Positions 1 through 64,000 of a stretch of 64,000 bases of DNA are shown in pieces (position 1 is the first letter of the stretch; every line of letters begins with the position of its first letter). Source of the stretch: Microbulbifer agarilyticus (lineage in GTDB: Bacteria > Pseudomonadota > Gammaproteobacteria > Pseudomonadales > Cellvibrionaceae); assembly GCF_001999945.1 (NCBI RefSeq), contig NZ_CP019650.1, positions 2,480,001-2,544,000 of the forward strand, read 5' to 3'. The translations under genes and the position numbers were made by a program. The notes beneath the pieces were generated by a model. It searched no databases, was not told the DNA's origin, and worked only from the letters and a program-made list of their open reading frames with translations.

Positions 1-1101
1 AGCAACAATGTATCCGGGAGCAACTTCCAGCAAGAAGACCCGGACCAATCCATGCAACCCCGCGGGGAAGCCATCGAGGAAGACACAAGTACCGAGGACT
101 CCCTTGGTGATAATGTCGGCACCCCGATGCAGAACTATCTCAAACACCTGTATCGGCTAGACCTCCTCACACCGGAGGATGAACACACCACTACCTGTCT
201 GCTGAGGGACCTGGAAGAAAAAATCATCGCGTTGTTACAGAAGCGCGGTGTCACGCTGGTGGACTTGCGCAGCGAGGGCGTTGAGCAACGCGGTAGCACC
301 GGTGCGTACGATCACGGGCTGATCATCGCAAAAACGGATGAACTACTCGAGAAAGGCAAAATTTCTCAACGCGACCGCAGTGCGCTGCAAAACTTGATGA
401 AGAAATTCAAGGCGCAACGCAAAAAGCTGATTCAATGCAACTTGCGTCTCGTCATCGCCATCGCGAAGCGCTTCCGCAACCCTTCGGTACCCTTTATCGA
501 CCTGATCCAGGAAGGAAATGTGGGTTTAATGAAAGCGATTGAGCGTTTCAAGCCGCAGATGGGTTATCGCTTTTCCACCTATGCGTACTGGTGGATCCAG
601 CAGGAAATTCAATTGACCCTGCGGCGCAATGACGACATGGTGCGCCAACCTGCGAACGTTCAGGATGACCTACGCAACATATATCGTGCGATCAACCAGA
701 TTCGCTCGGAGGGCCTGCCCGCCTCTGACGAAAACATCGCCAAGCAGACCGGGTTAGACATTGAGCGGGTACAGAGCCTGCTGAAATTGCCCGGCCCGAC
801 CAGTTCTCTGGACGACCCTATTTCCGACGATCAGAGCAGCACTCGCCTGGACTATGCGCCGGCTGGTGAAATGTTCAATACCGACGAACTGGTATCCAAC
901 CAGGAACTGGCGCAACGACTGCGAGATGCGGTCAACAAGCTGCCTCCCAGGCAACGCACGGTGCTGAGTCTGCGCTATGGCTTGATATCGGACCGCGACT
1001 GCTCTTTCCGAGTAATAGGCGAGCAGTTGGGCCTCAGTCAAGAACGCGCAAGACAGCTCCACTCCGATGCATTACGACAACTGAAGCGCCAATGGCGCTG
1101 A
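1..1101 (+). CDS. RpoS-like group 2 sigma-70 factor (5' end outside window)
   Basis: Alternative primary-like sigma factor directing RNA polymerase to a stress or stationary-phase type regulon. The frame is open from base 1 through an internal ATG at 52, so the true start probably lies upstream. Counting from the ATG at 52, region 1.2 lies near residues 25-50, the core-binding and -10 recognition segment (NLRLVIAIAKRF, then FSTYAYWWIQQEI) near 130-190, region 3 near 210-260, and a region 4 helix-turn-helix (VIGEQLGLSQERARQLH) at the extreme C-terminus. The protein ends immediately after the HTH and lacks the tail of E. coli RpoS. About 80 residues rich in charge separate regions 1.2 and 2.1. 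It could be called RpoS- or RpoH-like; the group is clear, the orthology is not. A GC-rich hairpin follows the stop. Confidence 0.85.
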   Translation, partial: SNNVSGSNFQQEDPDQSMQPRGEAIEEDTSTEDSLGDNVGTPMQNYLKHLYRLDLLTPEDEHTTTCLLRDLEEKIIALLQKRGVTLVDLRSEGVEQRGSTGAYDHGLIIAKTDELLEKGKISQRDRSALQNLMKKFKAQRKKLIQCNLRLVIAIAKRFRNPSVPFIDLIQEGNVGLMKAIERFKPQMGYRFSTYAYWWIQQEIQLTLRRNDDMVRQPANVQDDLRNIYRAINQIRSEGLPASDENIAKQTGLDIERVQSLLKLPGPTSSLDDPISDDQSSTRLDYAPAGEMFNTDELVSNQELAQRLRDAVNKLPPRQRTVLSLRYGLISDRDCSFRVIGEQLGLSQERARQLHSDALRQLKRQWR

Positions 1102-1127
1102 GGTAGCCAAGAAACTGACCCTTGTAC

Positions 1128-1152
1128 CCACGCCCCGGAACTCGGGGCGTGG
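1128..1152 (+). terminator. GC-rich hairpin after the sigma factor gene
   Basis: CCACGCCCCG (1128-1137) pairs perfectly with CGGGGCGTGG (1143-1152) around a 5-base loop, 27 bases after the sigma factor stop. No clean T-tract follows, so it may be a weak terminator or an mRNA 3' stabiliser. It argues against starting the next gene as early as the TTG at 1122. Confidence 0.5.
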
Positions 1153-1223
1153 ACCTTGTCTTCGCAGATAATCCGGCTAACCTTGTAATACTGCCTCTAA
1201 CAGCAATAAACGGCGATTGCATT

Positions 1224-1880
1224 ATGCCCTGCTCCCCTCGTTTCCATGACTGCGACTCAGCCTGTCTGTCCGACACACAGGCCCAATACCTACGCCCTTT
1301 TTTGACAAATCGGCAATATCTCGCCGCCCTGTTTTGCGCCGCAATTCTCGGACTGCTTTCTAGCAAAGCCAACGCCGGGTTTACCGGGACAGACGGTGAC
1401 CAGGAATGGATATTTAGCGGTGGCAAGGGAATCGGCAGTGCTCTGATCCAACAACGTTCCAACGCCGGTGCCGACATGTTGGGGGCTAACTGGTCCTACC
1501 AGTTTTATGACTACCCCAGCAGTCACCGACTACAGTGGTGGGCTCAGGTCAGCTATAGCCATATGCGGATCAATCATCGAGGCGAGAAACAGAAGCAACA
1601 GATCTGGGAACTCAAACCTGTTCTGCGGTGGTACCCGCAACGGGAAGCAAAGGGAATATTTGGTGAGGTCGGAGTCGGCGCTGCCTATTTGACCGAGCGC
1701 AGCTTTGGGAATATCGATTTATCGACCAACCTAAATTTTTCCCTGCATTTTGGCTCAGGTTACACGCTGGATAACGGGCATACCCTGTCACTGCGCTACA
1801 GCCATTTCTCTAACGGCTACACCAATACCCCCAATCCGGGCTTTGACTTCGCATCCCTGAACTGGCACGCCAAATTTTGA
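1224..1880 (+). CDS. PagL-like lipid A 3-O-deacylase (acyloxyacyl hydrolase)
   Basis: Predicted outer-membrane beta-barrel enzyme that removes the 3-linked acyl chain from lipid A. From the ATG at 1224 the product is 218 residues, with a hydrophobic export segment (YLAALFCAAILGLLSSKANA) ending near residue 50. The C-terminal signature RYSHFSNG...NPGFDF matches the PagL active-site strand: His194 and Ser196 align with catalytic His126/Ser128 of Pseudomonas PagL. The position of the third catalytic residue (Glu140 in PagL) is Asp208 here by my alignment. The protein ends in Phe, typical of outer-membrane barrels. The N-terminal stretch before the signal peptide is long for the family, so a TTG or other start further inside is possible. 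The sequence is open further upstream, but the hairpin at 1128-1152 makes a longer form unlikely. Confidence 0.8.
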   Translation: MPCSPRFHDCDSACLSDTQAQYLRPFLTNRQYLAALFCAAILGLLSSKANAGFTGTDGDQEWIFSGGKGIGSALIQQRSNAGADMLGANWSYQFYDYPSSHRLQWWAQVSYSHMRINHRGEKQKQQIWELKPVLRWYPQREAKGIFGEVGVGAAYLTERSFGNIDLSTNLNFSLHFGSGYTLDNGHTLSLRYSHFSNGYTNTPNPGFDFASLNWHAKF

Positions 1881-2119
1881 GTTTCCAGGGGGCGGAACCT
1901 GTTATCCGGTGCCCGGGGGGCGATGTAAACTGGTCCTTGGAAAGCGAAACGTCATAATTTGATAAAAAATTTGTCACACAGGACAGAGACAATAACTGCA
2001 CTCTAGCACCGAGCAACACGCACGCCTGCTAAAGCGCCGTCCCGATATCGCACACATCTGCATATCTCGCTCAAACACTAAGAATCTGCGCGGCGCAAAT
2101 ACACCGGATGTATAGCCGT

Positions 2120-3166
2120 ATGATACAAACCATCTGTCACCTAATTGCCAGCCGTGAACACGGTGGGCTGGAGAAGCATGTCGCCGATCTGTCGGGTTGG
2201 CAAGCGCGCAATACCGCTGCCCGGGTTACAGTGATCGCGCACCCCCGTTATTTGCCGACTCTGGATGAGAGTGTTCAGTTTATTCCGCTCAATACTGACC
2301 GCAGCCGCCAACACCCGAATCTGGTTTGGCGACTGGCTAACGTAATTCGTAAGGGCAAATACCAGATCGTCCATGGACATGGATCAAAATCGGCACAACT
2401 ACTGGCGGCAGTACAGCCTTACACCGACAACCAACAGGTAATCACTCGCCACAATGTTCGGCACCCGCGGGACAAATTAGCCAGCGCGTTTGACGCTCGT
2501 ATTGCGATTAGTGAAAACACCGTCGCCAATTCCAGACTGACCTGGAACATCATTCCAAATGGTGTTGATATGCAGCCGCCCCGGCAAAAATATGCTTCAA
2601 TCCCAAATCCTCCAGGTGATAAACCAACGGTGCTAGTGGCCAGCCGCCTGATCAAGGCGCGCTGTCTGGATGCGTTGATCGACGCCATTGGGATGCTGCC
2701 AGATGTTCATTTAATGGTGCTCGGCGACGGACCCGAGAAAGAGAACTTACAACAACACGTGATGCGGCTGGGTGAAACAGTCGAAGGAATAGAGACCAGG
2801 GTAGAATTTTTCTCTGGCAACGGCGCTATCGGGCACTTTATGCAGGCCGCCAACCTAGTGGTGATTCCCGCGGAAGTGGAAGGTACGCCCTATACGCTTA
2901 TCGAAGCGCTACTGCATCGCCGACCAGTGCTCGCAAACCGCGCCGGGAATGCTATCGATTATCTTCCAGCGGAATACCTGCTAGACAATACACAAGCAGA
3001 GCATATCGCCGAAAAAATCAGCCACGCCCTGAACAACACACGATTACTCGACGCATTTGAGCCACTTTTTCAGAACGCTGCCGATAATTTCACGCTGGAC
3101 TCAATGGCCAAGGCGACCTGGGATGTGTACGCTAAACTCATCTCGCAAGCAGCAGTCCATCAGTAA
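2120..3166 (+). CDS. GT-B fold glycosyltransferase (family 4-like)
   Basis: Cytoplasmic sugar transferase, probably acting on a cell-surface glycan such as LPS core. The N-terminal half begins MIQTICHLIASREHGGLEKH, the glycine-containing acceptor-side loop typical of GT4 enzymes. The C-terminal Rossmann half has VLVASRLIKAR, LMVLGDGPEK and a late E-x7-E type motif (PAEVEGTPYTLIEALL), the nucleotide-sugar site. At 348 residues the length is normal. An in-frame ATG exists at 2108, but neither start has a strong ribosome site; 2120 gives the family-like N-terminus. It faces another glycosyltransferase gene on the opposite strand, 32 bases away end to end. Donor and acceptor cannot be read from sequence. 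Confidence 0.82.
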   Translation: MIQTICHLIASREHGGLEKHVADLSGWQARNTAARVTVIAHPRYLPTLDESVQFIPLNTDRSRQHPNLVWRLANVIRKGKYQIVHGHGSKSAQLLAAVQPYTDNQQVITRHNVRHPRDKLASAFDARIAISENTVANSRLTWNIIPNGVDMQPPRQKYASIPNPPGDKPTVLVASRLIKARCLDALIDAIGMLPDVHLMVLGDGPEKENLQQHVMRLGETVEGIETRVEFFSGNGAIGHFMQAANLVVIPAEVEGTPYTLIEALLHRRPVLANRAGNAIDYLPAEYLLDNTQAEHIAEKISHALNNTRLLDAFEPLFQNAADNFTLDSMAKATWDVYAKLISQAAVHQ

Positions 3167-3198
3167 GAACCTGAGCAAGCTACTTTGAGATACCCCGT

Positions 3199-4386
3199 CT
3201 AGGAAGCCCCATTCACCTGCTGGAACCAATCCACCGCACGGGCACCGGTTTCCTCAAGGCTGAATCCACTGAAGTCGATCACCTCAGGCTCGCGTAAGAT
3301 CGTCAAACAGGTTGCAACTAGGTACTTATTTAAATCGCCGCTCTCGGTAACGCTCTCGATGACGTTTTCGCTGCCAACTGCAATGCGCTCATTCAGACCT
3401 TGAGGAAAGCACTGTTGCAATACCTCGGCCCCTGGCCCACCAAGCGCTATCGCGGGACACCCCATGGCGAGCGCTTCAGAAACCACACGGCCATCGGCAT
3501 ACAACGGGTCCGCGAGTTCAAAGGTAATACGTGCGCTGGCATAGAGTTCGCGCATGTCCCTGCGCGCGCCCAAAAACACGACATACTCGGCAAGCCCCAT
3601 GGATTCCGCACGCCGCTCCAGTTCGCGAGCAAACTTTTCCTGCCCTGGTACGACCTCACCCACTACAAGGCCAAACAGATCTTCCCGCTCCTGCTTTAGC
3701 TCGGCGAGCAGCTCCAGAAATTTGTCCTGGCCTCTGCCTGGGCCGATTTCACCAGGCAACAGCAACCAGCTTCGCCCTTCGAGCTGCGGATAGTTATTGA
3801 GCAGGCGCTGCTGCCAATGTCCCGATACGGGAGCGCGCCGATCCAATTCCCGCACATTTACTCCGCGATGCAGGTGGCGCACAGTAAACAGCTTGGGCAA
3901 ATCTTCAGGGGCGGCAAGCGGTATTTCGAAGCGCCTTGACAAACGTCGAGCAAGATCCTGTGAAGCGGTAAAAACCAATTCACCGCGGGCAACGGCGCCC
4001 TTCATCCAGCCCTTTCCAAAGATCCCGCCTTGTGGCCAACTATGAAGGAAAGTAATCAGTCGCGGTCGCGCAGCCTCGGGGAGAGACTGCCAAATCTTCC
4101 ACCCATGCCAACTGCACAGGCTGTCCCGGCAAAACAACACATCGGCCTGCAAGGCCTCCAGTTGCTTTCGGAGCTTGCGATGTAGCCGTCTATCGACCAA
4201 ACCCTTGCGGTGGACAGGCAACTCAAAATGCTGGCAATTATGTAAAGTCAGGCGAGACACTAAAGCACCGCCGGAAGAAATCACCGAAGACTCATGACCC
4301 TGCCGGGCCATTTCCTGGGCAAATTCGAGGGCTTCCTGCGCTAACTTGCCGCCTTCCATCGACGGCACCACCTGAACAATTCGCAT
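3199..4386 (-). CDS. Glycosyltransferase, GT-B fold
   Basis: Second sugar transferase of this locus, 395 residues. It starts MRIVQVVPSMEGGKLAQEAL, the first beta strand and acceptor loop of GT-B enzymes. The C-terminal domain has SWLLLPGEIGPGRGQDKFLELL and a nucleotide-sugar segment near ARITFELADPLYADGRVVSEALAMGCP, where the usual conserved Glu motif is only partly kept. The ATG at 4386 has GGAG four to five bases upstream, better than the GTG at 4404. It converges with the glycosyltransferase gene ending at 3166, and the pair looks like a small LPS-core or polysaccharide locus. Substrate is not predictable. Confidence 0.8.
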   Translation of the reverse strand: MRIVQVVPSMEGGKLAQEALEFAQEMARQGHESSVISSGGALVSRLTLHNCQHFELPVHRKGLVDRRLHRKLRKQLEALQADVLFCRDSLCSWHGWKIWQSLPEAARPRLITFLHSWPQGGIFGKGWMKGAVARGELVFTASQDLARRLSRRFEIPLAAPEDLPKLFTVRHLHRGVNVRELDRRAPVSGHWQQRLLNNYPQLEGRSWLLLPGEIGPGRGQDKFLELLAELKQEREDLFGLVVGEVVPGQEKFARELERRAESMGLAEYVVFLGARRDMRELYASARITFELADPLYADGRVVSEALAMGCPAIALGGPGAEVLQQCFPQGLNERIAVGSENVIESVTESGDLNKYLVATCLTILREPEVIDFSGFSLEETGARAVDWFQQVNGAS

Positions 4387-4608
4387 GTTTCTCCATTCCC
4401 GCACATCGTTCTTTTATGTGTGATTCATTGTACCGCTGAATTATGCGCCATAACGCACAAATTTCATTTTCCCGGCGCGGTTCACAAAACGCGCGCCAAC
4501 TAATCGCACATAGCGGTACAATATCGCGAACTTAAATCACGAAGCTGGCTGGTTAAACAAAAACCAAAAAGTGGATCGGCACACAGAATAAGCAAATGGA
4601 AATAGCTT

Positions 4609-5553
4609 ATGAATAACAACTCCCCTTCCATCCGCACTCGAATTTACGCGCAACCAGTTACTCGCGTACTCTGGCGAAAAACTCTTTGGACCCTCGCAGC
4701 CCTGTTCTTGCTGCAGGCATACGCTACCCAGGCGGCTAGCGATCGTGGACTATTGCTGGAGGCCCAGAAGGATGGGCATACCGTCTATCTGTTGGGCTCC
4801 ATCCATTTGGCCGACAAGAGTTTCTATCCTTTGCGGGATGAAATTGAACGCGCCTACAAAAGCAGCGATGCCCTGGTTGTTGAAGCGGATATCCTTGCGA
4901 TGGAATCCAATGCAGCTCTGCAAATGCAGGTTATGCAAGAATCGGTTTACCCTCCTGGCCAACAACTAAAAGACAATATTTCGCCGAAAGTCTACGACCA
5001 GCTTCTGGGCTGGTTAAATCAACGACAAATCCCTGAGGCAAGTTTTAGCCGACTGCGGCCAGCCATTGCCATGATTACCCTGAGCCTGATTGAAATGCAG
5101 GCACGTGGACTCGACCCCAAAGCAGGTATCGATCGACACTTTTTGAGTCAGGCGCACCGCAACAATACTGAAATTCTGGAGCTAGAGAGTGTGCTGGGGC
5201 AGATTCAAATGCTAAACAGCCTGGACAACCCCGAGCTCTATCTACAGCAAACCCTTGAGCAACTCTCGGACATGGACGCTTTTGTACCGCGGATAACCAG
5301 TGCTTGGAAGAGTGGTGATCAGGAGAAGATCTACGACCTGGTAATCCGAGAGGGGCTGGATAAGCACCCGGAGTACGCCCCCTTATACGAGCTGTTGTTT
5401 TACAAACGTAACCGGGATATGGCAAAAAAAATACAGGATTTGAGCGGCCAGCATAACACCCTGTTTGTGGTGGTAGGTGCGGGGCATCTGGTGGGAGAAA
5501 AATCCATCACCGAATTACTGGAAAAAGACGGATTCACTGTAAAACAAATTTAA
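4609..5553 (+). CDS. TraB/GumN family exported protein
   Basis: Member of the TraB/GumN family, a putative metal-dependent protease-like fold related to Tiki proteins; the bacterial function is poorly known. Residues 20-45 form a hydrophobic export signal (LAALFLLQAYATQA). The family's hallmark GSIHLADKSFYPL lies near residues 63-75, E-A-D near 92, and the C-terminal conserved GAGHLVGEKSI near 287-297; these are the paired motifs expected to build the active site. Length 314 is normal. The ATG at 4609 follows a short in-frame stop, so no longer form exists. It stands alone between the glycosyltransferase and porin genes, all with separate spacing. Periplasmic location is likely. Confidence 0.85.
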   Translation: MNNNSPSIRTRIYAQPVTRVLWRKTLWTLAALFLLQAYATQAASDRGLLLEAQKDGHTVYLLGSIHLADKSFYPLRDEIERAYKSSDALVVEADILAMESNAALQMQVMQESVYPPGQQLKDNISPKVYDQLLGWLNQRQIPEASFSRLRPAIAMITLSLIEMQARGLDPKAGIDRHFLSQAHRNNTEILELESVLGQIQMLNSLDNPELYLQQTLEQLSDMDAFVPRITSAWKSGDQEKIYDLVIREGLDKHPEYAPLYELLFYKRNRDMAKKIQDLSGQHNTLFVVVGAGHLVGEKSITELLEKDGFTVKQI

Positions 5554-5632
5554 CCTCCTTTTAAACCTCTGGCGCACCGCTGCTTTCCTGGCCGACTAAA
5601 CTGCATCCAATTGGTTGCAAAGGAATGGCGCG

Positions 5633-6910
5633 GTGCCTAATTTCCCCACTCTCTACCCTACCAATCGTATCTCAACGGTCGCACCCTTCCTCCTAGTGGC
5701 GGGAGCATTGCTATCTGGTACAACCGCGAGCATGGCAGACGAAGCGGAAACCAAAGGTGGGCTGAAAATTACGTCTGACGATGGCAATTTTTCTGCGTCC
5801 CTCGGCGGGCGTATCCATTTTGATACCTATCTGTTTGATACCGACATCGAAGATCCAGTTAGCACCACGGATTTTCGCCGGGCTCGGATTACCCTGAAAG
5901 GCAATATCTACGACTGGAAATATGTTCTCGAACAGGATTTTGCTGGCGGCTCCACGGGGCGGGGATTTCGCGACGTCTTTATTGCGCACAAGTTTCTCAA
6001 CGGCGAGGTGCGTATTGGGCAGTTCAAGCCGTTCCGCTCTATGGCGGAAATGACCAGCTCCAACGAAATCACCATGCTCGAGCGCCCCTTCTCGAGTGCC
6101 GCAGGGCTATACGAAGGCTTCCAGTTTCAGCAAGGAATCGGCTGGACCGGAGTACTGGACTGTTTCACCCTAGGATTCATGGCATTTAACTTGCGAGACG
6201 CCGGCACTGTGCGTAACGAAGGGGTTGGCGCCGCCGGTCGTCTCGCCTGGCACCCCATCAATACGGATTACGCAACGCTCCACCTGGGCACCGCGCTGAA
6301 TTTTGAAAACCCGAATTTGGACTCCAAAGATATTACCGCCGAGGCTGACTACGCTGGGCGTCGCGGCCCAACCCAGCTAATTGCCCTCAGTCCGGGCGAT
6401 CTGGGGGATGACGTTTCAACCGTATCGTTGGAGCTGGCAGGTAGCTACGGTCCACTGTATTTTCAGTCGGAATTTGTGGTTGGCGATTACGAAGCTGACT
6501 ATTACCTTTCTGAGCTCGATTTCGAGGACGAGTTTGGGGCACCTCCTCCGTTTTTCTGCGATCCAGACCTGGGCTGCTATATCGGTGACCAGCATGTGCG
6601 TACCTGGTATATCCAGGGCAGCTGGATGATCACCGGTGAGCACAAAACCTACAGTGAAAAGCGCGGCGCATTTAATTCGGCTAGACCATCTGGCAATGGT
6701 CTCTGGGGGGGGGCCTGGGAACTCACTGCACGGTACGACACCATGCAAAATAGGGATATCTACAAGCTCGAAGCCAACAGCGCGCAAATAGGCTTGAATT
6801 ATTACGCCAATCGCAACGTGCGCGTGATGCTCAACCTTATTTTCGGTGATGACGAGTTTACTGGTGACAACACCAATCAACTGGGGCTTCGAGTACAGAT
6901 GGCGTGGTAA
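5633..6910 (+). CDS. OprO/OprP-type porin
   Basis: Outer-membrane beta-barrel channel of the phosphate-selective porin O/P family, expected to pass phosphate, polyphosphate or other anions. A GTG at 5633 preceded by AAGGA gives a signal peptide (VAPFLLVAGALLSGTTASMA). The mature N-terminus has the family pattern GGRIHFDTYLFD, then FRRARITLKGNIYDWKYVLEQDF and VRIGQFKPFRSMAEMTSS, which characterise this family. It ends in an aromatic residue (VQMAW), as barrels do. Two cysteines around residue 305 (FFCDPDLGCYIG) could form a loop disulfide. No pho box was identified upstream. Followed by a strong bidirectional terminator. Confidence 0.87.
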   Translation: MPNFPTLYPTNRISTVAPFLLVAGALLSGTTASMADEAETKGGLKITSDDGNFSASLGGRIHFDTYLFDTDIEDPVSTTDFRRARITLKGNIYDWKYVLEQDFAGGSTGRGFRDVFIAHKFLNGEVRIGQFKPFRSMAEMTSSNEITMLERPFSSAAGLYEGFQFQQGIGWTGVLDCFTLGFMAFNLRDAGTVRNEGVGAAGRLAWHPINTDYATLHLGTALNFENPNLDSKDITAEADYAGRRGPTQLIALSPGDLGDDVSTVSLELAGSYGPLYFQSEFVVGDYEADYYLSELDFEDEFGAPPPFFCDPDLGCYIGDQHVRTWYIQGSWMITGEHKTYSEKRGAFNSARPSGNGLWGGAWELTARYDTMQNRDIYKLEANSAQIGLNYYANRNVRVMLNLIFGDDEFTGDNTNQLGLRVQMAW

Positions 6911-6932
6911 AAAATTTCCGGCAATCGCAAAT

Positions 6933-6962
6933 AAAAAAGCGAGCCAATGGGCTCGCTTTTTT
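6933..6962. terminator. Bidirectional intrinsic terminator
   Basis: GCGAGCC (6939-6945) pairs with GGCTCGC (6950-6956), flanked by six A on the left and six T on the right. It lies between the porin gene stop (6910) and the oppositely oriented oxidoreductase gene stop (6981), so it serves both strands. Confidence 0.93.
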
Positions 6963-6980
6963 ATCACAAAGGCAACAGAG

Positions 6981-9900
6981 TTAACCGACCTGCTGCGCCT
7001 TGGCGGGATCAAACACCTCCACCGGTGAACCGCCCGGCACACTCGCCTGCGGATCATAGAAGCGCTGCAGCGCAATGTTACGGGCTTCGTGGGCGAGCTT
7101 TACATTTTCCTCTTTGATCAGCCCGTAACCGCGAATCTGATCGGGATAGCACAGCAGTTCGAGCGCAGCGGCGTGGTTATCGGCACTCAGGCGCCCTACT
7201 ACTTCATCGACGATCTTTTCGTACTCGGTAATTAAGCCACGCTCCATCTTGCGCTCTTCCGTGTAACCGAAGATATCGAGCACACTGCCTCGTAGGAAAC
7301 GGAGCTTGGCCAAAATGGAAAATGCCTTGTGCATCCAGCCGCCAAATTTCATTTTACGCGGACGCCCCAGGTTCTTGTCAAAGCGACTGAGTAGCGGCGG
7401 CGCCAAATTAAATTCGAGTTCGAAATCGCCGGCAAAGTTTTCCTGCAAAGACTGCGTAAAACGACCATCGCTGTACAGGCGCGCCACTTCATACTCGTCT
7501 TTGTATGCCAGCAACTTGGCGTAGTTGCGAGCAACCACCTCAGCCAGGGCTTCACTGCCCGGTACCTTGAGGATTTCCGCGGCTTTTACCTTGTCCACCA
7601 GATCGCGATAACGACGCGCCAGGGGCGCCCCCTGATAGCCCGTAAGGTGTTCCATAAGGTGCGCGACAATTTCTTCCAGCCCCTGAGGCAAAACTGTCTC
7701 TTCCTGCTGGAACAACAGGGCATCCAATGCATCACGACCTGCTGCCGCCAATCGGCCAGCCGCCAACCCCTGCAAGTTGCCTTCAACCGCAACCCCGTTA
7801 AGTCGAATGGTCTCCTCAATCGCGGCCAGCCCCAATGGAATCAGACCTTTCTGCCAGGCAAAGCCGAGCATGAAAATATTTGCCGCGAGGGTATCGCCAA
7901 GAGCCGCCTTGGTGAGCTTGTGCCCCTCAACCACGTTCAGCTCTTTTACCGCGTCTTTGATGGTATCCAGCACCGCTTGCGGTGAATGGATATCTTCACG
8001 TCCCAGAACCGAAGCTGCGGTTGGGCTCAGGTGCGTATTCACCACCGCGCGACTGAGCGTCTCGTCCAGCTTCGCCAAGCTTGCAGACAGGTTACCCGCC
8101 GCAATCAGGTCACACGCCATCAGCGCGTCCGCCCGGCCATCAGAAATCCGCACAGCCTTGAGCGACTCGGGACGGTTGGCAAAGCGTACGTGGGAATATA
8201 CCGCACCGCCTTTTTGCGCCAGTCCGGTTTGATCGAGTGTGCTGCACGCCTTGCCTTCAATATGCGCCGCCATCGCCAACAAAGCGCCAATGGTCACAAC
8301 ACCGGTACCACCAACACCGGTAACCAGCAGGTTATACGGTTCGTCCAGATCAGGCAGGTCTGGCGCAGGCAATTTTTCTGCCGCGTCAAACAGGGTATCA
8401 CCCACCCCGGCGCGCTTGTTCAACTTGCCACCTTTCACGGTGACAAATGATGGACAGAAGCCATTTACACAGGACATATCCTGGTTACAGGATGTCTGAT
8501 TAATACGACGCTTGTCGCCCAGGGGCGTAGAAACTTTTTCTACCGCAATACAGCTCGACTGAGTAACGCAATCACCGCAGCCCTCACACACCAGTTCATT
8601 GATAAACGGACGCCCTTCGGCCTTGGGTAACAGGCCACGCTTGCGCTTGCGGCGCAGCTCAGTGGCACAAGTCTGGTCGTAAATGATCACGGTACAGCCG
8701 GGCTCTTCGCGCAGCTCCTTCATGACCGCCGGCATATGGTCGCGGTGGCGAATTTCCACTTCCGCAGGGAAGCTCAGCGCGCCTTTGTACTTGTCGGTGT
8801 CGTCCATCACCAGCACAACGCGCTTGACCCCTTCTGCCAACACTTGGCGGCAGATCATATCCGGGTGCAGTTCCCCATCGTGGGGCTGGCCACCGGTCAT
8901 GGCCACGGCGTCGTTAAACAGGATCTTGTAGGTAATATTAACCTTGGCTGCGACGGAAGCGCGGATCGCCAGAATACCGGAGTGGAAGTAGGTTCCGTCT
9001 CCTAGATTTACAAATACGTGCGGTTCACTGGTAAAGGCCGCCTGGCCAATCCAGTTCACCCCCTCCGCGCCCATCTGGGTAAAGGTGAAGGTCTCACGGT
9101 CCAACCACTGGGCCATATAGTGACAGCCAATACCGGCAAGTGCTCGGCTGCCTTCCGGTACACGGGTAGAACGGTTGTGCGGGCAACCGGCACAGAACAT
9201 CGGCAGGCGGGCCACACTGGAGCCGGCCTGTGCGGAAATACGCTCGGCCAGCGCATCCAACCGCATCAGACGGTGCTTGGCGCGTTCATTGAGTTTGTCT
9301 TCACCCAGCAGATAACCGAGCACTTGTGCCACAACCGCCGGTGACAGCTCACCATACATCGGCAGCAGCGGCTTATCGTGTGCGTCGACCTTGCCGAGGA
9401 TACGCGGGAAATGCGGATCACGCAGGTGCACGTTGTACAGCTCTTCTTTCAGCTGCACTTCCATCAGGCTGCGCTTTTCTTCCAATACCAGAAGTGAGTC
9501 GAGGCCGCGGGCAAATTCCTGAATACCGGGAACATCCAGCGGATAGGTCATACCGACCTTGAGGATACGAATACCCAGCGCGCGGGCACGGGCTTCATCG
9601 ATGCCCATGTCTTCAAATGCCTGCATCAAGTCCAGATGCGCTTTACCGGCAGTTACAATACCCAGCGTCGCGTCTGGATTATCCAGCACCAGCTTGTTGA
9701 GCTGGTTGGCGCGGGCAAATGCCAGTGCTGCTGGGCGTTTGTAGCGCCACAGACGCTCTTCCTGCTCCAGCGGGTTGTCCTGCTTGCGGATATTCAGACC
9801 GCCTTGCGGGCGCTCGATTTCCGGATATTCGAAGGATACCCCCGCCGGATCCACCTCTACGGTGGAGGCGCTGTCCATGTTCTCGGCCAGGGTAATCATT

Positions 9901-10577
9901 GCCACCCAACAGCCACTGAAGCGCGACAACTCCAGCCCGTACAGGCCGTAGTCCAACACTTCCTGCACGGTAGAGGGGTTCAGCACCGGGATATGCATGT
10001 CGACAAAGGCGAATTCGGACTGCCCGGGATAAGACGATGACTTACAGCCGTGGTCGTCACCGGCAATGATCAATGCCCCCCCTTTCGGTGAGGAACCTGC
10101 CGCATTGGCGTGACGGAACGCATCGCAGGAGCGGTCAACACCGGGAGTTTTGCCGTACCAAATACCGCAGACGCCATCGACCTCGGCGCCTTCAAACAGA
10201 CCAACCTGCTGGGAGCCCCAGACGGAAGTGGCCGCCAGCTCTTCGTTTACACCGGGGGTAAAGCGAATGTTGTACTCATCCAGCATCTTCTTGGCGCGCG
10301 CCAGCTGCTGGTCGTAGCCACCGAGAGGGGACCCGCGGTAGCCAGAAATAAACGTGGCAGTGTTGAGGCCGCGCGCGGAATCTACCCGCATCTGGTCGAT
10401 GGGCAGGCGCACCAGCGCCTGAATACCGGACAACAGCACTCGCCCCTTCAGGGTGGTATACCGATCGTCGAGAGACACCGAAGACTCAGTAACCTTGTGA
10501 TCGGTGATCGCCTGATCCTGAACCGTTTCGGCCTGAGATTCTGTTTTCGATCCCAGCTCCACTTTCTGTTCGCTCAT
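6981..10577 (-). CDS. Fused indolepyruvate:ferredoxin oxidoreductase (IorA-IorB type)
   Basis: Cytoplasmic 2-oxoacid oxidoreductase that oxidatively decarboxylates aryl- or branched pyruvates (from aromatic amino acid transamination) to acyl-CoA. The product is 1198 residues. In order: an N-terminal alpha domain (SGYRGSPLGGYD near residue 80), CAGCPH near 462, a thiamine-diphosphate segment with GDG near 526 and NDAVAMTGGQ, an iron-sulfur segment with CEGCGDC near 664 and CVNGFCP near 703, then the IorB-like gamma domain from GVGGTG near 754, and a DUF6537-type C-terminal region. ATG at 10577 has AGAAG/GTAGG upstream. It is divergent from an Lrp/AsnC regulator, a common pairing. Single-chain fusion is usual in proteobacteria. 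Confidence 0.92.
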   Translation of the reverse strand: MSEQKVELGSKTESQAETVQDQAITDHKVTESSVSLDDRYTTLKGRVLLSGIQALVRLPIDQMRVDSARGLNTATFISGYRGSPLGGYDQQLARAKKMLDEYNIRFTPGVNEELAATSVWGSQQVGLFEGAEVDGVCGIWYGKTPGVDRSCDAFRHANAAGSSPKGGALIIAGDDHGCKSSSYPGQSEFAFVDMHIPVLNPSTVQEVLDYGLYGLELSRFSGCWVAMITLAENMDSASTVEVDPAGVSFEYPEIERPQGGLNIRKQDNPLEQEERLWRYKRPAALAFARANQLNKLVLDNPDATLGIVTAGKAHLDLMQAFEDMGIDEARARALGIRILKVGMTYPLDVPGIQEFARGLDSLLVLEEKRSLMEVQLKEELYNVHLRDPHFPRILGKVDAHDKPLLPMYGELSPAVVAQVLGYLLGEDKLNERAKHRLMRLDALAERISAQAGSSVARLPMFCAGCPHNRSTRVPEGSRALAGIGCHYMAQWLDRETFTFTQMGAEGVNWIGQAAFTSEPHVFVNLGDGTYFHSGILAIRASVAAKVNITYKILFNDAVAMTGGQPHDGELHPDMICRQVLAEGVKRVVLVMDDTDKYKGALSFPAEVEIRHRDHMPAVMKELREEPGCTVIIYDQTCATELRRKRKRGLLPKAEGRPFINELVCEGCGDCVTQSSCIAVEKVSTPLGDKRRINQTSCNQDMSCVNGFCPSFVTVKGGKLNKRAGVGDTLFDAAEKLPAPDLPDLDEPYNLLVTGVGGTGVVTIGALLAMAAHIEGKACSTLDQTGLAQKGGAVYSHVRFANRPESLKAVRISDGRADALMACDLIAAGNLSASLAKLDETLSRAVVNTHLSPTAASVLGREDIHSPQAVLDTIKDAVKELNVVEGHKLTKAALGDTLAANIFMLGFAWQKGLIPLGLAAIEETIRLNGVAVEGNLQGLAAGRLAAAGRDALDALLFQQEETVLPQGLEEIVAHLMEHLTGYQGAPLARRYRDLVDKVKAAEILKVPGSEALAEVVARNYAKLLAYKDEYEVARLYSDGRFTQSLQENFAGDFELEFNLAPPLLSRFDKNLGRPRKMKFGGWMHKAFSILAKLRFLRGSVLDIFGYTEERKMERGLITEYEKIVDEVVGRLSADNHAAALELLCYPDQIRGYGLIKEENVKLAHEARNIALQRFYDPQASVPGGSPVEVFDPAKAQQVG

Positions 10578-10684
10578 ACGCCTACTTCTTCCCGCTGATC
10601 TATGAAGCGCCGCCAAGTCCGCGGGCTTCCGGTAATTATTGTGATTCGGGGCGCTCGTCGCCGGTATTGGCGCCAATTCATACA

Positions 10685-10784
10685 GGTTGTTTTCAAACAA
10701 CCAGCGCTAACGACGGCTTGGTCAGGTCATACTAGTGCTTAAAGCACATGGAAACATTGCTTTATTTACGGGTTTACACGTAAA
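10685..10784. promoter_or_regulatory. Cluster of palindromes in the divergent ior/lrp region
   Basis: The 257-base gap between the divergent starts holds three inverted repeats: GGTTGTTT-TC-AAACAACC (10685-10702), GTGCTT-A-AAGCAC (10735-10747) and TTTACG-8 bases-CGTAAA (10765-10784). Lrp/AsnC proteins bind several spaced weak palindromes as wrapped octamers, so these are candidate operators for the adjacent regulator. The assignment is inference. Confidence 0.45.
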
Positions 10785-10834
10785 ATTATGACAGCCATCT
10801 CGGCCAATAGATAAAATGTAGGACAGGAGTTTAT

Positions 10835-11305
10835 ATGAAGCGCTCAACCGACCTGGATGATTTCGACCGCAAGATCCTGCGGGCGCTGCAGGAGAACGCC
10901 GATTATTCCATGGCTGAGCTGGGAGACAAAGTGGGTCTTTCCCATACCCCTTGCTGGCGTCGCATCAAGCGCCTGGAGGCCGAAGGTATCATCCGTGGGC
11001 GCGTCACCCTCCTGGACCCGCGCAAACTTGACCTAGGGGTCACAGTATACTGCTATGTCACCATACACAACCACGATGAAGATTCGTTGAACAATTTCGA
11101 ATCGGCGGTACAGGATGTCCAGGAAGTTGTGGAATGTTACTCCACCAGTGGCGATAAAGACTATGTACTGCGCGTAGTAGTAGATAGTGTTGAGCATTAC
11201 GAGCAGTTGCTCAAGCGTTCCTTGGTGCATCTGCCGAACGTGGCCTCGGTGAATTCGACTTTCGCACTCAAGCAAGTCAAATACACCACGCAACTGCCGC
11301 TCTAA
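10835..11305 (+). CDS. Lrp/AsnC family transcriptional regulator
   Basis: Amino-acid-responsive DNA-binding protein of 156 residues. The N-terminal winged HTH (LDDFDRKILRALQENADYSMAEL, then VGLSHTPCWRRIKRLEAEG) spans roughly residues 7-55, and the C-terminal RAM/ligand domain follows with the typical GDKDYVLRVVVDS strand near residue 106. GGAG lies seven bases before the ATG. Divergence from the indolepyruvate oxidoreductase gene suggests that it controls that gene in response to an aromatic or branched amino acid. The three palindromes between the genes are candidate operators. The gene is followed by a perfect 9-bp hairpin at 11325-11349. Confidence 0.93.
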   Translation: MKRSTDLDDFDRKILRALQENADYSMAELGDKVGLSHTPCWRRIKRLEAEGIIRGRVTLLDPRKLDLGVTVYCYVTIHNHDEDSLNNFESAVQDVQEVVECYSTSGDKDYVLRVVVDSVEHYEQLLKRSLVHLPNVASVNSTFALKQVKYTTQLPL

Positions 11306-11324
11306 TCGGGTTGTAGTCAGGGCC

Positions 11325-11349
11325 GGACCGGGACACGCGTTCCCGGTCC
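11325..11349 (+). terminator. GC-rich hairpin after the lrp-type gene
   Basis: GGACCGGGA (11325-11333) pairs with TCCCGGTCC (11341-11349) around a 7-base loop, 20 bases after the regulator stop. No T-run follows, so termination strength is uncertain. Confidence 0.5.
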
Positions 11350-11427
11350 TGGCACTTGTGGCCGCCATCTCACGGGCATCGGGCCGCTACCCCAAAGCCT
11401 TGCCGACCAGACCTGACAGGAACCGAG

Positions 11428-11937
11428 TTAACGGGACTCGACCCTGGCAACCACCTGCCCCAGAACCTGCTCGAGATCCTGCCCGTCACAGTCCACAACA
11501 ATATCTGCGTACCGGCGATACAGCGCCTGCCGCTCTTCAAACAGCTCTTCAAAGCTCTGCCCGGGCGCCTTGGCAATTCCGCGACTTTCATAATTGTGAA
11601 TGCGGCGACGCAGCTCATCAGCGGAACAGTTCAGGAACACCGCAGGGCCAAACTTCAGCAGATTGCGCATCCCGTCTTCGCTGTACACCGCACTGCCACC
11701 GGTGGCAATCACATGATTGGGCAGTTCCGCCTCGGCAATCACTTCACCTTCGATACGACGCAGATTCAGGTAATCCGACTCATTCATGATTTCCTGCAGC
11801 GTCTTGTCTTCCCGCAGCTGAATCAGTACATCCGTATCTACAAAGTCTTTAGCCAGCTCTTTCGCCAGCAATACCCCAAGGGTACTTTTACCGGCGCCCG
11901 GCATCCCAATCAGTACCACACTGCCCTGTTTATGCAT
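11428..11937 (-). CDS. Shikimate-kinase-like P-loop kinase
   Basis: Small nucleoside-monophosphate-kinase-fold enzyme resembling shikimate kinase (AroK), which phosphorylates shikimate. From ATG 11937 the product is 169 residues and begins VVLIGMPGAGKSTLG (Walker A, residues 8-21). D34-T-D36, LRRIEGE and ATGGSAVY correspond to the shikimate-contacting Asp, Arg and Gly-Gly elements, and ERQALYRRYAD to the C-terminal substrate/ATP helix. The usual lid motif RPLL is absent and replaced by RGIAKAPGQS, so the substrate may differ. It lies 23 bases after the acetyltransferase gene on the same strand, outside an aromatic biosynthesis operon. Two longer in-frame starts (12000, 11982) would overlap that gene; the family N-terminus favours 11937. 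Confidence 0.72.
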   Translation of the reverse strand: MHKQGSVVLIGMPGAGKSTLGVLLAKELAKDFVDTDVLIQLREDKTLQEIMNESDYLNLRRIEGEVIAEAELPNHVIATGGSAVYSEDGMRNLLKFGPAVFLNCSADELRRRIHNYESRGIAKAPGQSFEELFEERQALYRRYADIVVDCDGQDLEQVLGQVVARVESR

Positions 11938-11960
11938 TGTTATTAGACATCCAAACTGCG

Positions 11961-12683
11961 TTAATCCCCTCGCCTCGGCCATATTACTGACCTCAGCCAC
12001 CCCAACAGGCTGTTGCCTGTGAGCAGCATTTTATCTAATTCGTCGAGATTGTGCGCCTGCCGGAAGCTATCGGCGAATAGAGCTTCCCGGGTAATCATTC
12101 GACGCCGGGGGTTTATTTGCTTGATTTCACGGGCGGGGTTGCCAGCGACAACCGTGTTTGCGGGAACGTCCCGGGTAACCACACTGCCCGCCCCCACTAC
12201 CGAATTATCACCGATCGACACCCCCTTGCAGACAATTGCGCTGTCACCAATCCAGACGTTATTGCCAATGGATATCGGGGAAGTGCAGCGAAACGGACGC
12301 GTGCGATTGTAAAGGCCGTGCCAATCAGAATCGGAAATGTACACATTCGCCGCAAGCATGCAGGCATCGCCGAGGGTGATAGATTCGCCGGCAGAGATAC
12401 GCACCCCAGGAGAAATCAGTACATAATCACCGATGGCAATGTGGGCATCGCCACCACGGTGCCCCATGGCGGTAAAACGAATGCAGTTATCCGGTGTAGA
12501 AATTAAATGGGGGAAGTCACCCAGACGAATATTATTGCCGAACACTTTCACCGAGGGCGGGTGCATAACCTCCGGTTCGCGCCCGATCGCATCGAACTGG
12601 GGCAACAAGAAGTGCCGACAGCGCCAGTTGCGAAAATTCAGCAAGGCGCGCTTTAGCCAGTATGGTCTATGATCTTTTCGCAT
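11961..12683 (-). CDS. Hexapeptide-repeat O-acetyltransferase (left-handed beta-helix)
   Basis: Acetyl- or acyltransferase of the LacA/WbbJ class, probably decorating a sugar of a surface polysaccharide or glycolipid. Imperfect hexapeptide repeats run from about residue 85 to 185 ([46 protein letters not shown]), ending with the conserved [12 protein letters not shown] coenzyme-A-site segment. The N-terminal ~60 residues are basic and aromatic ([20 protein letters not shown]), which may touch membrane or acceptor. Length is 240. It is transcribed with the kinase gene 23 bases downstream and divergent from the methyltransferase gene at 12911. The role in the neighbouring glycan cassette is inference. 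Confidence 0.82.
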
Positions 12684-12910
12684 TGGAAAGCCAATATTCC
12701 CTGATACTTATTTTTACAATCTGTTGCAAAACAACCGTTGTGACCAGCCGTATTTCCAGCCGTATCAAGGGCTATTCTCTGACCGCAACTTAGACAGATC
12801 TGGTCAGCAAGGCTGTCGAGCCAGCACATTGCAAAACAGCGGTGTAACACGTACCGTCACGCTCAACTCAACAGTTAACTCTATAAAAATTGTCGCGAGA
12901 TACTCTGAAA

Positions 12911-13540
12911 ATGGATGCTGCCCTGCCGTTAGAACTTCCCCTGGATATCAACTCCGTAAAAGGCTTTCTCGCTGACAGTGAGGGCGCTGCGCTGTACCGG
13001 CTCGCCGCCGAAGCCAGCGACCGAGGCCCTTGCCTGGAAATTGGCAGCTACTGCGGGAAATCCACGGTTTACCTGGGTAGTGCCTGCAAACTGATGAACA
13101 ACACCCTGTTTGCGGTAGATCATCACCGCGGGTCCGAGGAACATCAGCCGGGCGAGGAGTACCACGATCGCGAACTGTTCGACAATCGTAGCCAGCTAAT
13201 GGATAGCTTCCACGCGTTCCGCACCAATATGCGCGCAGCTCAGCTGGAGGAACATGTGGTTCCCGTGGTCGCCCCGACCACCGTGGCCGCGCGCCACTGG
13301 AACACACCTTTGGGCCTCGTATTTATCGACGGCGGCCACTCCCTAGAGGCCGCCCTTAACGACTATCGCTGCTGGTCGCGCCATATCGTGCCCGGTGGAT
13401 TCCTGGCTATTCACGATATCTTCCCAAATCCGGAAGACGGTGGGCAGGCGCCCTATGACATCTACAAACTAGCGCTGGCCTCCGGCCAGTTCGAGTTGGT
13501 GGAGATGGTCGAGACTCTCGGCATCCTGCGCCGACTTTGA
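12911..13540 (+). CDS. Class I SAM-dependent methyltransferase (Methyltransf_24 type)
   Basis: Small O- or N-methyltransferase of 209 residues. LEIGSYCGKSTVYLG near residue 45 is the glycine-rich SAM loop, FAVDHHRG the acidic strand-2 end, VFIDGGHSLEAALNDY (near 140) the Asp/His motif common in cephalosporin hydroxylase- and macrocin O-methyltransferase-like families, and GGFLAIHDI the metal-site-like segment. The ATG at 12911 lacks a strong ribosome site; a TTG at 12890 is also possible. Its last 72 bases overlap the end of the convergent toroid gene (13469-14647). Substrate is probably a sugar or small molecule of the same cassette. Confidence 0.8.
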   Translation: MDAALPLELPLDINSVKGFLADSEGAALYRLAAEASDRGPCLEIGSYCGKSTVYLGSACKLMNNTLFAVDHHRGSEEHQPGEEYHDRELFDNRSQLMDSFHAFRTNMRAAQLEEHVVPVVAPTTVAARHWNTPLGLVFIDGGHSLEAALNDYRCWSRHIVPGGFLAIHDIFPNPEDGGQAPYDIYKLALASGQFELVEMVETLGILRRL

Positions 13541-14647
13541 GGCGCGATTAACCAGATTCACACTGGTAAACAATTTGCTGGCAGGGGTAAGCCCTGCCAG
13601 GGCATCTGCCGCCAACAACATGGCACCCACCGTCCAGGTGGTTTTCTCCTCTGGCCACACCGCACTATCCCGGTACACATAACCTGTCCAGTAGCCGCCA
13701 TCAGTATCTTGCCAGCGGTGTAAACCGCGATACAGAGTACGCGCTTTACTCATTTCACCGGCCGCCAACAGGGCCATCGTCAACTCACAGGATTCGGCCA
13801 CCGTCACCCAGGGCTCGTCATTGACACAACGACAACCCAGTCCAGGCACCACGAATTCGTCCCATTTTTGCTGCAAGCGCGCCTTGGCAGCGTCGCCGGA
13901 GAATGCGCCAGTCAACACTGGATAGAACCAATCCATGGAAAAGCGCGCTTTGCTTTCCCAAGTGCGGTCAAATCGATGGGGCTTTTCCCGCAGTGCCAAA
14001 CCCAGACGTTCGCGCGCATCGGACCACTCAGGCTTGGGCACCTGTAACACAGCGGCGATATTGATACCGCACTCGAGGCTCTTGAAAATGGAGGCACACC
14101 CGGTGATCAGGGCGTCTTCCATAGGCGCACCGTCACCGTCTACCGCCCACTGGATTTCTCCGTGAAACGACTGCAGCTTTAGCACAAACTCCAGCGCGGC
14201 CTCCGCCATGCCCCAGTGACCCGCAAGAAATGCGCGATCACCCGAAATGAGATAGTGATGCCAGATCCCTGTGGCAACATAAGCGACGAAGTTTGATTCG
14301 CGCCGCTCACCGTTATCGACCTTGTTGTCGCGGTAGGCCGCCCACCAGCTGCCATCTTCCAGCTGCTGGCTTGCCAACCAGGCGTATGCTCGCTCAGCAG
14401 CCGCAAACTCTCCGGCAATGCTCAGCCCCATCGCCGCTTCCACGTGGTCCCAGGGGTCCGCATAGTGCCCTTCAAACCAAGGGATACAGCCATTTGGCAG
14501 CTGCTGCGACAAAATATAATCCGCACTGGCACGCACAAAGTTGTTTGGCAGCAGCGGAAGTTCGTGTTCGTCGGGTGTGGCACCTGCCAGCGATTCGTCA
14601 GCAACGACTGCGGGCGACGCCGTGAGTGCATCGATTACACCACTCAT
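13469..14647 (-). CDS. Alpha/alpha-toroid protein (prenyltransferase/squalene-oxidase-like repeats)
   Basis: Protein of 392 residues with repeated helical-hairpin units of the terpenoid-cyclase/prenyltransferase type: YILSQQLPNGCIPW, WLASQQLEDGSWWAAY and LHRWQDTDGGYWTGY each show the Q-x-x-(D/N)-G-x-W pattern. DPWDHVEAAMG follows the first unit. No DxDD or DDxxD catalytic motif of true cyclases was seen, so it may be a glycosidase-like or binding toroid. Its start overlaps the upstream methyltransferase stop by four bases (ATGA), so it is translationally coupled to the third position of the operon. Its last 72 bases are antisense to the end of another methyltransferase gene. It has no signal peptide and is probably cytosolic. 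Function unknown. Confidence 0.78.
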   Translation of the reverse strand: MSGVIDALTASPAVVADESLAGATPDEHELPLLPNNFVRASADYILSQQLPNGCIPWFEGHYADPWDHVEAAMGLSIAGEFAAAERAYAWLASQQLEDGSWWAAYRDNKVDNGERRESNFVAYVATGIWHHYLISGDRAFLAGHWGMAEAALEFVLKLQSFHGEIQWAVDGDGAPMEDALITGCASIFKSLECGINIAAVLQVPKPEWSDARERLGLALREKPHRFDRTWESKARFSMDWFYPVLTGAFSGDAAKARLQQKWDEFVVPGLGCRCVNDEPWVTVAESCELTMALLAAGEMSKARTLYRGLHRWQDTDGGYWTGYVYRDSAVWPEEKTTWTVGAMLLAADALAGLTPASKLFTSVNLVNRASKSAQDAESLDHLHQLELAGGQR

Positions 14648-15447
14648 ACCGTCGACTCCTCTCGGATAGCAGTCTGTTCGACAGGCGTATTTTGCGCTGG
14701 GAGTATTGATGCACCCTTCTCTGAAGTTCCTTTCTGTGCACCAGCGGGCTTAACAAAATACAGCGCAATACTCTTGCCCAGCACTGGGTTTAACGCGGCT
14801 TCAAGCCCGCGTGTCAGCATTGGGCGCTCCATCATGTCCCACACCAGGAAACGGTGGTACTGGCGCAGGATGGGCTTTTCATCCTGCCCCCAGAACAAGC
14901 ACTTCAGCCACCAAAATGGTGCGTGCAGTGCGTGTGCCTTGTGACGGGCGAAATACTTGAACCCCAAAGATTCGATCGCTTTGCGCAGGCCTTTTTCACG
15001 GAAGATGCGAATGTGCCCACCCTCTACCTGGTGATAAGCATCAGATAATTTCCAGCACACCCACTCGGGGAAGAATGCCGGCACGGTTGCAGCAAATACG
15101 CCACAAGGCTTTAACACTCGCAGAATCTCGCCAAGCACACCCTGATAGTCCTCGATGTGCTCGAGCACTTCTGAGCAAATAACCACATCAAAATGATCTG
15201 CGGGAAACGGCAACGCCAGGGCATTACCGACACAAAACTGTAAACTGCCCGCTTGCTGACCAGTCTCTGCAAAGGGCTGTGCGCGTTCGGCTGCCGTGGC
15301 CAGATCCTGCGCACTTAAGTCGACGCCAAAAATTTCGACCTGGTCAGTAATAGAGAAATGAATCGCATGGCGCCCTTCACCACAACCAAGGTCCAGCACA
15401 CGCTGCCCTGGCCGCAAATTCAGTAACTTGGGGTCAACCGTAATCAT
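14644..15447 (-). CDS. Class I SAM-dependent methyltransferase (UbiE/Methyltransf_11 type)
   Basis: Methyltransferase of 267 residues. VLDLGCGEGRHAIHF (near residue 20) is the SAM-binding motif I, GVDLSAQDLA motif post-I, and FDVVICSEVLEHIEDY (near 110) the motif II with the EVLEHI signature. The C-terminal 100 residues (WKLSDAYHQVEGGHIRIF, then aromatic and basic helices) may hold the acceptor. Its ATG shares one base with the stop of the glycosyltransferase (TGATG), and its own stop overlaps the toroid gene start, so the three genes form one translationally coupled operon. Acceptor is unknown; a sugar or lipid carrier intermediate is likely. Confidence 0.85.
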   Translation of the reverse strand: MITVDPKLLNLRPGQRVLDLGCGEGRHAIHFSITDQVEIFGVDLSAQDLATAAERAQPFAETGQQAGSLQFCVGNALALPFPADHFDVVICSEVLEHIEDYQGVLGEILRVLKPCGVFAATVPAFFPEWVCWKLSDAYHQVEGGHIRIFREKGLRKAIESLGFKYFARHKAHALHAPFWWLKCLFWGQDEKPILRQYHRFLVWDMMERPMLTRGLEAALNPVLGKSIALYFVKPAGAQKGTSEKGASILPAQNTPVEQTAIREESTV

Positions 15448-16886
15448 CAGGCCGCGGCTCCCCGGCTATTGGCATTGGTACAGGTATTGGAATCAACCTC
15501 AACGCTGGCATTGGCATACTCGGTCTGCTCAGCAGAGATTACCGGGGCTGCACTTTGCAAAGTCTGCGATTGAGTACGCAACGATGTGGCGTTCGTCGCT
15601 GTTTTCTTGGCGGACTGGCGAATCATGCTGCGGTAATACGCCACCAAACTCTTGGCGGCCACTTCCCAGGAGAATTGTTCTTCGATACGGCGGCGCCCGG
15701 CTTTACCCAAAGACGCGTGTAGAGCTGGATCTTGCAACAGCTGCTCGATTGCGCCAGCCAAGGCAGCGCTATCGCCAGCGGGAACCACAATCCCAGCATC
15801 ACCGACGACTTCGGGCAATGCACCGCCATCGCTGGAAATTACCGGCACCCCGCAAGCCATGGCTTCTCCAGCAGGAAGTCCAAAGCCCTCATACAGAGAC
15901 GGGCAAACAACCATACCTGCGGAGGCGTAATATCGCGCCATTTCCTCGTTGGAAATTCCCGATACAAAGCGCACACAGGGTTCAAGATCAAGTTCGCGCA
16001 GGAGCTGTTCGGTCGCCCCGCCTTCCTGCAGCTTACCTACCACCAGTAATTCCAGCTGCGGATATCGAGCACGTAGTGAAGCCACTGCTTGCAGCAAAAA
16101 GCGCAGCCCCTTCAGCGGTTGATCTGCCGATGCCGTCGTCATGATACGCATGGAATGCTGGCGAACATCCGTTTGCGGCCTGAACAGCTGTGTATCGATA
16201 CCGTTGTAAATCAATTTCAGCTGCTCAGGTACCACGCCAAACTGCGACACGATGTCATCGAACGACTGTGAAGAAACCGTGACAATATGCTTTAACTTGC
16301 GCGACACCCGTATCTGCATGCCGAGAAAACTGTGCCAGCGACGCACCAACAGCCGATAAAACCAATCCTGTGCAGCATCCAGAGCCAGCTGACGATCTCG
16401 GGTAATCGGGTGATGAATGGTTGCCACTACCGGCAAGCCGGATTTTTCGATATCCAGCAAGCCATAACACAGCGATTGATTATCGTGCACCACATCGTAT
16501 TGCTGGCCGTGCCTGCGCAAGTAACGGGCAACGCGGCGACCAAAGGTATAGGGTTCAACAAAGCCTCCGGTGAGCTTGCCAAACCATTCGTAAAAGTCGG
16601 CCCAGCTCGACAGGTGCTTGAATTTCAGTGCGCGAGTGGGTCTGGGGTGCTCGTATAAATTGAGGCCGGGCATTTTGATCAGGCGCACACGCGGGTCGAG
16701 TTCCGGGTAGGGTTGCCCAGAAATCACGTCCACTTTGTGTCCTGCATCCGTGAGCGCCTTGCTCAGGTAGTGAAGGTAAACGCCCTGTCCACCGCAGTGG
16801 GGATGGCTTCGATATCCGAGCAAGCAAATATTCAGGGGCCTGGATTCGGCCGATGGACCGTCGGTTTGATTTCCCAAGGCGGTCAT
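15447..16886 (-). CDS. GT4 family glycosyltransferase
   Basis: First gene of a coupled three-gene operon; transfers a sugar from a nucleotide donor. The N-terminal domain starts at residue ~17 with LNICLLGYRSHPHCGGQGVY, the acceptor loop. The C-terminal domain carries LIYNGIDTQLFRP, a KGLRFLL loop, and the E-x7-E nucleotide-sugar motif (CPSLYEGFGLPAGEAMACG, near 325). The last ~45 residues are Thr/Ala/Ser-rich and low-complexity, an unusual tail. At 479 residues it is longer than typical GT4 because of this tail. GGGG lies nine bases before the ATG. Together with two methyltransferases and a toroid protein it suggests synthesis of a methylated glycoside or glycolipid. Confidence 0.87.
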   Translation of the reverse strand: MTALGNQTDGPSAESRPLNICLLGYRSHPHCGGQGVYLHYLSKALTDAGHKVDVISGQPYPELDPRVRLIKMPGLNLYEHPRPTRALKFKHLSSWADFYEWFGKLTGGFVEPYTFGRRVARYLRRHGQQYDVVHDNQSLCYGLLDIEKSGLPVVATIHHPITRDRQLALDAAQDWFYRLLVRRWHSFLGMQIRVSRKLKHIVTVSSQSFDDIVSQFGVVPEQLKLIYNGIDTQLFRPQTDVRQHSMRIMTTASADQPLKGLRFLLQAVASLRARYPQLELLVVGKLQEGGATEQLLRELDLEPCVRFVSGISNEEMARYYASAGMVVCPSLYEGFGLPAGEAMACGVPVISSDGGALPEVVGDAGIVVPAGDSAALAGAIEQLLQDPALHASLGKAGRRRIEEQFSWEVAAKSLVAYYRSMIRQSAKKTATNATSLRTQSQTLQSAAPVISAEQTEYANASVEVDSNTCTNANSRGAAA

Positions 16887-17100
16887 AAATTCCCCGTAGT
16901 TATTGTTTTGGCCAGCAATTGATCCGTTGCTGCCGATAATAACCGGTACTTGCCGGTTTTGAATGGGGCGAAGAATACACCGGCGCGGATATGACTGCTA
17001 GGCAGAATCCATCCACATCCGAGGCCAGACTACTCAGTCCGTCGCCACCAAATCAGGGCAAAATGAAATGGGTCCGCTGCAAAATTCGCCCCTATAGGGA

Positions 17101-17139
17101 CGACAAAGCCCCGGCCCACCATAACAGGCGTGCCGGGGC
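17101..17139 (-). terminator. Intrinsic terminator of the OmpW-like gene
   Basis: On the minus strand GCCCCGGC (17139-17132) pairs with GCCGGGGC (17115-17108) and is followed by TTTGTC. It lies 26 bases after the stop at 17165. The T-run is short. Confidence 0.65.
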
Positions 17140-17164
17140 AAAGGAGTCTGGAGCATTTGTTCGA

Positions 17165-17980
17165 TCAGAAGCTGAACTTGTAGCCCACGCCTAGATTGAA
17201 GATCCAGGAATCGTAGTCCATGTCCTCTCTGATACGGATGGTGTCGAAGACAATGTCATTTCGCAGCGCGATATTATCAACACCCAGTTCTAGTTCAGGG
17301 TCCGCATCTACCCACATGGCCGAAGCATTAAACAGCCAGTTGGCGTCGCGGCCAAACTCAATATCGATACCGACCTGAGCGGTCCAGCCCCAGGAGCTAC
17401 CGAAAGTCATCAGACCACGATCAGCCCGGCCAACAAACTGACCGTTATCGTTGATCACATCTTCGATAAACACTGGGCGCAGATAATCCTGCTTGATATC
17501 GGTGTAATTTACGCCCAAACCAAAATATGGTTGAACCCAACTTTCTACACACACCGGATACCAATTGGCAAACAAGCTGGTCACGCTGGTATCAAAGCCG
17601 CGCAGACGGTCGCGGCGCCGAATATCGATATCTTCACCAGTGGCAGTAATGGTGTAGTCCGCATCCATGTCGGCCTGATTCATGTGGTACAACTCAACCG
17701 CCCAGTGGTCGGCGACAAAGAAAGTACCATTAATAAACCATGAGGAATCGCTATCGACAGTAATGCGCTCACGAATCTCTACCGGAATCGTCGAATCTGG
17801 ATCATCCGGATCCACGATGTCGATGACGTTGCGGTTAGAAAAAACAGAAGTGCTGTCCGCGTCGACATAAGAGCCCCCGACGCGCAAAATGAAATCGCCA
17901 CCAGTAAAATCGGCAATGGCCGGTGAGGTCGCACTGGCGGCGGCAATCGCCAGCGGTAGAAGAAGAGACTTGGTTCGCAT
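17165..17980 (-). CDS. OmpW family outer membrane protein
   Basis: Eight-stranded outer-membrane barrel of 271 residues. ATG 17980 has a perfect AAGGAG five bases upstream and opens a signal peptide (MRTKSLLLPLAIAAASATSPAIA). The mature chain has GGDFILRVGGSYVDADS, the N-terminal strand pattern of OmpW, then HWAVELYHMNQADMD, VQPYFGLGVNYTDI and AQVGIDIEFG, and ends in YKFSF with a terminal Phe. OmpW proteins form narrow hydrophobic channels linked to small-molecule uptake and stress. A DPDDPDST acidic insert lies in an extracellular loop near residue 52. Monocistronic, with its own terminator. Confidence 0.88.
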   Translation of the reverse strand: MRTKSLLLPLAIAAASATSPAIADFTGGDFILRVGGSYVDADSTSVFSNRNVIDIVDPDDPDSTIPVEIRERITVDSDSSWFINGTFFVADHWAVELYHMNQADMDADYTITATGEDIDIRRRDRLRGFDTSVTSLFANWYPVCVESWVQPYFGLGVNYTDIKQDYLRPVFIEDVINDNGQFVGRADRGLMTFGSSWGWTAQVGIDIEFGRDANWLFNASAMWVDADPELELGVDNIALRNDIVFDTIRIREDMDYDSWIFNLGVGYKFSF

Positions 17981-18388
17981 GGTAACTCCTTTTAACACTA
18001 AATGCTCCATAGCCGCCGGGGACACCGAACAAAAAATGACCCGTGCGTGCGGTTAGTTTCAGTATAGGTGGAGTTTTCTAAAAAACAGCAAGTACTGCCT
18101 AAGGTTTAACCCGCAAATGGGAAGAAATTTCTGCAAAAAGTTTTCGCCCAAAAAAAATGCCCGCCATAGGGCGGGCCAGATTTCTCGAACACACTTTCAG
18201 GAGGAGAGTTTGCGACGCACTGAGTAAACAAATGCTCAGCTGTCTGTGTTTAGGTATAGCAGAGCAACACCCTCTATCTCCTTAACTGTCATCAAACCCT
18301 TTGCATTGCGGCAGTAAACTGCGCCGACCAAAGCCATGGCGGAATATATAGCCGAAGCTTTGTCTTTAAAGTATTTACCGATGGCAAA
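17981..18388. other. 408-base intergenic region
   Basis: Contains the leader of the minus-strand OmpW-like gene and the terminator of the glutamine-synthetase-family gene (18150-18176). AGGAGGAG occurs at 18199-18206 but is followed by no ORF longer than 20 codons. No other feature was seen. Confidence 0.5.
18150..18176 (-). terminator. Strong intrinsic terminator of the PuuA-type gene
   Basis: Minus strand: GCCCGCC paired with GGCGGGC (18159-18165 with 18170-18176) followed by T-run of eight (18157-18150). It lies about 210 bases after the stop at 18389, leaving a long 3' UTR. Confidence 0.88.
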
Positions 18389-19774
18389 TTACGCGCGATG
18401 CAAATAACTCTGGTATTCAACGTCAGTAACACGTGCGGAAATTTCCGCCTGTTCCTGTCGTTTCAATAATACAAACAAATCTACAAATTCGGGATCAAGG
18501 TATTCACGCCACAACGCACTTTTCTCGAAGCGTTTCAGCGCACCACTCCAGGTATTGATGAGCTGCTCACTCTCTACCTGATACGCATCCCCTTCCACCG
18601 GCGCACCCGGCTGGAGTTTATTTTCCAGACCGTGACAAACCCCGGCGAGTATTGCCGCCAGCACCAGGTAGGCGTTTACATCGGCACCGGCGATACGGTG
18701 CTCAATGCGGCGCGCCGCAGGTTCACTCGCGGGGATACGGAATGTCACCGTGCGGTTGTCGTAACCCCAACACAGATTCAAGGGCGCATGACTGCTTTCC
18801 TGAAAACGACGGTATGAGTTTGCGTGGGGGGCAAAAATCGCCATGGCGTCATTGGCCGTCGCCATCATACCCGCCACTGCTTGTTGCAATAGCTCGGAGC
18901 CTTCATCAGTGCCGTCGTTAAAGACGTTATTGCCGTCTTTATCAACCAGGCTCATATGCACGTGCATACCATTGCCCGCTTGCTCACCAAACGGTTTGGC
19001 CATTGTGCTAACCCGCAGTCCATGGCTGCGTGCAACACCTTTTAACAGGCGCTTGAACAACAAGGTCTGATCGGCAACTTTTACCGGGTCATCGCTATGC
19101 AATAAATTGATTTCAAACTGGCCGGGCGCGCACTCAGAAAGAATGGAGTCTGCAGGAATCCCCTGCTCCTCACAAGCTGCGCGCACGTCGGCAAAGAAGT
19201 GCCGCTGGGCATCCAGCTCTGCCAAGTCGTATACGTCGGTAGAGGGTACCAGGTCGCTATCGTTATCACTGACCGGGCGCGGACGCCCTAATTCATCGGT
19301 GTCCTCACGCAACAGGTAAAACTCCACCTCGGTTGCGCACACGGCCTTCAGACCAAGACACGCCAGGCGCTCAACCACCTTCTGCAATTGCGCGCGCGGA
19401 TCTGCGTAAAGCACTGAACCATCGGCCTCATGCAATTGCATGTGCAGCTGCGCGGTCTGCTCGCGATGCCACGGGGCCAGACAAATTGGCGAAACAGGCT
19501 GGCAAACCCCATCGCTGTCACCACTGGCAAATACCAACGGACTGTTTTCAACATCGCGACCCCAGATATCCAAGCTCACGGCACTGCGGGGCATCTGCAA
19601 GCCACCCTTCAAGAGCTTTTTAGCGGAATCTGCCGGCAGCCACTTCCCCCTTGGCACACCGTTAATGTCAAAGGCGAAGCCTTCGATCCATTTAAGGTCC
19701 GGGTGATCTGCAAGGAAAGCATTCGAGGTTTCGAGGATTTCCGCGGGCGGCTGGTATTTTTCTTTTGCTGCCAT
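18389..19774 (-). CDS. Glutamine synthetase family enzyme, probable gamma-glutamylpolyamine synthetase (PuuA type)
   Basis: ATP-dependent ligase expected to gamma-glutamylate putrescine or another polyamine, the first step of the gamma-glutamylated putrescine route. The glutamine-synthetase fold is visible in CATEVEFYLL (metal-binding Glu), SECAPGQFEINLL, GNGMHVHMSLVDKDG (ATP/His segment) and RIEHRIAGADVNAYLVLAAILAG near the C-terminus. The N-terminal WIEGFAFDINGVPRGKWLP replaces the beta-grasp pattern of true GlnA, and the adenylylation loop is missing, both as in PuuA. Length 461 is normal. The polyamine aminotransferase gene lies just upstream on the same strand, which supports a polyamine role. 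Separate hairpins suggest semi-independent expression. Confidence 0.85.
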   Translation of the reverse strand: MAAKEKYQPPAEILETSNAFLADHPDLKWIEGFAFDINGVPRGKWLPADSAKKLLKGGLQMPRSAVSLDIWGRDVENSPLVFASGDSDGVCQPVSPICLAPWHREQTAQLHMQLHEADGSVLYADPRAQLQKVVERLACLGLKAVCATEVEFYLLREDTDELGRPRPVSDNDSDLVPSTDVYDLAELDAQRHFFADVRAACEEQGIPADSILSECAPGQFEINLLHSDDPVKVADQTLLFKRLLKGVARSHGLRVSTMAKPFGEQAGNGMHVHMSLVDKDGNNVFNDGTDEGSELLQQAVAGMMATANDAMAIFAPHANSYRRFQESSHAPLNLCWGYDNRTVTFRIPASEPAARRIEHRIAGADVNAYLVLAAILAGVCHGLENKLQPGAPVEGDAYQVESEQLINTWSGALKRFEKSALWREYLDPEFVDLFVLLKRQEQAEISARVTDVEYQSYLHRA

Positions 19775-19816
19775 AAAAGGGATTCACGCTGTTGAAGGAT
19801 GCTATTGAAAGGAAAT

Positions 19817-19844
19817 GGCCCCCACTACAAATCCAGTGGGGGCC
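19817..19844 (-). terminator. Hairpin between the aminotransferase and PuuA-type genes
   Basis: GGCCCCCACT (19817-19826) pairs with AGTGGGGGCC (19835-19844), eight-base loop, just after the aminotransferase stop at 19856. On the minus strand only ATTTCC follows, so it may attenuate rather than fully end transcription before the next gene. Confidence 0.6.
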
Positions 19845-19855
19845 CGCTATGGATT

Positions 19856-21205
19856 TTACGCCATGGCCTTGGCGGTTTCATCCAGCGCACGGTGTGCCTT
19901 GTCCACCAGCTCGTCAATATGTGCGGTATCCAGAATCAGCGGCGGAGCAATAATCATGGTGTCGCCGGTTGCGCGCATCACCAGACCATTTTTGATGCTC
20001 ATGTCGCGACAAACCGCACCAGCAGTGCAATCATCGTCAAAGCGCGCGCGGCTACCTTTATCTTTCACCAATTCCAGTGCGCCTACCAAACCGAGGGTAC
20101 GCGCCTCGCCCACGATGGGGTGATCGGACAGTTCCGCCCAACGTTTGGCGAGGTATGGGCCGGTGACATCCCGCACGTTTTCAATGATTTTTTCATTGCG
20201 CAGGATGTTGAGGGTCACGATGCCCGCCATACAGGCTGCCGGGTGTGCGGAGTAAGTATAACCGTGGGTAAACTCACCGCCCTTCGCCTTGATCACTTCC
20301 GCTACGCGGTCGCTCACCATAGTACCACCCAGCGGGAAGTAACCATTGGTTACTGCCTTGGCAAAGGTCATCAGATCCGGCTTCATGCCATAGTAGTCGG
20401 CACCGAACCATTCACCGGTACGTCCGAAGCCAAAGATTACTTCGTCCATTACCAGCAGAATGTCGTACTGATCCAGAACCTTCTTCACCTCAGGCCAGTA
20501 GGTTTCCGGCGGGATAATCACACCGCCCGCACCCTGAATTGGCTCGGCAATAAAGGCGGCTACTTTCTCTGGGCCCAATTCCTGAATCTTTTCATCCAGA
20601 CAACGCGCGGCGTAAACACCAAACTCCTCCGGTGACATATCGCCACCTTCGCCGAACCAGTATGGCTGCTGGATGTGCTCAATGTAGTCCAGTGCCTGGA
20701 ACTGCTTGTGCATACCGCTCATGCCACCCAGGCTGGCACCACCAATAGTGGAGCCGTGGTAGGCGTTTTGGCGGGAGATCACAATACGCTTCTGAGGCTG
20801 GTCTTTCAGGTCCCAGTAGCGACGAATAATTCGCAGGTTGGTGTCATTGGCCTCACTACCGGAACCGGTGAAGAACACATTGTTCATACCGGCCGGGGTC
20901 ACTTCGGAAAGCAGGTCGGCGAGTTCAATGGAGGGCACGGTGGTGCACTGGAAAAAGCTGTTGTAGAACGGCAGTTTATTGAGCTGCTCGTAAATTGCTT
21001 CACTAATTTCCCGGCGGCTGTAGCCGAGGTTACAACACCACAGGCCGGACATGCCGTCGAGCATGGTGTGGCCATCGATATCGGTGATGTACGGACCTTC
21101 CGCACTGGTGATTACACGGGTGCCCTGTTTGCCAAGGTCGTGGAAATCGGTAAACGGATGCAACAGGTGATCGCGGTCATGCTGTTGTAGCTGATTTTTG
21201 TTCAT
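19856..21205 (-). CDS. Class III aminotransferase, putrescine/polyamine:pyruvate type (SpuC-like)
   Basis: PLP enzyme of 449 residues that transaminates putrescine, cadaverine or similar amines with pyruvate. Family features: HPFTDFHDLGKQGTRVI at the N-terminus, FTGSGSEANDTNLRIIRRYW (phosphate contact), AEPIQGAGGVIIPPETYWP, the PLP-phosphate Asp in MDEVIFGFGRTGEWFG, and the Schiff-base Lys in MTFAKAVTNGYFPLGG. ATG 21205 has AGGAG eight bases upstream; longer reading in frame is possible but the family starts here. Next to a PuuA-type synthetase it points to putrescine catabolism. Arginine from the neighbouring cyanophycin genes could feed this route through putrescine; that link is inference. 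Confidence 0.87.
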   Translation of the reverse strand: MNKNQLQQHDRDHLLHPFTDFHDLGKQGTRVITSAEGPYITDIDGHTMLDGMSGLWCCNLGYSRREISEAIYEQLNKLPFYNSFFQCTTVPSIELADLLSEVTPAGMNNVFFTGSGSEANDTNLRIIRRYWDLKDQPQKRIVISRQNAYHGSTIGGASLGGMSGMHKQFQALDYIEHIQQPYWFGEGGDMSPEEFGVYAARCLDEKIQELGPEKVAAFIAEPIQGAGGVIIPPETYWPEVKKVLDQYDILLVMDEVIFGFGRTGEWFGADYYGMKPDLMTFAKAVTNGYFPLGGTMVSDRVAEVIKAKGGEFTHGYTYSAHPAACMAGIVTLNILRNEKIIENVRDVTGPYLAKRWAELSDHPIVGEARTLGLVGALELVKDKGSRARFDDDCTAGAVCRDMSIKNGLVMRATGDTMIIAPPLILDTAHIDELVDKAHRALDETAKAMA

Positions 21206-21538
21206 GAACTCACTCCTGAATCGAAAGACGCCTGCGCCATCTATACATTGCAGACGGCGCCGTAAAATGTGATCACATTCTAGAGGCAAGACCGGAAGTG
21301 GTGCAACCGCTATTCGCAACTCAGTCGCAGCTCAATCGAAACACGGCCACCGCCGCACGAATAGCACTAGCCTAGTGCCACTCGGCCACGAGTAGTTGTG
21401 CGGTTTGAGACCAACAATGGCGAGAAAGTAAGGAAGGGGGTGGCCAGTGCCCTGCAGCAGCTCTGAACCCAAAAATTGATGCAGACCGACCGGTCAATGC
21501 GGTATGTCGCGTGACTCGGTCGGCGATAAAGAGAGGAT
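21206..21538. other. 333-base intergenic region
   Basis: Upstream region of the SpuC-like gene and 3' region of the cyanophycinase operon. I see no clear terminator, ORF or named motif. Confidence 0.4.
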
Positions 21539-22867
21539 TTAACTAGAAGCCGGCGTAACAGTCACCGCTACAGGCACCACATCCAGGGTGACATCAACCA
21601 CCGAATACTGGTCTTTGGTACCCGAGCCATAGCGCCAGAAACCCCGAGACTGCTCGGTCTGCTGGAACTGGAACAATACCCCCTGCCCCGTTTCGTCGCT
21701 AAAAGCGTAGCGCCGCAACTCACGAACTTCTCGATTGTCCAGCAAGGAAAAGCCCAGCAAATGATCCAGGCGCTGGTTTGCCAGCGCGATACCGGCGCCT
21801 TGGGTCGCGCGATAACCAAAGGCTTCCTGGCCGGGGGTTTCACTGCCAGCAATCGTGACCTCGCCAGTTTCCCAGGCCAGAGTATCCTCAGTACTCAAAA
21901 CACTGAGACGCAAACCTTTGGCCGCGAATGGCTCCTCTACAGGCCCAAACCGTGCAGTGCGGCCATCTACCACTACCAGATTGCCAGCACCGAGAACTTT
22001 CAGGGTCTTGTTGCCGAGGTTTACCAGCAGTGCGGTGTCTTCATCCACACCGTAGCCAACCCTGAAAGCTTCCTCAGAGGCGAAACCCAACGCCCGGATC
22101 AAGCGCCCCAAGCGCGCTTTGCGATCAAAGTGCTGATCCACCACACCAAAGGGCAGAAAGCCGAGACCGCGCGCCAGTAACAGCTGCCCAGACTCCTGAC
22201 TTTCCATACCCGCGTACACTTCAACGCTGGGCAGAGTCAGCGCACTCAAGGAGTCTCCCGCTGCAATCATGGTTTTACTCATAATTGCGGCACCGGCGCT
22301 GGTACCGCCAACGATCGCGCCCTGCGACAGCTGCGAGCGAATCGCGGTGAGGACCGGGCCATCTTGCCCGTCAGCACTTAACAACGTAGCGGTGATTTTG
22401 GTCTGATCGCCACCGACAAACCAAATACCACCAACGTCCGCCAACTCTTCGGCAAGCGCTACGTCGCGGCCACCATCGCGCCACAGGCTTTCATCCACCG
22501 ATTCTGTGGAGGCATCGTCTTTTACGGCGATGGGCAGCACGCGAATGTCACCAGCAAAACCAAAATGCCGCAAATCATCGGCAAACTGTTGCGCATAGTG
22601 CGCGGGTCGACCGGAGGCCGCCGGCACAATCGCCACACTAGGCAGCTCTGGGGGAATAGATTCGATAAACGCCCGGTAGACATCTTTGTTATCGCTTCTA
22701 AGCGCTCCACCCACAATCAGCAATCGGCCAGATTCACTGGCAACGTGGGTTGCACCCGGCTCTGCCGATGCATCTTTTTCCGGAGTCCCGTCACTTTTAC
22801 TGGAGCAAGCGGCTCCAGCAAACGCAAACACTAACAGCGAAAGACTCGCAATACGCCACAGGCTCAT
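21539..22867 (-). CDS. Exported cyanophycinase-like peptidase S51 (probable lipoprotein)
   Basis: Serine exopeptidase expected to release beta-Asp-Arg dipeptides from cyanophycin. The N-terminus (WRIASLSLLVFAFAGAAC) is a signal peptide with a near-lipobox ending at Cys21, followed by a charged linker, so the enzyme is probably anchored in a membrane and exposed outside the cytoplasm. Peptidase S51 motifs: GRLLIVGGALRSDN, IVPAASGR, WFVGGDQTK, nucleophile Ser190 in GGTSAGAA, and VVDQHF (His246) with a following Arg-rich RKARLGRL, the pattern seen in cyanophycinases. The C-terminal ~130 residues exceed the catalytic core and form an extra beta-rich region. Its ATG overlaps the AraC-type gene stop (ATGA), so it is translationally coupled and last in the operon. 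Confidence 0.83.
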   Translation of the reverse strand: MSLWRIASLSLLVFAFAGAACSSKSDGTPEKDASAEPGATHVASESGRLLIVGGALRSDNKDVYRAFIESIPPELPSVAIVPAASGRPAHYAQQFADDLRHFGFAGDIRVLPIAVKDDASTESVDESLWRDGGRDVALAEELADVGGIWFVGGDQTKITATLLSADGQDGPVLTAIRSQLSQGAIVGGTSAGAAIMSKTMIAAGDSLSALTLPSVEVYAGMESQESGQLLLARGLGFLPFGVVDQHFDRKARLGRLIRALGFASEEAFRVGYGVDEDTALLVNLGNKTLKVLGAGNLVVVDGRTARFGPVEEPFAAKGLRLSVLSTEDTLAWETGEVTIAGSETPGQEAFGYRATQGAGIALANQRLDHLLGFSLLDNREVRELRRYAFSDETGQGVLFQFQQTEQSRGFWRYGSGTKDQYSVVDVTLDVVPVAVTVTPASS

Positions 22868-23271
22868 AAACTTACCCCTACCCGAAAATTCTCCAACTTC
22901 GGCGAATCCACACAGAACTGAAGTGCGGCATCGGAAGGTTCGCCGAACATCCGTTCTCCCCGTGGGCTCCGCCCAAAATGTTCTTTAAAGCAGCGACTAA
23001 AATGGGAAGCAGAGCGAAAGCCACATTGCTGCCCGATAGCATCGATACTCTGCTCACTTTCCAGCAACAGCACGCGTGCATGCTGCAACCGCAACTCGCG
23101 ATAAAAACGTGCCGGTAATATGCCCTTGAAACGGCTGAATATACGCTCAAGCTTTTTCACCGAAATATCCAGATAAGTGGCCAACTCCCCAGTGCGCAAT
23201 GGCTCCGCGAGGTTATTGCTCATCAACGCAAGCGCTTCATCCAGTAACTGTCGATCTTGCAATACCACCAC
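22864..23271 (-). CDS. AraC-type DNA-binding domain protein (lacks sensor domain)
   Basis: Transcription regulator consisting almost only of the two-helix-turn-helix AraC domain. In 135 residues, HTH1 (TGELATYLDISVKKLERIF) lies near 27-45 and HTH2 (AIGQQCGFRSASHFSRCFKEHFG) near 78-100; it resembles the C-terminal domain of GlxA/ArgR-type AraC regulators, whose full proteins are about 320 residues with a PfpI-like N-terminal half. That half is absent. It is unlikely to be a decayed fragment, because a GTG start has GAGG seven bases upstream and sits 12 bases after the iadA stop, and the stop overlaps the cyanophycinase start. It probably regulates this operon; how it senses a ligand is unclear. 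The last ~30 residues are unrelated to the family. Confidence 0.8.
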   Translation of the reverse strand: MVVLQDRQLLDEALALMSNNLAEPLRTGELATYLDISVKKLERIFSRFKGILPARFYRELRLQHARVLLLESEQSIDAIGQQCGFRSASHFSRCFKEHFGRSPRGERMFGEPSDAALQFCVDSPKLENFRVGVSL

Positions 23272-23283
23272 AACAGAACCTCG

Positions 23284-24456
23284 CTATTCAGAGTGTTGAG
23301 ACGTCTGCAACGACTGGTCAAACAACTGCCAGCGGCCACGTGCCATTACATGCGTAATTTGGAATCGTTCAGGATCTACCAGCAGTAGGTCGGCATCGCG
23401 ACCAGGAGCTACTTGCCCCTTGCGCTTCAGGCCGAGGGCCCGCGCCGGGTTGCTGGTGACTGTCTGCAACGCGCGTGACAATTCTACTTTCTCATCCTGC
23501 ACCGTCCGTCGGAACTCGTCGAATAAGCTGGTGATAGCGCCCACTTCCATATTCTGCAGCTGACCCAAGTCGCAGAAATTTGTCAGTGAGCCCTGCGCGT
23601 CCGAAGAAAACGTAAGCTGGTCTATTGGCGCACCGAGCTCGAGCGCCAGCGACAACGCCTGGCTCGCGCGCATCTCGCCACTCGCCAGAATTTCATCGGT
23701 GGTGGATGTAGTGAAGTCGATAAAACCACCGGCACAGGCAAATTCCACACCCTGCTCCAATAGCGAACGGTTGCGATTCATATGGGTCGGATAAAACTGG
23801 GCAATGGGAATTTCAGAATTTTCAACCACATCAAACAATGGCTGCAGACGGTCAGCGCCGTCACCCACATGCACACTGATGACACCACCCTTTCCGCTCA
23901 ACATTCCCGCAACCCGAGCATCGGACGCAATGCGCGTTAACTCATCACGAGTGGGATGAGAAGAACGGTGGTCGGAAATCGCCAATTCACCCACACCGAT
24001 AATGTTGTCGATAAGGATGATGTCGCCACGCACACTACCGGTCAGGGTATTCACCGGTACTTGATAGGAGCCCGTCTGGATAAAGCATGAGATACCCTGC
24101 TCTTCCAGGGACTTGGCCTTACCGAACAACTCATTCAGGGTGCGGGTAATCGCATCGGTACCCAGGGCACCAACAATAGAAGTAACACCTCCGGCAATCG
24201 CATCGCGTACGTTCAACTCCGGCGTACGCGAGCCGAAGCCACCCTCACCACCGCCGCCAGTGATATGTACCAGCGAGTCAACCAGACCTGGCATCAACCA
24301 GGCGCCATCGGCATCCACCACTTGGCCGACGTTGTCGGGCAAGGCCAGCTGCTGATCGATTTTTGCCACCCGATCGCCCGCCACCAACACATCACAGCGG
24401 CCGAGACTGCGGGGGGAAAATACCTCCGCATTTTTTATCAGAGTAATTTGAGACAT
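23284..24456 (-). CDS. iadA: IadA-like isoaspartyl dipeptidase (amidohydrolase superfamily)
   Basis: Cytosolic metallopeptidase expected to split beta-aspartyl dipeptides such as beta-Asp-Arg into Asp and Arg. The 390-residue product follows IadA closely: GGGGEGG with Glu71, TGSYQVP with Tyr131, ISDHRS with Arg164, VHVGD (His196), PTHMNRN (His225, Arg228) and SSDAQGS with Asp286. Two metal-site positions differ from E. coli IadA in my alignment: the HxH pair reads L-V-H (Leu62 replaces the first His), and the carbamylated Lys position reads Glu157 (GVGELAISDH). Glu can replace this Lys in related amidohydrolases, but loss of the first His is odd. It lies 17 bases after the YfcC-type carrier gene and 12 before the AraC-type gene, within one operon with an exported cyanophycinase. 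Start ATG 24456 matches the family N-terminus. Confidence 0.83.
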   Translation of the reverse strand: MSQITLIKNAEVFSPRSLGRCDVLVAGDRVAKIDQQLALPDNVGQVVDADGAWLMPGLVDSLVHITGGGGEGGFGSRTPELNVRDAIAGGVTSIVGALGTDAITRTLNELFGKAKSLEEQGISCFIQTGSYQVPVNTLTGSVRGDIILIDNIIGVGELAISDHRSSHPTRDELTRIASDARVAGMLSGKGGVISVHVGDGADRLQPLFDVVENSEIPIAQFYPTHMNRNRSLLEQGVEFACAGGFIDFTTSTTDEILASGEMRASQALSLALELGAPIDQLTFSSDAQGSLTNFCDLGQLQNMEVGAITSLFDEFRRTVQDEKVELSRALQTVTSNPARALGLKRKGQVAPGRDADLLLVDPERFQITHVMARGRWQLFDQSLQTSQHSE

Positions 24457-24473
24457 AAAAAACTGCTTAGAAG

Positions 24474-26015
24474 TTAAAAGCCGGAAACGGCCGCAACCAA
24501 TACCGCCAACGACGCGAATAAAAACAGCGCCCCTTGCAGCGGTAAAATAAACCGAATCCATACCCCCCAATCCAGACGCGCCGCACCCAGGCAGCCCATC
24601 AATGCTGCGGACGTGGGCACCACAATATTGGTGAGACCATCGCCAAGCTGGAACGCGAGCACAGCGGTCTGGCGAGTAACACCCACCACATCCGCAAGCG
24701 GTGCCATGATTGGCATGGTCAGTGCCGCCTGACCAGAGCCGGAGGTAATAAAGAAATTAAATACGGTTTGGAACACCAACATAAACCAGGCTGAAACCGC
24801 GCCCGATACATCGGCCAGGCTATTACCTGCCACATGCAAGATCGTATTCAGGATACTTGCGCCCTGCGGGTCATCACCGCCGAGCAACAATACTATGCCC
24901 TTGGCAAACGCCACCACCATCGCTGCAGGCAGCAACTGCTGAGCGCCTTCTTTAAACGCCGCCGCAGCCTTGTTGGCGGTAAGCCCATTCAGGCCAAACG
25001 CGATGGAAACCGCGGCGATCACGATACCCATGGTGAAAAACTGGCTGGCAATCTCGGGCAGGAAGTAGCTGCGCTCCACCACCCCCCAGATCATCCACGC
25101 GATGCCCGCACAGAACAGCAGTAACACCCAGCCATCCCCGCGGACCATCGTTTGCAATGCATTAGTCGACACAGACTTGTCGCGAAACACCTGGTCAGAA
25201 GCATAAGCCAGCGAGCGCGAAGGCTTATGCTGTATGCGACGGGCATACAAAATGGTGTATGCCGCCAGGCCGCAGGTTGCCACCAACCAAAGAGCCATGC
25301 GCAAACCACTGCCGGACATCAAAGGAACTCCGGCAATACCCTGGGCAATGCTTACCCCAAAAGGATTCATCCAGGAGGTGGCGAAACCTACCTGAGTCGC
25401 CACATAGGTAACCAGCAGTGCGGTGATGCTGTCATACCCCATGGAAACCAGCAGGGGCACAACGATCAACGTAAAAGGAATGACCTCTTCGCCCATACCG
25501 AACACCGCGCCACCGAGGGAAAATAGAAAGCACAGTATTACCAGGTACAGGTGCCCGGCTTCGCGATTGCGCGCAATCACTTGAAACAAACCCCGCTCCA
25601 CGGAGCCGCTGGCAAATATCAAGCCGAAGGCACCACCGGTCAGCAGGATAAATGCGAACACACCAATCGATGCGCCCCATTTGCTGCCGGACACCATGCC
25701 CTCAAAGGCAAAATTCAGAAAACCAATACCCCCGCCCTCTGCAAACAGTGCCAAACCTGCCGGTTCGTCGGATGCCTGCTTGTAGCTGGTCGGGTCAATC
25801 ACACTGCGTTCCACCCCATCCACCACGTTGGTGACGGTATCAAAGGTGCCCGCAGGGATTAAAAAATTCAGCGCAAACGCGACGACGGCTACCCCGAGCA
25901 ATATCAGGTAGGTATCCGGCATGGCCCAGGTCTTAGGCGCCTGCGATTCCACTGACTCGGAAAGGCTGGTGACAGCAGAGTTGGTTTCGCTCGTTTGCAT
26001 AGAAATAAACCGCAT
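24474..26015 (-). CDS. YfcC family inner-membrane carrier (DcuC/ion-transporter superfamily)
   Basis: Polytopic permease of 513 residues with about 12 hydrophobic segments, of the YfcC/ArgT-like group within the C4-dicarboxylate carrier superfamily; members are linked to basic amino acids or small peptides. Recognisable segments are PDTYLILLGVAVVAFALNFLIPAGTFDT near the start, FGMGEEVIPFTLIVVPLLVSMGYDS, and the repeat-like SGSGQAALTMPIMAPLADVVGV with LGDGLTNIVVPTSAALMG near the C-terminus, which form the re-entrant substrate loops. First gene of the operon with iadA, so the cargo is probably a beta-Asp dipeptide or arginine. ATG 26015 and ATG 26000 are both possible; neither has a clear ribosome site. 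Confidence 0.83.
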   Translation of the reverse strand: MRFISMQTSETNSAVTSLSESVESQAPKTWAMPDTYLILLGVAVVAFALNFLIPAGTFDTVTNVVDGVERSVIDPTSYKQASDEPAGLALFAEGGGIGFLNFAFEGMVSGSKWGASIGVFAFILLTGGAFGLIFASGSVERGLFQVIARNREAGHLYLVILCFLFSLGGAVFGMGEEVIPFTLIVVPLLVSMGYDSITALLVTYVATQVGFATSWMNPFGVSIAQGIAGVPLMSGSGLRMALWLVATCGLAAYTILYARRIQHKPSRSLAYASDQVFRDKSVSTNALQTMVRGDGWVLLLFCAGIAWMIWGVVERSYFLPEIASQFFTMGIVIAAVSIAFGLNGLTANKAAAAFKEGAQQLLPAAMVVAFAKGIVLLLGGDDPQGASILNTILHVAGNSLADVSGAVSAWFMLVFQTVFNFFITSGSGQAALTMPIMAPLADVVGVTRQTAVLAFQLGDGLTNIVVPTSAALMGCLGAARLDWGVWIRFILPLQGALFLFASLAVLVAAVSGF

Positions 26016-26082
26016 TAAAAAGAAAAATTACCAGCGGGCGCGCAACGCACGCCCGCTGGGATCAGGTCCTGTGAGACGCCGA

Positions 26083-28950
26083 TCAGAACGCGTAGCCGTA
26101 GCTCAAGGTGTAGAAACGACCAAGAGAGTTATGATTAAAGTGGTCAACGTTGGCGCCTGTGCCCAGTACCAGCGGCGGCTCCTTGTCGAACAGGTTGTTA
26201 ACGCGCAGGCTCAACCAGCTGCCGTTGTCGAAATCGCGGGCGACGCGCAGGTCGAAGGTCACCCAGCTATCCACCTCAACATTACCTTCGTCATCGATAT
26301 CGACACGAGATGCGAAGTACTCGTTGCCTTCCTCAAGCACCGAATCCAATACACGCGGGCTGGGATCATCCATGTAGCTGTGGGTGTAACGGCCAGTCAA
26401 AGTGGAGGACCAGTCCTCGTAACGCCAACGCAGGGAGCTATTGGCCAACCAACGTGGGTAGGTATAGTTACCCGCTTCCTTCACGATTCCCAGCGCATCA
26501 GATGGCAACTTGTCGAACTCATTCAGGTAGGTACCATCCAGGGTGAAGCGGAAGTTGCCCCAGTTCTCAGTATCGAAGTACTGGGTAAACGCGACATCAA
26601 CACCATTGGTCTTCTGCCAGCCAAGATTGGACAGCTGGAAGTGTGCATCCACTACAAAGCCACCGGCCACTTCAAGGCCAGGCTGGCCAGTAGACAGTTC
26701 ACCTTCGCCAACTACTGCGAAGTCACCATTGAATGCGCGCAGAATGAAGTCATCTTCTTCCACACCGATCAGGTTCTCGTGTTCGATATTCCAGTAATCG
26801 ACAGAGATCTCGGTATCTTCGCTCGGTTTCAAGAGAAAGCCCGCACCCCAGGTAGTAGCAGTTTCCGGCTTCAGGCCATCGTTGCTCACATCCTCGGACA
26901 GCAGAGACTCACCGGACTCATCCGCAAGGCCGTCACAGGCAACAGGGGTTGCGCTACAGTCAACGGAATAGCTGGACAACAGCGTGCCCGCACCAACCTG
27001 CGCCAGAGACGGTGCGCGGAAGGAAGTAGACCAGTTGGAACGGAAGGTAATTGCATCGTTAAACTGATGACGCAGCGCAACCTTCGGGTTGGTGTCGCCA
27101 CCGAAGTTATCGTAGTGATCGTAACGCAAGGCGAACTGCAACTCGGTGTTAGCTGCCAGCGGAATCATCTGCTCCATGTAGACTGCCCACTGGTTACGTG
27201 CGGCGTCGGCAGACGTGGAACTGAAGCCCAGAATCGGCTCAGGATTTAGAGTGGTAGAAACAGCATCACCAGACGGGGTATCCACCACGGACTCGCGGCG
27301 GAACTCACCGCCAAAGGCCACTTGCACGGTACCTGCCGGCAACTCGATCCAGCTACCAGAGATGTTACCGTCAATGGCGTACAGATTTGACTTACCACCG
27401 CGTTTCGCGTCGGTGCGAATCAGGTCGTCCATCTCCGCAATCTGATCAACCTGGCCACCGAAGGGGTTGTACCAGGCAGTGGTTTTGCCGAGGTCTTCAC
27501 AGGTTTCACCCGCGCCGAAACTTGCACTGGGACGTGCCAGGTCTACTTCCCAGCGGTCGACAACGGAACCGTCGGTACACAGATTACCTACGCTGGCATT
27601 GTAGAAAGCATCCGCTTTGTACAACCCGGAAATACCACGCTGCTCGGATTCACTGCGGCCCAGGTTAGCGGCAACTTCCCAGTTCCATTCGTTGACTTCA
27701 CCGCGCAGGCCAGACACCAGGCGCATGGCCTCACTTTCAACTTCTACCGCACGCGCATCTGGGAATTTTCCCCAGGCGAAAATCGGATACCCGTAAAACT
27801 CGCTGAAATCGCTGGTTGGATAATCTGGATGGAAGGAACCTTCCTCAACCAGATCAGCCTTCAGAGCTTCTGGCCACAGCGGGCTTTCCGGATCGAAGGG
27901 CGCGCGGGAGAAGTTTGCCGGAGCAGAAGTGCCGCGGGACTCACTGGTTTGCAACATCAGAGTGTTAAACCACTCCAGATTGTCGGAGATATCGTAATTA
28001 AACGTTGCTACAACACTCGCGCTCTCGTATTCATCCTGAGTCGCGGCAACCGCATTGGTATTGAATTCACAGTAATCGCCGAAGCTGCCAAAACCAAACT
28101 GATCCTCCGGACAGCCGCCGGATACAGGGCCTTCGGTCTGATCGTAATACGCCAGGAACAAGTCATTGAAGCTCGGGTAAACACCCTGCTGACTCGGGCG
28201 CACGGAGTTCGCGGTCAAGTTACGGTCGCGGTCATACATCGCATTGCGAGAAAAAAGGTCAACCACCACCATGGTGTGGCTGGTATCGCCTTCGCGACCC
28301 CACACCCAACTCAGGTTGTATTTACCTTCATCGCTACCGGCGGTGGAGTTGCCGTGGGTCAAGGAAATTTCAGAACCATCAAAATCATCACGCAGCACAA
28401 AGTTCACAACGCCGGCAACCGCGTCGGCACCGTAGGTGGCCGCGGCGCCGCTGGGCAATACTTCTACACGCTCAATGGCAGACAGCGGGATCGAGTTGAC
28501 GTCGACGAAAGACTCCTGCCCCTTGGCAAAAGAGCTCACGGATACGCGACGGCCATTCACCAACACCAGGGTGGAACTGGCGCCCAAGCCACGCAGGGAC
28601 ACACCGGCAGCGCCTACCGGAGTGCTGCTGGAAAGTGCGCCGGAAGTAGCAGTAGAAAAAGTGCCACTGCCGCCACCAGTCTGGGAAAGCTGCTGCAGAA
28701 TTTCGATGGGAGAAGTTGCACCGGAAGCTTCGATGTCATCGCGATCAATTTGCACGACCTGTACCGCGCCTTCGGTATCCAGCCCCTTGATGTGGGTACC
28801 GGTAACCACGATTTCTTCAACGGACGCATCTGCACCTTTTGGTGTTTCCTGTGCCATTGCGAACGCACTGCTGCCAATCAATGAGCAGCCCAGCGCCAGT
28901 CGCACTGCCTTACTCAATGGCGTTTTATTTAGTTGGGTTCTGTTATCCAT
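26083..28950 (-). CDS. TonB-dependent receptor (omp-region type, large)
   Basis: Energised outer-membrane importer of 955 residues. ATG 28950 has a strong GGAGGG site eight bases away and opens a signal peptide (ALGCSLIGSSAFAMAQ). The N-terminal plug has EEIVVTGTHIKG (TonB-box-like), VSLRGLGASSTLVLVNGRRV and VEVLPSGAAATYGADAVAGVVNFVLR, as in the large receptors for peptides or glycans. The barrel ends SLGRFYTLSYGYAF with a C-terminal Phe. It is transcribed in the same direction as, and 67 bases before, the YfcC/iadA operon, so it probably imports the dipeptide released outside by the cyanophycinases. The substrate is inferred from neighbours only. Confidence 0.93.
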   Translation of the reverse strand: MDNRTQLNKTPLSKAVRLALGCSLIGSSAFAMAQETPKGADASVEEIVVTGTHIKGLDTEGAVQVVQIDRDDIEASGATSPIEILQQLSQTGGGSGTFSTATSGALSSSTPVGAAGVSLRGLGASSTLVLVNGRRVSVSSFAKGQESFVDVNSIPLSAIERVEVLPSGAAATYGADAVAGVVNFVLRDDFDGSEISLTHGNSTAGSDEGKYNLSWVWGREGDTSHTMVVVDLFSRNAMYDRDRNLTANSVRPSQQGVYPSFNDLFLAYYDQTEGPVSGGCPEDQFGFGSFGDYCEFNTNAVAATQDEYESASVVATFNYDISDNLEWFNTLMLQTSESRGTSAPANFSRAPFDPESPLWPEALKADLVEEGSFHPDYPTSDFSEFYGYPIFAWGKFPDARAVEVESEAMRLVSGLRGEVNEWNWEVAANLGRSESEQRGISGLYKADAFYNASVGNLCTDGSVVDRWEVDLARPSASFGAGETCEDLGKTTAWYNPFGGQVDQIAEMDDLIRTDAKRGGKSNLYAIDGNISGSWIELPAGTVQVAFGGEFRRESVVDTPSGDAVSTTLNPEPILGFSSTSADAARNQWAVYMEQMIPLAANTELQFALRYDHYDNFGGDTNPKVALRHQFNDAITFRSNWSTSFRAPSLAQVGAGTLLSSYSVDCSATPVACDGLADESGESLLSEDVSNDGLKPETATTWGAGFLLKPSEDTEISVDYWNIEHENLIGVEEDDFILRAFNGDFAVVGEGELSTGQPGLEVAGGFVVDAHFQLSNLGWQKTNGVDVAFTQYFDTENWGNFRFTLDGTYLNEFDKLPSDALGIVKEAGNYTYPRWLANSSLRWRYEDWSSTLTGRYTHSYMDDPSPRVLDSVLEEGNEYFASRVDIDDEGNVEVDSWVTFDLRVARDFDNGSWLSLRVNNLFDKEPPLVLGTGANVDHFNHNSLGRFYTLSYGYAF

Positions 28951-29689
28951 TTTATTGCCCTCCAGGAAAAATTCCTGTCTCCGATGGTTGTTTAGTTTTT
29001 CTGTGAGATTCGAAAATGCGCGAACTACAAGCATCAACAATCGACACTTCAGGCTCGCAAAAGATTTCCCTGGAAAAACCGGCGGCAATGCAGTGCAATA
29101 ACCCATGCAATCGACACCAAAGCAACGCATAAGCATTGCCAACAGAGCTCGACAAAATGAGTTGGAAATAAGAACGGATGAAACCGACTTATAGCTTCCT
29201 TGCACCCGCGCATAAATAAGCGGGGCCCCCGGTTAAACCGAGGTGGGGAAGCTACTCGTCAAACCACTCGCTGAGGTAGTAGTTGGAGGAGCAGCGCTTG
29301 ACAGTAGCAACCTTGTTCATTTTGCTCTTGATGCCTTGCACTGTTTATCAAGTACGTTTAACCAAATAACGACACTTGAACTTGGGAGTCAGATCGATCG
29401 CTCTCCTGATTCGGGTTTATCGCGTCAGAAGCATAACCAAATCTGATTACTATCGATCACACACCAATTTTTATCACGATGAAAAAAACCTGTAAAGGTT
29501 TTCTGCTACAGAATTAAATTCAGAAGCAGATATCGCCGGCAGCCGAATAATCTGCGATATCGGCAATTGAATTGTGGCGTATCTGCGATGACGTGGGAAG
29601 GAAACTGCTCGACGGTGAACCGGAGGGGAACAAATTCCCCTTCCGGTTCACCAATTCAATCACAACGTTTTGTTTTGCCGCAGCGGAAC
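28951..29689. other. 739-base intergenic region between receptor and second cyanophycinase
   Basis: Holds the long leader and promoter region of the TonB receptor and, near 29614-29652, a near-perfect hairpin after the second cyanophycinase gene. No convincing ORF, tRNA or named motif was seen in the 660 bases between. The region is AT-richer (about 29440-29590) than the flanking genes, as a promoter zone would be. Confidence 0.5.
29614..29652 (-). terminator. Long hairpin after the second cyanophycinase gene
   Basis: GGTGAACCGGA plus GGGGAA (29614-29630) pairs with TTCCCC plus TCCGGTTCACC (29635-29652), 17 base pairs with one bulged T and a 4-base loop. It lies 38 bases past the stop at 29690. 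No T-run follows on the minus strand, so it may stabilise the mRNA end or terminate by another route. Confidence 0.6.
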
Positions 29690-31111
29690 TTACTGATACG
29701 GCTGATTGATATAGAAGTTATTGGAGCGACCATCGATGCCTATGCGCTTCGGGGTCACATTGCTGGCACCGTTGGATATATTGAATTGATCAAACTCGCC
29801 CAGCTTATAGCGCAGGACATCTTCATAAATAACCGGCTGGCCACACTGAGCTTGCGTGCGACTGGTCTGACCATCCTCTTGCAGCACATACACGCTGCCC
29901 GCGCCATCAACTACACCACTGCCGTCAGGAGTAAAGAAGATCGAAGTGGCTTCGTCGACGCCGATGCCCTGAATGCCCGCAGGTAGTCCCGCCATAAAAG
30001 CCATTAAACGGCCCATACGATCGCGCTCGGCAAAATGCGTATCTACGATCACGCCCTGCATGATTGCAGTCGTCAGGAAGCCATCGGAAATATTGGTATT
30101 TTCGTGGCACAGGTCACTCACGGCTTCGGAGGAGTAGGCACCCAGCACGCCGTCAGGGTCGTAGATGTGCTCGGACTGCACAGCCGCACCGGCAGAGGTA
30201 CCGCCCAGGACACCACCACGTGCAATCACCTCATCCAGTGCCTGCTGGAGCGGAGTGCCCTGCCACTGATTCAGGTAGTCGGACTGGTCGCCACCGGCAA
30301 TCCACACAAACTCGGCAGAGCGTACGGCCCAGGCAACGTATTCGTCATTGGCGTGCTGTTGACGATCAACAATCAGGGTTTCGACGGAATCTGCATTGAG
30401 CAGCCCCTGCAGATAATCGTTGTAGCCATCGCTGCCACTGGTACGTAGCACCACGACATCACCACCACCGATCAACGGCTCTACACGACGGGTAAACGCG
30501 GCATCGACATCGCTGCCGCCGCCCATCACCAGCAAGCCGCCGGAAGTCTGGTTTACACAGATATCGGCTTCACTCCCCGTGATGTATCGGGTCAAGCCAC
30601 CCGGCTTCGCCGGACGCGCGCCAACATTACAGTCGCCGCCACCGCTACTTCCGCCGCTGCTACCACCACTACTGCTACCGCCACTACTACTTCCACCCCC
30701 ACTGCTGGACGGGATGCCGTCCACATTCAGGGTGTAATCACCACGGCCCTTATAACGGGTTACCTTGAGCGTATACAGGCCACTGCCGTTGACACTGACA
30801 CTGGCTGACTCAGGACGGTTGCTCGTCTCGGCGCTATACAGTTGCTGCGACGCGTCATACAGGTGCCAATCAAAGTCGTCGCCACTATCGTGCGCCAGAG
30901 AGATATCTAAATCGGACGGAGTATCAATATTGAAGTAATACCAGTCCTGATCCCTGCGGTTGGCAATATTGCCAGCGACCGCCTGACCAGAACATACAGG
31001 ACCATCGGCATCAGCCTCGGCATCATTCGATTCGGTCTCCGCGGAGACACAGGCCAGCGCGCCGTGACTCATCGTGGAAAGCAAAAAAAGCGGGATAAGT
31101 TTTTTCTTCAC
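29690..31111 (-). CDS. Secreted cyanophycinase-like peptidase S51 with pre-peptidase domain
   Basis: Second extracellular cyanophycinase of the locus, 473 residues. GTG 31111 has GAGGA eight bases upstream. Order: signal peptide (MKKKLIPLFLLSTMSHGALA); a PPC-type beta domain near 40-131 with DQDWYYFNIDTPSDLDISL and SGLYTLKVTRYKGRGDYTLNV; a Ser/Gly linker at 135-159 of SSSGG repeats; then the S51 catalytic domain with GGLLVMGGGSDVD, WIAGGDQSDY, nucleophile Ser306 in GGTSAGAA, and VIVDTHFAERDRMGRL (His359). The linker is a common way for marine bacteria to separate a substrate-holding domain from a catalytic one. Paired cysteines (C21/C40, C161/C185 and others) suit a secreted protein. It is separated from the receptor by 739 bases and probably has its own promoter. 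Confidence 0.87.
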   Translation of the reverse strand: MKKKLIPLFLLSTMSHGALACVSAETESNDAEADADGPVCSGQAVAGNIANRRDQDWYYFNIDTPSDLDISLAHDSGDDFDWHLYDASQQLYSAETSNRPESASVSVNGSGLYTLKVTRYKGRGDYTLNVDGIPSSSGGGSSSGGSSSGGSSGGSSGGGDCNVGARPAKPGGLTRYITGSEADICVNQTSGGLLVMGGGSDVDAAFTRRVEPLIGGGDVVVLRTSGSDGYNDYLQGLLNADSVETLIVDRQQHANDEYVAWAVRSAEFVWIAGGDQSDYLNQWQGTPLQQALDEVIARGGVLGGTSAGAAVQSEHIYDPDGVLGAYSSEAVSDLCHENTNISDGFLTTAIMQGVIVDTHFAERDRMGRLMAFMAGLPAGIQGIGVDEATSIFFTPDGSGVVDGAGSVYVLQEDGQTSRTQAQCGQPVIYEDVLRYKLGEFDQFNISNGASNVTPKRIGIDGRSNNFYINQPYQ

Positions 31112-31252
31112 CTTAGGTTCCTCTATGCGTCGTTATTGTTATCGCCAATCTATGGCACGGCACATGATTACCCAAGTAGTCGGCCGCGGAAGCGTCATCC
31201 GCGGCCAAAGGGAGAAAACAGGCAAGTTAGGGATAAAACAGAACAGTTTATG

Positions 31253-31561
31253 TTAGAAACTGCAGTCAAGAGCGTCCAACAACATGTGCGTAATGAGGCC
31301 AATACCCAACCAGCGTAATGGCTTCCAAGGTAAAAACATCATCGCACCGTAGACGGAAATCGGCAGTAATTTATGCAGCGGATGGAAGTTGATACTGCAA
31401 CGACCGGGATCGTAGATCGGCGTCGCCAGCAAATGATCAAGATCTACCAGATTCGCAGCCAACATAAACAAGGCGGCCTTCTTCCATTCGTCGCGAAAGA
31501 AAAACCACGCAATAGCGAGAGGGACAAGAAAATGGAGAACAATATGAATGTAACTGAACAT
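31253..31561 (-). CDS. DUF6122 family small membrane protein
   Basis: Integral membrane protein of 102 residues with three or four hydrophobic helices and a conserved acidic/histidine stretch (NLVDLDHLLATPIYDPGRCS, then NFHPLHKL), as in DUF6122/YdjM-like metal-binding membrane hydrolase folds. The closing ITHMLLDALDC adds a further His/Asp pair. Function unknown. Its ATG shares one base with the stop of the GntR gene (TGATG), so the two are translationally coupled and probably act in the same response. Confidence 0.75.
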   Translation of the reverse strand: MFSYIHIVLHFLVPLAIAWFFFRDEWKKAALFMLAANLVDLDHLLATPIYDPGRCSINFHPLHKLLPISVYGAMMFLPWKPLRWLGIGLITHMLLDALDCSF

Positions 31562-32235
31562 CAGTGCGGCATTAACTCTTCAGCAGAAATGGAGCCCAGT
31601 CCCTCTTCAATATCCTGACGAATGGCGGTGCGCACACGCTGCTCATCTTTTGCCGCGATAGCCTCAATCAAGTCCTGATGGCGATCGGGTAACTCCTGCA
31701 CACCAAAGCGCTGGAATACCAAATGCTGCAACGGTGCGGTCTGCAGCCAGAGGCTCTCGATCAATGACAAAATGATATGCGGATGACCAAGACGATACAG
31801 GGTGAAGTGGAACTCGAGGTTGGCGGCAACATACTCCTGTATGTCATTTTTTGCCAGCGACTCGGTTACCCGATCGTCGAGACCTCTTAACGTTTCGAGC
31901 TCGGCATCTCCTACCTGCGGTAGCGCCTGGGCCGCGGCCTGGCACTCGAGCGCCACCCGGGCAGCACAAATTTCGTCCAACTTTTCCCGCGTCATGCTCG
32001 GCACGGTCACGCGGCGGGTATCGGAAAGTTCCAACGCCCGCTCCGAGGTAAGCCGGCGCAGGGCCTCGCGCACGGGCATTGGGCTGCAGTCGAGCTCGGC
32101 AGCCAAGCCGCGAATCGTGATGGGATTACCGGGTAAAAACTGGCCCCGGAGAATCGCATCGCGCACCTGGTAGTACACCCGCTCCTGGGTGGTCCGGAAC
32201 TCTTCCTGCGGCTGAGTAAATTCGGCGTCTTTCAC
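31561..32235 (-). CDS. GntR family regulator, FCD subfamily
   Basis: Metabolite-responsive repressor-type protein of 224 residues. The N-terminal winged HTH (VYYQVRDAILRGQFLPGNPI, LAAELDCSPMPVREALRRL) lies at about 18-70 and an all-alpha FCD ligand domain follows (RVALECQAAAQALP, NLEFHFTLYRLGHPH, ILSLIESLWLQ, RHQDLIEAIAAKDEQRVRTAI). The His residues in those helices fit the metal-linked carboxylate pocket of FCD proteins. GTG start with GGAAG nearby. Coupled to the DUF6122 gene. Its regulated genes are not evident; the FadR-like group usually senses organic acids. Confidence 0.88.
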   Translation of the reverse strand: MKDAEFTQPQEEFRTTQERVYYQVRDAILRGQFLPGNPITIRGLAAELDCSPMPVREALRRLTSERALELSDTRRVTVPSMTREKLDEICAARVALECQAAAQALPQVGDAELETLRGLDDRVTESLAKNDIQEYVAANLEFHFTLYRLGHPHIILSLIESLWLQTAPLQHLVFQRFGVQELPDRHQDLIEAIAAKDEQRVRTAIRQDIEEGLGSISAEELMPH

Positions 32236-32300
32236 TGGTCTTCCACTGCTCTTCCACTTACTTAGTGGCGCGGTTGCGAGGTTGCTCCCTCAGCTATACC

Positions 32301-33413
32301 TCACGCGGACATTGCCAGACGGTGAGGCTCTTCATCACTGCCAACCTCGATAAGCTCGTTGGCAATGGCGCCAGTTTGCCACATTTCGAAGAAATCCTCC
32401 GCAACCCGTTTGCCGGCCTCGGTCACCGCATTCCAGTACTTGAGGCGCTCTTCCGTGGAGAGTTTGACGAAGTCATCGCGATCCGGGATTTTCCCATAAG
32501 GTAATTTGGCTACCCACGACGGCGATGGTGCCACCAAAATTACATTATCCATGGCACCGCCACGCACCCAGCGCCACCGCAGGCTCTTGTCGAACCAGCC
32601 CGGGACCATATACGGGAAGAAATGGGGGTACAGCACCAACCCTTCCGGATGCTCAAACCCAAGATCAAAGTGATAATCGGTAATACCGCCGTCGCGGTAG
32701 TTACCCGCAGGCGCCCCGGAGGGAGTCGGCACGCCGGCCATCACAAGAGGGATGGAGCCGCTGGCCAGCACCGCCGGGCAGACGTTCTCCGGGTTCAGCG
32801 GCGTGTTGACCGTACTCAGGTTGCGGAAGCCCACTGCCGGCGCATCACCGGCATGGAACACCACCCGATCCCAAAAAGCCTGCAAACTGCGGCGACTGAC
32901 CGCATTGGCCAAAGCAGATGCGAGTAACGCTGGCGCCAACAGCGCCTTTTTCTCACTGGCCAGCGGCCCGCGCCCACGCACGGTCACAAAATGACTGCGC
33001 CACACCGAATTGCTGGCAACCTGCGCGGCCCCCTGCTCTCCCAAAACCCGAAGCAGGATATCTTCCCCTTTTGAGGTGATCTCCGCAGGCGTCGGACGCT
33101 CGCTGGCATAGGTCTGGTTGATGTAGCCATGCTCCAGAACCTCCAGCGCCTCCATTGGATTGGCGGTGGCATAGCACATGTTGCGGAAGCTACCGATCGA
33201 GGAGCCCAGCGTGGCAATCGGCGCACTCCGGTCGCGGAAAAACTCGCCGATCAATACCCGGTCAAGCTGACTGATGGAAAGCCACTTGGGGCCGCCGGAA
33301 GCGCCCACCAGAGTGGATACCATGCTCTGGTTCAAACCTTCATCGCGCACTCGACGAGCAGCATTGGCGCCGGCAAGTACGACACAGCTGCGGGATTTGT
33401 TCGGGTTGGCCAT
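32301..33413 (-). CDS. Patatin-like phospholipase
   Basis: Predicted lipid acyl hydrolase of 370 residues using a Ser/Asp dyad. LVGASGGPKWLSI near residue 36 gives the oxyanion glycine loop, the nucleophile sits in GSSIGSF (Ser72), and the catalytic Asp in YRDGGITDY near residue 245. The N-terminus has no signal peptide, so it is cytoplasmic. ATG 33413 with GAGAG upstream fits better than the longer frame from 33458, which would overlap the glyoxalase gene stop. It lies 38 bases after that gene on the same strand, so the two may be cotranscribed. Confidence 0.83.
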   Translation of the reverse strand: MANPNKSRSCVVLAGANAARRVRDEGLNQSMVSTLVGASGGPKWLSISQLDRVLIGEFFRDRSAPIATLGSSIGSFRNMCYATANPMEALEVLEHGYINQTYASERPTPAEITSKGEDILLRVLGEQGAAQVASNSVWRSHFVTVRGRGPLASEKKALLAPALLASALANAVSRRSLQAFWDRVVFHAGDAPAVGFRNLSTVNTPLNPENVCPAVLASGSIPLVMAGVPTPSGAPAGNYRDGGITDYHFDLGFEHPEGLVLYPHFFPYMVPGWFDKSLRWRWVRGGAMDNVILVAPSPSWVAKLPYGKIPDRDDFVKLSTEERLKYWNAVTEAGKRVAEDFFEMWQTGAIANELIEVGSDEEPHRLAMSA

Positions 33414-33451
33414 CTTTAGCTCTCTTCTATTACTGCGAAGACCGGAAGTGG

Positions 33452-33892
33452 TTACCACTCTCCGATGTTTTCCATGGAAGCCCAGGGCTCCTGCGGCGGC
33501 AGGGAGTCACCTTTCTGCAACAGCTCAATGGAAATATTGTCTGGGGAACGTACAAACGCCATGTGGCCGTCACGCGGCGGGCGATTGATCGTCACCCCCA
33601 TATCCATCAGGCGCTGACACGTCTCATAGATGTTGTCCACGCGGTAAGCCAGATGACCAAAGTTGCGGCCGCCGGTGTAGGTCTCCGGGTCCCAGTTGTA
33701 GGTCAACTCGAGGCACGGGCGTTTTTCCGCTTCCGCGCTGTCTTTGTCCCCGGGCGCCGCGAGAAAAATCAGGGAGAAACGCCCTCTCTCATAATCGGTA
33801 CGCCGGACCAGATACAGACCAAGCTTGTCGCAATAAAACTCCAGCGACTTGTCCAGATCGGTGACACGCACCATTGTGTGCAAATATTCCAC
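33452..33892 (-). CDS. gloA: Lactoylglutathione lyase (glyoxalase I)
   Basis: Converts the methylglyoxal-glutathione hemithioacetal to S-lactoylglutathione. The 146-residue product has the usual two beta-alpha-beta-beta-beta modules and all four metal ligands: His5 (YLHTMVRV), Glu62 (CLELTYNW), His80 (FGHLAYRVD) and Glu127 (ISIELLQ), with LGLYLVRR and the long [20 protein letters not shown] stretch distinctive of the Ni(II)-type enzyme. GTG start with AAGGAGG upstream. It may be cotranscribed with the patatin gene. Confidence 0.9.
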
Positions 33893-33977
33893 TGCAACGC
33901 CTCCTTTGCGGGATTACAATCCCGATACGTCCATTGGATGACAATCTAATCATCCCCAATAAAGTTTCCAGAACGAA

Positions 33978-35156
33978 ATGTACCAAAAATACTATCGACA
34001 TTTTTTAAAGGGGGCTCAAAAAGCCGCCTCCCCAGGCTGCGACCTACCGGTTCTGCATATGGCCTGCCACTCCCATCACTACTGGGCCGACGTGACCCTG
34101 GATGCGGTCAACGAATACTGGTACGACGCCGCAGCAATGGCAGACCAGAAGTGGGAAAAGATCTTCGGCGAGAAGATACCCGCCTTCCAGCGGGGTATAG
34201 CAAGCGCCCTGAACCTGCCGGCCCCGGAGCAGGTTGCCCTGGCCCCGAACACCCACGAGCTGGTCTACCGCCTGCTGAGCGGTTTCGACCTGAGCCAGCC
34301 ATTGCACATCCTGACCACCGATGGCGAATTCTACAGCTTTGCCCGCCAGTTGTTGCGGCTTGAAGAATTGCCCAATGTGCAGGTCACCCGCGTCCCCACC
34401 CAGCCTTACGCAACGCTGGCGACCAGGTTTGAGCAGGCGCTGCAATCCGGCCGCTACCAGCTGGCCTACGCCAGCCAGGTGTTTTTCGATTCCGGGGTCG
34501 CGTTTCCGGAACTGCTGGCACTGGCGGAGCGCAAGCCAGAAGCCGCGCAAATGGTGATCGATGGCTACCACGGGTTCTATGCCCGCCCCACCGATCTCGG
34601 CAAGGTGGCCGACAAGGTGTTCTATACCGCTGGCTCATACAAGTATCTGGGCGCCGGGGAAGGCATGTGTTTTATGACCATCCCGCGCGGCTGCCAATTG
34701 CGGCCACTGTATACCGGCTGGTTTGCGGAGATGGCGGAGCTGGAGAATCGCAGCGAAGGCGTCGGCTTTGGCAACGACTGGCTGCGCTTTGCCGGCTCTA
34801 CCATCGATTTCTCGCCACTGTACAAGGCCCTGGCGGTACTGGAGCTTCATCAGCAGGAAGGCATTTCCGTGGATAGCATCCACCGCTATGTACTGAACAA
34901 TCAGCGGCGCTTCCTCGCTACGATGGACGCTGCAGATCACCCGATCCTGAACCGCGAGAACCTGATCGCACACGATTTGGAAAGCGGTCACGGCCACTTC
35001 TTCACATTCCGCTGCGGTAGCGCCCAAGGCGCCGAGCAGTTGCAGGCAACGCTGCGCGAGAAAAATGTGCTCTGCGATCGACGCCAGCAACTGCTGCGCC
35101 TGGGCTTTGCGCTCTACCACCCGGAAGAAGAAAGCTTCGCGCGCCTATTCACCTGA
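33978..35156 (+). CDS. Class V aminotransferase fold PLP enzyme, kynureninase-like
   Basis: Fold-type I PLP protein of 392 residues. The order of motifs resembles kynureninase: N-terminal HSHHYWADVTLDA, the PLP-phosphate segment APNTHELVYRLL, Asp/His of VIDGYHGFYARP near 195, and the Schiff-base Lys in YTAGSYKYLGAGEGMCF near 217. A WLRFAGSTIDFSPLYKALAVL region matches the family's C-terminal part. True kynureninase motifs are not all certain, so it may be a cysteine-desulfurase-like or other class V enzyme. Not linked to other kynurenine genes in the window. Divergent from the glyoxalase gene. Confidence 0.72.
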   Translation: MYQKYYRHFLKGAQKAASPGCDLPVLHMACHSHHYWADVTLDAVNEYWYDAAAMADQKWEKIFGEKIPAFQRGIASALNLPAPEQVALAPNTHELVYRLLSGFDLSQPLHILTTDGEFYSFARQLLRLEELPNVQVTRVPTQPYATLATRFEQALQSGRYQLAYASQVFFDSGVAFPELLALAERKPEAAQMVIDGYHGFYARPTDLGKVADKVFYTAGSYKYLGAGEGMCFMTIPRGCQLRPLYTGWFAEMAELENRSEGVGFGNDWLRFAGSTIDFSPLYKALAVLELHQQEGISVDSIHRYVLNNQRRFLATMDAADHPILNRENLIAHDLESGHGHFFTFRCGSAQGAEQLQATLREKNVLCDRRQQLLRLGFALYHPEEESFARLFT

Positions 35157-35268
35157 TGTTCAGTTAGCTGACGCGATAATAGCCATCATTACGATGTAAC
35201 TTTAGCCACAGCAACTCTTTCCGTAATCACTCGGTCAGCAGTCACTCCGGCAAGAAAAAGGATTCGCT

Positions 35269-36024
35269 ATGCACAACACTCTTTCCAACACACTCGCCAA
35301 CACCCGACGCAATTCGATAAAACTGTTATCCGCTGGCCTCATCGCGGGAATCGCCATTTTTGCCAGCGGTTGCGGCAGCGATTCCGGCAACCGCCCCACC
35401 GGTACTCTGGTTTCCATTTCAGCGCAGGGGGAAGCCAGCCGGGTTCCAGATATCGCCTCAATTTCTGCCGGTGTGGTCACCGAGGCTGACGACAGCAAAG
35501 CGGCCATGCAGGCCAATGCAAAACAAATGGAACAGGTGATGCAGGCGATCAAAGATGCGGGCATCGACAACAAGGATGTGCAAACCAGCGGCATCAGCCT
35601 GATGCCCCGCTACGATTACCAGCCCAACCGCGAACGCAAAATCGTCGCCTATCAGGCGCGCAACAGTGTCAGCATCACTGTGCGTGAGCTGGATGACCTG
35701 AGTGGAGTGATCGATGCGCTAACTGCGGAGGGAGCAAATCAGATCCACGGCCCGAGCTTCTCCATTGATGACCCGGAGCCACTGCGAGCAGAAGCGCGAG
35801 AGAAAGCCTTAAAAATGGCACAGACTCGTGCAGAAGCCTATGCGGAATCTCTGGGGACCAAGGTGCGTCGGATTGTCAGTATTGCGGAAGGCAGCCACGG
35901 CGGCATGCCGCGACCGATGATGCGCGCCGAGGCAGCAATGGCGGATAGTGCCAGCACTCCCGTGGCCCCGGGCGAGACTTCGGTTTCTGTGCACCTCGAA
36001 TTGGTATTTGAGCTGGCCAAGTAA
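35269..36024 (+). CDS. SIMPL-domain (DUF541/YggE-like) lipoprotein
   Basis: Periplasmic protein of 251 residues with the SIMPL domain (TLVSISAQGEASRVPDIASISAGV, then GISLMPRYDY, VAYQARNSVSITVRELDDL and EAREKALKMAQTRAEAYAESLG). Function is unsettled; E. coli YggE is linked to oxidative stress. The signal peptide ends in FASGC, a lipobox at residue 35, giving a lipid anchor. The length and the closing ETSVSVHLELVFELA are typical. It is followed by a long palindromic element. Monocistronic. Confidence 0.87.
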   Translation: MHNTLSNTLANTRRNSIKLLSAGLIAGIAIFASGCGSDSGNRPTGTLVSISAQGEASRVPDIASISAGVVTEADDSKAAMQANAKQMEQVMQAIKDAGIDNKDVQTSGISLMPRYDYQPNRERKIVAYQARNSVSITVRELDDLSGVIDALTAEGANQIHGPSFSIDDPEPLRAEAREKALKMAQTRAEAYAESLGTKVRRIVSIAEGSHGGMPRPMMRAEAAMADSASTPVAPGETSVSVHLELVFELAK

Positions 36025-36043
36025 ATTTCCAACGTCCAGTGGC

Positions 36044-36157
36044 GGTGGTGCTACCGGGAATCGCTTTGCAAGACACGCCGTGAACCCATCCCTGGGGGCT
36101 CTGCACCGCCATCCCTGGCGGTGAAGGTCTTGCAAAGCGATTCCCGGCATCACCACC
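36044..36157. repeat. Long interrupted palindrome (intergenic repeat element)
   Basis: Arms 36044-36074 and 36127-36157 match as inverted repeats at 28 of 31 positions (core GGGAATCGCTTTGCAAGAC). The 52-base interior holds a second stem, CACCGCC (36104-36110) pairing with GGCGGTG (36117-36123), and ATCCCTGG occurs twice inside. It fills most of the gap between the SIMPL gene (+) and the amidohydrolase gene (-). Size and architecture suit a non-autonomous ERIC/REP-like or MITE element, or a two-way terminator. No other copy was recognised in this window. Confidence 0.75.
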
Positions 36158-36198
36158 TTCGCCCCAACCCGTGAGCGAGAGATCAGGACAACCGGGCG

Positions 36199-37521
36199 TT
36201 ACTCAGGCTGCTTGTAGACCTCGCCACCTTTCATCACAAACTGCACCCGCTCCAGCGTGGTAATGTCTTCCAGCGGGTTACCGACGACCGCAATCATGTC
36301 CGCCCACTTACCAGGCGCAATGCTGCCCAGCTCATCTTCGGCCTGCAGCAACTGCGCTGCGTTCCAGGTCGCAGAGCGGATCGCGTCCGCCGGGCTCATG
36401 CCGCCCTCCACCATCAGGGCAAACTCTTTCGCGTTATCGCCGTGACGGCTCACCCCGGTGTCGGTACCGTAGGCAATCTTCACACCCTTCTTGTGTGCGC
36501 GACTAAACGTATCTTGAATCAGAGGACCAATTTTTGCCGCCTTGGTGCGCACCATTTCCGGGAAGAAGCCTTCGATCGCAGCCTTCTGGGTTACCCAGTC
36601 ACCGGCTAGCAATGTCGGCACATACCAGGTGCCGTTTTTCACCATGAGTTTCATGGTTTCGTCGTCCATGTAGGTACCGTGCTCGATGGAGTCCACCCCG
36701 GCGCGAATGGCGCGCTCCATGCCCTCCTTGCCGTGGGCGTGTACCGCCACGGTAAACCCGTAGTCTTTAGCGGTTTGCACCACAGCTTCCAGCTCATCCT
36801 GCATAAATTGCGGGTTCTGGCCACTCTTGGCCACGCTCAATACACCGCCCGTGGCGGTAATCTTGATCAGGTCGGCGCCGTCTTTGTAGCGCTGGCGCAC
36901 AGCTTCGCGGGCGCTGGCAACACCATTCACTACGCCCTCGGCAGGCCCCGGACTGCCCATCAGGCGATGGTTGTGACCATTGGTTGGGTCGGCGTGCCCA
37001 CCGGTAGTGGCAATGGACTTGCCGGCGGTGTAAACCCGCGGGCCAATGATGTCGCCGCGATTGATGGCGTTGCGCAGGCTCACTGTGACGTTACCGCTAT
37101 CTCCGAGATCCCGCACGGTGGTAAAGCCGGCCTTCAGGGTGCGCTCCGCGGTGTTTACCGAGCGCAGCGTGTAGTCTGCCGGGTTCCAGGTAAAGGCTTC
37201 GGTGTAGGTGCGGGGGCCGAATTCGTAGGAAAGATGGGTATGCATATCCATCAAGCCGGGCAACACCGAGTAGGCACTCAGGTCGATCACCCGCTCCCCT
37301 TCGCGCTGATGAAAACCGCGTTCGACGGACTCTACTTTGCCACCATCAATATGAATGGTGCGTTTTTCCATTAGGCGGCCCGTTTCACTGTCGAACAACC
37401 AGCCCGCATGTACGGCGATTTTTTCCGCCTGAACAAAGGTCGAAAGGGTGAGCAGGGTCAAACCAAGCAAACCGCCAAGTAGACGCTTTGCCGAGAGAGT
37501 TATGTGCTTCAGAGTGATCAT
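36199..37521 (-). CDS. Exported metal-dependent amidohydrolase (Xaa-Arg/Lys or Xaa-Pro dipeptidase-like)
   Basis: Amidohydrolase-superfamily enzyme of 440 residues with a signal peptide ([19 protein letters not shown]), so periplasmic or secreted. Metal-site order: [10 protein letters not shown] (HxH), the carbamylatable Lys of [19 protein letters not shown] and EHGTYM (two His), and [10 protein letters not shown] (catalytic Asp). This arrangement is shared with prolidase-like enzymes and with carboxypeptidase-like amidohydrolases that cleave Xaa-Arg/Lys dipeptides. A role in peptide scavenging is likely; substrate cannot be fixed. ATG 37521 has GGGG six bases upstream. Confidence 0.82.
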
Positions 37522-37628
37522 GTTAGCCCCGGAAACTTCGGGGTCGATGCTGCCATGCCCCGGATTTATTGGTTTTTAATGGGGTAGTTACCTACCCAAT
37601 CCTGCAATTTAACGTATTTTGACGCCAT

Positions 37629-37663
37629 AAAAAAAGCCCGGCGTGGCAAACACCGGGCTTTTT
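37629..37663 (-). terminator. Intrinsic terminator after the M16 peptidase gene
   Basis: AGCCCGG (37635-37641) pairs with CCGGGCT (37653-37659), with A-run on the left and T-run on the right. On the minus strand it ends the M16 gene whose stop is at 37708; the symmetric tails would also work on the plus strand. Confidence 0.87.
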
Positions 37664-37707
37664 GCGAGCGAAGCACGCTGGGGACCAGCCGGCGCGCCGG
37701 CCACCAG

Positions 37708-40554
37708 TCATTGCTCTGTCGGCAGTACCTGCACCGGCCCCAGGTCCAGCGCTTCGATATCTTGCTTGATCTTGTCGAGGTCGCCGACGATTACCCAGGT
37801 AAATTGATCTGGCGCCAGATTGTCCTTGGCCGCCTGCACCACCTGCTCCTTGCTCAAGGAGCTGACACGCTGCGGGTAGTCCGCGATGTATTCTGGCGGC
37901 AAGCCTTTCTCGATCTGCCAGGCAATACTGGAAAGCAGCTGCCCCTTGGTCTGAAAACGCGCACTCTGCTTCAGGACCTCATCATCTTTGTAGTCACTCA
38001 GCTCATTGTCTTCAATTGGGCGATCATTCAGATACGCGTTGTATTCCTTCAAAATCTCTTGCATTGCCGCGGCGGTTTTATCTGTCTGCACCGGCGCAAT
38101 GACGATATACGGCCGCTGCCCTTCTGCGTCCATGGATACCGCCCGCGCACCGTAGGACCAGTTTTTGTCTTCGCGCAGGTTCATATTGATCCGCGAGGTA
38201 AATTTACCGGCAACCGCGGACGCCATTGCATCGAACGCTTCCGCCCCATCTGGCTGCCAGGGCGGCATCAGCAGGCCTGCCATCACATAGCTTTGCTCCG
38301 CACCCGGGCGATCCAGAAGGAAAATGCGGGCGCCCTCCGGGCGCTCGACCTTCGCAATGTTGAGGTCTGGTAGCGGCTCTTTTGGTGCGCGCCACTTGCC
38401 CAGCGTGTCGTTGAGCAGCTTTTCGATTTCGTCCCTGTTCACGTCACCCACCACGGTCAGCTGCGCATTATCGGGACGCAGCCAGGTATCGTGATAATTC
38501 ACCAAATCATCGCGGGTAATGGAAGAGACGGCTTCCGGGGTGCCAGAGCCCGTAAGTGGCGCACTGTAGGGGTGGTTTTCACCATAGAGAAGTGGCGGCA
38601 ACTTGCGCATGGCGAGCCCTTGGGGCTGCGCCTCTTCCTGACGAATGGAATCGAGCCAGTTGGATTTGACCCGGGTTAAGTCTTCCTCTGGAAACTGGGG
38701 CGCAGTGATGACATCGCGGAACAATTCCAGAGACGGCTTGAGCTGCGACTTCAGAGCACTGAAACTGATGGAGTTGTAATCCAGCCCACTACCGGTACCG
38801 ATGCTCGCCCCCAGCTCTTCCTGGCGGGCACTGAAACCGAGGCTATCGTAATCCCCGGCCCCCTCACTCAACATACGCGCCACCACAGATGCAAGGCCCG
38901 GCTTGTCACCGTCTGCGGAAGCACCGCCGCGGTACTGCAGTTTCATAAATACCGCCGGCGTATCGTGGCGCTCCGCCAGTACAACCTTAAGCCCATTTTT
39001 CAGGGTAAATTCTTGCTGCTTGGGCAGTTCCAGTTCGACATTTTTGTCAATTGCCGGCAGTTGTGAGCGATCGACATCGTGTTCCGACGCCTGGTATTTA
39101 TCCTCCGGGAAAATAACCAGTGTGAAGTGCTCTGGCTTAAGCCACTTCTGTGCAGCGTCCTGCACGTCGCTCACCGACACTTTGGCATAATCATCCAATC
39201 CATCGATAAGTGCGACGGGGTCGCCGTAATAAAATTCTGAACGTGCCAGGATATCGGTTTTGCCTCCGAAGCCACCGATTTTTTCCAGCCCTTTGACGAC
39301 CGAGGCAAACTGGCTCTGTTTAATGCGACGTAACTCATCCGCACTGACACCATTGTCGGCAAACTGCTGCAGTTCCTCGTTCAGCAGTTTCTCAACCTTC
39401 TCAACCGATTGGCCCGGTTTCACGTCGACGGTAATAATGAGCTGCCCGGCAAGCTGGCGTCCGTAGTAATAGGCACTCACACTGGTGGCTACCTGCTCAT
39501 CCCGCACCAAGCGGCGGTACAGTAATGAGTTCTTGCGATTGGCCAGCAATGAGGTCATCAGGTCGAGCGCATCTTCGTCGGTACTGCCAATTGCCGGCAC
39601 ATTCCAGACCTTGTAAATCCGGGTCTGTGGCACCCGGTCGGTCATTTCTTTGCGCTTATTGACCTGTGTGGGAAGCTCCCAGTGTTTTATTTCGGGCGGC
39701 ACCGAAGTACTGGCAATATTGCCAAAGTACTTGCGCGCCATATCCATGGCTTGCGGGACGGTGATATCACCGGCAATCACCAGAATGGCATTGGCTGGCT
39801 GGTAGTACTCCGAGAACCACTGTTTCACATCTTCTAGGCTGGCATTGTCCAGATCCTCCATGGAACCAATGGTGCTCCACGAATAGGGGTGATCGGACGG
39901 AAACGTGCTGGCAGCGATGACGTCGAACGCTTTCCCGTAGGGTACGTTCTCCCCCTGGCGTTTCTCGTTCTTGACCACGCCCCGCTGCTCGTCGAGCTTT
40001 TCCTGGCTAATCGCACCTTTGAAGTGCCCCATGCGATCGGACTCCATCCACATCGCCATATCCAGAGCGCCGGTGGGAACCGTTTCAAAGTAGTTGGTGC
40101 GATCGTTATTTGTGGTGCCATTCATATCCGTGGCACCGGAGCGCTGGAAGGGCTCGAAGTATTCGCCCGGATAGTTTTCTGAGCCGTTGAACATCAAATG
40201 CTCAAACAAATGCGCAAAGCCGGTTTTACCCGGGCTTTCGTCTTTTGACCCAACCTTGTACCAGATATTGAGGGCCACCACCGGCGCCTTGTGATCCTCG
40301 TGCACAATCACGGTCAGACCGTTATCCAGGACTTCTTTGTGGAAAGACAGATCAATGTCGGGGGCCTCCACATAGGCTTCGTTGCCGGTTGCAGCCGCTT
40401 TACTACTGGCGGCCGCTTTTTTATCGACCTGAAACGCCTTGTGCACATTCTCCTCGCCATCTTCCCCGGACCTTTGCCTGTCGCAACCGGCCACACCCAG
40501 AAGGAATACAGTGGTGAGTAGCGGCAAAATCACACGGGAAAATCGCATATCCAT
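37708..40554 (-). CDS. M16 family zinc peptidase lipoprotein (pitrilysin type)
   Basis: Envelope metallopeptidase of 948 residues, probably clearing peptides or processing exported proteins. The signal peptide ends in LLGVAGC, a lipobox at Cys24, followed by a charged linker. The N-terminal M16 half has the inverted zinc motif HLFEH (His115, Glu118, His119) and a downstream EQRGVVKNEKR segment holding the third ligand Glu. The second half (EFTLKNGLKVVLAERHDTPAVFMKLQYRG) repeats the fold without HxxEH, so it is the usual non-catalytic partner. ATG 40554 has AGGA nine bases upstream. Monocistronic, with a terminator downstream. Confidence 0.92.
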   Translation of the reverse strand: MDMRFSRVILPLLTTVFLLGVAGCDRQRSGEDGEENVHKAFQVDKKAAASSKAAATGNEAYVEAPDIDLSFHKEVLDNGLTVIVHEDHKAPVVALNIWYKVGSKDESPGKTGFAHLFEHLMFNGSENYPGEYFEPFQRSGATDMNGTTNNDRTNYFETVPTGALDMAMWMESDRMGHFKGAISQEKLDEQRGVVKNEKRQGENVPYGKAFDVIAASTFPSDHPYSWSTIGSMEDLDNASLEDVKQWFSEYYQPANAILVIAGDITVPQAMDMARKYFGNIASTSVPPEIKHWELPTQVNKRKEMTDRVPQTRIYKVWNVPAIGSTDEDALDLMTSLLANRKNSLLYRRLVRDEQVATSVSAYYYGRQLAGQLIITVDVKPGQSVEKVEKLLNEELQQFADNGVSADELRRIKQSQFASVVKGLEKIGGFGGKTDILARSEFYYGDPVALIDGLDDYAKVSVSDVQDAAQKWLKPEHFTLVIFPEDKYQASEHDVDRSQLPAIDKNVELELPKQQEFTLKNGLKVVLAERHDTPAVFMKLQYRGGASADGDKPGLASVVARMLSEGAGDYDSLGFSARQEELGASIGTGSGLDYNSISFSALKSQLKPSLELFRDVITAPQFPEEDLTRVKSNWLDSIRQEEAQPQGLAMRKLPPLLYGENHPYSAPLTGSGTPEAVSSITRDDLVNYHDTWLRPDNAQLTVVGDVNRDEIEKLLNDTLGKWRAPKEPLPDLNIAKVERPEGARIFLLDRPGAEQSYVMAGLLMPPWQPDGAEAFDAMASAVAGKFTSRINMNLREDKNWSYGARAVSMDAEGQRPYIVIAPVQTDKTAAAMQEILKEYNAYLNDRPIEDNELSDYKDDEVLKQSARFQTKGQLLSSIAWQIEKGLPPEYIADYPQRVSSLSKEQVVQAAKDNLAPDQFTWVIVGDLDKIKQDIEALDLGPVQVLPTEQ

Positions 40555-40713
40555 TGTCAATTATCCTGGTTCTGTCACTTGCCTGTTCACGCGATGAACG
40601 GACACAGATTTTTGTGAAAAGGTGTAAAGGGCGGGAGAGAGGGTAGAGATTCGCAATACTCATCACACAGCGTGCATGACAGCCGCAAGGCCCGCGCGAG
40701 TATTAGTGTAGGC

Positions 40714-40738
40714 AAAAAAGCGGGCGCCGTAGCGCCCG
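40714..40738 (-). terminator. Intrinsic terminator of the leucine-dehydrogenase-type gene
   Basis: Minus strand CGGGCGC (40738-40732) pairs with GCGCCCG (40727-40721), then CTTTTTT. It lies about 80 bases after the stop at 40815. Confidence 0.87.
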
Positions 40739-40814
40739 AAGAATACCTCACAGAGAGACGATAGGTTCGCCAGAGGAATGAGGGTGTACCGGACGCATGC
40801 GCCCGGAAAGAGAA

Positions 40815-41903
40815 TTACGCAGCAGCGGAGTCTGAATTGTTCAACGCGTCTTCGTGACCGAAGCGCTCCTCGGCAACACGGTCTGCAATGTGCGCAGTGG
40901 TTTCACCAGACTCTTCGGCACGCTCAAAAACTTCGTGCATGGTGGTGGCAATGGTTTCGATATGCGATTTCACCTGGCCAGCGTCATACTCGCCCTTCGC
41001 CTGTCCCACTTGCTGGTAATACACATCGATGATGCCACCGGCATTAATCACGTAATCCGGGGTGTAGAGAATGCCGCGCTCTTTCAACACCTGTGCATGG
41101 CGCTCTTCCGCCAGCTGGTTGTTGGCCGCGCCGGCAATGGCGCCAACCTTGAGCCGCTCAATCGTCTTGTCATTCAGAATTGCACCCAGGGCACAGGGCG
41201 CAAACATGTCCACATCCAGATCGAAAATCTCATCCGCGCCGACCGCAGTCGCGCCAAGCTCATTCACCGCGCGATCAATGTTCTCCTGGAAGATATCGGT
41301 CACGAACAGCTCGGCACCAGCCTCTTTCAACAGCTTGGCCAGGCGGAAGCCCACATTGCCCACGCCCTGAATAGATACCTTCATGCCATTCAGGTCTTCG
41401 CGACCCCAGCGGTGCTGTGCTGCAGCCTTCAGACCGACAAACACACCGTATGCGGTAGAGGGAGATGGATCGCCACCGTGTTCCTGGCCGGCAATCACTC
41501 CGGAAACAAATTCGCTGCGCTCACCAATGATCTTCATATCGGCGACGCTGGTACCACTGTCTTCCGCGGTAATGTAGCGGCCACCGAGGGTGTTCAGAAA
41601 ATCGCCCATTGCGTGCAGTAGCTCCGGAGTCTTCTGCTTGCGCGGGTCGCCAATAATCACGGACTTGCCACCGCCGAGCTTGAGCCCGGACATGGCAGAT
41701 TTGTATGTCATACCGCGGGAAAGGCGCAGAACATCGTTCAGGGCTTCTGCATCGTCCGCATAGGGCCACATGCGGCAACCGCCCAGAGCTGGGCCAAGGT
41801 TGGTGTTATGTACCGCAATAATTGCCTTCAGGCCGCTTTTGGCGTCGTGGTAGAAAGCAACTTCTTCGTGGTTATCGTAGGCAGGGTGGGAAAAAACACT
41901 CAT
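40815..41903 (-). CDS. Leu/Phe/Val dehydrogenase (Glu/Leu/Phe/Val family)
   Basis: NAD-dependent oxidative deaminase of branched-chain or aromatic amino acids, feeding 2-oxoacids and ammonia to catabolism. The 362-residue product has [14 protein letters not shown] near 37, the catalytic Lys segment [19 protein letters not shown] (two Lys, near 65-81), [15 protein letters not shown], and the nucleotide-binding [18 protein letters not shown] in the C-terminal Rossmann domain, with CALGAILND. Length and N-terminal [22 protein letters not shown] fit leucine dehydrogenase better than glutamate dehydrogenase. A GGAGAGG site precedes the ATG. Its 2-oxoacid products would suit the fused oxidoreductase at 6981-10577. 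Confidence 0.9.
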
Positions 41904-42264
41904 TTTCTTGCCTCTCCGGAGGTCGGATGTTCCACGGCGCCAGACACGGCCGATTTTGTCAGCTCAGTCCGCAACCGCGATTTATTGTAAGTCCCTTAGG
42001 ATATATCCAGCAGGTGCAGATTTTCATTGCAATCTTTGCCAATCAAGACCATTCAGTATCACGACCATCACCAAATGCATCGTTTTTTAGGATAGATCAT
42101 TCTCCAGAAACTCAAAGCCGCTGATGGTCATAAATCCATCTACTTTCATGAGCAAATTAGACGTTGTTCGCCGTAGCGCAACTGGCCTGTAAAGCCTCGT
42201 CTGGTAGAATCCGCGCCCTACACTCCTTGCAGTCGATTTACCGAGATTTAACAGAGACCTGGTT
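41904..42264. other. 361-base divergent intergenic region
   Basis: Separates the minus-strand dehydrogenase from rnb. Apart from a likely rnb promoter near 42202-42210 I see no ORF or named motif. Confidence 0.5.
42202..42210 (+). promoter_or_regulatory. Candidate extended -10 promoter for rnb
   Basis: TGGTAGAAT at 42202-42210 fits an extended -10 (TGn plus TAGAAT), about 55 bases before the rnb ATG. No convincing -35 was seen. Confidence 0.4.
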
Positions 42265-44214
42265 ATGCTCAACGCCGATGCCCTCAAACAGCTGTCCCAG
42301 CTGAAGTCCGATATCCGCTCCACCAAAGAATTTGCCGAAGGACGCGTACGCGGCGCCAACGGTAAATTTGGCTTTGTGGTACTGGATGACGGGCGCGAGG
42401 CTTTCCTGCCCCCAGCCGAAATGGATCGAGTTTTCCCGGGCGACCGCGTTAAGGTGAGCCTGACCGAAGAAGATAAGGGCAAACTGTCCGCGGAGCTGGA
42501 TAGCCTGATCTCCACCGAACTGAAGTACCTGGTGGGCCAGTATGTACAACGTGGTCAGGGTCACTTTATCCAGCCCAGCGAGCACGGCTTTTCGCGCTGG
42601 ATCTTTTTGCCGCCCAAAGCCCGCGGCAAGGCGCAACCGGGGGAGTTCATCGCCTGTAGCATTTCCCGCCACCCGTTCAAAGACGGTAAGTCCCAGGCAA
42701 AAGTAGAAAGCGTAATCGGCAAGCCCGATATGGCCGGAATCGAGCACGCCTTTGTGGTCGCGCAACACCGCCTGCCCAACACGTTTAGCAAAGGTGCCCT
42801 CGAGCAGGCAGAAGCCATTCCCGCGCAGCTGGAGAGCATCTGCACAGACCGCAAGGATCTTTCGGAGCTTGGTTTTGTCACCATCGATTCTGAAAGCACC
42901 CGCGATATGGACGATGCCATCGCGATTACGAAAACCGACGCAGGCTGGACTCTGCACATCGCCGTAGCCGACCCTTCCAGTCTGATCGAAGCCGGCAGCC
43001 CGCTGGACAAAGACGCGCTTGCGCGGGCCAACAGTGTGTATCTCGCCGGCGAAACCCTGCCAATGTTGCCTGCAGGTTTGTGCGAGAACAGTTTCTCCCT
43101 GCTGGAAGGCCAGCTGCGCCCTGCTCTGGTGATGCATATTGTGGTATCCGAAGACGGCGCGCTGAACGGTTTCGAATACGAGTTTGCCGCGATCCGCTCC
43201 CAGCACAAGCTGAGCTATAGCCAGGTTGCCCAGTACATCGATGGCGATGCCGCTGCAGTGCCAGAAACCCAGCATCAGGCCCTTAGTGAACTGAACGCCC
43301 TCAGTAAAGCGCGTGCACAGTACCGCTCTGGCCACTCTCTGGTAATGGAAGACCGCCCGGACTACGACCTGATTCTGAATGAAAAGCGCAAGATCGAGCG
43401 CATCGAAAAGCAGGAGCGTACTTCTGCCCAACGCATGGTTGAAGAAGCCATGCTGGCCGCGAATATTTCGGCGGGCGGCAAGCTCGCCGAACTCGGTGCC
43501 GGCTGTTTCTCCATCCATCTGGGCTTCCGCGACGAACGCATGACCGAGATCCGCGCCCTGCTGAAAGACGTGATGCCGGAGTACGCAGAGCAGGACCTGC
43601 ACCAGCTCGACGTCTACCTCAAGTTGGTAAAAACCCTTGAAGCCGATGAGGATGCAGAGAAGAAGAATACGCTGGCGGTGCTCAAACGCATGCTGCGCCC
43701 AGGCGAACTGTCCGGCAATGCCGCCGCCCACCTCGGCCTGGGCATTGCCCACTACGCCACCGTGACCTCGCCGATCCGCAAGTTCAACGACCTGCACAAC
43801 CACCGGGTACTGCGTGCCGCTGCTGATCAGCAAACCCTACCAACCCTGGCCGACGAACACGGTGAAGCCCTGCAGCAAAGTGTCACCACTGGCCGCCAGG
43901 CAGACCGCGCCCTGCAACAGTGGCTGTACTGCCAGTATCTGGAAAACAAAATCGACCAGACCTTTACTGGCAAAATCACCCTGGTCAACGGTGCGGGTAT
44001 CGGCGTACGCCTGGACGACAACGGCATCAATGGATTTGTGCGCTTTAACAGCAAAAAGAATCCATTCGATTTCGACGGCAAGCGCCTGCGCATTACCCGC
44101 GGAGAAGAGCAGTTCCAGCTGGATCAAGAAGTGCGCGTAAAAGTAAGCGCCGTAGATACTGATAAGCGACGCATTGCGTTTGAACTGGTTACGGAAACCG
44201 CGGCTAGCGAGTAA
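42265..44214 (+). CDS. rnb: Exoribonuclease II
   Basis: Processive 3'-5' exoribonuclease that degrades single-stranded RNA to small oligonucleotides. The 649-residue protein has an N-terminal cold-shock-like RNA-binding region (EGRVRGANGKFGFVVLDDG near 25-43), the RNB catalytic domain with the metal-binding motif DSESTRDMDDAIAI (Asp208-Ile221), the downstream RMVEEAMLAAN and HYATVTSPIRKFNDLHNHR segments of the active site, and a C-terminal S1 domain (GKITLVNGAGIGVRLDDNGINGF). It is shorter than RNase R and lacks the Lys-rich tail, so RNase II is favoured. A 531-codon open frame on the opposite strand is a shadow. Monocistronic. Confidence 0.92.
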   Translation: MLNADALKQLSQLKSDIRSTKEFAEGRVRGANGKFGFVVLDDGREAFLPPAEMDRVFPGDRVKVSLTEEDKGKLSAELDSLISTELKYLVGQYVQRGQGHFIQPSEHGFSRWIFLPPKARGKAQPGEFIACSISRHPFKDGKSQAKVESVIGKPDMAGIEHAFVVAQHRLPNTFSKGALEQAEAIPAQLESICTDRKDLSELGFVTIDSESTRDMDDAIAITKTDAGWTLHIAVADPSSLIEAGSPLDKDALARANSVYLAGETLPMLPAGLCENSFSLLEGQLRPALVMHIVVSEDGALNGFEYEFAAIRSQHKLSYSQVAQYIDGDAAAVPETQHQALSELNALSKARAQYRSGHSLVMEDRPDYDLILNEKRKIERIEKQERTSAQRMVEEAMLAANISAGGKLAELGAGCFSIHLGFRDERMTEIRALLKDVMPEYAEQDLHQLDVYLKLVKTLEADEDAEKKNTLAVLKRMLRPGELSGNAAAHLGLGIAHYATVTSPIRKFNDLHNHRVLRAAADQQTLPTLADEHGEALQQSVTTGRQADRALQQWLYCQYLENKIDQTFTGKITLVNGAGIGVRLDDNGINGFVRFNSKKNPFDFDGKRLRITRGEEQFQLDQEVRVKVSAVDTDKRRIAFELVTETAASE

Positions 44215-44373
44215 TTCCGAACCCGGCGTTTACGCGCAGGGTTGCAATACAAAAAAGACTAAACCTCCAACCGCGGGCCACAAGCTCGCGGGTGCTTTCG
44301 GCCCCACCCACCGGCCGTATCCTCTGGCCGCTTGTTCGCTTTGTATCAGTCGGCCTCACCACCAGGAAAACAC

Positions 44374-45843
44374 ATGTCGAGCATCGCTGAACTGAACCCA
44401 ACGCCGCTGTGGAAACACTTCGCAAAGTTGTGCGAGATCCCGCGCCCATCCAAGCATGAAGACCAGGTAGTGGCGTATATTGTCGATTTCGCAAAAAATC
44501 GCGGGCTCGACGTCAAGCTGGATCAGGTCGGCAACGTCATCCTGAAGAAGCCCGCTACTCCGGGCATGGAAAATCGCAAAATTCTGGCGATGCAGAGCCA
44601 CGTAGACATGGTGCCGCAGAAAAATGCCGACACCGAGCACGATTTCCTGACCGACTCCATCAAACCCTATGTGGATGGTGAATGGGTAACCGCAGAAGGC
44701 ACTACCCTCGGCGCTGATAACGGCATCGGCGTGGCCGCGATTCTGGCATTAATGGAATCCACCGATATTCCGCACCCGCCGCTGGAAGCCCTGCTGACCA
44801 TCGACGAGGAAGCGGGCATGACCGGTGCGAAACACCTGCAGCCAGGCCACTTTGAAGCGGACCTGTTGCTGAACCTCGACACTGAAGACGAAGGCGAGCT
44901 GTACGTGGGTTGTGCCGGCGGTGTCGATATCAATGTAACCCTGCCCTACACCGCAGAACCCCTGCCGGCCGGCCATCAGGCGTTCAAACTGAGCGTACGC
45001 GGCCTGCGCGGCGGTCACTCCGGGCTGGATATCGACAAAGGGCGCGGCAACGCCAACAAGATAGCCAACCGCATCATCGATGCCGCCCTGCAGCAAATTC
45101 CAGCACTGCGAATCGCCAGCCTCGATGGCGGCAGCCTGCGCAATGCGATTCCGCGCGAATCGTTTTCTGTGATTACCGTACCTGCGGAACAGGCGGCGCA
45201 GCTGCAAGAAATTTTCCAGCAGGCCACAGCAATCATCAAAGCGGAACTGGATAACGAAGCGAAGTTGGATATCGCACTGGAGGGCACCGATGCACCGGCA
45301 AGTGTGTTGGATACCGAAGCGCAGCTGAAGCTGATTCGCGCTATCCGCTGCTGCCCCAACGACGTAGAGCGTATGAGCACCGCGCTGGAAGGCATTGCCG
45401 ATACCTCCAACAACCTGGCGCGCGTCGTCACCGAAACCGAAAACGGTAACGCACAAGTGCGCATCCAGTGCCTGGTACGCAGCCTGTCAGACAGCGCACG
45501 TGATGCGCACGGCCTGAATGTGGCCGCAGCCTTCCAGCTGGCCGGCGCCAATGCCCTACTGGAAAATGACTACCCCGGCTGGACACCAAACATGCAGTCG
45601 CCGCTGCTGGCACTAATGAAGGATGTCTACAAGGATATGGAAGGTAGCGAGCCGGAGGTGAAAGTGATCCATGCCGGCCTCGAGTGCGGCCTACTGGCCA
45701 AGCCGTACCCCAACTGGGATATGGTTTCTTTCGGCCCCACCATTCGTCGCGCGCACTCGCCGGAAGAGCGCGTGCACATCCAGAGTGTGGCAAATTTCTG
45801 GGATTACTTTGTGAAGGTTGTTGGGGCAATTCCCAGCAACTAA
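44374..45843 (+). CDS. pepD: Aminoacyl-histidine dipeptidase (peptidase D)
   Basis: Cytosolic M20/M28-type metallo-dipeptidase for Xaa-His and other dipeptides. The 489-residue chain shows SHVDMVPQKN (His-Asp metal ligands near 80), TLGADNGIGVAAILALME (bridging Asp), TIDEEAGMTGAKHL (catalytic Glu), and LRGGHSGLDIDKGRGNANKI (lid-domain His), with the C-terminal IHAGLECGLL and RRAHSPEERVHI ligands. ATG 44374 has AGGA seven bases upstream. Terminated by a strong hairpin. Confidence 0.93.
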   Translation: MSSIAELNPTPLWKHFAKLCEIPRPSKHEDQVVAYIVDFAKNRGLDVKLDQVGNVILKKPATPGMENRKILAMQSHVDMVPQKNADTEHDFLTDSIKPYVDGEWVTAEGTTLGADNGIGVAAILALMESTDIPHPPLEALLTIDEEAGMTGAKHLQPGHFEADLLLNLDTEDEGELYVGCAGGVDINVTLPYTAEPLPAGHQAFKLSVRGLRGGHSGLDIDKGRGNANKIANRIIDAALQQIPALRIASLDGGSLRNAIPRESFSVITVPAEQAAQLQEIFQQATAIIKAELDNEAKLDIALEGTDAPASVLDTEAQLKLIRAIRCCPNDVERMSTALEGIADTSNNLARVVTETENGNAQVRIQCLVRSLSDSARDAHGLNVAAAFQLAGANALLENDYPGWTPNMQSPLLALMKDVYKDMEGSEPEVKVIHAGLECGLLAKPYPNWDMVSFGPTIRRAHSPEERVHIQSVANFWDYFVKVVGAIPSN

Positions 45844-45859
45844 ACAGATCATATTGTGC

Positions 45860-45891
45860 AAAAAAGCCCGGCTTCAAACCCGGGCTTTTTT
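45860..45891 (+). terminator. Intrinsic terminator of pepD
   Basis: GCCCGG (45866-45871) pairs with CCGGGC (45880-45885), flanked by six A and six T. It lies 17 bases after the pepD stop. Confidence 0.95.
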
Positions 45892-45964
45892 GTATTCCCT
45901 ACCCAGACAAGGGAAAATAGCGCAGCACGCTTCCCGCAACATCAAAAATAATCAGGAGCTTTCT

Positions 45965-46612
45965 ATGGCACAGTACGAGTGGTTGCTTTTTGACCTGGAC
46001 GGCACACTGAGTGATCCGGCAGAAGGCTTTGTAAACTGCATGAATCACGCATTGGTATTCCACGACCAGGCACCGAGAGCGGCAGACGAGTTGACGCCCT
46101 ACATTGGTCCTCCGCTGGAACACACGATCGGTAACCTCACGGGTAATACCAGCGATGCATTTGTCAGCTCCATGGTGGGCAAGTACCGGGAGCGCTATGG
46201 AGACACCGGCTACGCCGAAAACACCCTCTACCCTGGGGTGAACCAAATGCTGGAGACCCTGCGCGAAAGCAAGAACGTTCGTCTCGGCGTTTGCACGTCA
46301 AAACGCGCCGACTTTGCCACTCGTATTCTCGAGCAGTTCAATCTGTTGCCCTTTTTTGAATTCGTCAGCGGCGGTGATGTAGGTATCGGGAAATGGCAGC
46401 AACTGGAAAAGCTGCTGGCGGAAAACACCATTAGCCGCAACACACTGATGATCGGCGACCGCCACTTTGATCTGAACGCCGCGCACAAAAATCAGCTGAA
46501 GTCCGCGGGCGTACTTTGGGGATATGGCTCCCGCGAAGAGCTGCAAGAGCATCAACCGGCCTACCTGTTTGCGCACCCACAGGAAATTGGCAGGCAGTTT
46601 TGCCGAGCCTAG
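45965..46612 (+). CDS. HAD-superfamily phosphatase (Gph/phosphoglycolate-phosphatase-like)
   Basis: Small-metabolite phosphatase of 215 residues. Asp10-Leu-Asp12-Gly-Thr (motif I, LLFDLDGTLSDP), LGVCTSKR (motif II Ser/Thr), and MIGDRHFDLNAA (motif III/IV) are all present, with a helical cap between residues 20 and 80 (VNCMNHALVFHDQAPRAADE). AGGAG lies seven bases before ATG 45965, so a longer upstream frame is not used. Phosphoglycolate phosphatase, or another phosphatase of the Gph group, is likely. Followed by a hairpin at 46646. Confidence 0.87.
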   Translation: MAQYEWLLFDLDGTLSDPAEGFVNCMNHALVFHDQAPRAADELTPYIGPPLEHTIGNLTGNTSDAFVSSMVGKYRERYGDTGYAENTLYPGVNQMLETLRESKNVRLGVCTSKRADFATRILEQFNLLPFFEFVSGGDVGIGKWQQLEKLLAENTISRNTLMIGDRHFDLNAAHKNQLKSAGVLWGYGSREELQEHQPAYLFAHPQEIGRQFCRA

Positions 46613-46645
46613 TCATCTGAGGCTGGTGACCAGCAATCCTGCTTT

Positions 46646-46672
46646 GGCCAGTGCATCTGCTGGCCCCTTTTT
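46646..46672 (+). terminator. Possible intrinsic terminator of the HAD gene
   Basis: GGCCAG (46646-46651) pairs with CTGGCC (46660-46665) around an 8-base loop, then CC and TTTTT. It lies 34 bases after the HAD stop. Confidence 0.65.
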
Positions 46673-46739
46673 GGCGACTGACGCATAATGCGCGGCCGCT
46701 TTAAGCATACTGATTAAAATACAGCGAACGGCCTGATCT

Positions 46740-47732
46740 ATGTGGTTTAAGAACCTGCGCGTCTACCGCCTCACCCGAGAATTCACCCTGTCAGCGGAAC
46801 AGCTCAACGAGATGCTGGAACCGGATACCTTTACTCCCTGCGGCAGCCAGGATATGGCGCGCTACGGCTGGGTGCCCCCGCTGGGGCGTCACGGCACCGA
46901 GCTGGTACACGCTGCCAATGGCTACCTGATGGTATGCGCCAAGAAGCAGGAAAAAGTGATCCCTGCGGCGGTGGTCAACGAGAAGGTCGAAGAAATGGCG
47001 CTGGCTATTTCTGAAAAAGAGGCCCGCAGTGTGGGCCGCAAGGAGCGGCAGAACCTGAAGGATGAAGTGCTGCTGGAAATGCGACCAAAAGCCTTCGCCC
47101 GTTCGCGCCTGCAGTTTGCCTACATTGACCCCAAAGATAACTGGATCGTGGTCAACGCATCTTCCGCGAAAGCGGCGGAAGAGCTGCTGGAAAATCTGCG
47201 TGAAGCCATCAGCAGCCTGTCGGTGGTGCCGGTCGCCGCAAAGAATATCCCTCAGCAGTCCATGACCCACTGGCTGACCGCACCTGAAGCACCCACCAAT
47301 TTCGAGTTTGGTCACGAGTGCGAGCTGCGCGACCCGCAGGAATCCGGCAGTGTCATTCGCTGTAAAAACCAGGACCTGTGCGCGGAGGAGATCCATAACC
47401 ATCTCGTCGCCGGCATGCAGGTGCACAAGCTGGGGCTGATCTGGCGCGACGGTGTCGAGCTGATGGTGGACGATCAGCTGGCGATCAAACGCTTGAAATT
47501 CAGTGACGAGGTTACCGAAAAAGCGGACAACGTAGATGCGGATAATGCTGCTCAGCGTTTCGACATTGAGTTCTCGGTTATGACCCTCGAAATTTCTGCA
47601 CTGCTGAAAGATTTGCTGGCTGCCTTTGGCGGGCTCAATACCGATACCGCCAGCGTGGACGAAATCGTTGCCCGTGCCAGCCGCGAGGAACGCGACCGGC
47701 AGGTGAGCAGCGAAGTCGAAGAGGTCATTTGA
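46740..47732 (+). CDS. rdgC: Recombination-associated protein RdgC
   Basis: Nucleoid-associated DNA-binding protein that forms a ring dimer and restrains RecA. The 330-residue product starts MWFKNLRVYRLTREF, the conserved RdgC N-terminus, and contains the family's GSQDMARYGWVPPLGRHG, LRLQ-type FARSRLQFAYIDPK and WLTAPEAPTNFEFGHECEL segments with IRCKNQDL. Length fits (about 303 in E. coli), with a longer acidic C-terminus (ERDRQVSSEVEEVI). Monocistronic. It is followed by a structured leader of the DUF4136 gene. Confidence 0.93.
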   Translation: MWFKNLRVYRLTREFTLSAEQLNEMLEPDTFTPCGSQDMARYGWVPPLGRHGTELVHAANGYLMVCAKKQEKVIPAAVVNEKVEEMALAISEKEARSVGRKERQNLKDEVLLEMRPKAFARSRLQFAYIDPKDNWIVVNASSAKAAEELLENLREAISSLSVVPVAAKNIPQQSMTHWLTAPEAPTNFEFGHECELRDPQESGSVIRCKNQDLCAEEIHNHLVAGMQVHKLGLIWRDGVELMVDDQLAIKRLKFSDEVTEKADNVDADNAAQRFDIEFSVMTLEISALLKDLLAAFGGLNTDTASVDEIVARASREERDRQVSSEVEEVI

Positions 47733-47761
47733 TGACTGTTTAGTTTCGCGTGTGAAAATGC

Positions 47762-47816
47762 GCCAATCCCGGTCTAGGCTGAACAGGAAACCCTGTTTAA
47801 CACCACCGGGATTGGC
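47762..47816 (+). promoter_or_regulatory. Nested stem-loop immediately upstream of the DUF4136 gene
   Basis: GCCAATCCCGG (47762-47772) pairs with CCGGGATTGGC (47806-47816), an 11-bp perfect stem ending two bases before the ATG at 47819. Inside lies a second stem, AACAGG (47782-47787) with CCTGTT (47792-47797). It would occupy the ribosome-landing area if transcribed, or could be an rdgC 3' structure without a T-run. Confidence 0.55.
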
Positions 47817-47818
47817 CT

Positions 47819-48370
47819 ATGACCTTCCGTAAATTCTCCCTATTTTCCCTGCTTCCTCTCGCAATTACCGCGCTGCTAACACTTTGCGGCTGCGCCAACA
47901 ACACCTCCTCTCAACAGTCCGCCAGTATGGCCCAGTACCGAACCTTCGGGTTTGTTCCGCAAAACGGCACACCGAGCCGTGCCACCAGCCTCGCCCACAA
48001 CGCCGTGTCGCAAGAGCTGATGTCTCGCGGCATGATGCCGAGCGATAACCCGGATGTACTGGTCAACGTACATGTGTTCGCCAATCGTCAGGTGAAAATG
48101 CCGAGAAATTCGAACCTCGGTTTTGCCGCCGCGCGCTATCCATATCTCGAGGAGTACTACAACAACCTGCCTCCCGGCTATCACGCTAACGTTAGCCAAT
48201 ACACCGAGGGCCACCTGACGGTAGACATACTGGATACCCGACAGAAGCGTGTGGTCTGGCGTGGCCAGGCCAACAAGCCAGTAACGCGCAGAGTACTCAA
48301 CAACCCGACCCGCGCGATGGATCAGGCTGTGGGGGAAGCTTTCCGCAGTTTCCCGTCGCAACGGCGCTAA
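47819..48370 (+). CDS. DUF4136 lipoprotein
   Basis: Putative outer-membrane or periplasmic lipoprotein of 183 residues. The signal peptide runs to LTLCGC with Cys25 as the likely lipidated residue. The body contains AQYRTFGFVPQ, VNVHVFANRQVKM, and the C-terminal VDILDTRQKRVVWRGQANKPV with a closing AVGEAFRSFPSQ, the DUF4136 pattern (TFDW-like start and WRG segment). Function unknown; this family is common in marine and soil proteobacteria. A nested hairpin lies against its start codon, and a bidirectional terminator follows. Confidence 0.85.
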   Translation: MTFRKFSLFSLLPLAITALLTLCGCANNTSSQQSASMAQYRTFGFVPQNGTPSRATSLAHNAVSQELMSRGMMPSDNPDVLVNVHVFANRQVKMPRNSNLGFAAARYPYLEEYYNNLPPGYHANVSQYTEGHLTVDILDTRQKRVVWRGQANKPVTRRVLNNPTRAMDQAVGEAFRSFPSQRR

Positions 48371-48400
48371 GCGCACCGCGACTCAAATCGTACACACAAA

Positions 48401-48427
48401 AAAATGGCCGCTAGTAGCGGCCATTTT
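48401..48427. terminator. Bidirectional intrinsic terminator
   Basis: AAAATGGCCGC (48401-48411) pairs with GCGGCCATTTT (48417-48427) around a 5-base loop. It lies between the DUF4136 gene stop (48370) and the gnd stop (48447) and can serve both convergent genes. Confidence 0.92.
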
Positions 48428-48446
48428 CATTTACTAAAGCTAGCAA

Positions 48447-49967
48447 TCACAATTTTTGCATCGGTCGGCCAGGCTCACTCCACAATACGTGGTACTTCTC
48501 CTGCTCAGGCTTGTCCACGCGTGAGAACGTGTGCGCACCAAAGAAATCGCGCTGCGCCTGCAGTAGGTTTGCCGGCAGGGATTCGCGGCGGAAGGCATCG
48601 TAGTAGCTAAGCGCCGAGGACAGTGCCGGAACCGGGATACCACCGATGGTGGCGTCGGCCACTGCACGGCGCCAGTTACCCTGGTGCTCGGCAATCTGCT
48701 GGATAAAGAAATCGTCCAGCAACAAGTTAGACAGTTTCACATCGCGCTCGTAAGCATCGCTAATGGACTGCAGGAACACCGCGCGAATGATACAGCCAGC
48801 ACGCCAGATTCTGGCAATTTCGGCAAAGTTTAATTGCCAGCCCTGCTCACGCGCCGCCAGCTTCATCAGGTCGAAACCCTGAGCGTATACGCAAATCTTC
48901 GCGCAGTAGAGAGCATCGTGGAGCTGTGCAATCACTTCCTTGCGTCGCTCTTCCGCAACCGGGGCGATCTCTGGGCCGATCAGCTTTTTCGCCGCGCGTC
49001 CGCGCAATACCTTGCGGGTGGAAAGCGAACGGGCAAATACCGCTTCCGCAATACTTGGCGCGGGGCAGCCAACTTCCAGTGCACTAACCGCCGTCCACAG
49101 ACCTGTACCTTTCTGGCCCGCGCGATCGAGAATCACATCGACCAATGGCTCGCCGGTTTCTGTATCGCGGGTATCCAAAACTTCAGCACTGATATCAATC
49201 AGATAGCTGTTCAGCACACCCTTGTTCCACTCGCGGAACACAGCGGCAATTTCGCTGGGGGTCATTTCCAGCGCACTGCGCATCACGTCATAGACTTCGC
49301 AGATCATCTGCATATCGGCGTACTCAATACCGTTATGCACCATTTTGACGAAGTGTCCCGAGCCGATAGGACCTATATAGGCGGCACAGGGCTCACCCTC
49401 TTTGACTGGGTTACCAGGCTCGAAACGCTCAATTGGTTGGCCACTCGCAGGGTCAACCTTTGCGGCGATCGCATGCCAAACAGGCTCGATGCGCGCCCAA
49501 GCATAGCGGTCACCACTTGGCATCAGTGACGGTCCGAAACGCGCCCCTACTTCACCGCCAGAAACTGCCGTGGTGAAGAAGATAAGCTTGCCCTCGTAAC
49601 GCTTGCAGCGCTGTACCGAGTCGGTCCACAGGCTGTTGCCAGTGTCGATCACGATATCGTCGGCCTGCAGACCGGCATCCAGCAGCTTGTTGCAGACATC
49701 ATCGACCGGGGCACCGGCCGGCACGGACAGAATCACCAGGTGGGGCGCCTTGGTGCGGGACAGCAGCTCGGTATATGAGTTACACACTTCGACCCGCGGA
49801 GGCTGATCACCACGTTCTTTGGCATCCTGCTCTAACAGATCTTCCAGACGGCTGTGGTCTAGATCGAAGGCACACACGCGGTATCCGTTGTCCACCAGGT
49901 TGAGGATTAGGTTCTTCCCCATCACGCCGGCGCCAATAAAGCCGATATCGCATAGTGTTTCTGACAT
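48447..49967 (-). CDS. gnd: 6-phosphogluconate dehydrogenase, decarboxylating
   Basis: Pentose-phosphate enzyme that converts 6-phosphogluconate to ribulose 5-phosphate with NADP reduction. The 506-residue product begins GFIGAGVMGKNLILNLVDNGY (Rossmann), has the substrate loop SGGEVGARFGPSLMPSG near 135, the catalytic Lys/His region GHFVKMVHNGIEYADMQ near 210, and DRAGQKGTGLWTAVSALEVG near 290. Length is typical of the long-form enzyme with C-terminal tail. GGAG six bases before ATG. No other pentose-phosphate gene is adjacent. Confidence 0.93.
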   Translation of the reverse strand: MSETLCDIGFIGAGVMGKNLILNLVDNGYRVCAFDLDHSRLEDLLEQDAKERGDQPPRVEVCNSYTELLSRTKAPHLVILSVPAGAPVDDVCNKLLDAGLQADDIVIDTGNSLWTDSVQRCKRYEGKLIFFTTAVSGGEVGARFGPSLMPSGDRYAWARIEPVWHAIAAKVDPASGQPIERFEPGNPVKEGEPCAAYIGPIGSGHFVKMVHNGIEYADMQMICEVYDVMRSALEMTPSEIAAVFREWNKGVLNSYLIDISAEVLDTRDTETGEPLVDVILDRAGQKGTGLWTAVSALEVGCPAPSIAEAVFARSLSTRKVLRGRAAKKLIGPEIAPVAEERRKEVIAQLHDALYCAKICVYAQGFDLMKLAAREQGWQLNFAEIARIWRAGCIIRAVFLQSISDAYERDVKLSNLLLDDFFIQQIAEHQGNWRRAVADATIGGIPVPALSSALSYYDAFRRESLPANLLQAQRDFFGAHTFSRVDKPEQEKYHVLWSEPGRPMQKL

Positions 49968-50213
49968 GTAGTTCTCCAGTGCGCAGGAATCTTGTATTGC
50001 CGCGGGGTTCGCCCGAACGCCGCCGCTCGCTCAAAGGGCGCGGAGTATAGCAATCGAACTAGCGCTGCGGGAGCGCATTTTGACACTGGGGCCATTGTAG
50101 TAGCCCCGCAGGGCATTCACCGGTTTCTCACACCGGGGCTGCGAGGGTACACTTCAGCCCTGACCGACGAGCCGAGAACTATTCTTGAGCCGTTTCATGC
50201 GTTTAAGAGACCT

Positions 50214-50753
50214 ATGACGATGCCCGAGCAGTCCCCCAAGTTGAAAACGGCACGCTTTAATGCCCCCTGGAGCAGAGAGCTGAAGCTACTAACGCTTCTG
50301 GCCAGTGTCATTCTGATCGGGATCAGCACGCTTCTGCTGGTAAAGGAACCCGAGCAGTCACCGCCCCTATACCATCTGGGTATCTGGCTACCACTGGTGC
50401 TGCTGGTACTATGCGCATTGTTTACCGTCCGGGGATATCAACTGGAGGGCGACCAACTGCTGGTACTACGCCCTGGTTGGCACAGCCGGGTTTCATTACG
50501 CGAATTGCAATCGGTAACCCTGGACGCGAAGGCAATGGATGGCTCCATCAAGCTATTCGGTAACGGCGGATTGTTCAGCTATCTGGGCCTGTTTCGCAAC
50601 AAGAAGCTCGGGCGCTATCGCGCCTACGCCACAGACGCGGCAAAGGCCGTAGTGATCAAATTCCCAACATCAACAGTAGTGGTTACCCCGGACAAACCGC
50701 AGCTATTCGTGCAGGTCGCACAGAAACTGGCAGGTACCACAGGAGCCTCTTGA
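50214..50753 (+). CDS. Small membrane protein with PH-like (bPH) domain
   Basis: Protein of 179 residues with two adjacent hydrophobic helices near residues 20-65 (LLTLLASVILIGISTLLLV, LGIWLPLVLLVLCALFTV) followed by a soluble beta-rich part (YQLEGDQLLVLRPGWHSRVSLRELQSVTLD, LFRNKKLGRYRAYATDAAKAVVIKFP) of the bacterial pleckstrin-homology type. Function unknown. An AAGAGA stretch lies just upstream; ATGs at 50214 and 50220 are both plausible, and longer frames into the gnd leader are unlikely because their codons look non-coding. Divergent from gnd. Confidence 0.7.
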   Translation: MTMPEQSPKLKTARFNAPWSRELKLLTLLASVILIGISTLLLVKEPEQSPPLYHLGIWLPLVLLVLCALFTVRGYQLEGDQLLVLRPGWHSRVSLRELQSVTLDAKAMDGSIKLFGNGGLFSYLGLFRNKKLGRYRAYATDAAKAVVIKFPTSTVVVTPDKPQLFVQVAQKLAGTTGAS

Positions 50754-50821
50754 GACCCGTCTCTAGCCCTTTCCGGCCGAGACTATGCCACCAGATGTTG
50801 GCGCTGAACTACACTCAGTAA

Positions 50822-51349
50822 ATGCAGAATTACAGCGACGATCCGAATAGACAGCACGCCATCCCTCGCCTGCAGATTGCAGCTCTCGTTTGCCTGCTGG
50901 TGGCGAGTTGGCTGAGCTTGGCCGGAGAATCGCGTACCGAACCCCTGCAGTTTGCCAAGGGCGCCACCAGCGCTTCCGTTTCCGGCAAAATCCAGGGCTA
51001 CCATGGCGTCAACTACACCCTCGCGGCAAAGGCCGGGCAGCAGATAAGCATAACGCTCACCTCTCCTCATACCGCCACCTACTTCAACGTTTACGGCCCT
51101 GGTACCGGCCCCGGCGATGCGGCGATCTACGTTGGGTCAATCAAAGGCGAGCGTTTTTCTGAAAAACTCCCTTCCAGTGGCACTTACACGATTCAGGTCT
51201 ACATGATGCGCAGTGCCGCACGTCGCAACGAAACAGCACCGTTTACGCTGCAGGTGGAAATAGATAGCAAACGCAGTAGCCGTTCGCGCAAGGAGAAAAA
51301 CCCAAGTCGTCTGGCGGCGTCATTTGACCCAGAGTCTGACGGGAGTTAA
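50822..51349 (+). CDS. PliG-like periplasmic g-type lysozyme inhibitor domain protein (paralogue 1)
   Basis: Secreted or periplasmic protein of 175 residues with a signal peptide (LQIAALVCLLVASWLSLAGE). The beta-sandwich resembles the periplasmic inhibitor of g-type lysozyme: GKIQGYHGVNYTLAAKAGQQISI, YFNVYGPG, and the loop SSGTYTIQVYMMRSAARRNE near residues 119-138. In PliG this loop inserts into the lysozyme cleft. The Ser/Arg-rich C-terminus (SKRSSRSRKEKNPSR) is an unusual basic tail. A second, related gene follows at 52228 beyond a lipase gene. The family is also found under unrelated names in annotations. The role may be defence against host or protist lysozyme. Confidence 0.7.
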   Translation: MQNYSDDPNRQHAIPRLQIAALVCLLVASWLSLAGESRTEPLQFAKGATSASVSGKIQGYHGVNYTLAAKAGQQISITLTSPHTATYFNVYGPGTGPGDAAIYVGSIKGERFSEKLPSSGTYTIQVYMMRSAARRNETAPFTLQVEIDSKRSSRSRKEKNPSRLAASFDPESDGS

Positions 51350-51380
51350 CGTCTGGGGACTTGAGTATCTACCCCGAGAA

Positions 51381-52169
51381 ATGGAATTCTTGAATACCAT
51401 GAAACCCCTGCTGCCCACGCTCGCTATCGCCGCACTTATACTTTTGCTGCCTTCCTCCGCGCTCGCCGGAGACTGCGTGATACTGCTACACGGCCTCGCG
51501 AAGTCCGACCATTCCATGCAGAAGCTGGATTCAGCACTTACCGATGCCGGGTTTGCCACCGTCAACGTGGATTACCCCTCCACCGATCACCCCATCGAAA
51601 AACTGGCAGGCCCTGCGATTGCACCCGCTCTGGACCGCTGTACAGAACTGACCGGCAAAGAAACCAGCCAAAGCAAGGTACATTTTGTTACCCATTCCAT
51701 GGGCGGCATTCTGGTGCGCCAGTACCTTGGTAATGTGAAAGTCGAAAACCTTGGACGGGTGGTGATGCTCGGACCACCCAATGGCGGTAGCGAAGTGGTG
51801 GACAACCTGGGAAGCTTTCCGGGGTTTCAGTTTATGTTTGGCGAGGCGGGGCTGCAGCTAGGTACAGGAAAAATGAGCGTGCCCAACAAGTTGGGTGCGG
51901 CGAACTTTGAACTTGGCATTATCGCCGGTAACCGCAGTATCAACCCGATTCTGTCCACCATGCTCCCGGAAAAGGATGACGGAAAAGTCACCGTTGCTAG
52001 GACCCGTCTGAAGGGAATGAAAGACCACATTGAAATGCCTGTCACCCACGTATTCATGATGAAAAACCGCAAAGTAATTGCGCAGGTGATTCACTTTCTA
52101 AAGCGCGGCACCTTCATGCGCGAAGTATCATCTATCCAAAGCGGCATTAACCCGAAATCGCGCGACTGA
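51381..52169 (+). CDS. Exported alpha/beta-hydrolase, lipase/esterase-like
   Basis: Secreted or periplasmic hydrolase of 262 residues with signal peptide (PTLAIAALILLLPSSALA). The core has CVILLHGLAKSDHSM (oxyanion strand), VHFVTHSMGGILVRQYL with nucleophile Ser106 in the THSMGG elbow (Thr replaces the first Gly of the usual elbow), VVMLGPPNGGSEV, and C-terminal THVFMM near the expected His. No lid or Ca-site typical of true triacylglycerol lipases was identified. It sits between two PliG-like paralogues and may be cotranscribed with them. ATG 51381 or 51399 could start it; neither has a good ribosome site. Confidence 0.77.
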   Translation: MEFLNTMKPLLPTLAIAALILLLPSSALAGDCVILLHGLAKSDHSMQKLDSALTDAGFATVNVDYPSTDHPIEKLAGPAIAPALDRCTELTGKETSQSKVHFVTHSMGGILVRQYLGNVKVENLGRVVMLGPPNGGSEVVDNLGSFPGFQFMFGEAGLQLGTGKMSVPNKLGAANFELGIIAGNRSINPILSTMLPEKDDGKVTVARTRLKGMKDHIEMPVTHVFMMKNRKVIAQVIHFLKRGTFMREVSSIQSGINPKSRD

Positions 52170-52227
52170 TTTTGAGTTCGGCAGCCTACACTTTTGGATC
52201 TTTCCTTTAGCGGCAGGATTTTCAGTA

Positions 52228-52809
52228 GTGCAGCGTCCGTCATCGCTCTCCAGCGCTATCAATACGCCCAGAACCCGTGATGCCGTCCTAAGCGCTGCAT
52301 ACCCATTAGCAACCTCTCGTGCTGCGCGGCAACTTCGTCACAGCCTGCTCATATTGCTCGTGTATCTGTCCAGCCATACCGTATACGCCGATGGGAGCCA
52401 AGCTTCACCAATAGTCGGGAGCACAGGGTCACAGTCAGCGCAGCCCCGCGGTGCACACATCAAACCGGCAAAAATCCAGTTAAGCCAGAACAGTGAGAAT
52501 GAGCTTTTCGCGAATGGCATAAAGGGCTCTCTCCAGGGTGAGCACACCCGAGAATATCTTTTCGCTGCAAATACCGGACAACAGCTGCAACTGGATATCT
52601 TGAGCGATCATGCGCTAGTAGGATTTCGTATCACCGCGCCTGCATCAACACGTGCTCTCCACGAAAGTCGTGTCAGGAAAAGCAGTTATTCCGTGACCTT
52701 ACCGCGCGATGGTACCTATCGGATAGTGGTCTTTCTCATGGAAGCTGCTGCCAAGAAAGACGAGCGCGCTGATTTCACCCTGAACATTCGAATCAGCAAC
52801 CCGGGATGA
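52228..52809 (+). CDS. PliG-like domain protein (paralogue 2)
   Basis: Predicted exported protein of 193 residues from a GTG. The N-terminus is long before the hydrophobic export helix (SLLILLVYLSSHTVYA, near 38-53), so the real start may be downstream. The C-terminal ~110 residues match paralogue 1: GSLQGEHTREYLFAANTGQQLQLDI, FRITAPAS, and DGTYRIVVFLMEAAAKKDE with FTLNIRIS. Conservation is concentrated in the loop that would contact lysozyme, where basic residues differ (AARRNE versus AAKKDE), so the two may target different enzymes. Together with the lipase gene this forms a three-gene set. Confidence 0.65.
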   Translation: MQRPSSLSSAINTPRTRDAVLSAAYPLATSRAARQLRHSLLILLVYLSSHTVYADGSQASPIVGSTGSQSAQPRGAHIKPAKIQLSQNSENELFANGIKGSLQGEHTREYLFAANTGQQLQLDILSDHALVGFRITAPASTRALHESRVRKSSYSVTLPRDGTYRIVVFLMEAAAKKDERADFTLNIRISNPG

Positions 52810-52852
52810 CATTTCCACGAATGAAATAACGCTCGGAGTAGTATTCAACACT

Positions 52853-53878
52853 GTGCAAGAACAATCGCAAGACACAGCTACGCAAATTGACGCAGATCTA
52901 AGCCAGGCTATCGGTCAGGTAGATAATTGGGTCGACAGTGCCGTCAAATTACTGCCAAATTTTGCCGTAGCGCTCGTTGTACTAGTGGTCTTCTATTGCG
53001 TCGGCGCCTTCCTGCGCTTTCTGGTCCATCGCTATCTAAACCGGCGCAATCGCTCCAATTTAGGTGAGGTGCTTGGCAGCCTCGTAAAGTGGGGAGTTAT
53101 CCTCGCCGGGCTGTTAATCGCCGCCACAGTCGTCATGCCGAGCTTGAAGCCGGGAGACCTGATTGCCGGTCTCGGAGTCGGGTCTGTAGCAATCGGCTTT
53201 GCCTTCAAGGATATTCTGCAGAATTGGCTGGCTGGACTGTTGATCTTGATCCGACAGCCATTTGAGGTTGGAGACCAAATCCAGATCGCAGACTTCGAAG
53301 GCACGGTAAAACGCATCGAAACTCGGGCCACCATGATCAATACCTACGATGGGCAGAGAGTGGTCATCCCAAATAGCGATATCTACACCAGCGCTATTCT
53401 CGTGAAAACAGCGCGCTCAATGCGAAGAAGCGATTTCGACATCGGTATTGGCTACAGTGACCGAATCGACGAAGCCTGTGGCGTGATTTTGGAAACATTG
53501 CAAGGAATTGAAGGGGTGGCTCAGAAACCGGCCCCAGAGGCACTCCCCTGGGGCCTGGAAGCAAGCTGGGTCACAATTCGCGCCCGCTGGTGGACCAACA
53601 GCTTGCAAACGGACGTCACCCATGTGCGGGCTCAGTTTATCGAAAGAGTTAAAACCGCGCTCGACGAGGCTGGTATCGATATGCCCTTCGAAACTCAAGT
53701 CCACCTCTTCCATGACCAGACCGATGAAACCGATGGAGAACGCGGCGTACAGCGCGAAGGCTGGCCAAAGGGCAAGCAAGCTTCCCCGCGGGCGCGGTGG
53801 AAGGCCATGGTGGAAACCGAGGACGACTGCCAAGGGAACAGCCAGGCGACAAAAGCACAGCCACGAAATCGCGGCTAA
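52853..53878 (+). CDS. Small-conductance mechanosensitive channel (MscS family)
   Basis: Inner-membrane osmotic safety valve of 341 residues. Three hydrophobic segments (about 30-60, 75-97, 100-130) include the pore helix GLGVGSVAIGFAFKDILQNWLAGLLILI, with the Gly/Ala-rich packing pattern of TM3. The beta domain (FEVGDQIQIADFEGTVKRIETRATMINTYDGQRVVIPNSDI) follows, as in MscS. The C-terminal ~60 residues are charged and low-complexity (DETDGERGVQREGWPKGKQ), longer than E. coli MscS. GTG start at 52853. Confidence 0.9.
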   Translation: MQEQSQDTATQIDADLSQAIGQVDNWVDSAVKLLPNFAVALVVLVVFYCVGAFLRFLVHRYLNRRNRSNLGEVLGSLVKWGVILAGLLIAATVVMPSLKPGDLIAGLGVGSVAIGFAFKDILQNWLAGLLILIRQPFEVGDQIQIADFEGTVKRIETRATMINTYDGQRVVIPNSDIYTSAILVKTARSMRRSDFDIGIGYSDRIDEACGVILETLQGIEGVAQKPAPEALPWGLEASWVTIRARWWTNSLQTDVTHVRAQFIERVKTALDEAGIDMPFETQVHLFHDQTDETDGERGVQREGWPKGKQASPRARWKAMVETEDDCQGNSQATKAQPRNRG

Positions 53879-53950
53879 CTCCCTTGATCAGCGTTGCTTT
53901 AACGTTGAAAACCGCCCCCTACTTTGAGGGAGCAGCAATCGGTGTCGGGT

Positions 53951-54958
53951 TTAGCCGATTTTGCGGATGCCCACCGCTTCACGTAGCTTCGTGAGGAAAG
54001 GCGCGGAGTAAGCACGGGCTTTTTCTGCGCCCTTCTCCAGCTCAACCTCAATTTGGGCAGGATTGGCCAGCAGAGCCTCGTAACGTTCACGGGCTTCGCC
54101 TACCTGGCCATTGATCAGTTCAAACAGCTGCTTTTTGGCCTCACCCCAGGCAATACCATCGGCAAATGCCTGACGCATTTCGGCGGTCTGCTCCTTGGTA
54201 GCAAATGCCTGCCAGACCTGGAAGACCGTGGAGGTGTCCGCATCCTTCGGCTCACCGGGCTCCAGCAGGTTGGTCTTAATCTTGTTAATGTGCTTTTTCA
54301 GCTTCTTCTCGGGCAGGAACAGCGGAATTGTATTGCCATAGCTCTTGCTCATTTTTCGACCATCGAGCCCCTGCAAGACGGATACGTGCTCATCCACCAC
54401 TGCTTCCGGCAGCGCGAAGTGTTCGCCGTAGTGGTGATTAAACCGCGCAGCAATGTCACGTGCCATTTCGATGTGCTGAATCTGGTCCTTGCCCACCGGA
54501 ACCTTGTTTGCGTTGAACATAAGAATGTCCGCCGCCATCAGGATCGGGTAGCTGTACAGGCCCATATTGATGCCGAAGTCGGAGTCTTGGCCGTCATCGC
54601 GGTTAGCGTCGACCGCAGCCTTGTACGCGTGCGCGCGATTCATCAGGCCTTTGGCGGTCTGGCAGGTTAGCAGCCAGGTAAGTTCTGGAATCTCCACGAT
54701 GTCCGACTGGCGGTAAAACACCACGTTATCGGTATTCAGCCCCAGTGCCAGCCAGGTCGCGGCAATTTCCAGGGTGGACTGGTGCACCTGCTCCGGATCC
54801 TGACACTTGATCAGCGCATGGTAATCCGCCAGGAAGTAGAACGACTGGTTGTCAGCGTCCTGGCTGGCCTCAATTGCCGGGCGTATCGCGCCCACATAAT
54901 TACCCAGGTGAGGTGTGCCTGTCGTCGTAATCCCGGTAAGAACCCGCTGTTTCTTCAT
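53951..54958 (-). CDS. trpS: Tryptophanyl-tRNA synthetase
   Basis: Class I aminoacyl-tRNA synthetase charging tRNA-Trp. The 335-residue enzyme starts [24 protein letters not shown], where the HIGH-type signature is [13 protein letters not shown] occurs near residue 197 ([15 protein letters not shown]). Other family points are [21 protein letters not shown], and [15 protein letters not shown]. Length is normal for the bacterial enzyme. ATG 54958 gives the family start; longer in-frame readings up to 55117 have no ribosome site. It is followed by no clear terminator. Confidence 0.93.
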
Positions 54959-55159
54959 AGCTCGTGAACATTCCAACTGAAAACTGGTATCCCGCACACG
55001 TGTTGCGCGGAGCGCTATGATACCGGCTTCCCGACCCAGACTAAACCGGCAAGGGGAGAGGAAAATGTGGAAACGGCAGATAAGCCATGCCAGAGAGCCC
55101 GCATGACCCTCTGGCATTTAACGAATGCCTGCGCCACTCACCGCGTGAAGGCCAGCGGA

Positions 55160-57223
55160 CTAAAATTGAACTTCGATGCCAATAGACGGGAACAGGATAT
55201 CATCGGAGTTTTCGGTTACCGGAACGTCTGGCCCGAAGCCCGGAGGCTGCTTATCCAGTACCTCTTCATCAATGGGCGTGTATTCATAGGCCTCAACATT
55301 AGCCTGCCCGTAAGCATTCAGGATATCTGCATAAAACTTATAGTAACCCCAGCTTTTTTGCTTGGTGTACTCCGCGCGAAAGTCCAGGCGATGGTAGGCC
55401 GGCAAACGTTCAGAGTTCAGTGTGCCGTATACCGGCTCCAATACGTCCGGAGAACGTTCGCTTGGCGTCAATGACAATACTGGCGTGTATTTTTCACCGC
55501 TCTGGTAGTTCCACTTGATCCCGAACATCCAGTTTTCAGACGGTCGGTAATTCAGCACCAGATTGAACAGCACCGGCTTGTCGTACTGAAAATCGATCGT
55601 CTCTCCCGTACGTGTGTGCTCGCGCTCAGTTTTTGCCAGGCTCAAAGACGCCCAGCCATACCATTTTTCGGTAATTTCCTTGTTTACCAGGAACTCAAGT
55701 CCGTATGCACGGCCAGAGGCATCGTTGGTGTAATTATTCACTACATCAGAGATCACCACATCCTGCATGTTCTTGTAATACACGTCCGCCCCCCAACTCC
55801 AGCCGTCTGTGAGTTGTTGCTTAATGCCCCAGACGTAGTGATCGGCTTTGACGGTCGTCAGGTTCGGATTGCCCAGAACATCCACCATTTGCTCGAGCTC
55901 TGGCAGTTGCGAGTACTGCCCCAGGGCCACGTAGGTATCCCAGTTTTCCGCAAATTGGTAATCCCAGCGCATTCGAGGTTCCACCCGGCTTTCCCCCAGA
56001 TAGTTATCATTGCTGATATGGAGTCCAAGAGAGAGCTGCTGGCGGGCGTTGAGTGTGATGAGGTCCTCAATAAACATGGCTGCGCTGCCGATGCGAAATT
56101 GATCCCGATAGGCAAGGTAATCCGCATCCACGGTCGGACACTCAGGCTCCAGGTCAGCACAGGGAACGTACTTCGCATTGAAGTCCACATCAAAGCTGGA
56201 TGATTCGTAGCTAATACCGGCCGTCAACAGGTGTGCTTTGTTAAGTGGCTGGGTGTAACTACTGCGCAGAATAAAGCGGTCGGAATCGGTATTCTGGAAC
56301 TGATTGGCGCCATAGTAGATATCATCGTAACCGCTAATATGACTCAAAATGGTACGTAATGAGCGCTGATCCCGACTCCAGTTCCAGATCACGCCCTGGC
56401 TATCAAAGCCTGTTTGAATTTCCGCGGGGCCAGCAAAATCTGGGTCGCGGGCTACCTCTTCACTTCCATCCGTAAATGTAGCCGCCAGAACATCCCCCGC
56501 TCCTGCGGCGACAATGGCCAGGCTGTTTTCCGGGTTGATATTCCATTGATACTTCAGCTGATAGTCGTCACTGATTGGCAGCTGATCAATACTAAAGCCC
56601 GGGTCGTCATCTGCAAGATCGTCCTCATCAAACATCACGTCCATCAGGCTACGGCGATACGAGGCGTAAAATGCCTGATTTTCCCCAATGCCGCTCTCAA
56701 TCATGGCGCCCCCCTGCAGAAAGCTCCAGTTGAGGGTGGTGGTAAACTCCTGATTTCTCGGTTCTCGTAGGGAGACGTCGATTACGCCACCGGTTGCATT
56801 GCCATATTGACTGGAAAACGCCGCCGGATGCAGGTGGAATGAATGGATTAGATCCTTGTCGAAGATACTGTTACCAAAGATGTGAAAAATGTAGTTCGCA
56901 GGAATGAGATCGACGTAATACGCGTTATCTTGCGGAGCCGAGCCACGAATTACAGGTTCCGGAGAAAAACCGTTGCTGGAAAAAGTAACCCCCGGTAACG
57001 AATAGATCGCCTGCAAAGGATCCAGAGCGGCTCCAGCGACACTCAACAAGCGCTGCGTTTCAGCAGTCTGCTCCGTCGGCACAATTTTTTGATTTGTTTC
57101 GGTAACCACCACCTCCTCAAGCTCACTTGTATCTGCGGTCTTTTCCGTCGACCCAAGCACTGGACTGGAAACTGTGAAAACCCCTGCCAGAGGGAGCGCA
57201 TACTTTTTTAGGAAGGTGTTCAT
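55160..57223 (-). CDS. TonB-dependent receptor
   Basis: Outer-membrane active importer of 687 residues. The signal peptide is NTFLKKYALPLAGVFTVSSPVLG; LEEVVVTETNQ is the TonB-box region; the plug reads GFSPEPVIRGSAPQDNAYYVD and GNATGGVIDVSLREP; the barrel ends LFPSIGIEVQF with a C-terminal Phe. Cysteines C346/C352 (ADLEPECPT region) may bridge an extracellular loop. It is divergent from a two-component system with 167 bases between starts, so the system may control it. Ligand is unknown; small size suggests a siderophore, metal or small-molecule receptor. Confidence 0.9.
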   Translation of the reverse strand: MNTFLKKYALPLAGVFTVSSPVLGSTEKTADTSELEEVVVTETNQKIVPTEQTAETQRLLSVAGAALDPLQAIYSLPGVTFSSNGFSPEPVIRGSAPQDNAYYVDLIPANYIFHIFGNSIFDKDLIHSFHLHPAAFSSQYGNATGGVIDVSLREPRNQEFTTTLNWSFLQGGAMIESGIGENQAFYASYRRSLMDVMFDEDDLADDDPGFSIDQLPISDDYQLKYQWNINPENSLAIVAAGAGDVLAATFTDGSEEVARDPDFAGPAEIQTGFDSQGVIWNWSRDQRSLRTILSHISGYDDIYYGANQFQNTDSDRFILRSSYTQPLNKAHLLTAGISYESSSFDVDFNAKYVPCADLEPECPTVDADYLAYRDQFRIGSAAMFIEDLITLNARQQLSLGLHISNDNYLGESRVEPRMRWDYQFAENWDTYVALGQYSQLPELEQMVDVLGNPNLTTVKADHYVWGIKQQLTDGWSWGADVYYKNMQDVVISDVVNNYTNDASGRAYGLEFLVNKEITEKWYGWASLSLAKTEREHTRTGETIDFQYDKPVLFNLVLNYRPSENWMFGIKWNYQSGEKYTPVLSLTPSERSPDVLEPVYGTLNSERLPAYHRLDFRAEYTKQKSWGYYKFYADILNAYGQANVEAYEYTPIDEEVLDKQPPGFGPDVPVTENSDDILFPSIGIEVQF

Positions 57224-57390
57224 TCGCTGTTACTATTGCCGTTTATTGAGTACCCCAAATTTATCAGAACCCGGAGCAGACAACGTAAGCGGGAGTAAGA
57301 AGGGCGCAGTTTTTTCGTAAGCAATTGTAATTGGGCCGACGTACTTCACGGAGCTGCCGTAAAATACATCGCAAAAACAGGGCAATAACC

Positions 57391-58059
57391 ATGCACAACA
57401 TCCTACTGGTCGAGGATGACGATGAAATAGCGCGCCTCACGTGTATGTATCTGGAAGCGGAAGGCTATCAGGTTTCGACTATCCAGGATGGCGATCAGGC
57501 TATTGATGCCATTCGCCGTCGGAACCCCGACTTAATCATCCTCGACTTGATGTTACCGGGCCTTAGCGGCGCAGAAATCTGCCAGCAAGCACGCAACTTC
57601 CATCAAAAACCGATACTGGTATTAACCGCCTGCGACGATGACGCTAATGAAATTGGCCTACTCAAACTGGGCGCGGACGACTATCTGGCAAAGCCTCTGC
57701 GCCCACACGTTCTGACCGCACGTATTGAAGCGCTGCTACGCAGAAGCTCACAGACTCATTCCGCCCAGGAAGTTGACACTGTCACTTACCAACGGGAAAT
57801 CGATGCATTCATGTACAACGGGAAGCGACTGGAGCTCACCGATGCGGAGTACGATTTACTCAAGCTGCTCTATGACCACCGGGGCAAAGCGGTTTCGCGG
57901 GAAACCTGTTGCCAGGGCCTACGCGGTATTCATTATGACCTCAGTGATCGTTCCATCGACATGCGCATTTCTGGACTGCGCCGCAAACTTGGCGATGACA
58001 GCAAGCCCTACCGAATGATTCGGACGGTGCGCAATAAAGGGTATTTGCTCAATGGCTAA
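57391..58059 (+). CDS. OmpR family response regulator
   Basis: DNA-binding output protein of 222 residues. Receiver domain: D9-D10 and the phospho-acceptor D52 (LIILDLMLPG), Thr79 and Lys101 (DDYLAKPL). Effector: an OmpR-type winged helix (LTDAEYDLLKLLYDHRGKAVSR, then DRSIDMRISGLRRKLGDD near 190-210, and VRNKGYLLN). ATG 57391 has AGGG nine bases upstream; a longer open frame from 57331 is not used. Its 3' end overlaps the kinase gene by eight bases. Resembles the RstA group. Confidence 0.93.
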   Translation: MHNILLVEDDDEIARLTCMYLEAEGYQVSTIQDGDQAIDAIRRRNPDLIILDLMLPGLSGAEICQQARNFHQKPILVLTACDDDANEIGLLKLGADDYLAKPLRPHVLTARIEALLRRSSQTHSAQEVDTVTYQREIDAFMYNGKRLELTDAEYDLLKLLYDHRGKAVSRETCCQGLRGIHYDLSDRSIDMRISGLRRKLGDDSKPYRMIRTVRNKGYLLNG

Positions 58060-59359
58060 ACGTTTCTTTCAGTCATTTTTTCGCCGTATTTACCTGTTTG
58101 CATTTGCGGCACTGCTGTGCGGAGTCTGGCTGACAAACCTGATGTTGCAGTCACACTTTGAGAGTGACGACCTGAATTACTTTACGAGGATTGCCAGCAA
58201 CGTCGCCAAAATGCGGGAAGACCCCACTCATGCACCCGTTAACCTTGAAGAGTTTTCTCGTATTTTCGCGCCCAATAATCCGGCTCGTTTTGTCCAAGCG
58301 GATCAAATGCCGGCGGTTTGCGCCAATTGCGAACTGATAGACATTGTCGACGACATACGCTACTACCGGGCCAGCAATGAATTATTTATTGCCGTATTAC
58401 CCGAAGATTCAGAGGGCCAAAATCTGGTTCTGTCATTCAATGGTTGGGAAGATGAAGACAATGGCCTGGTTATATCGACACTGATTGTCACGGTAACCAT
58501 TTTGTTCTCAATCGCCATTCACTGGCCTCTTCAATACCTGCGTAACACCATTAACAGTTTGATTCGGGTATATCGAGAATTTGGCAATGGGAATCTAAGC
58601 GCACGCGCCAATGAAAGCATCGATGCACCACTGGATAATCTGGCAAGAAACTTCAATCTCATGGCGACCGATATTGAGGAAGGCGTACGCGAACGAGAGG
58701 TTTTTGCCCAGGCAATCCCACATGAAGTGCGTACCCCCCTGAGCCGGATTCGCCTTGCCAATGGACTTCTGCGCAAGTCCCAACCCGCAGAATCACAGCA
58801 GGAACTGCTCAACGATATCGACGGATATATCGACGACATTGATGAATTGATTACGCAAATCGTGGAGCTGAGCCGCCTCAACACTAACCGGGAAGAGCAA
58901 ACGAATTCCAGCGAGCAGATTCATCTCGAGGGCTTTATTCAGCAGCGCGTAAACGCATTAACACCGCCCCCTCACATTCAAGTGCGTGTGGCGGTTCCCT
59001 CATTCACTGCGGTTAACGCGCAACCCAGCTACCTGCGACTGATACTGGATAACCTGCTGAGTAATGCCCTAAAGCACGCGGAATCAATGGTTTGCATTGC
59101 GGTATCCGCGATCTCTACGGGCGTAGAAATTACGGTAGAAGACGACGGCCCCGGTATCCCTTCGACACAACGAGATACGGTGTTTGTGCCCTTCGCACGA
59201 CTCGACGCCAGCCGCAGCCGCAAAACCGGTGGCCTGGGGTTGGGGCTCACCATTGCCAGGGCCGCTGCGCGCAGGATTCAGGGAAGTATTCAAATAGATA
59301 CCAGCCATCAATTTGGCGGTGCGGCAGTCACGATTGACCTGCCCCAGACGGCGGCGTGA
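58052..59359 (+). CDS. Sensor histidine kinase (RstB-like, HAMP + HisKA + HATPase)
   Basis: Membrane kinase of 435 residues partnering the adjacent regulator. TM1 is near 12-32, TM2 near 139-158, and between them a ~105-residue periplasmic sensor with a CANC pair (Cys90, Cys93), which suggests redox or metal sensing. A HAMP linker follows (LQYLRNTINSLIRVYREFGNGNLSARA). His224 in IPHEVRTPLSRIR is the phospho-acceptor, with N-box NLLSNALKHA near 340, G1 EDDGPGIP and G2 GGLGLGLTIARAA. It overlaps the regulator gene by eight bases. Divergent from the TonB receptor, a likely target. Confidence 0.92.
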   Translation: MAKRFFQSFFRRIYLFAFAALLCGVWLTNLMLQSHFESDDLNYFTRIASNVAKMREDPTHAPVNLEEFSRIFAPNNPARFVQADQMPAVCANCELIDIVDDIRYYRASNELFIAVLPEDSEGQNLVLSFNGWEDEDNGLVISTLIVTVTILFSIAIHWPLQYLRNTINSLIRVYREFGNGNLSARANESIDAPLDNLARNFNLMATDIEEGVREREVFAQAIPHEVRTPLSRIRLANGLLRKSQPAESQQELLNDIDGYIDDIDELITQIVELSRLNTNREEQTNSSEQIHLEGFIQQRVNALTPPPHIQVRVAVPSFTAVNAQPSYLRLILDNLLSNALKHAESMVCIAVSAISTGVEITVEDDGPGIPSTQRDTVFVPFARLDASRSRKTGGLGLGLTIARAAARRIQGSIQIDTSHQFGGAAVTIDLPQTAA

Positions 59360-59365
59360 TGGCCA

Positions 59366-60454
59366 CTAAACTGAGCTGACAATGGACTGAATCAGGTCGC
59401 TGTAGGCGGCTCGGCAGTGTTCCCAGCTGTATTGGGCCATGGTTACTGCTGAGCGGGCGCCCTCAGTCCCCTTGCGACCTGCGACCGACCGCAAGCGCTG
59501 CATTGCTGCCGCTTCAGAATCATACAGGCAGGAATCTGGATAAAGTTCTGGGTAGGCCATGGCATTAGGCACCAGCGGTGACGCGCCGAGCGCTGCCGCT
59601 TCCATCGCGGCCAAACCCTGGAATTCGTGGTAAGCGGTCGACAAAAAGACGTCGCTGGCCGCCAACAGTGCACGGTATTCGTTCAGGTCTTCAATATACC
59701 CTACCCGCTGTAAACGGTGCGCGAATCGGCTCTGAATCTCACCGATCTCTGCCGGCACCGTGCGAAACGACTGGCCGAGTAAATTAAGCTGGTAATCAAC
59801 CCCTGACGATTCAAGTCCATCGAGTATACGTACAAGGCGGTCGAGCCCTTTATCGTACTCCCAGCGTGCAGCCCAGCTGATTGTTAGCCCCGCAAACGCC
59901 TCGCGGGGTGCTTGTGGAGGAGTAAACAAATCATTTTCGAGGGGAACCGGCAGCACCAGACTCCGCTCGGCAATTTGCTCGACAACCCGCGGCGGCACCT
60001 GATCTGGCAGCTTGTTGAGTAAGGCCGCGGCCCCGTCGAGAAAGGTGCGACGGTTAAACGCAGAATTGAAAGCAATTTTGTCGCCACAGAGCGCGGTATA
60101 GATATTGAGGATCTGTGGCTCCACCGACTGATGCGCCTGGCCACTTTTCGGGTAAGCGAACTGGTTTTCGTGAAAATAGATCAGGGTGGGGAGAGCTGCG
60201 AGCGACGGCACCAGGCCGCGGAGTGCGGAAAGGTCGGTCATGGACGTGGCGATGAGCAAGTCGTAGGGCTGCTCCAGTACAGGCCTCTCGGCACCCATCC
60301 CCCAACTCAGACTGTTTCCCCGTATGCGCCAACTGAAGTAGCGCGGCGGCAAAGTCAGTACCGTCCAGTGCCAATCGGGAAACGCAGCCACGAGCCCGCG
60401 GCGCCATCGCCTGTGGCTCTCCGCATCATAGGCTGACAGCAACAGTATGCGCAT
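59366..60454 (-). CDS. DUF3524 glycosyltransferase, tRNA-queuosine alpha-mannosyltransferase-like
   Basis: GT-B enzyme of 362 residues homologous to the QTMAN/GTDC1 family that mannosylates queuosine in tRNA-Asp. Characteristic N-terminal block: ILLLSAYDAESHRRWRRGLVAAFPDWHWTVLTLPPRYFSWRIRGN, then TSMTDLSALRGLVP and YFHENQFAYP, all conserved in this family. The C-terminal half has WAARWEYDKGLDRLVRIL and the Glu motif AYHEFQGLAAMEAAALGASPL. In bacteria the target may be tRNA or another acceptor. It is coupled to the upstream dehydrogenase gene by TAATG. Confidence 0.85.
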   Translation of the reverse strand: MRILLLSAYDAESHRRWRRGLVAAFPDWHWTVLTLPPRYFSWRIRGNSLSWGMGAERPVLEQPYDLLIATSMTDLSALRGLVPSLAALPTLIYFHENQFAYPKSGQAHQSVEPQILNIYTALCGDKIAFNSAFNRRTFLDGAAALLNKLPDQVPPRVVEQIAERSLVLPVPLENDLFTPPQAPREAFAGLTISWAARWEYDKGLDRLVRILDGLESSGVDYQLNLLGQSFRTVPAEIGEIQSRFAHRLQRVGYIEDLNEYRALLAASDVFLSTAYHEFQGLAAMEAAALGASPLVPNAMAYPELYPDSCLYDSEAAAMQRLRSVAGRKGTEGARSAVTMAQYSWEHCRAAYSDLIQSIVSSV

Positions 60455-61338
60455 TAGTCAAACTTGCGCACATTCTCCAGGCGCGCAAACAGGCTGGAGG
60501 TATCCCAACGGTTGCCACCAAGAGCCTGCACTTCGCTGTAAAACTGGTCGACAAGCGCAGTTACTGGCAACAAAGCCCCATTGCGGCGCGCCTCATCCTG
60601 AACGATTGCCAGATCTTTACGCATCCAGTCCACTGCAAAGCCGTGCTCGTAATCGCCCGCAAGCATAGTCTTGTAGCGGTTTTCCATTTGCCAGCTTTGT
60701 GCGGCGCCTTTGGAAATCACCTCCACTACCTGCTCCGGATCGAGGCCTGCGGCGCGGGCGAAGTGCAGCCCTTCCGACAAACCCTGCACCAACCCGGCAA
60801 TGCATATCTGGTTCACCATCTTGCACAGTTGACCACTGCCCACCGGCCCGAGCAGGTTTACTGCGCGCGCATAGCAGTCCAGTAAAGGTTTGGCTCTCAG
60901 AAAATCCGCTTCACTACCACCGACCATGATTGTGAGCGCCCCGTTTTCGGCCCCTGCCTGACCACCGGATACCGGCGCATCCAGAAAGCCAAGTTGGTGT
61001 TCCGCGGCCATGTCTGCCAGTTCGCGCGCCACATTGGCGGACGCGGTGGTGTGATCCACAAACAGACTCCCCGGCGCCATGCCAGCAAACGCGCCGTCTG
61101 GGCCCACCGTTACCTGACGCAGATCATCATCGTTACCCACACAGGCAAAGACGATCTCAGCCCCTTCTGCAGCCTTGGCAGGCGTTGCAAACGCTTCCCC
61201 CTGATACGCTTCAAGCCACTGGCTGGCCCGACTTCCGGTACGGTTGTAAACCCGAACCTGGTACCCGGCCCGGGAAAGGTAGCCCGCCATGGGGTAACCC
61301 ATGACACCAAGGCCGATAAACGCGACAGTTGCCTTCAT
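60454..61338 (-). CDS. NAD(P)-dependent beta-hydroxyacid dehydrogenase (3-hydroxyisobutyrate/tartronate-semialdehyde type)
   Basis: Reductase or dehydrogenase of 294 residues. VAFIGLGVMGYPMAGYLSRAGY is the Rossmann loop, FLDAPVSGGQAGAENGALTIMVGG the substrate loop, GSGQLCKMVNQICIAG the catalytic Lys segment near 173, and WMRKDLAIVQDEARRNGALLPV the C-terminal helix. Length fits GarR/GlxR/MmsB. The best start is ATG 61338 with GGAG six bases away. Its stop overlaps the DUF3524 gene start by one base, so the two are translationally coupled although their functions look unrelated. A 15-bp tandem repeat lies just upstream. Confidence 0.85.
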   Translation of the reverse strand: MKATVAFIGLGVMGYPMAGYLSRAGYQVRVYNRTGSRASQWLEAYQGEAFATPAKAAEGAEIVFACVGNDDDLRQVTVGPDGAFAGMAPGSLFVDHTTASANVARELADMAAEHQLGFLDAPVSGGQAGAENGALTIMVGGSEADFLRAKPLLDCYARAVNLLGPVGSGQLCKMVNQICIAGLVQGLSEGLHFARAAGLDPEQVVEVISKGAAQSWQMENRYKTMLAGDYEHGFAVDWMRKDLAIVQDEARRNGALLPVTALVDQFYSEVQALGGNRWDTSSLFARLENVRKFD

Positions 61339-61350
61339 AGTTGCTCCAGG

Positions 61351-61410
61351 GTCAAAGTTGTGCGGGTCAGAGTTGTGCAAGTCAGAGTTTCCCGGTCGAC
61401 GCTGTGCAGT
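61351..61410. repeat. 15-bp tandem repeat upstream of the dehydrogenase gene
   Basis: Units at 61351-61365, 61366-61380 and 61381-61395 share the pattern GTCARAGTTGTGCNN with the third ending in TCCCGG; a fourth, degenerate unit (61396-61410, GTCGACGCTGTGCAG) follows. It sits between the uppP stop and the dehydrogenase start. Confidence 0.75.
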
Positions 61411-61443
61411 CCTTTGCTGTGACCGGGCCAACTACTAGCGGAT

Positions 61444-62244
61444 TCAGGCTGAAACAATCAGCCAGATCAGTACCGCACCCAACAGCAAGCGATAAATGGC
61501 GAAAGGTGCCATACCAATGCGACTAATAAACTGCAGGAAAAAGTGAATACACAGATAAGCGCTAATTCCAGACAGGATCACGCCAAGGAAAATACTGCCC
61601 CAAGGCACTGCTTGCGTATCGAGGAGCTCAAGGGTCAGCAGGAGCGCACTCAGGGCGATAACGGGAATCGACATCAGGAAAGAGAAGCGCGCTGCCGCCT
61701 CCCGTTTCATACCTAACATTAACCCGGCCGTCATGGTAATACCGGAGCGCGAAGTCCCGGGGATAAGCGCAAGGGCCTGTGCAGCACCGATCATCAGTGC
61801 CTTCTTCCAGTTCAGCTTGGACAAACCATCGAGTCGTTTACCGTAGACGTCTGCCCACCACAGCAACAGGCCAAAGATAATCGTGGTAGCCGCAATGACG
61901 GCCGATGACCGCAGGTGGGTTTCGATAAAATCTTTAAACGCGAGGCCCACCAACCCGGCGGGAATGGTAGCCAGAACAATAAGCCAGGCGAGCCGCCCCT
62001 CATCGCTGAACTGCCCGGTTTTAAAGCCACCCAGGCCATCGCAGATCAAATGCCAAACATCCTTGCGGAAGTAAATAAGTACCGCCATCAAAGAACCGAA
62101 ATGCACGGCCACATCAAACGCCAAGCCCTGATCCGGCCAACCCAGCACCTGATTCGGCAAGATCAAATGCGCGGAGCTGGAAATGGGCAAAAATTCGGTA
62201 ATCCCCTGAATAAGCGCGAGGATAACGATCTGAAAAGTTTCCAT
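61444..62244 (-). CDS. uppP: Undecaprenyl-diphosphate phosphatase
   Basis: Integral membrane phosphatase (BacA family) that recycles undecaprenyl diphosphate to the monophosphate carrier for cell-wall and polysaccharide synthesis. The 266-residue protein has the N-terminal signature [13 protein letters not shown] with catalytic Glu17 and the SSS/His segment, and the second signature [17 protein letters not shown] near 163, plus about eight membrane helices. Length is normal. It sits 23 bases after tsaB on the same strand and may be cotranscribed. Confidence 0.94.
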
Positions 62245-62267
62245 ACTATTTCAACTGCATAAAACGA

Positions 62268-63011
62268 TTATTTGGATGGTCGAATCCGCTCGCGCTTTTT
62301 CCAGGTAACTTCGTTACGCAAGTATGCGGGTTGCAGTGTGTCGGCGGAGACCTGCTTTCCTTGCTGCCACAAATCCGCAGCGAGCACAGCAATATCCTGC
62401 GCGTGAATCCCGGCATCCAACAGCAGCTCCCGAGGATTCAATTCAGCGAGTTCTGGATATCCCCAACCGGGACCTGCCGCGAGCAGCGCGGCCTTACCCT
62501 GATCCACACCGGATTCACCCGCAGTCACATATCCGGCAGACTCTAGTGAAGCAATCACCTGCTCCGGGGATGATACCTGATCCGGCAACAGCGCGTGTCC
62601 CGGCTTGGTCACATCATACAAGCCCCAATACACCTCTTGCATCCGCGCATCCAGCGCAGCCAAAACAGGCATTTGTCGTGTCGCCCAATCCGGATTCTCT
62701 CGCACCGCCCCCAGAGCCAGTGCAGCAAGGCTCGAAACAGGGACAACCGGAAGGTCCGCAGAGAACGCCAGCCCCTGTACGCAGCTAATCGCGATACGCA
62801 GGCCAGTAAACGAACCGGGGCCCTGGCTCACCGCCAGACTGTCCAGCTGACCCAGACTGTATCCACTCTCCCCCAGTACCTGCTCCACCATGGGCAGCAG
62901 CCGGCGAGTATGGTCACGCTCGGCCCGGACAAACCTCTCTTTTACTTGCCCCTGGTCATACAGGGCCACAGAACAGGCACCAGAGGTAGTATCGACAGCC
63001 AGGATTTTCAA
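62268..63011 (-). CDS. tsaB: tRNA N6-threonylcarbamoyladenosine biosynthesis protein TsaB
   Basis: Essential scaffold of the TsaBDE complex that makes t6A37 on ANN-decoding tRNAs. The 247-residue protein begins MKILAVDTTSGACSVALYD and carries the ASKHA-fold marks AVSQGPGSFTGLRIAISCVQGLA and LAALDARMQEVYWGLYD. The start is a TTG with AGGG nearby. The C-terminal KKRERIRPSK is a basic tail. Next to uppP. Clear family match. Confidence 0.92.
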   Translation of the reverse strand: MKILAVDTTSGACSVALYDQGQVKERFVRAERDHTRRLLPMVEQVLGESGYSLGQLDSLAVSQGPGSFTGLRIAISCVQGLAFSADLPVVPVSSLAALALGAVRENPDWATRQMPVLAALDARMQEVYWGLYDVTKPGHALLPDQVSSPEQVIASLESAGYVTAGESGVDQGKAALLAAGPGWGYPELAELNPRELLLDAGIHAQDIAVLAADLWQQGKQVSADTLQPAYLRNEVTWKKRERIRPSK

Positions 63012-63176
63012 CGGATAAGGCCCTATTTCGGTGAGATCAAAGTAAACGGCTACAAACGCCGCCGGCCATGGGCATCCATCGCTCTGCTGGCTGCAGAGGC
63101 GTGGAGACGCGGCCTAAGGGATTGGGGGCGAATTGTGGCATGGCCAGCGGCAAACGCAACCGGCGAGATAGGGAAA

Positions 63177-63208
63177 TAAAAAAGCCCCGGGGGCTTGGAC
63201 CCCGGGGC
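63177..63208 (-). terminator. Intrinsic terminator of the AlgP-like gene
   Basis: Minus strand GCCCCGGGG (63208-63200) pairs with CCCCGGGGC (63192-63184), then TTTTTT. It lies 47 bases after the AlgP-like stop at 63255. Confidence 0.9.
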
Positions 63209-63254
63209 TCTCATCACAGTCTAGCCCCCGTGCGCCTGCGCAAGGGGTTACCAA

Positions 63255-64000
63255 TCAAGCCTTCTTCGGTGGGCGACCGCGGCGCGCACCCGCTTTTTTG
63301 GCCGCTGCCTTTGGCGGGCGTCCACGACGGGCTGCTTTCTTAGGTGCCGGCTTGGCCGCTTTCTTGGTTACCTTCTTAGCCTTAGCGGCCTTCTTGGCGG
63401 TTTTCTTAGCCGGCTTCTTGGCTGCTGCCTTTTTCGCTGCGGCTTTCTTGGGACGTCCGACCGCTTTCTTTATCGCAGCTTTGGCGGCAGATTTCTTGGC
63501 TGCGATTTTCTTTTTCGCCTTCTTCGCGACCTTTTTCGCTTCCGCTTTGGCTTTGGCCAGGGCTTTTTTCTCTAGCGCCTTGGCCTTAGCTGCTGCCTTC
63601 TTGGCCGCAGCTTTCACCTTTGCCGTCGCCTTCTTCTCGGCGGCTTTTACTTTTTTGGCATCAGCCTTGGCTCGCGTTTTTTTCCAACGCGCTTCAAATG
63701 CCTTTAATGCCTTATCCAAATCCTTGTCGGCATTAGTGGACAACTTCTCAGCCAAATCTGAAACGGTTTTCTTCGCCGACTCTTCCGCCTGACGAACGGA
63801 ATCCATCGCGCTTGCCTTGGCAAGACCAAATTTCGCCACCGCCAGTTTGGCGCGTAGCTCACGTAGTTTGCTGTTAGCCGATGCGAGTGAATTCTTTGCT
63901 GCTGCAGTATTGGATTTTTGTACCCGGGCGCGCGCTTTGCCTACACGATCCAACTGCGCATCCAGAGCTTTCGCCGCAGAATCAACCGCTTTCTGCGCTT
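63255..64000 (-). CDS. AlgP-like lysine/alanine-rich histone-like protein (N-terminus outside window)
   Basis: DNA-binding low-complexity protein of the AlgP/H1-like group. The frame stays open to the window edge (upstream residues AQKAVDSAAKALDAQLDRVG), so the 5' end is missing. The N-terminal part seen is helical and coiled-coil-like (Ala/Lys/Leu heptads, residues about 10-90); the rest is KAAAKKA repeats; three AT-hook-like GRP cores (VGRPKK, RRGRPPK, RRGRPPKK) mark the C-terminus. AlgP in Pseudomonas influences alginate expression; the role here is not known. Repeat tracts are prone to expansion and contraction. Confidence 0.82.
   Translation of the reverse strand, partial: AQKAVDSAAKALDAQLDRVGKARARVQKSNTAAAKNSLASANSKLRELRAKLAVAKFGLAKASAMDSVRQAEESAKKTVSDLAEKLSTNADKDLDKALKAFEARWKKTRAKADAKKVKAAEKKATAKVKAAAKKAAAKAKALEKKALAKAKAEAKKVAKKAKKKIAAKKSAAKAAIKKAVGRPKKAAAKKAAAKKPAKKTAKKAAKAKKVTKKAAKPAPKKAARRGRPPKAAAKKAGARRGRPPKKA

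Follow-up and report, generated by a model that had tools for sequence, protein, structure and literature searches.

A conserved short reading frame, possibly an arrest leader peptide, ahead of a putative cyanophycin-scavenging locus in Microbulbifer agarilyticus

Gene clusters for the use of cyanophycin have been described before. The 'cyanophycin utilization locus' of Ben Hania et al., as cited in PMC10206079, groups a cyanophycinase, iadA and a transporter, and in Citromicrobium sp. JLT1363 a TonB-dependent receptor (TBDT) gene was reported in 2012 next to a cyanophycinase gene, and cyanophycin was named as one likely TBDT substrate (PMC3400609). Nascent peptides that arrest the ribosome at termination are known from other pathways. 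TnaC, which senses tryptophan, and SpeFL, which senses ornithine, both act by termination arrest and have each been described for a single pathway; SpeFL acts on RF1, and residues 23 and 24 of TnaC have been proposed to disturb the release-factor loop (PMC8429421). In fungi, the nascent arginine attenuator peptide (AAP) stalls ribosomes at the stop codon of its uORF with arginine (PMC4505036).

The window analysed here, a stretch of 64,000 nucleotides from M. agarilyticus (contig NZ_CP019650.1, positions 2,480,001 to 2,544,000), holds a locus with the same grouping of cyanophycinase, iadA and transporter, for scavenging, as the locus summarized in PMC10206079. It shares the proximity of TBDT and cyanophycinase with Citromicrobium sp. 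JLT1363, whereas the passage on that strain (PMC3400609) mentions neither YfcC nor IadA nor a leader peptide. All six genes were borne out at the coordinates given by the initial annotation (Table 1), including its arrangement of two S51 proteins flanking the TBDT, YfcC, IadA and AraC genes; both S51 proteins have signal-like N-termini, as judged by eye. The close spacing that it described was confirmed as well, with a 4-base overlap between S51a and AraC and gaps of 12 bases (AraC-IadA) and 17 bases (IadA-YfcC). The YfcC-TBDT gap is 67 bases, and 739 bases separate TBDT and S51b when the preferred TBDT start at 28950 is taken. TBDT, YfcC, IadA, AraC and S51a look like a single operon, and S51b looks like a unit of its own. 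The NCBIfam family matched by the YfcC protein, NF008611, is named 'putative basic amino acid antiporter'.

Table 1. Features of the locus and their positions in the window.
Feature	Position	Strand	Remarks
S51b	29690..31111	-	PPC-like domain, Gly/Ser linker, S51 peptidase domain; signal-like N-terminus; apparently a separate unit
Promoter-like block TTTACA...AAAAAT	29467..29496	-	Upstream of leader ORF
Leader peptide ORF, 22 codons	29252..29320	-	MNKVATVKRCSSNYYLSEWFDE then TAG; in TBDT leader
Predicted RNA structure	29186..29260	-	z -4.13 in window
TonB-dependent receptor (TBDT), 955 aa	26083..28950	-	PF07715 plug and PF00593 beta-barrel both matched
YfcC-type carrier (DcuC family)	24474..26015	-	NF008611, 653.7 vs cut-off 500
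IadA-like beta-aspartyl dipeptidase	23284..24456	-	TIGR01975, 473.1 vs cut-off 331.25
AraC-type HTH protein, 135 aa, HTH only	22864..23271	-	Family match
S51a cyanophycinase	21539..22867	-	TIGR02069, 184.7 vs cut-off 126.6 bits; lipoprotein-like N-terminus (by eye)

When the same neighbourhood was sought in other genomes, conserved clusters were found, among them 11 other Microbulbifer loci with identical gene order; the order is partly kept in Pseudomaricurvus (L013) and in two alphaproteobacteria (L014 and L015), so it is not a product of chance. The combination of TBDT, YfcC and S51 is present in two bacterial classes, and no relatives of the TBDT were found in viral contigs. The AraC-type frame has 316-343 residues in six other Microbulbifer loci, as against 135 in the window. 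The locus clusters a cyanophycinase, an isoaspartyl dipeptidase and a transporter in a genome with no cyanophycin synthetase (CphA, cphA1) over the cut-off, the best score being 178.6 vs 850 bits. With this and the conserved unit of S51 enzymes, receptor, carrier and dipeptidase, the scavenging interpretation put forward earlier holds, but it is not new, being already in print as the 'cyanophycin utilization locus' and as a TBDT beside a cyanophycinase; as to the remark that TBDT uptake for this polymer is little described, the 2012 report had already put this polymer among likely substrates of TBDTs (PMC3400609). The proposed passage of arginine to adjacent SpuC/PuuA polyamine genes fared less well. 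All 11 other Microbulbifer loci are followed by these genes, but L013-L015 gave no match at E 1e-8 (the L014 contig ends about 800 bases past S51), and the PuuA-like gene scores far under the gamma-glutamylputrescine synthetase cut-off (205.6 vs 650), leaving the link weak.

Two of the enzymes require qualification. Both S51 proteins had been called cyanophycinase-like, which is sound for S51a, over the TIGR02069 cut-off, and less so for S51b, which lies under it (99.3 vs 126.6 bits), although cyanophycinase 7uqv is its best hit in the PDB (E 1.6e-17). The N-terminal PPC-like domain of S51b is itself below the Pfam cut-off (23.8 vs 25.9). In alignments with 7uqv and 3en0, S51a shows the motifs GGTSAGA and DQHF, and S51b carries GGTSAGA and DTHF, which we take to provide the nucleophile Ser and the His, respectively. 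The dipeptidase belongs to the IadA family as proposed, but its altered metal site had been overlooked: Leu62 replaces the first His of the HxH metal motif, giving LxH instead of the complete motif. In EcIadA, this HxH is formed by H68 and H70 of the two-zinc site (PMC10206079). The solved isoaspartyl dipeptidases 7cf6, 7cdh, 8dqn and 5xgw have His at the first position, whereas the window IadA has Leu; like them, it keeps the second His, the Glu, the later His, the Arg and the Asp positions. All 34 readable IadA relatives not beside a cytosolic-size cyanophycinase have LxH, and all six IadA near such a cyanophycinase keep the first His, so that the Leu-for-His change sets the enzymes of these loci apart from those near cytosolic-size cyanophycinases.

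What is new here is a leader ORF between TBDT and S51b, unannotated and missed by the initial annotation. It ends in YYLSEWFDE followed by the stop, has an alternative in-frame GTG start at 29341 and represents the single copy of its pattern in the 4.26-Mb genome; a leader ahead of the window's S51b was looked for by eye and none was seen. Three leader peptides used as queries matched nothing in Pfam or NCBIfam up to E 10, and an Rfam search over 17-34 kb of the window gave one match, well under the gathering score (21.9 vs 49.5). The string LSEWFDE was absent from the literature searched, a body of text with subscription papers and preprints mostly outside its coverage, and the same literature has no paper joining a leader peptide, a TonB-dependent receptor and a small ORF; two papers that mention cyanophycin as well as a leader peptide deal with other matters. 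Upstream, a block similar to the promoter-like one in Table 1 is seen in the portion of the Microbulbifer alignment viewed; a promoter consensus scan upstream of the leader ORF stayed at chance level.

The peptide-end pattern was found at 138 distinct places in the fetched DNA, and 131 of these precede pathway genes, namely TBDT (74, including L012), a binding protein then IadA (27), exported-type S51 (23), YfcC (6) and IadA (1). Such recurrence before five gene kinds of one pathway suggests a sensor that controls the pathway. The codon counts leave out five places (L087, L187, two in L201, and L208) that lack an identified pathway gene and have just 0-14 open codons ahead of the motif; among the 133 kept, L165 and L179 are followed by no recognisable gene within the available DNA. 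The end LSEW[FW][DN]E-stop is kept in four gammaproteobacterial families and also in alphaproteobacterial leaders, more loosely in one of two cases, and LSEWW[DN]E variants appeared in relaxed scans. Judged by sequence, the candidate arrest leader is a short conserved ORF before TBDT and other genes alike, and is easily overlooked because it spans only some 22-36 codons. Of the 53 alteromonad leaders before TBDT or YfcC genes, 52 have the same length, 24 codons from ATG; elsewhere the length varies, and six of the 133 leaders have no in-frame ATG.

The leader also follows the pathway from genome to genome. In the family of M. agarilyticus, 27 of 144 genomes have the pattern and 28 have a cyanophycinase over the cut-off, with 26 common to both. 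In the family of genome G491, the pattern is present in 53 of 64 genomes with a cyanophycinase match larger than cytosolic size and in 3 of 113 others, a division in which 15 genomes with only a cytosolic-size match were set apart post hoc by open-frame length; without it, the figures are 53 of 79 genomes with a cyanophycinase match vs 3 of 98 without. The Fisher p-values are too small, because related genomes were counted as independent. Among 30 TBDT-YfcC loci retrieved independently of the pattern, 29 carry a leader; in G127 the locus is present, but the leader ORF was not found. One P. xiamenensis stretch holds two leaders. The idea that the leader marks TBDT genes as such was dropped, given genome G885 and the other kinds of downstream gene.

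These distributions bear on the purpose of the locus. It could be real and yet be devoted to other peptides, or to isoaspartyl dipeptides that arise from protein damage, with cyanophycin incidental, as the family of G885 might lead one to think: it has units of leader, binding protein and IadA, and G885 itself gave no TIGR02069 match at E 1e-20. We consider this unlikely, since the leader tracks cyanophycinases larger than cytosolic size in two families and directly precedes a cyanophycinase at 23 places. Taken together, the locus is probably one for scavenging cyanophycin or beta-Asp-Arg, headed by a cis-acting arrest leader peptide.

The codons of the leader indicate what is conserved. Ser is encoded by AGY in 59 and by TCN in 73 of the 133 leaders, all six Leu codons are used, and the residue at -2 is aromatic in all 133. 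None of these features is imposed by the search pattern, whereas the constancy of W, F, D/N and E is partly by construction because the pattern fixes them. Since Ser is drawn from two unlinked codon sets, selection acts on the peptide rather than on the DNA. The leader stops (TAG 89, TAA 43, TGA 1, the last in L015) are enriched in TAG and nearly devoid of TGA, compared with the BLAST-found genes in the same DNA (TAA 167, TGA 122, TAG 44).

Around the stop codon, an RNA structure is predicted in the window, its 5' arm containing the last leader codons and the stop (GACGAGUAGCUUCC) and its 3' arm being GGAAGCUAUAAGUC. In z-scores obtained from 40 shuffles each with a custom segment-swapping routine, the structure at the stop codon has a mean of -2.33 for TBDT leaders and -1.89 for binding-protein leaders, against -0.34 and +0.39 in upstream controls. 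Structure near the stop of the S51b leaders is not above control (mean z -1.12 vs -1.2; z under -2 in 6 of 23 vs 9 of 23). The main stem is nearly invariant within Microbulbifer, and the alignment therefore contains almost no covariation (16 of 19 sequences, without L004 with a long insert, L005 as a near copy and L086 from another genus). No consistent intrinsic terminator follows the leader ORF: when such a terminator was sought as the output shared by all leaders, 24 of 130 passed a loose test that had no shuffled control.

Classical amino-acid attenuation, in which the position of the ribosome reports the supply of charged tRNA for Trp, Phe, Tyr or another amino acid, would also suit the stable RNA structure predicted after the leader ORF at TBDT and binding-protein genes, as well as the many aromatic residues of the peptides. 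This is quite improbable in our judgement, because no amino acid of the pathway is represented by a codon run, the residues that are conserved adjoin the stop and stay constant while their Ser and Leu codons vary freely, and it is not obvious why Trp or Phe charging should be sensed by a pathway that releases Arg and Asp. Strong conservation at the peptide level could also reflect a free small protein with a target in trans, such as the receptor, the carrier or a regulator. There is little chance that this is right, as copies are repeated (up to three in one genome) before separate transcription units, the N-terminal half differs by class of downstream gene, and the window's AraC is unmatched in L013-L015 and in G491, G620, G725 and G826. 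It can hardly be that a DNA or RNA site (an operator or structured RNA) is what is conserved and that the reading frame is accidental, for the near invariance of the Microbulbifer stem around the stop is outweighed by the switching of Ser between AGY and TCN, the six Leu codons, the three stop codons and the at least 17 open codons ahead of the motif in all 133 kept places.

Most likely, then, the leader acts in cis, and it may sense arginine or beta-Asp-Arg by arresting the ribosome. That LSEW[FW][DN]E-stop is such an arrest peptide, reused like a riboswitch across pathway units of Gamma- and Alphaproteobacteria, we propose tentatively, as a real possibility somewhat short of an even chance. 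The AAP has a Y-L-S-acidic stretch near its end, and we regard the likeness to the leader as a lead; this piece of the AAP was not found printed in the literature searched. The AAP is eukaryotic and lowers the expression of a biosynthetic gene, whereas the leader is bacterial and stands before catabolic genes. Like the leader, TnaC (24 residues) is a short peptide before uptake and catabolic genes according to the account in PMC8429421. The stop of TnaC is UGA, in place of TAG or TAA. Unlike TnaC and SpeFL, the leader places one peptide end before five unrelated gene kinds in several families.

Considering the above, we infer a plausible course for leader translation, stalling, ligand and direction of regulation, and for the substrates of the receptor and carrier. 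The S51 enzymes would cleave cyanophycin outside the inner membrane, the TBDT would carry fragments across the outer membrane, YfcC would import dipeptides or basic amino acids to the cytoplasm, and IadA would cleave the beta-aspartyl dipeptides. The ribosome would pause when the C-terminus of the nascent leader occupies the peptidyl transferase centre and the A site contains the stop codon, provided that a product of the pathway, most likely arginine or beta-Asp-Arg, is available. A ribosome stalled in this way might then hold the stop-codon stem open, allowing transcription or translation to proceed into the uptake and degradation genes, an outcome that may resemble that of TnaC in tryptophan catabolism.

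Few metabolite-sensing nascent peptides have so far been recognized. If our proposal is true, one peptide end before five unrelated gene kinds would be a portable sensor element. The leader gives direct access to the question of how cyanophycin is sensed and used by marine bacteria, and could serve as a sequence tag for the whole pathway, dipeptide-only scavengers included.

The six genes named in the initial annotation were all confirmed at the positions it gave, on the minus strand of the window. S51a, one of the two cyanophycinase-like S51 proteins, scored above the cyanophycinase cut-off (184.7 vs 126.6), S51b scored under it (99.3 vs 126.6), and both retained the Ser and His motifs in alignment to solved cyanophycinases. 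IadA, YfcC and the TonB-dependent receptor (TBDT) were clear members of their families, the closest named relatives of the TBDT being from Microbulbifer agarilyticus (97%). Gaps of -4, 12, 17 and 67 bases within TBDT-YfcC-IadA-AraC-S51a suggest a single operon, and S51b lies 739 bases upstream of this putative operon. The AraC-type gene of the window encodes an HTH domain alone; the HTH-bearing open frame had 150-169 residues in the comparison loci L004, L006 and L012 and reached 316-343 residues in L007-L011 and L016, six further loci from Microbulbifer, with a DJ-1/PfpI match under the cut-off (20.6 vs 26.6) in L007. No match to the AraC-type protein was found in L013-L015, and this regulator falls outside the core that the loci have in common.

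Features in the window
Feature	Position	Strand	Remark
SpuC-like aminotransferase and PuuA-like gene	18389-21205		after the locus
S51a	21539-22867	-
AraC-type gene	22864-23271	-
IadA	23284-24456	-
YfcC	24474-26015	-
TBDT	26083-28950	-
Leader peptide ORF	29252-29320	-	upstream of TBDT
S51b	29690-31111	-

The IadA of the window has Leu62 where the first His of HxH is expected, whereas four solved isoaspartyl dipeptidase sequences have His there. Our survey covered 52 distinct IadA matches in the fetched DNA, with 12 outside the alignment at this position; the readable matches had Leu in all 34 cases from loci of the present kind and His in all six cases (L025, L106, L148, L149, L262, L263) near cytosolic-size cyanophycinases. 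The remaining readable ligand and substrate positions were unchanged.

The locus probably serves cyanophycin scavenging. No cyanophycin synthetase scored above its cut-off in the 4.26-Mb genome, and cyanophycinase was above cut-off in 28 of the 144 genomes of its own family. The order of all six genes was the same in 11 other Microbulbifer loci, and the SpuC-like and PuuA-like genes come after the locus in each of the 11; these two genes had no match in L013-L015, where L014 ends soon after S51. TBDT-YfcC-IadA-S51a was present in Pseudomaricurvus (L013), TBDT-YfcC-S51a in two alphaproteobacteria (L014, L015), and TBDT-YfcC-IadA with a divergent S51 gene in four genomes (G491, G620, G725, G826) from a further gammaproteobacterial family and on three named Pseudoalteromonas plasmids. 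In the Pseudoalteromonas records L260, L261 and L264 the locus is carried on a very large plasmid, with an arginase-family gene close to it in L260 and L264. S51b-like genes also adjoin TBDTs 24-36% identical to that of the window (L134, L135, L137, L138, L140, L142); these six loci, in which neither YfcC nor IadA was matched and a leader peptide was not seen, are perhaps a different S51-TBDT pairing.

The main idea of the initial annotation, a scavenging locus, is sound, but it is not new: PMC3400609 describes a TBDT close to a cyanophycinase in Citromicrobium sp. JLT1363 and lists cyanophycin among likely TBDT substrates, and PMC10206079 cites a "cyanophycin utilization locus" and counts, for genomes lacking cphA1, how often cyanophycinase clusters with iaaA or iadA. 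The earlier reading is partly supported and partly already known.

The new element of the locus is the leader peptide. Ahead of the TBDT, the window and all 14 loci fetched via the TBDT (L003-L016) carry a short ORF that closes with LSEWFDE and a stop codon, L015 alone having LKDWFNE instead. These 14 loci were found independently of the search pattern for this end. Allowing one mismatch, the pattern occurred once in the window (0/100 shuffles) and once in the whole genome. With places matching the reversed pattern as control, the exact pattern was found in 27/144 genomes of the own family (control, 1 place), 2/369 of the class sample (1 place), 6/398 of the phylum sample (4 places), 30/181 of G885's family (1 place) and 56/177 of G491's family (84 places; control, 23 places). 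Relaxed scans gave LSEWW[DN]E forms in three phylum-sample genomes and three of G491's family.

The pattern accompanied the cyanophycinase. In the own family both occurred in 26 genomes and neither in 115; cyanophycinase was alone in two, G127 and G006 (an enzyme of cytosolic size, no TBDT match in the stretch), and the pattern was alone in G023, whose stretch showed no pathway gene. The cyanophycinase model TIGR02069 matched at E 1e-20 in 79 of the 177 genomes of G491's family; 15 of these had a cytosolic-size enzyme alone, none with the pattern, and 53 of the remaining 64 had it. Among the 11 pattern-less genomes, three had the WW form and eight had no TBDT match in 12-kb stretches, although one of these, G1145, has S51-YfcC-IadA. 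Three genomes had the pattern without a TIGR02069 match; in G1155 and G1174 a TBDT lies downstream, and the G1202 place is a chance match.

Of 138 distinct places in the fetched DNA, 73 had a TBDT as the best match within the next 700 bases, 27 an SBP_bac_3-type binding protein (each time followed by IadA), 23 an S51b-like protein, six YfcC and one IadA. Eight had none: L012 is a TBDT locus (M. harenosus, about 10560) whose match is split in two pieces, as though the draft sequence carried a frame break, L165 and L179 have a binding-protein-type leader with no recognised gene in the downstream DNA examined, and five look like chance matches. With L012 included, 131/138 places precede genes that fall into five unrelated kinds but belong to a single pathway. 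P. xiamenensis has two leaders in a single stretch, ahead of a TBDT and an S51b-like gene, respectively. The leader was present in 34 of 35 distinct TBDT-YfcC loci (29/30 once five pattern-found loci are left out), G127 having the sole locus without it.

In 133 places the tails were LSEWFDE (117), LSEWFNE (15) and LKDWFNE (1). W, F, D/N and E are set by the pattern, so their constancy in pattern-found places carries no weight; the second codon was unconstrained and the first open to Phe. Even so, the first residue was leucine in 133/133, with six codons used, and the second was serine in 132/133, from both AGY (59) and TCN (73), which favours a conserved peptide. The residue two ahead of the leucine was Y, F, H or W in every place, and at least 17 open codons preceded the motif throughout. 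Alteromonad TBDT and YfcC leaders had 24 codons from ATG in 52/53 cases; an in-frame ATG was absent in 6/133 leaders. Stop codons were TAG in 89, TAA in 43 and TGA in one, as against TAA 167, TGA 122 and TAG 44 for BLAST-found genes in the same DNA. RF1 alone reads TAG and RF2 alone reads TGA, and this preference hints that termination matters.

Across 16 Microbulbifer sequences, the final codons and stop were predicted to pair with a downstream arm. This stem was almost invariant; two-sided changes occurred in three of 24 predicted pairs, all outside it. Folding z was -4.13 in the window and -3.83, -4.10, -3.25 and -7.05 in L007, L008, L011 and L013. The stop structure had a mean z of -2.33 ahead of TBDTs (36/73 below -2; upstream control, 2/73), -1.89 ahead of binding proteins (12/27; control, 2/27) and -1.59 ahead of YfcC (2/6; control, 0), and ahead of S51b it was not beyond the control (-1.12, 6/23, vs -1.2, 9/23). 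No intrinsic terminator common to the leaders was found.

TnaC offers the nearest working model. According to PMC8429421, tryptophan blocks release of this 24-residue peptide at the stop, an arrest that keeps Rho off so that catabolic genes are transcribed. All parts of such a model for the present leader are inferred: its transcription unit and translation, the stalling, the ligand and whether control is positive or negative. In G885 an AstE/AspA-type gene, an ABC amino-acid transporter, two binding proteins, the leader peptide and IadA lie in a single run (L103, 4911-11653), with no TBDT or S51 match in that stretch and no TIGR02069 match at 1e-20 in the genome. The genes under the leader would share a role in taking up or hydrolysing cyanophycin or beta-Asp dipeptides; because of this shared role and the gene content of G885, a pathway product such as arginine or beta-Asp-Arg is a better guess for the ligand than the polymer.
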